This document shows positions 1 to 12,619 of a stretch of 12,619 nt of DNA, in pieces; position 1 is the stretch's first letter; each line of letters begins with the position of its first letter. The position numbers and the translations under genes are program-made. A model generated the notes under the pieces. The model did not search any database. It was given only the letters and a program-made list of their open reading frames with translations, and was not told the DNA's origin. Source of the DNA: Desulfobacula sp. (GTDB lineage: Bacteria > Desulfobacterota > Desulfobacteria > Desulfobacterales > Desulfobacteraceae); the NCBI GenBank assembly GCA_029940245.1, contig JAOZRF010000038.1, forward strand, positions 1 to 12,619, in the 5' to 3' direction.

Positions 1-698
1 ACCAGTTTTGTTTAACTGCCAAAGGCGGATTTGTCAGAAATTTAAATGTTTCTGAAATTATTGCCCAGATCAGGGATGCAAGGCATTATCTGAGTCAAAA
101 AGATCTTGATCCCTTAAAACTTTCCAATATCGTGTTCATGGGAATGGGAGAACCCCTTGCCAATTATAAAAACCTTTTAAAGGCATTAGAGATAATCACA
201 GACAGTGATTATGGACTCAAATTTTCAGATCGGCGGGTAACGGTCTCTACCTGCGGCCTGGTCCCTGAAATAACACAACTGGGTCTTGATACGGATGTGA
301 ATCTGGCAATCTCTTTAAATGCAACCACGGATGAGATGCGATCCCGCTTGATGCCCATCAATAAGAAATATTCTTTAACCCGGCTGCTGGAGGCCTGTCG
401 AACTTTTACAATGAAACCAAGAAAGAAGATTACCTTTGAATATATTTTAATGAAAGGAGTGAATGATACAAAAGAAGATGCTTTAAAGCTTGCAGCACTT
501 TTGGCTCCGATTAAAGCAAAAATAAATCTGATACCCTTTAATGAATATGAAAATAGTGATTTCAAACGCCCGTCCAAAGATCAAATCAGTGAATTTCTGC
601 AGGTTTTACTTGACAGAGATTTCACTGCGATTACAAGAAAAAGCAAAGGTGATGATATTTTAGCTGCATGCGGGCAGTTAAAAGCAAAATTATATTGA
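1..698 (+). CDS. rlmN: RlmN, dual-specificity 23S rRNA/tRNA adenine-C2 methyltransferase (5'-truncated by window edge)
   Basis: Radical-SAM enzyme that methylates C2 of A2503 in 23S rRNA and A37 of some tRNAs. The reading frame is open from base 3 (first full codon) to TGA at 696-698, so about 231 C-terminal residues are visible. Family motifs in order: QFC followed by LTAKGGFVRNL (third cluster cysteine), FMGMGEPLANY (GEP motif, SAM binding), VSTCGLVPEI, NLAISLNATTDEMRSRLMP, the EYILMKGVND segment, NLIPFNEYENSDF, and the C-terminal GDDILAACGQL, whose Cys codon (669-671) is the family's methyl-carrying catalytic cysteine. Odd point: in CxxxCxxC the second cysteine should lie three codons before the Cys at 9-11, but the two visible bases of that codon are AC, which cannot encode Cys. 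The frame is otherwise intact. Family identity is secure; activity of this copy is uncertain. Confidence 0.93.
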   Translation, partial: QFCLTAKGGFVRNLNVSEIIAQIRDARHYLSQKDLDPLKLSNIVFMGMGEPLANYKNLLKALEIITDSDYGLKFSDRRVTVSTCGLVPEITQLGLDTDVNLAISLNATTDEMRSRLMPINKKYSLTRLLEACRTFTMKPRKKITFEYILMKGVNDTKEDALKLAALLAPIKAKINLIPFNEYENSDFKRPSKDQISEFLQVLLDRDFTAITRKSKGDDILAACGQLKAKLY

Positions 699-722
699 AT
701 CTTTCTGTATATGAATTATACT
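695..722 (+). promoter_or_regulatory. Candidate sigma-70-like promoter of the response regulator gene
   Basis: TTGAAT (695-700) and TATACT (717-722) are separated by 16 bp, directly after the rlmN stop codon. The match is 4/6 for the -35 and 5/6 for the -10. It would give the response regulator its own transcript with a short leader. It rests only on consensus similarity in AT-rich DNA. Confidence 0.35.
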
Positions 723-764
723 ATGACCATATAAGAATATAACCCTTTATGGAGTGAAAGAAAT

Positions 765-1250
765 ATGTCGGATATAAGTTTGAAAAACAAAAAAGTTCTG
801 ATTGTTGATGATGAGCCTGATGTTCTTGATTCCTTGGAAGAATTGCTTGATATGTGTACAATTGTGAGAGCCCAAAGCTTTGAACAGGCAAATAATTTTC
901 TTGAGACCCAAAAGTTTGATATAGCGATCCTTGATATCATGGGTGTTGACGGCTATCAATTGCTGGAAACGGCTAATCGTAAAAAAGTGATAGCGGTAAT
1001 GCTTACAGCCCATGCGCTCAGCCCGGATAATATTAAAAAATCATATCTTGGCGGTGCCTGCTCATATATACCAAAAGAAGAAATGATCAATATTGAAAAA
1101 TTTCTTATTGATGTGCTCACAGATAAAAAAGAAGGTAAAAATCCCTGGACAAACTGGTACAAAAGGCTTGGGTCATTTTGTGATAAAAAATTCGGCCCGG
1201 ACTGGGACAAGGATGAAAAAGAATTCTGGGAAAAGATGATTTATTATTAA
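765..1250 (+). CDS. Single-domain response regulator (CheY-like receiver) with short C-terminal tail
   Basis: 161 residues. The receiver domain occupies about residues 8-125: acidic pair D15/D16 (VLIVDDEPDV), phospho-acceptor D57 (AILDIMGVDGY), switch threonine T81 (VIAVMLTAHA) and conserved K104 (SYIPKEE). All the residues needed for Mg-dependent phosphorylation are present. There is no DNA-binding or enzymatic output domain. Instead a tail of roughly 35 residues, rich in Trp, Tyr, Lys and Asp, ends in EFWEKMIYY, so the protein probably acts by protein-protein contact with a partner not visible here. GGAG at 751-754 serves as ribosome-binding site. No histidine kinase is adjacent, so the cognate kinase is unknown. 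A MITE has inserted so close to its 3' end that the TAA stop lies inside the left target duplication. Confidence 0.88.
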   Translation: MSDISLKNKKVLIVDDEPDVLDSLEELLDMCTIVRAQSFEQANNFLETQKFDIAILDIMGVDGYQLLETANRKKVIAVMLTAHALSPDNIKKSYLGGACSYIPKEEMINIEKFLIDVLTDKKEGKNPWTNWYKRLGSFCDKKFGPDWDKDEKEFWEKMIYY

Positions 1251-1253
1251 ATC

Positions 1254-1385
1254 CTCAACTTTCGGAGTTGGCAGATTTGAGTGGGGTCAGGCTTGCATTA
1301 TTGCATTTTTGATATAGATTTATTGATAAAAACACAATAAAACAAGCCTGACCCCGTCTGCAAGAACTTAAGACTGAAAGTTGAG
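1254..1385. mobile_element. MITE-like element, copy 1 (132 bp) with 7-bp target duplication
   Basis: Non-coding, almost completely palindromic element. The outer terminal inverted repeats are CTCAACTTTC (1254-1263) and GAAAGTTGAG (1376-1385). The inner arms are GGGGTCAGGCTTG (1283-1295) and CAAGCCTGACCCC (1343-1355), with further AT-rich pairing inside. It is flanked by perfect 7-bp direct repeats TTAAATC at 1247-1253 and 1386-1392, as expected of a target-site duplication. It carries no ORF, so it would depend on a transposase elsewhere. A second copy, about 93% identical by eye and inverted, lies at 5570-5703. The transposase family cannot be assigned from the sequence. Confidence 0.82.
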
Positions 1386-1421
1386 TTAAATCGATTTTAA
1401 GCTGTTTTAAAAATATTCAGC

Positions 1422-1455
1422 CCCCTTTAAACCATTTTTAAAGGGGTTTTTTTTT
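1422..1455 (+). terminator. Rho-independent terminator downstream of the response regulator
   Basis: A perfect 10-bp stem, CCCCTTTAAA (1422-1431) and TTTAAAGGGG (1437-1446), encloses a 5-nt loop CCATT and is followed by nine T residues (1447-1455). The T-run gives plus-strand polarity, so it ends transcription from the response regulator (and any rlmN read-through). It touches the stop codon of the convergent minus-strand gene. On the minus strand no U-tract directly follows the hairpin. Originally it would have sat close behind the response regulator; the MITE now separates them. Confidence 0.85.
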
Positions 1456-2467
1456 ATACCATTGCTTCTTTAAATTCTATCGCCTTGATTGTTGGAACAC
1501 TGATAATGGTTTCATTATTTTTTTTTATGACCATTATGTCAGCATTTTCTCCTGTAATTGATTTGGTGTAGCTTGCGCAGATCATGGCTGCTGTTTGAAT
1601 GTTTTTTGGGCTAGTGTCTCCTGTAAGAATTACATCGGGGCCGGGGATTTTGGCGGGGTGCAATAAAAGGTCCTCGTCCTTTTCAAAATACTTAAGCAGG
1701 CACAGGTTATCATTTTCTGACCTTCCCACAATAACTTTTGTTTTTGAATCCAGTCTGAAATGCCTTCCATGTTTTAAATAATAGAGCTCTCTTTTATTAA
1801 AAGATTGTTGAGTATTCATCAAATCTTTCAACCTTTCAGAAAAAATTTTATCAGTTAAAAGGCAGCCACCGGCAGGGGCCGGGTATTGTTTAACCCCAAG
1901 ATCACTGGCCATCTGCATTTGAACTTTCCTTGATCTGCCCGAGATATCCATAAGTTTTTGTCTGTCAACCAGGCCTTTTTGTTCGATAGGGGTTTCAGGT
2001 AACAATTTTGCACTCAAAGGTCTTAAAATAAAACCTTCAAAGCCTGAATTTTTTTCCACATACCGCAATGAATTTTTATTCTGGGATTTGGGTCTCTGCC
2101 CCAACACTTCTCCGCTGAACAGAAAATGAAAGCCTTGATTTTTAAGGATTTCACCTGCCTTGGAAAACATCAGGGCATGGCAGTCCATACACGGGTTCAT
2201 GTTTTTTCCAAACCCTGCTTTTGGATTTTTCATCATTTTCATATAATCATCTGTGATATCAAGTGTTATAATAGGGATACCCGTCATGCAAGATGCTTTC
2301 CGGGCTGATTCAGATGAAAAAAAAGGGGTCTCAAAGCAAATCCAGGTTACATAAATTCCCTGTTGTCTAAGCAAAAGGGCTGAAAGAATAGAGTCCAGCC
2401 CGCCGGAACATAGGCCCAATCCTTTAACCCGGCCTTTAATAGGTCTTGAGGTTTTATCAATCTTCAT
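1454..2467 (-). CDS. ThiI/MnmA-like PP-loop tRNA sulfurtransferase with NFACT-R-like C-terminal region
   Basis: 337 residues from the ATG at 2467. The PP-loop SGGLDS (residues 21-26) marks an N-type ATP pyrophosphatase that adenylates its substrate. Two cysteine motifs typical of tRNA thiolases follow: NPCMDC (C93, C96) and the PAPAGGCLLTD segment (C202). From about residue 225 the LKHGRHFRL and VIVGRSENDN segments resemble the NFACT-R RNA-binding domain found behind ThiI-type modules in anaerobes. It probably installs or handles sulfur in a tRNA nucleoside, with the Cys residues carrying persulfide or an iron-sulfur cluster. The frame extends 27 codons further upstream, but family members begin just before the PP-loop and the extension would overlap nth, so 2467 is preferred. 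The ribosome-binding site is weak. It is not a standard MnmA (the GMNPCxxCN-type arrangement differs), so no gene symbol is given. Confidence 0.78.
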   Translation of the reverse strand: MKIDKTSRPIKGRVKGLGLCSGGLDSILSALLLRQQGIYVTWICFETPFFSSESARKASCMTGIPIITLDITDDYMKMMKNPKAGFGKNMNPCMDCHALMFSKAGEILKNQGFHFLFSGEVLGQRPKSQNKNSLRYVEKNSGFEGFILRPLSAKLLPETPIEQKGLVDRQKLMDISGRSRKVQMQMASDLGVKQYPAPAGGCLLTDKIFSERLKDLMNTQQSFNKRELYYLKHGRHFRLDSKTKVIVGRSENDNLCLLKYFEKDEDLLLHPAKIPGPDVILTGDTSPKNIQTAAMICASYTKSITGENADIMVIKKNNETIISVPTIKAIEFKEAMV

Positions 2468-2480
2468 ATATAAGCGCTCT

Positions 2481-3116
2481 ATGATATTAAATGCATCAAA
2501 AATAAAAATAATTCTTGAAACTTTAAGAAACCGATACCCTGTTGTCAAGACCCAGCTTGAACATGAAACACCTTTTCAACTGCTTATTGCCACCATTATG
2601 TCAGCCCAGTGTACGGATAATCAGGTGAACAAAGTATGCAAAATCTTATTTGAAAAATATCCTGATCCTGAGAGTTTGGGCAAGGCTTCTTTAAATGACA
2701 TCAAACAGATCATCTATTCCACAGGTTTTTATAATAATAAAGCTAAAAATATTAAAGCCTGTGCTCTTGCAATCCTTAAAGAACATCAGGGAAAAGTGCC
2801 CCAGGATATGGCAAAGCTTGTTATCCTGCCGGGTGTGGGCAGGAAAACAGCCAATGTTGTATTGTCCGCAGCCTTTGGTCGTCAGACAATTGTTGTGGAT
2901 ACTCATGTATTGAGAATTGCCGGAAGACTTGGCCTGACACAAAGCCGTGATCCTGTAAAAGTTGAGTTTGAATTAATGCAGATCATTCCCAAAACATCCT
3001 GGAGCGATTTGTCCCTGCAATTGATTTATTTTGGCAGGGAAATATGTGATGCCAAAAAACCGCTTTGTGAAAATTGTCCGCTGTTTAAGCTGTGTTCAAC
3101 AAAAGGCAAAGGATAA
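2481..3116 (+). CDS. nth: Endonuclease III (DNA glycosylase/AP lyase)
   Basis: 211 residues, the normal length for Nth. It removes oxidised pyrimidines from DNA and cleaves the abasic site. Visible features: N-terminal helices with the MSAQCTD segment, the helix-hairpin-helix LPGVGRKTANVV with catalytic Lys122, the catalytic Asp140 in VVDTHVLR, and the C-terminal [4Fe-4S] loop with exact C-x6-C-x2-C-x5-C spacing (C189, C196, C199, C205). Start is ATG 2481; the alignment with other Nth proteins begins there. No strong Shine-Dalgarno precedes it. Only 13 bp separate its start from that of the divergent PP-loop gene, so its promoter must lie largely within that gene. It converges on a degraded ubiB fragment downstream. 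Confidence 0.95.
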   Translation: MILNASKIKIILETLRNRYPVVKTQLEHETPFQLLIATIMSAQCTDNQVNKVCKILFEKYPDPESLGKASLNDIKQIIYSTGFYNNKAKNIKACALAILKEHQGKVPQDMAKLVILPGVGRKTANVVLSAAFGRQTIVVDTHVLRIAGRLGLTQSRDPVKVEFELMQIIPKTSWSDLSLQLIYFGREICDAKKPLCENCPLFKLCSTKGKG

Positions 3117-3120
3117 AATT

Positions 3121-3346
3121 TTTACGGGTTTGAAAAAAAGTCGCCTCTTCAATTGCGCTGGTTTGTGGAAAGTTTTTCAACTTTTTCGTGGCTTTTGACA
3201 AAGGGTATGAACTCACGGCCGGATTCAATGTAGCGGTCAATATGCATTGAATCAATGATATTGCCAAAACCATACTTTAAAATGATGCTGATAATCTGTT
3301 GATAGCGCCAAAGATGTCGGTACCGCTTACTTACCCTGCTTAGCAT
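3121..3346 (-). pseudogene. Degenerate N-terminal remnant of a UbiB/AarF (ABC1) kinase-like gene
   Basis: An ATG at 3346 opens 65 codons ending at 3149. The peptide contains YRHLWRYQQI, ILKYGFGNIID and EKVEKLSTNQR, which match the N-terminal helices of AarF/ABC1/UbiB family proteins from memory of the family pattern. After NQR the frame hits TGA. In the neighbouring frame the expected continuation appears as AIEE (3145-3156) and then TF (from about 3142), where the family normally reads ALEELGPTF. A frameshift and a small deletion therefore seem to have broken the gene, and everything beyond (roughly 450 or more residues, including the kinase fold) is missing, replaced by the 3' end of nth. 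It lies 17 bp downstream of the phasin-like gene, an arrangement consistent with a former phasin-ubiB operon. The short ORF might still be translated but could not be a kinase. Confidence 0.6.
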
Positions 3347-3363
3347 AAAAACGCTTAGAATGT

Positions 3364-3666
3364 TTATTCTTTATCAGACATTTTTTTTGTCAGAGCGTCA
3401 ATCCTTGTATTAAGGGCTTTTATATCTGATTTTGACGGCAGATCCAGTTTTAAGAGTATTTTTTCTATGGTTTCTTCAATCCTTTTATCAAAACCGGTCT
3501 TTGCATCCTCATATTTTTGCCGACATTCCGTTAGAAAATCCTTGGCTTCATCCTGGCTCATTTTGGATTTTTCAGCAAATTCCTTTGCCAGATCTTCGAT
3601 TTCATTTTTGGATCTTAACGCAAGTCCAACACCTGTTAGCAGGCTTTTTTTCAAATACTCAAACAT
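3364..3666 (-). CDS. Phasin-like small helical protein (PHA-granule-associated family)
   Basis: 100 residues, rich in Lys, Glu and Asp, predicted almost entirely alpha-helical. The N-terminus LKKSLLTGVGLALRSKNEIEDLAKEF resembles the short phasin-like proteins (polyhydroxyalkanoate synthesis regulator type) of Deltaproteobacteria. The middle carries a charged coiled coil and the C-terminus (ALNTRIDALTKKM) has leucine/isoleucine heptads. It has no signal peptide. A strong ribosome-binding site GGAGG (complement of 3671-3675) lies 4 nt before the ATG. It begins only 27 bp after the acyl-CoA dehydrogenase stop with no terminator between them, so both are likely co-transcribed. A role on lipid or polyester granules, or as a small scaffold, is inferred from family resemblance only. 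Confidence 0.72.
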   Translation of the reverse strand: MFEYLKKSLLTGVGLALRSKNEIEDLAKEFAEKSKMSQDEAKDFLTECRQKYEDAKTGFDKRIEETIEKILLKLDLPSKSDIKALNTRIDALTKKMSDKE

Positions 3667-3693
3667 GTTTCCTCCACCCCATAAAAAAATAGT

Positions 3694-5541
3694 TTATTTT
3701 GATCCAAAAGAGACATCCAGGATATCTTCCACACTGGTGTCGCCTTCTAAGATAGCATCCATCTTACCATAAGTAGATGGAAGAAGGGTATTAATAAAAA
3801 ATTTAGCAGATTCTATCTGGCCGGCATAAAAAGCAGCATCTTTATTTTTTTCAGCCTTGGCTGCAACGGCTGCCTTATCCAGACTGCCCACTTTTTGGAC
3901 AAGCTTGGGCGCGGCAATAGATGCACGCCACAGATGCATCCATGCAAAAGTGACATCCCCTGTCACTTCAAGAAAAGGATGGGCAAAGGCATATGCATTC
4001 ATAGCCTTATTTGACCTGGCTCTTTGTCCGATTTCCAGGGCAAGGGCTTTAAGTCTTGAAACCGCATGGTCAACCGTTTCAACCAGATTTTCAATGCCTT
4101 GAATCCCTCTTGCCTCTTTAATGGTTTTTTCCATCTGATTAATGAAGTATTTAAAGCTTTCTCCATTATTCATGGAAAGTTTTCTGCCGATAAGATCCAT
4201 GGCCTGGATACCATTTGTGCCTTCATAAATCATGGAAATCCTTGAATCCCTCATGAGCTGTTCAACCGGGAATTCACAAATATAGCCGTAGCCGCCATAG
4301 ACCTGTACGCCATGGGAACACACTTCCAGGGACTTGTCTGTTATATAGCCTTTAACCAGGGGCGTTAAAACTTCAATCAAGCAACGGGTATCGGTTTTGA
4401 GTTGCTCATCCGATGTTGTGTGGACAATATCAGAGCATTTGCCATAATAATAGATCAAAGAGCGCATTCCTTCTGTATAGACTTTCATGTTCAGAAGCTG
4501 ACGTTTTACATCTGGATGCTGGATAATGGCAACGCTTTTTGCTTCCGGGTCTTTTCCTGCCAGAAGATGTCTTCCCTGAATCCTGTTTCTTGCATAATCA
4601 AGGGCATACATATAAGAAGCAGATGCCACGGCAAATCCCTGCATCCCGATAAATGCCCGGGCTTCATTCATCATCTGGAACATCTCCGGCATGCCTCTGT
4701 TTTCTTTACCCAGAAGGGTGCCGATACACTCCCCTTTTTCTCCAAGGGAAAGAGAGGCTGTGGCATTGCCGCGAATACCCATTTTATGTTCAAGACCAGT
4801 ACACACGACATTATTGAATTCACCCAGGCTGCCGTCCTCGTTCACATGGTATTTAGGAGCCAGGAACAGGGAGATCCCTTTTGTTCCTGCAGGCGCACCC
4901 TCAATTCTTGCCAAAACCGGGTGAATAATATTTTCGCACAGATCATGGTCTCCTCCAGATATAAAAATTTTTGACCCCTGGATGGAATAGGTTCCGTCCT
5001 CTTTTTTTCTGGCCGTGGTGGTAAGCGCACCCACATCAGATCCTGCCTCGGATTCAGTCAAGAGCATGGTACCGCCCCAGATGCCTGCAAACATTTTTTT
5101 TATATAACGCTTTTTCTGGTCTTCATCACCAAAAGCTTCCACAAGTTTGGCCGCACCGTGTGTCATGCCGTAATAAAGCATAAATGCGGAATTTGCCCCC
5201 ACCATGTATTCAAGGGCAGCACATCCGATAAGTTTTGGCATTCCCTGACCGCCAACTTGAGGATCATCACACATGGCAAGCCATTCACCTTCACAATATA
5301 AGTCCCATGCCCGTTTAAATGATTCAGGAACCATGACCTTTCCATTTACAAGTTTGCATCCGATTTCATCCCCATCTTTAAGTGTGGGAAGGATTTCTTT
5401 AATCGCCAGGTTTCTGGCTTCAGAAATTATCAGGCCAATGGTTTTTTTATTGAATTCTTCAAACAATTCATGTTCAACCATTTTAATCTGTTCATGCAGG
5501 ACAAAATCAACATCCCTTCGGTCAGCGATAAGTTGTGTCAT
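3694..5541 (-). CDS. Acyl-CoA dehydrogenase, ~600-residue (DmdC/AcdA-like) type
   Basis: 615 residues. FAD enzyme that introduces an alpha,beta double bond into an acyl-CoA and passes electrons to electron-transfer flavoprotein. An N-terminal helical extension (about 1-75) precedes the classical fold. FAD/substrate motifs: LTESEAGSDVGAL and the QGSKIFISGGDHD strand. The C-terminal helical domain includes GVQVYGGYGYICEFPVEQLMRD, followed by the IYEGTNGIQ motif, whose Glu (E440) is the likely catalytic base. The last ~140 residues form the extra domain seen in the longer ACAD subfamily, which includes methylthiopropanoyl-CoA dehydrogenase; substrate cannot be read from sequence. Ribosome-binding site AAGGA lies about 8 nt before the ATG. 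A MITE copy sits within 30 bp upstream of the start, in the leader or promoter. It leads a unit with the phasin-like gene. Confidence 0.93.
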   Translation of the reverse strand: MTQLIADRRDVDFVLHEQIKMVEHELFEEFNKKTIGLIISEARNLAIKEILPTLKDGDEIGCKLVNGKVMVPESFKRAWDLYCEGEWLAMCDDPQVGGQGMPKLIGCAALEYMVGANSAFMLYYGMTHGAAKLVEAFGDEDQKKRYIKKMFAGIWGGTMLLTESEAGSDVGALTTTARKKEDGTYSIQGSKIFISGGDHDLCENIIHPVLARIEGAPAGTKGISLFLAPKYHVNEDGSLGEFNNVVCTGLEHKMGIRGNATASLSLGEKGECIGTLLGKENRGMPEMFQMMNEARAFIGMQGFAVASASYMYALDYARNRIQGRHLLAGKDPEAKSVAIIQHPDVKRQLLNMKVYTEGMRSLIYYYGKCSDIVHTTSDEQLKTDTRCLIEVLTPLVKGYITDKSLEVCSHGVQVYGGYGYICEFPVEQLMRDSRISMIYEGTNGIQAMDLIGRKLSMNNGESFKYFINQMEKTIKEARGIQGIENLVETVDHAVSRLKALALEIGQRARSNKAMNAYAFAHPFLEVTGDVTFAWMHLWRASIAAPKLVQKVGSLDKAAVAAKAEKNKDAAFYAGQIESAKFFINTLLPSTYGKMDAILEGDTSVEDILDVSFGSK

Positions 5542-5569
5542 ATCATTTTCCTTTTTTGTATATAATCAT

Positions 5570-5703
5570 TCAACTTTCGGTCTTAAGTTCTTGAGACGGG
5601 GTCAGGCTTGTTTTATTGTGTTTTTATCAATGAATCTATATCAAAAATGCAATAATGCAAGTCTGACCCCAGTCAGTCCAATCTGGCAACTCCGAAAGTT
5701 GAC
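5570..5703. mobile_element. MITE-like element, copy 2 (about 134 bp, inverted relative to copy 1)
   Basis: Reverse-complement counterpart of the element at 1254-1385. It runs from TCAACTTTCGG (5570-5580) to CCGAAAGTTGA (5692-5702), with inner arms GGGGTCAGGCTTG (5598-5610) and CAAGTCTGACCCC (5659-5671). Differences from copy 1 are a 4-nt indel, a 1-nt indel and a handful of substitutions. It is flanked by direct repeats TAATCAT at 5563-5569 and 5704-5710 (an eighth matching T follows both), different from those of copy 1, so the two insertions were independent. It lies in the spacer between the divergent acyl-CoA dehydrogenase and MBL-fold genes. Confidence 0.82.
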
Positions 5704-5764
5704 TAATCATTGTTATAATTTATTTTGAATAACTACAGCATTTTCCTAAGCAAAATAAACAGGG

Positions 5765-5793
5765 TTGTCAACCTGTGAGTGTAAAAAAATAAT
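5765..5793 (+). promoter_or_regulatory. Candidate sigma-70 promoter of the MBL-ampG operon
   Basis: TTGTCA (5765-5770) and AATAAT (5788-5793) are separated by 17 bp. Each hexamer matches the consensus at 5/6. Transcription would begin near 5800, giving a leader of about 35 nt that contains the ribosome-binding site AGGAG (5827-5831). Confidence 0.5.
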
Positions 5794-5835
5794 TATTGGG
5801 TGGACTAAGAATTTATGTTGTGATACAGGAGAACG

Positions 5836-6675
5836 ATGGATATTAAATGTTGGGGCTCGAGAGGGTCGATATGTGTATCAGGTGATCAATACTCCAGATA
5901 TGGAGGTGATACAACCTGTATTGAGATTACAGCAAAATCAGGGGAAACGATTATTATTGATGCCGGGACAGGTATCCGCCGCCTGGGAAATTCCCTGATT
6001 CAAAGAAAGATAGACCAATACTATCTTTTGTTGACCCACGCCCATTGGGACCATATCCAGGGATTTGTTTTTTTCAGGCCCCTGCTTTTCAGTAAAGTTA
6101 AAATAATTATTCAGGACCGCAAATTTTTAAGCTTCAATACAAGACAGCTTTTCAATAAAGTTATGGAAACGCCCTTTTTCCCCATTGGTTTAGGGGATCT
6201 GAAAGCAGATATGAAATTTGATACGAGATTAAATGATAAATTTAATATAGGTTCTGTAAATATAGAAACCATTCCAACTAGTCATCCGGGCAGCGGTCTG
6301 GGGTATAAGTTTATTGAAGATGGCAAATCCTTTGTGTTTTTAACGGATAATGAGCTTGGGGTTGATCATCCCGGAGGACAGGGGTTTGAAGGATACCTGA
6401 ATTTTGTACGGAATGCAGATCTTTTGCTTCATGATGGAGAATACACCAGGGCAGAATATAAACAAAAGAAAAATTGGGGACACTCTTCGATTCAGGATGT
6501 ATTGGAGCTTGCATTAAAAGCCAATATTAAAAAACTTGGATTATTCCATCTGAACCAGGATAGAACTGATGACCAGATGGATAAGATTATCTGTGAGTGT
6601 CAGGCAGATTTGAAAAAGAAAAATTCAACCCTTGAGTGTTTTGCAGTTCCCTGCAATATGGAAATTCATCTTTAA
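5836..6675 (+). CDS. Metallo-beta-lactamase-fold hydrolase
   Basis: 279 residues, no signal peptide, so cytoplasmic. Metal ligands follow the family pattern: THAHWDH (H68, H70, D72, H73), then H150 in the TSHPGSG loop, D171 in FLTDNE, and later histidines at H199, H216 (NWGHSS) and H238 (LFHLNQ). The N-terminus GSRGSICVSG and YGGDTTCIEI is typical of the RNase Z/PhnP-like branch of MBL-fold proteins, which mostly cleave phosphodiester or similar bonds in small molecules or nucleic acids. The substrate is unknown. Start is ATG 5836 with AGGAG 4 nt upstream. The ampG-like gene follows 28 bp later without a terminator, so the two are probably co-expressed; a link to cell-wall recycling is inference only. 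Confidence 0.88.
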   Translation: MDIKCWGSRGSICVSGDQYSRYGGDTTCIEITAKSGETIIIDAGTGIRRLGNSLIQRKIDQYYLLLTHAHWDHIQGFVFFRPLLFSKVKIIIQDRKFLSFNTRQLFNKVMETPFFPIGLGDLKADMKFDTRLNDKFNIGSVNIETIPTSHPGSGLGYKFIEDGKSFVFLTDNELGVDHPGGQGFEGYLNFVRNADLLLHDGEYTRAEYKQKKNWGHSSIQDVLELALKANIKKLGLFHLNQDRTDDQMDKIICECQADLKKKNSTLECFAVPCNMEIHL

Positions 6676-6703
6676 TGATAACTTCTTTGGCCAAACCAAT
6701 TTC

Positions 6704-7993
6704 ATGAAACAAAAATTCAACTCCTCTTTTTTGCAGATCATCAAAATTATGCTGTCCTGGAAAATGCTGGTCATGTTTTTTTTCGGGTTTTCCTCGGGTT
6801 TTCCCTATTATATTATCAAAGATGTATTAAAATTCTGGATGATGGATGCCAATGTAGATATCGCTAAAATTGGTCTATTTGCTTTGGTGGGCATGCCTTA
6901 TACACTCAAATTTGTATGGTCTCCGATGATGGATGGATTTATCCCTCCATTTCTGGGTCGCAGGAGGGGCTGGATCCTTATGGCGCAGATTGGGCTTATG
7001 ATCACCATTGCCTTTTTGGGGCAATTTGATCCGGAACAATCCCTTGTATGGATAGCTGTGTTTGCGCTTTGTCTCAATTTTTTCGGGGCCAGCCAGGATA
7101 TTGCCCTGGATGCTTTCCGGCGTGAATATCTGACAAGCAAAGAGTTAGGCTTTGGTACGGGCGTGTGGATGAATGCCTGGCGTCTTGGCACCTTTGTTTC
7201 TGTCGGACTTTCTGTTCTGGCTGACTTTAATGTTACATGGCAGACTATTTTTTTTATATTGACGGCTGTAATGGGAGTAGGAGTCATCACCACCCTTCTG
7301 GTTCCGGAGCCTGTGGTTGAGGAAGGTCTGCCTTTAAATATGAAAGAGGTGATTATTGAGCCCTTTGTTGAATTTTTTCAAAGACGTTGCGCCATTCTGA
7401 TTTTATTGTTCATTCTGCTGTATAAGTTAGGGGATAATATGGCAAGTACCATGGCGATTCCCTATATTATGCAAATGGGATTTACCAAGGCTCAGTATTT
7501 TGTCATTGTGAAAGGGGTTGGTATGCTTGGACTTTTTGGCGGGGTTCTTGTCGGGGGGTCTATCATGATCCGTCTGGGTATTGCAAAGTCATTGTATGTT
7601 TTTGGCGTTCTTCAGGCGATCTCAACGGCATTTTTTGCTGTTTTGAATAATATTGATCATGGATCGCATTTCTGGATTGAATATAGCCAGACCCTCCTGG
7701 GCGGCATTATTGCATTTGAATTTTTTTCAACTGGCCTTGGACAGGCAGCATATGCAACCTATATGGCAATTCAGACCAACAAACGATTTACTGCAACGCA
7801 ATATGCACTGTTAACAAGCCTTATGGGAGTGCCCTCTGTTTTTGCAGCCTCGTTGACAGGCTATTTATCCATATACCTGGGATGGAATATATTTTATTAT
7901 TTGTGTGCATTTATAGCAATTCCTGGAATACTTTTATTGTTTAAAATTGCACCATGGAATGTAAGCAATGAGGTGTTGGAGCAAGGAAAGTAA
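6704..7993 (+). CDS. ampG: AmpG-type muropeptide MFS permease
   Basis: 429 residues from ATG 6704, close to the usual length for AmpG. It is an inner-membrane major-facilitator protein expected to import anhydromuropeptides (GlcNAc-anhydroMurNAc peptides) during peptidoglycan recycling. Family signatures: GFSSGFPYYIIKDVLKFWM in the first helix, KFVWSPMMDG followed by FLGRRRGW in the first cytoplasmic loop region, and SQDIALDAFRREYL in the fourth-fifth helix region. About 12 hydrophobic segments are visible up to the C-terminal IPGILLLFKIAPW. A longer frame begins at a TTG (6632) inside the MBL gene, but the ATG matches the family N-terminus better. No clear Shine-Dalgarno precedes this ATG, which suggests translational coupling to the upstream gene. 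Confidence 0.88.
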   Translation: MKQKFNSSFLQIIKIMLSWKMLVMFFFGFSSGFPYYIIKDVLKFWMMDANVDIAKIGLFALVGMPYTLKFVWSPMMDGFIPPFLGRRRGWILMAQIGLMITIAFLGQFDPEQSLVWIAVFALCLNFFGASQDIALDAFRREYLTSKELGFGTGVWMNAWRLGTFVSVGLSVLADFNVTWQTIFFILTAVMGVGVITTLLVPEPVVEEGLPLNMKEVIIEPFVEFFQRRCAILILLFILLYKLGDNMASTMAIPYIMQMGFTKAQYFVIVKGVGMLGLFGGVLVGGSIMIRLGIAKSLYVFGVLQAISTAFFAVLNNIDHGSHFWIEYSQTLLGGIIAFEFFSTGLGQAAYATYMAIQTNKRFTATQYALLTSLMGVPSVFAASLTGYLSIYLGWNIFYYLCAFIAIPGILLLFKIAPWNVSNEVLEQGK

Positions 7994-8251
7994 ATCAGGT
8001 CGGCAAAAGCTGATATTGAAATCATAAGTATTTTTTGGGTTACCTAAATTTAAATAGTGCTTGACAAAAAAAGCCCTTTTTTTTACTTAAACGCTGGGAA
8101 AATTTAAATAAAGATTTGTTAATTAATAAAATAATTATCAGGTTTTTTTGTCCAGACCCTGTTTTGTTTTATATTGTAATGATTTTGGAGCAGACAGGGT
8201 TCATCGCTTTAAACTGTGAAGCGATTATAAACAGGTGAGGAGGTTAAAATA
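7994..8251 (+). promoter_or_regulatory. Leader/promoter region of the selenoprotein HdrA gene, with two dyads
   Basis: AT-rich non-coding spacer of 258 bp. A plausible promoter is TTGTCC (8148-8153), 16 bp, TATATT (8170-8175). A TTGACA also occurs at 8061-8066 but has no good -10. Two perfect inverted repeats follow: ACCCTGT (8156-8162) with ACAGGGT (8194-8200), which straddle the -10, and ATCGCTT (8203-8209) with AAGCGAT (8219-8225), which could form a hairpin in the leader just upstream of the ribosome-binding site GAGGAGGT (8237-8244). They could be operators or RNA structures. No convincing terminator for ampG was found here. Confidence 0.4.
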
Positions 8252-11200
8252 ATGTCCCAAAATTTAACACCAAAGAAAGATCTTGCGGGCTCTGTCATGG
8301 TTCTTGGCGGCGGAATCGCGGGAATGCAGTCTGCAATAGATTTAGCTAATTCAGGGTATTATGTGTACCTGGTGGAAAAATCATTTGCCATTGGCGGTAT
8401 GATGGCACAGCTGGATAAGACATTTCCGACCAATGACTGTACCATGTGAGTGATTTCACCCAAACTGGTCGAGGTCGGCCGGCATCTGAATATTGAACTA
8501 TTGACAAATACACAACTTATTGAACTTGACGGAGAAGAAGGGAACTTTACCGCAAGGGTGAAAGAAAATCCAAGGTTTGTTGATTTATTAAAATGTACCT
8601 CATGTGGGGAATGTGCCAAAGTTTGTCCTGTGGACGTCCCAAGTGAACACAACCAGGGATTGGCCACAAGAAAGGCTGTTTTCAAGCAATACGAACAGGC
8701 CATACCGGGAGGGTATGGGATTTCCAAACGATCCACGGCTCCTTGCAAGGCCACCTGTCCGGCACATGTAAGCATTCAGGGGTTTATCGCCTTGATGAAC
8801 CAGGGGAAATATGCCGAAGCATTGAAATTGTTTAAACAAGAGCATCCTTTTCCAGGCTCCTGCGGCCGTGTCTGCCATCATCCCTGTGAAGCGGTTTGTA
8901 CCAGGGGAGATGCAGATGAACCTGTTGCCATCCAATACCTTCACAGGTATTTGGCAGAACTGGATTTTGACGGTGATGAAACCTTTATTCCTGAAGTTGC
9001 AGAAAAGCGCGATGAAAAAGTGGCCATTGTGGGTTCAGGTCCTGCAGGACTGACTTGTGCTTATTATATGGCTCAAAAGGGATATGGGGTTACCATATTT
9101 GAAAAATTGCCCGTCAAAGGCGGCATGATGACGGTGGGTATCCCGGAATACAGATTGCCCAAAGACGAGCTTGCAAAGGAAATTGAGGTTATTGAAAATC
9201 TGGGCGTTGATATTCAAACCTCTATGGAATTTGGCAGGGATGTTACCCTTGAAAGCCTTAAAAAAGATGGTTACAGCGCATTGTTTATGGCCACCGGTCT
9301 TCATGGCTCCCGCGGATTGGGTGTCAAGGGAGAAGATCTGGACGGGGTGATCAAGGGTGTTGATTTATTAAGAGATGCAGCCATGGGCAAAGCCCAAAAG
9401 TTTAGCGGCAGGGTCATGGTGATCGGCGGTGGTAATGTTGCCGTTGACGTTGCCCTCACTGCCAGAAGACTTGGCGCCGAAGATGTGACCATGGTCTGTC
9501 TTGAAAAACGGGATGAAATGCCTGCCTGGGACTATGAAATTGAGGAAGCCCTTGAAGAAAAAGTTAAAATTGTCAACAGTCTTGGACCCTTAAGATTTCT
9601 TGGTACAAATGGGAAAGTCGATGAAGTTGAATTCCAGGAATGTACAGCAGTATTTGATGAAAGCGGCAGGTTTAATCCCCAATATGATGATTGTAAATTA
9701 ACGTCTTATGAAATAGATACCGTCATTGTGGCCATCGGTCAGATGGGGGAACTGGATTTTGCTGATAAAGAAGGCATTGCTTTAACCCCGCCCGGTGGGC
9801 TCAAAGCAGATCCTGTGACCTTGCAGACCCCCATCGAATGGGTGTTTGCAGGCGGTGATGCATTTTACGGACCCAAATCGGTTGTGGATGCCGTAGCCAG
9901 TGGTAAAGAAGCGGCACAAAGCATGCAAAGGTTCATCAATGGCGAAGATTTGAAAGAAGGCCGGGGAAAGTCCTGGGATTATGAAAAACCCGATATTAAT
10001 AATGTACCCAGACTTGAACGGGTCAAACCTGTTAAAATCGGTGTTGATGAACGGGAAGGCAATTTTAGAGAAGTCACCTTGAATCTTGCAAAAGAAGCCA
10101 TTGAAAGAGAAGCGGCCCGCTGTCTTTCCTGTGGAATCTGTTCGGAATGCTACCAGTGTGTGGATGCCTGTCTTGCAGGAGCTATAAACCATGATGAACA
10201 GCCAAAGATAAGAGATTTAAATGTGGGATCTGTGATAATGACGACGGGTGCCACAACCTTTGATCCGTCAGGGCTTGATGATATTTATATGTATAAGAGA
10301 TCTGCTAATGTGATGACATCTCTTGAGTTTGAAAGAATTTTAAGCGCGGGTGGCCCGACCATGGGGCATCTTGTCAGACCTTCCGATGAAAAAGAACCTG
10401 AGAAAATTGCCTGGCTCCAATGCATCGGGTCAAGGGATACCAATAAGTGCGGCAATGGGTATTGTTCATCGGTCTGCTGTATGTATGCCATCAAGGATGC
10501 CATGATTGCAAAAGAGCATTCCGAAAAGGACCTGGATGCGGCCATATTTAATATGGATATGCGGACATTTGGAAAGGATTATGAAAAATATTATAACCGG
10601 GCCAAAGACCAGGAAGGGGTCAGGTTTATAAAATCCAGAATTCACTCTGTGGTTGAAGAACCGGGAACGGACAACCTGATTCTCAATTATGCTGATGAAG
10701 AAGGAAAGATGCAGCAGGAAATTTTTGATATGGTCATTCTGTCTGTGGGACTGGTTATTCCGCAGGAGAGTGTGGATCTTACCACGAGAATAGGTGTTGA
10801 GCTGGATAAGTATCATTTTGTAAAAACTTCTACCTTTAATCCATTACAGACATCCCGACCAGGAGTATATGTATCGGGTTCTTTTCAGGGTCCCAAGGAT
10901 ATTCCTTCCTCTGTGACGGAAGCAAGCGGTTCTGCTGCAGCGGCCGGGATGAAGTTGGCCCAGGTTCGTCATACCCGTACAAAAGTACTTAGTATGCCGG
11001 AAGAAAGAGATGTCCTGGGCGAAGATCCGAGAATCGGGGTGTTTGTCTGCATGTGCGGTATTAATATTGCCGGGGTGATTGATGTTGAGGATGTTGAAAA
11101 TTATACCAAGGGACTTCCCAATGTTGTTTATACCGGTATCAATCTTTTTACCTGTTCCCAGGATACTCAGATTATTATCAAAGATATTATTAATGAGCAT

Positions 11201-12619
11201 AAACTAAACCGTGTGGTGGTGGCATCCTGTACCCCTAAAACCCATGAAGGCATATTCATGGATACATTAGAGGAGGCAGGTTTAAACAAATATCTTTTTG
11301 AAATGGCAAATATCAGAAATCAGGATTCCTGGATGCATTTTCATGAACCTGAACAAGCTACTGAAAAAGCCAAGGATCTGGTTCGAATGGCTGTGGCGAG
11401 GGTCGCGACCCTGGGACCGCTTCATGACAAACGAATCACAGTGATTGACAAGGCCCTTGTTATTGGTGGCGGTATTGCAGGTATGAATGCTGCCAAAGCA
11501 TTGGCTGATCAAGACTATGAGGTTATCCTGGTTGAAAAACAAAGCCTTCTTGGCGGTTTTGGAAACAAGCTGCATCATACCATTGAAGGAGATGATATTC
11601 GTGCCTATGTGAAAGACCTTGTTGAGGCGGTTGAGAGTCATGACAAAATAGAGGTACTTAAACAGGCATTGATTGTTGGATTTGATGGGTATAAAGGCAA
11701 CTTCAAGACGACTATTCTTGTGGGCGCATCAATGGAAGAAAGAAAGATAGACCATGGTGTCATGATTGTTGCAACCGGTGCAACGGAATATCAGCCCAAA
11801 GAATTTCTTTATAACGAAAGCGAAGCAGTTGTCACACAGATTGAACTTACCGATATGATTGAGGAGAACAAGGCTGGACAGCTTGATCGTGTCGTCATGA
11901 TTCAATGCGTGGGATCAAGAAACGAAGAGAACCCGAATTGTTCAAGGATCTGCTGTCAGAGTGCCGTCAAGAATGCCATTTCTCTGAAAGAACAAAATGC
12001 AGATACGGATGTTTTTATTCTTTACAGGGACATGAGAATGTACTCCATGCTTGAAGAGTATTACACAAAGGCAAGAAATCTTGGCGTAATTTTTTCGCGG
12101 TTTGATCCTGAGAATCCACCCGAGGTGGCAGCCGGTGAAGATGGTAAAATGACAGTTACTTTCACCGACCATGTCCTGGGGTATAAAATTGAAGCCAGTG
12201 CGGATCTTGTTGTATTGAGCGCAGGTGTCAAGGCGGCCGATACGGAAGAACTGGCAAGCATTATTAAGACAAACAGAAATCCTGAAGGCTTTTTTATGGA
12301 AGCCCATGTGAAACTTAAACCGGTTGAAGCGGTCACTGAAGGTATTTTTATCTGCGGTACCGCACACGGACCAAAACTGATTTCAGAAACCATTGCCCAG
12401 GCAATGGCTGCAGCTTCAAGGGCCACCACATTCCTTTCCCAGGAATACCTGACTCTTTCTGCAGTAAAAGCCGAAGTAATACCGGAAAATTGTGCATCCT
12501 GTCTTGTATGCGTCAGGTCTTGCCCTTATAATGTGCCGGTCATTAATGAATTTGGTGTCAGTTATATTGACCCGGCACTTTGTCAGGGATGTGGTGTGTG
12601 CGTATCTGAATGTCCTGCT
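8252..12619 (+). CDS. hdrA: Giant HdrA-type selenoprotein: HdrA(Sec) with inserted NfnB/GltD-like module, fused to a second HdrA (3' end beyond window)
   Basis: At least 1456 codons, read through an in-frame TGA at 8447-8449 as selenocysteine 66. Domain order: HdrA FAD-binding start (GGGIAG near residue 20; NDCTM then Sec66, then [11 protein letters not shown]); [4Fe-4S] C115/C118/C121/C125; NfnB/GltD-like insert with Fer4_20 cysteines (C165, C169, C204, C208, C212, C216), FAD motif GSGPAG (261-266) and NAD(P)H motif GGGNVAVD (392-399); six-cysteine motif C624-C640; HdrA core with C724, C738, C742, C743; then a second HdrA: N-terminal VCMCG (C933, C935), FAD motif GGGIAG (1072-1077), C1219, C1230, C1234, C1235, and two ferredoxin motifs C1414-C1424 and C1444-C1454. 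Strong ribosome-binding site GAGGAGGT 7 nt before ATG. Probably a cytoplasmic electron-bifurcating/confurcating hub linking NAD(P)H, ferredoxin and thiol/disulfide partners. Resembles the large HdrL-type proteins of sulfate reducers; partners HdrBC/MvhD are not visible. Confidence 0.9.
8447..8490 (+). promoter_or_regulatory. Selenocysteine UGA codon with bacterial SECIS element
   Basis: The UGA at 8447-8449 is followed by a 6-bp stem, CTGGTC (8465-8470) with GGCCGG (8477-8482), two of the pairs being G-U. It closes a 6-nt apical loop GAGGTC (8471-8476). The loop begins 22 nt after the UGA, within the range known for bacterial SECIS elements, and contains GGU like the loop of E. coli fdhF. A lower 4-bp helix, TTCA (8455-8458) with TGAA (8487-8490), lies below an internal loop. 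Such a hairpin recruits SelB with Sec-tRNA. The same bases also encode conserved HdrA residues. Confidence 0.82.

Follow-up and report, generated by a model that had tools for sequence, protein, structure and literature searches.

Introduction

A selenocysteine-containing HdrL was published in 2009 for Desulfobacterium autotrophicum (PMC2702500). According to that description, several of the mvhD genes that follow the hdrL genes of this organism also encode selenoproteins, and the pair HdrL1 and MvhD, followed by dsrABC, has been proposed to link NADH to sulfite (PMC2702500). A related architecture is described for the HdrA of Moorella thermoacetica, in which the thioredoxin-reductase half is split by a GltD domain and is followed by a second HdrA without the inserted ferredoxin domain (PMC9430772). 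As to the structural role of the residues concerned, Cys197 of HdrA is reported to be a ligand of the N-terminal [4Fe-4S] cluster of the partner HdrA, and fused HdrAs are said to show a similar complementarity (PMC9012536).

The selenoprotein HdrL is an already known kind of protein, reported from a relative, and the one found here is a further member. It is encoded in a stretch of 12,619 nucleotides (hereafter, the window) of contig JAOZRF010000038.1 from a Desulfobacula sp. assembly (GCA_029940245.1). All features described below lie on the forward strand.

Results

An in-frame TGA in a large HdrA-related gene

The gene, hdrL, occupies positions 8252..12619; 1456 codons are present and its 3' end is cut by the end of the window, a relative (L039) having about 1480 codons. 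Counted from the ATG at 8252, codon 66 is a TGA (8447..8449) that takes the place of the last Cys of the NDC-x-x-C motif of HdrA, and the residue aligns with HdrA Cys197 of PDB 5odc. The open reading frame upstream of this TGA encodes 65 amino acids, which can be aligned with HdrA and include, at residue 19, a GGGIAG motif; downstream, 1390 codons stay open up to the end of the window and contig. Both the position of the TGA and the length of the following frame had been claimed by the initial annotation, and both were borne out.

Homologues were searched for in 58 genomes, and the counts refer to the matches listed. Among these, 27 (the window itself included) have at least 64% identity and cover residue 66; every one contains exactly one internal TGA, and in all 27 fetched loci it falls at the codon-66 position. 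An extra fragment in G013 (86% identity, residues 1-521) has two TGA. A scan of named genomes yielded 76 loci, with TGA at residue 66 in 53, TGC or TGT in 10 and no readable motif in 13; the in-frame TGA aligns with Cys in homologues. In a tblastn search against plasmids, all 221 records were below 60% identity and none reached 80% query coverage. In the GltD insert, the loop that binds the nucleotide reads CLE-x-R in all 49 loci read out of the 76, including four Cys-type loci, but the Cys paralogue on contig C526 of the present genome has YRRTR; judging from these sequences, there is no clear link between the type of the loop and selenocysteine.

The TGA also affects how these proteins are represented in databases. 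Among the best 120 of 7864 relatives, 119 are 1218-1421 amino acids long, with query coverage of 82-95% and no NDCxM motif near the start, although contig ends may also account for the short length of some of them; the sole full-length protein of the 120 (P0092) is a Cys version. This supports the earlier suggestion that the selenoprotein is hidden from ordinary gene calling.

A hairpin fixed at the nucleotide level

Bacterial SECIS elements are stem-loops located just downstream of the UGA, with a G in the apical loop. At 8465..8482 we found a SECIS-type hairpin with a 7-bp stem and the apical loop AGGU (8472..8475), whose nucleotides are nearly invariant in TGA genes. The distance of 22 nt from the UGA, previously assigned to the start of the hairpin, holds for the start of the loop, and the hairpin as a whole starts 15 nt downstream of the UGA. 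The folding energy of the hairpin on its own does not stand out (z -1.0, with 30 of 200 shuffled sequences folding just as well or better), and for this reason we placed the weight on codon invariance. Across 54 sequences, 56 columns around the TGA contain an invariant degenerate residue, yet a single codon is used throughout in only six of them, at +5, +6 and +8 to +11, each of which lies in or against the hairpin. Of 57 distinct TGA sequences, 56 have the hairpin fixed at the nucleotide level; of 12 Cys sequences, none does. Two further TGA-bearing HdrA genes of the genome (C83 and C133) have an identical hairpin core. An Rfam scan of the window at the gathering threshold gave no match.

Selenocysteine machinery

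Of the four genes that the initial annotation proposed to look for, selA, selB and selD are present in the genome, all above the curated cut-off, and selC, the lack of which the initial annotation would have counted as a refutation, was not found in the assembly: four weak matches in the search for tRNA-Sec are tRNA-Ser and tRNA-Arg, and a query with the tRNA-Sec region of a relative matched this genome only in part. The assembly, however, is just 79.5% complete. Within the genus, tRNA-Sec scored above the cut-off in 21 of 25 genomes searched, and three genomes of just 77-81% completeness have it. Taken together, the TGA in orthologues, the Cys homologues, the conserved hairpin and the presence of selA, selB and selD support the claim of a true selenoprotein. 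In this Desulfobacula-like sulfate reducer, the in-frame TGA is very probably read as selenocysteine (Sec66), and the product is a large enzyme of electron transfer.

Domain layout and gene neighbourhood

The chain begins with the first HdrA half, comprising the FAD-binding start and the first 4Fe-4S motif (residues 16-159; 8297..8728) and lacking the N-terminal HdrA domain. This half is interrupted by a GltD/NfnB-like NAD(P)H-FAD module (about residues 160-628; 8729..10135) and resumes at about residues 630-905 (10139..10966), where C724, C733, C738, C742, C743, E694 and K748 are located. The second HdrA half opens with an N-terminal iron-sulfur domain (about residues 924-1055; 11021..11416) containing Cys 933, 935, 968 and 993, and continues with a thioredoxin-reductase domain followed by a C-terminal ferredoxin domain that is cut by the window end (11450..12619). 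Its thioredoxin-reductase domain has neither the inserted ferredoxin domain nor the Cys/Sec of residue 66. E694 and K748 correspond to the bifurcation residues E356 and K409; the second half has K1240, and at the strict E356 position it has Thr1200, with a Glu two residues earlier. The gene had been called an HdrA, but a plain HdrA is ruled out by the GltD insert and the second HdrA half. We therefore assign the protein to the HdrL type, in which HdrA domains and a glutamate-synthase small-subunit-like NAD(P)H domain are joined in a single chain, here as an HdrA/GltD/HdrA fusion.

The neighbourhood was analysed in the 57 loci whose downstream DNA extends for 2200 bases or more. In 53 of these mvhD comes after hdrL, and in 49 all of mvhD, metV and metF are found downstream; the remaining loci comprise four with mvhD and no metV/metF, three with metV/metF and no detected mvhD, and one with none. 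In the present genome, mvhD (with a TGA), metV and metF are at the end of the adjoining contig C364, which continues about 15 bases past the end of C409 when both are placed on the relative L074, so mvhD follows hdrL across the contig break and the three genes stand beside the HdrA-type gene as in Moorella. The corresponding products of L035 and L074 have Pfam matches to FlpD, MTHFR and the MTHFR C-terminal domain. Among 37 hand-picked loci with a readable mvhD, 36 carry TGA at the Cys position and one (L052) carries TGT. Using P0122 as a query, we detected an HdrC/HdrB-like gene within 3 kb downstream in three of the 57 loci: about 0.6-0.7 kb after hdrL in L043 and L071, both of the TGA type and with no metVF detected downstream of hdrL, and 2.9 kb after it in L076. 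None was detected in the other 54, so the hdrB and hdrC of a Moorella-type operon are not seen as a rule; in this genome, one HdrC/HdrB-like gene is on a separate contig, C526.

Discussion

Based on these observations, we consider it likely that the UGA is decoded with the help of the hairpin and that the product is an HdrL selenoprotein, most probably serving as the electron module of a MetVF methylene-tetrahydrofolate reductase. The losses in the two halves are complementary: the first half has Sec66 in the place of Cys197 and no N-terminal domain, whereas that Cys is missing from the second half, where the N-terminal iron-sulfur domain is present. The chain therefore probably folds back on itself in the manner of an HdrA dimer. 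Sec66 would then reach across from the first half to ligate the N-terminal [4Fe-4S] cluster of the second, the predicted home of which is the domain with Cys 933, 935, 968 and 993. The GltD insert would add a site for NAD(P)H, with NAD(H) as the probable cofactor. In view of the neighbouring Sec-MvhD, MetV and MetF, the protein is most likely a flavin-based bifurcating or confurcating electron module of methylene-tetrahydrofolate reductase, and in a sulfate reducer oxidising carbon by the reversed Wood-Ljungdahl pathway the reaction may run towards NADH. It is tempting to go further and speculate that a [4Fe-4S] cluster has a natural selenolate ligand in Sec66, which would bridge the two halves of a single-chain HdrA pseudo-dimer, and that with Sec-MvhD it forms a double-selenoprotein confurcating module by which sulfate reducers use reduced ferredoxin to drive the oxidation of methyl-THF to NADH. 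We offer this last idea tentatively, as a possibility somewhat short of an even chance.

Could the UGA be an ordinary stop, giving a 65-residue peptide and, after a restart at the following GTG, a shorter HdrA-like protein? A GTG does come directly after the TGA, and the shorter protein is what most database records contain (119 of the best 120 of 7864). Simple termination is nevertheless ruled out, in our judgement with very little room for doubt, by the alignment of the GGGIAG-bearing first 65 residues with HdrA, by the 76 loci, 53 of which retain TGA and 10 of which have Cys, and by the nucleotide-level conservation of the hairpin. An assembly or sequencing error, or a pseudogene, might be suspected in an assembly fragmented into 566 contigs, but the same TGA is present in other assemblies, including those of the isolates Desulfospira joergensenii and Desulfocicer vacuolatum, and the rest of the frame is intact; we regard such an origin as ruled out, its probability being close to nil.

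The partner and the role of Sec66 leave more room for alternatives. Sec-HdrL might feed electrons from NADH into sulfidogenesis, with DsrABC, HdrBC-like proteins or another acceptor as a partner instead of MetVF. The arrangement of HdrL1, MvhD and dsrABC in D. autotrophicum, with the NADH-to-sulfite proposal (PMC2702500), points in this direction, as do L043 and L071, where an HdrC/HdrB-like gene follows and metVF was not detected. Nonetheless, such a partner is improbable, since hdrL is succeeded by mvhD, metV and metF in 49 of the 57 loci, as it is here over the gap between two contigs, and the layout matches the MetVF-associated HdrA described from Moorella (PMC9430772). As for Sec66, it might be present without ligating a cluster and serve, close to the flavin or the clusters, as a selenol with a redox or protective function. 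What is said of Cys197 derives from the structure of a methanogen protein, as given in a secondary source (PMC9012536), and of the 18 PDB sequences listed none extends over a whole HdrL; the complementary loss of the N-terminal domain and the Cys/Sec between the halves, on the other hand, fits a ligand, and we think a free selenol unlikely, albeit worth keeping in mind.

If the assignment to methylene-tetrahydrofolate reductase is right, HdrL, a known but uncharacterised class of selenoproteins, would gain a place in the Wood-Ljungdahl pathway, at the methylene-THF reductase step. Protein collections, for their part, mostly lack the first 65 residues of what is likely to be an energy-conserving enzyme of marine sulfate reducers. 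The findings also suggest that selenocysteine may here be a natural ligand of an iron-sulfur cluster; in the open-licence literature, a narrow scope, we found no earlier statement of a Sec-ligated cluster in HdrA.

Comparison with known systems places the protein among several described types. Set beside the present HdrL by its published description, the HdrL of D. autotrophicum HRM2 shares the fusion of HdrA with a glutamate-synthase (NADH-site) domain, the selenocysteine and the mvhD that comes next; the two differ in that dsrABC follows HdrL1 and a fumarate reductase domain is part of HdrL3 there, whereas here mvhD is followed by metV and metF (PMC2702500). The CxxU selenoprotein HdrA of methanogens, Asgard archaea and Deltaproteobacteria has the motif in common with it, and both adjoin a gene for a Sec-containing MvhD/FrhD, but the present HdrL is distinguished by the GltD fusion and the MetVF linkage (PMC1794560, PMC11227280, PMC13188914). 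Its hairpin lies in frame downstream of the UGA, whereas the paper on Asgard archaea seeks archaeal SECIS elements in 3' UTRs. Features of both the type II and the type III HdrA of methane-metabolising archaea, as these are described, are combined in the present protein, with selenocysteine in addition (PMC12054007). Finally, the HdrA of the M. thermoacetica HdrCBA-MvhD-MetVF methylene-THF reductase complex shares the domain order, is of similar size (about 1487 amino acids) and has mvhD and metVF as neighbours, as here; the Moorella operon contains hdrB and hdrC, whereas an HdrC/HdrB-like gene was detected downstream in just three of our 57 loci (PMC9430772).

In-frame TGA codon of hdrL

In the frame opened by the ATG at 8252, codon 66 of hdrL (8252..12619, forward strand) is TGA (8447-8449). 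It is preceded by an ORF of 65 aa and followed by one of 1390 codons that reaches the end of the window, where the gene is truncated. The assembly (3.19 Mb, 566 contigs) is 79.5% complete; among the closest named relatives, most are MAGs that carry the label Desulfobacula, Desulfobacteraceae or Deltaproteobacteria. Scanning named genomes at the protein level yielded 76 distinct loci; the codon-66 site is TGA in 53 of them and TGC or TGT in 10, and the motif was unreadable in 13. This distribution supports the proposal of the initial annotation that the UGA is decoded as selenocysteine (Sec), and so does the alignment with Cys- and Sec-type homologues suggested there, in which TGA is codon 66 in all 27 fetched loci. 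A search of 58 genomes gave at least 27 matches (including the window's own) with at least 64% identity spanning residue 66, and each of the 27 listed has exactly one internal TGA; a fragment from genome G013 (86% identity, residues 1-521) found in this search has two. Isolates with the TGA include, among others, Desulfospira joergensenii (locus L067) and Desulfocicer vacuolatum (L035). Cys is found in the second hdrL copy of D. joergensenii (L052) and in a paralogue with 50% identity on contig C526 of the window's own genome. This paralogue (5170-9615 of locus L160) lies directly downstream of a gene for an HdrC/HdrB-like iron-sulfur protein (L160, 3869-5155) in which codon 240 is an in-frame TGA (VVNTE-U-GHSYF), itself preceded by an ORF (2976-3854) that looks MetF-like by eye.

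The protein records bear out the expectation that ordinary gene calling would hide such a gene. Among the best 120 of 7864 matches in a collection of 5.8 billion sequences, 119 are 1218 to 1421 aa long, with a query coverage of only 82-95% and no NDCxM motif close to their start. P0092 (1474 aa), which alone covers 99%, is of the Cys type (NDCALC). Names among these 120 include HdrL fusion protein (Desulfamplus) and, for a Desulfobacula phenolica record, NADPH-dependent glutamate synthase beta chain.

Hairpin downstream of the UGA

RNA folding recovered the SECIS-like hairpin proposed initially, a 7-bp stem (8465-8482) with an AGGU loop beginning 22 nt past the UGA, but its energy is within the range of shuffled sequences (z -1.0 and -1.1; 30 and 25 of 200 shuffles as good or better). 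It is conservation at the nucleotide level, not folding energy, that makes the hairpin special. In 54 TGA sequences (53 loci and the window; columns -45 to +89), 56 codon columns hold an invariant residue having more than one codon, and a single codon is used in only six of these: +5, +6, +8, +9, +10 and +11. These six correspond to the hairpin and the codon immediately before it; the remaining 50 vary. If columns were exchangeable, the chance of such placement would be about 3 in 100 million, a figure that is descriptive only, since the sequences are related. Among fetched loci with a readable motif, the exact 18-base core occurs in 56 of the 57 distinct TGA sequences (with a single-base difference in the other) and in none of the 12 distinct Cys sequences. 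Two more HdrA genes of the same genome, on contigs C83 and C133, carry TGA at the same codon, with no GltD insert in the matches shown; they share the hairpin core, their proteins being only 45-59% identical to the window's HdrL.

Selenocysteine machinery

The sel genes were recovered in part: selA, selB and selD have matches above curated cut-offs (that of selD with an internal TGA), but tRNA-Sec (selC) was not found in the 79.5%-complete assembly, where four weak matches are tRNA-Ser and tRNA-Arg. Across 25 genomes of the genus, including this one, tRNA-Sec is above the cut-off in 21. The four without it are 79.5, 68, 56 and 81% complete; three others, at 77-81%, do carry it. The simplest reading is a missing contig, although the tRNA-Sec region of one relative, used as query, did not reveal where in this genome the gap lies.

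Gene neighbourhood

Downstream genes were checked by tblastn in the 57 of 76 loci that reach past the end of hdrL by 2200 bases or more. All of mvhD, metV and metF follow hdrL in 49, mvhD alone in four, and metV and metF with no detected mvhD in three; none of the three was detected in one. The products in L035 and L074 match Pfam FlpD, MTHFR and MTHFR C-terminal. L043 and L071, both with no metVF detected, have an HdrC/HdrB-like gene 0.6-0.7 kb past hdrL, and in L076 one lies at 2.9 kb; such genes near hdrL-mvhD are possible alternative partners of Sec-HdrL. The mvhD gene also has TGA at a Cys position in 36 of 37 hand-picked readable loci (TGT in L052), in many of them within FCCNF-Sec-GYSAADLAG. 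A motif search found 52 distinct mvhD stretches (TGA 49, TGC 2, TGT 1), and the 49 with TGA have five invariant codons in common just downstream.

In the window's genome, the end of contig C364 carries mvhD (with TGA), metV and metF. When both contigs are positioned on the relative L074, the window's contig stops at query base 169 and C364 starts at base 185; therefore, the hdrL operon very probably continues past the assembly break. A small gene (MAVIVKYIVVRNGEEKMTFATKKEADD...) follows metF on C364 (L175) and in several relatives (L020, L032, L039, L067). Elsewhere in the window, a reverse-strand ORF (1454-2548), whose product combines a weak ThiI-like region with an RNA-binding NFACT-R_2 domain, overlaps at its start that of the endonuclease III gene (2481-3116) on the opposite strand. 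A gene at 3364-3666 (reverse strand), for a small protein that matches the Pfam phasin family (polyhydroxyalkanoate granule), adjoins an acyl-CoA dehydrogenase-like gene (3694-5541, reverse strand).

Predicted function and relation to known systems

Against HdrA of PDB 5odc, HdrL residues 16-159, 630-846, 924-1096 and 1306-1456 align with 147-290, 293-506, 2-174 and 475-629, respectively; residues 163-637 match GltD/NfnB-like chains (e.g. 9bov, 8oh5, 5jca). E694 and K748 correspond to the bifurcation residues E356 and K409. In the second half K1240 is kept and Glu1198 is present, with Thr at the strict E356 position. The GltD insert loop reads CLE-x-R in all 49 loci read (of 76) and YRR in the five solved relatives compared, a replacement that we take as a sign of NAD(H). 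These features suggest that HdrL, MvhD and MetVF might act together as a methylene-THF reductase with flavin-based bifurcation or confurcation. Reverse operation of this putative complex would fit the proposal in PMC8318568 that Desulfobacula may operate a reversed Wood-Ljungdahl pathway.

In the alignment with 5odc, Sec66 falls on HdrA Cys197, which PMC9012536 describes, for the HdrABC-MvhAGD structure, as the ligand of the other HdrA copy's N-terminal cluster. According to the same paper, fused HdrAs, including the Moorella MetVF-associated one, have lost the N-terminal domain and Cys197 in a complementary way. Because the window's HdrL displays this same complementarity, Sec66 should ligate the N-terminal cluster of the second half, whose other ligands would be found among Cys 933, 935, 968 and 993.

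The protein is of the same type as the HdrLs of Desulfobacterium autotrophicum HRM2, for which PMC2702500 reports HdrL1 and HdrL3 as selenoproteins and mvhD following the HdrLs. The 162.8-kDa HdrA of Moorella thermoacetica HdrCBA-MvhD-MetVF has the same layout (PMC9430772), and a similar GltD insert occurs in type III HdrA of archaea (PMC12054007). The class had thus been published before this analysis; what may be new is the predicted ligation of a cluster by Sec and the association of Sec-HdrL and Sec-MvhD with MetVF.
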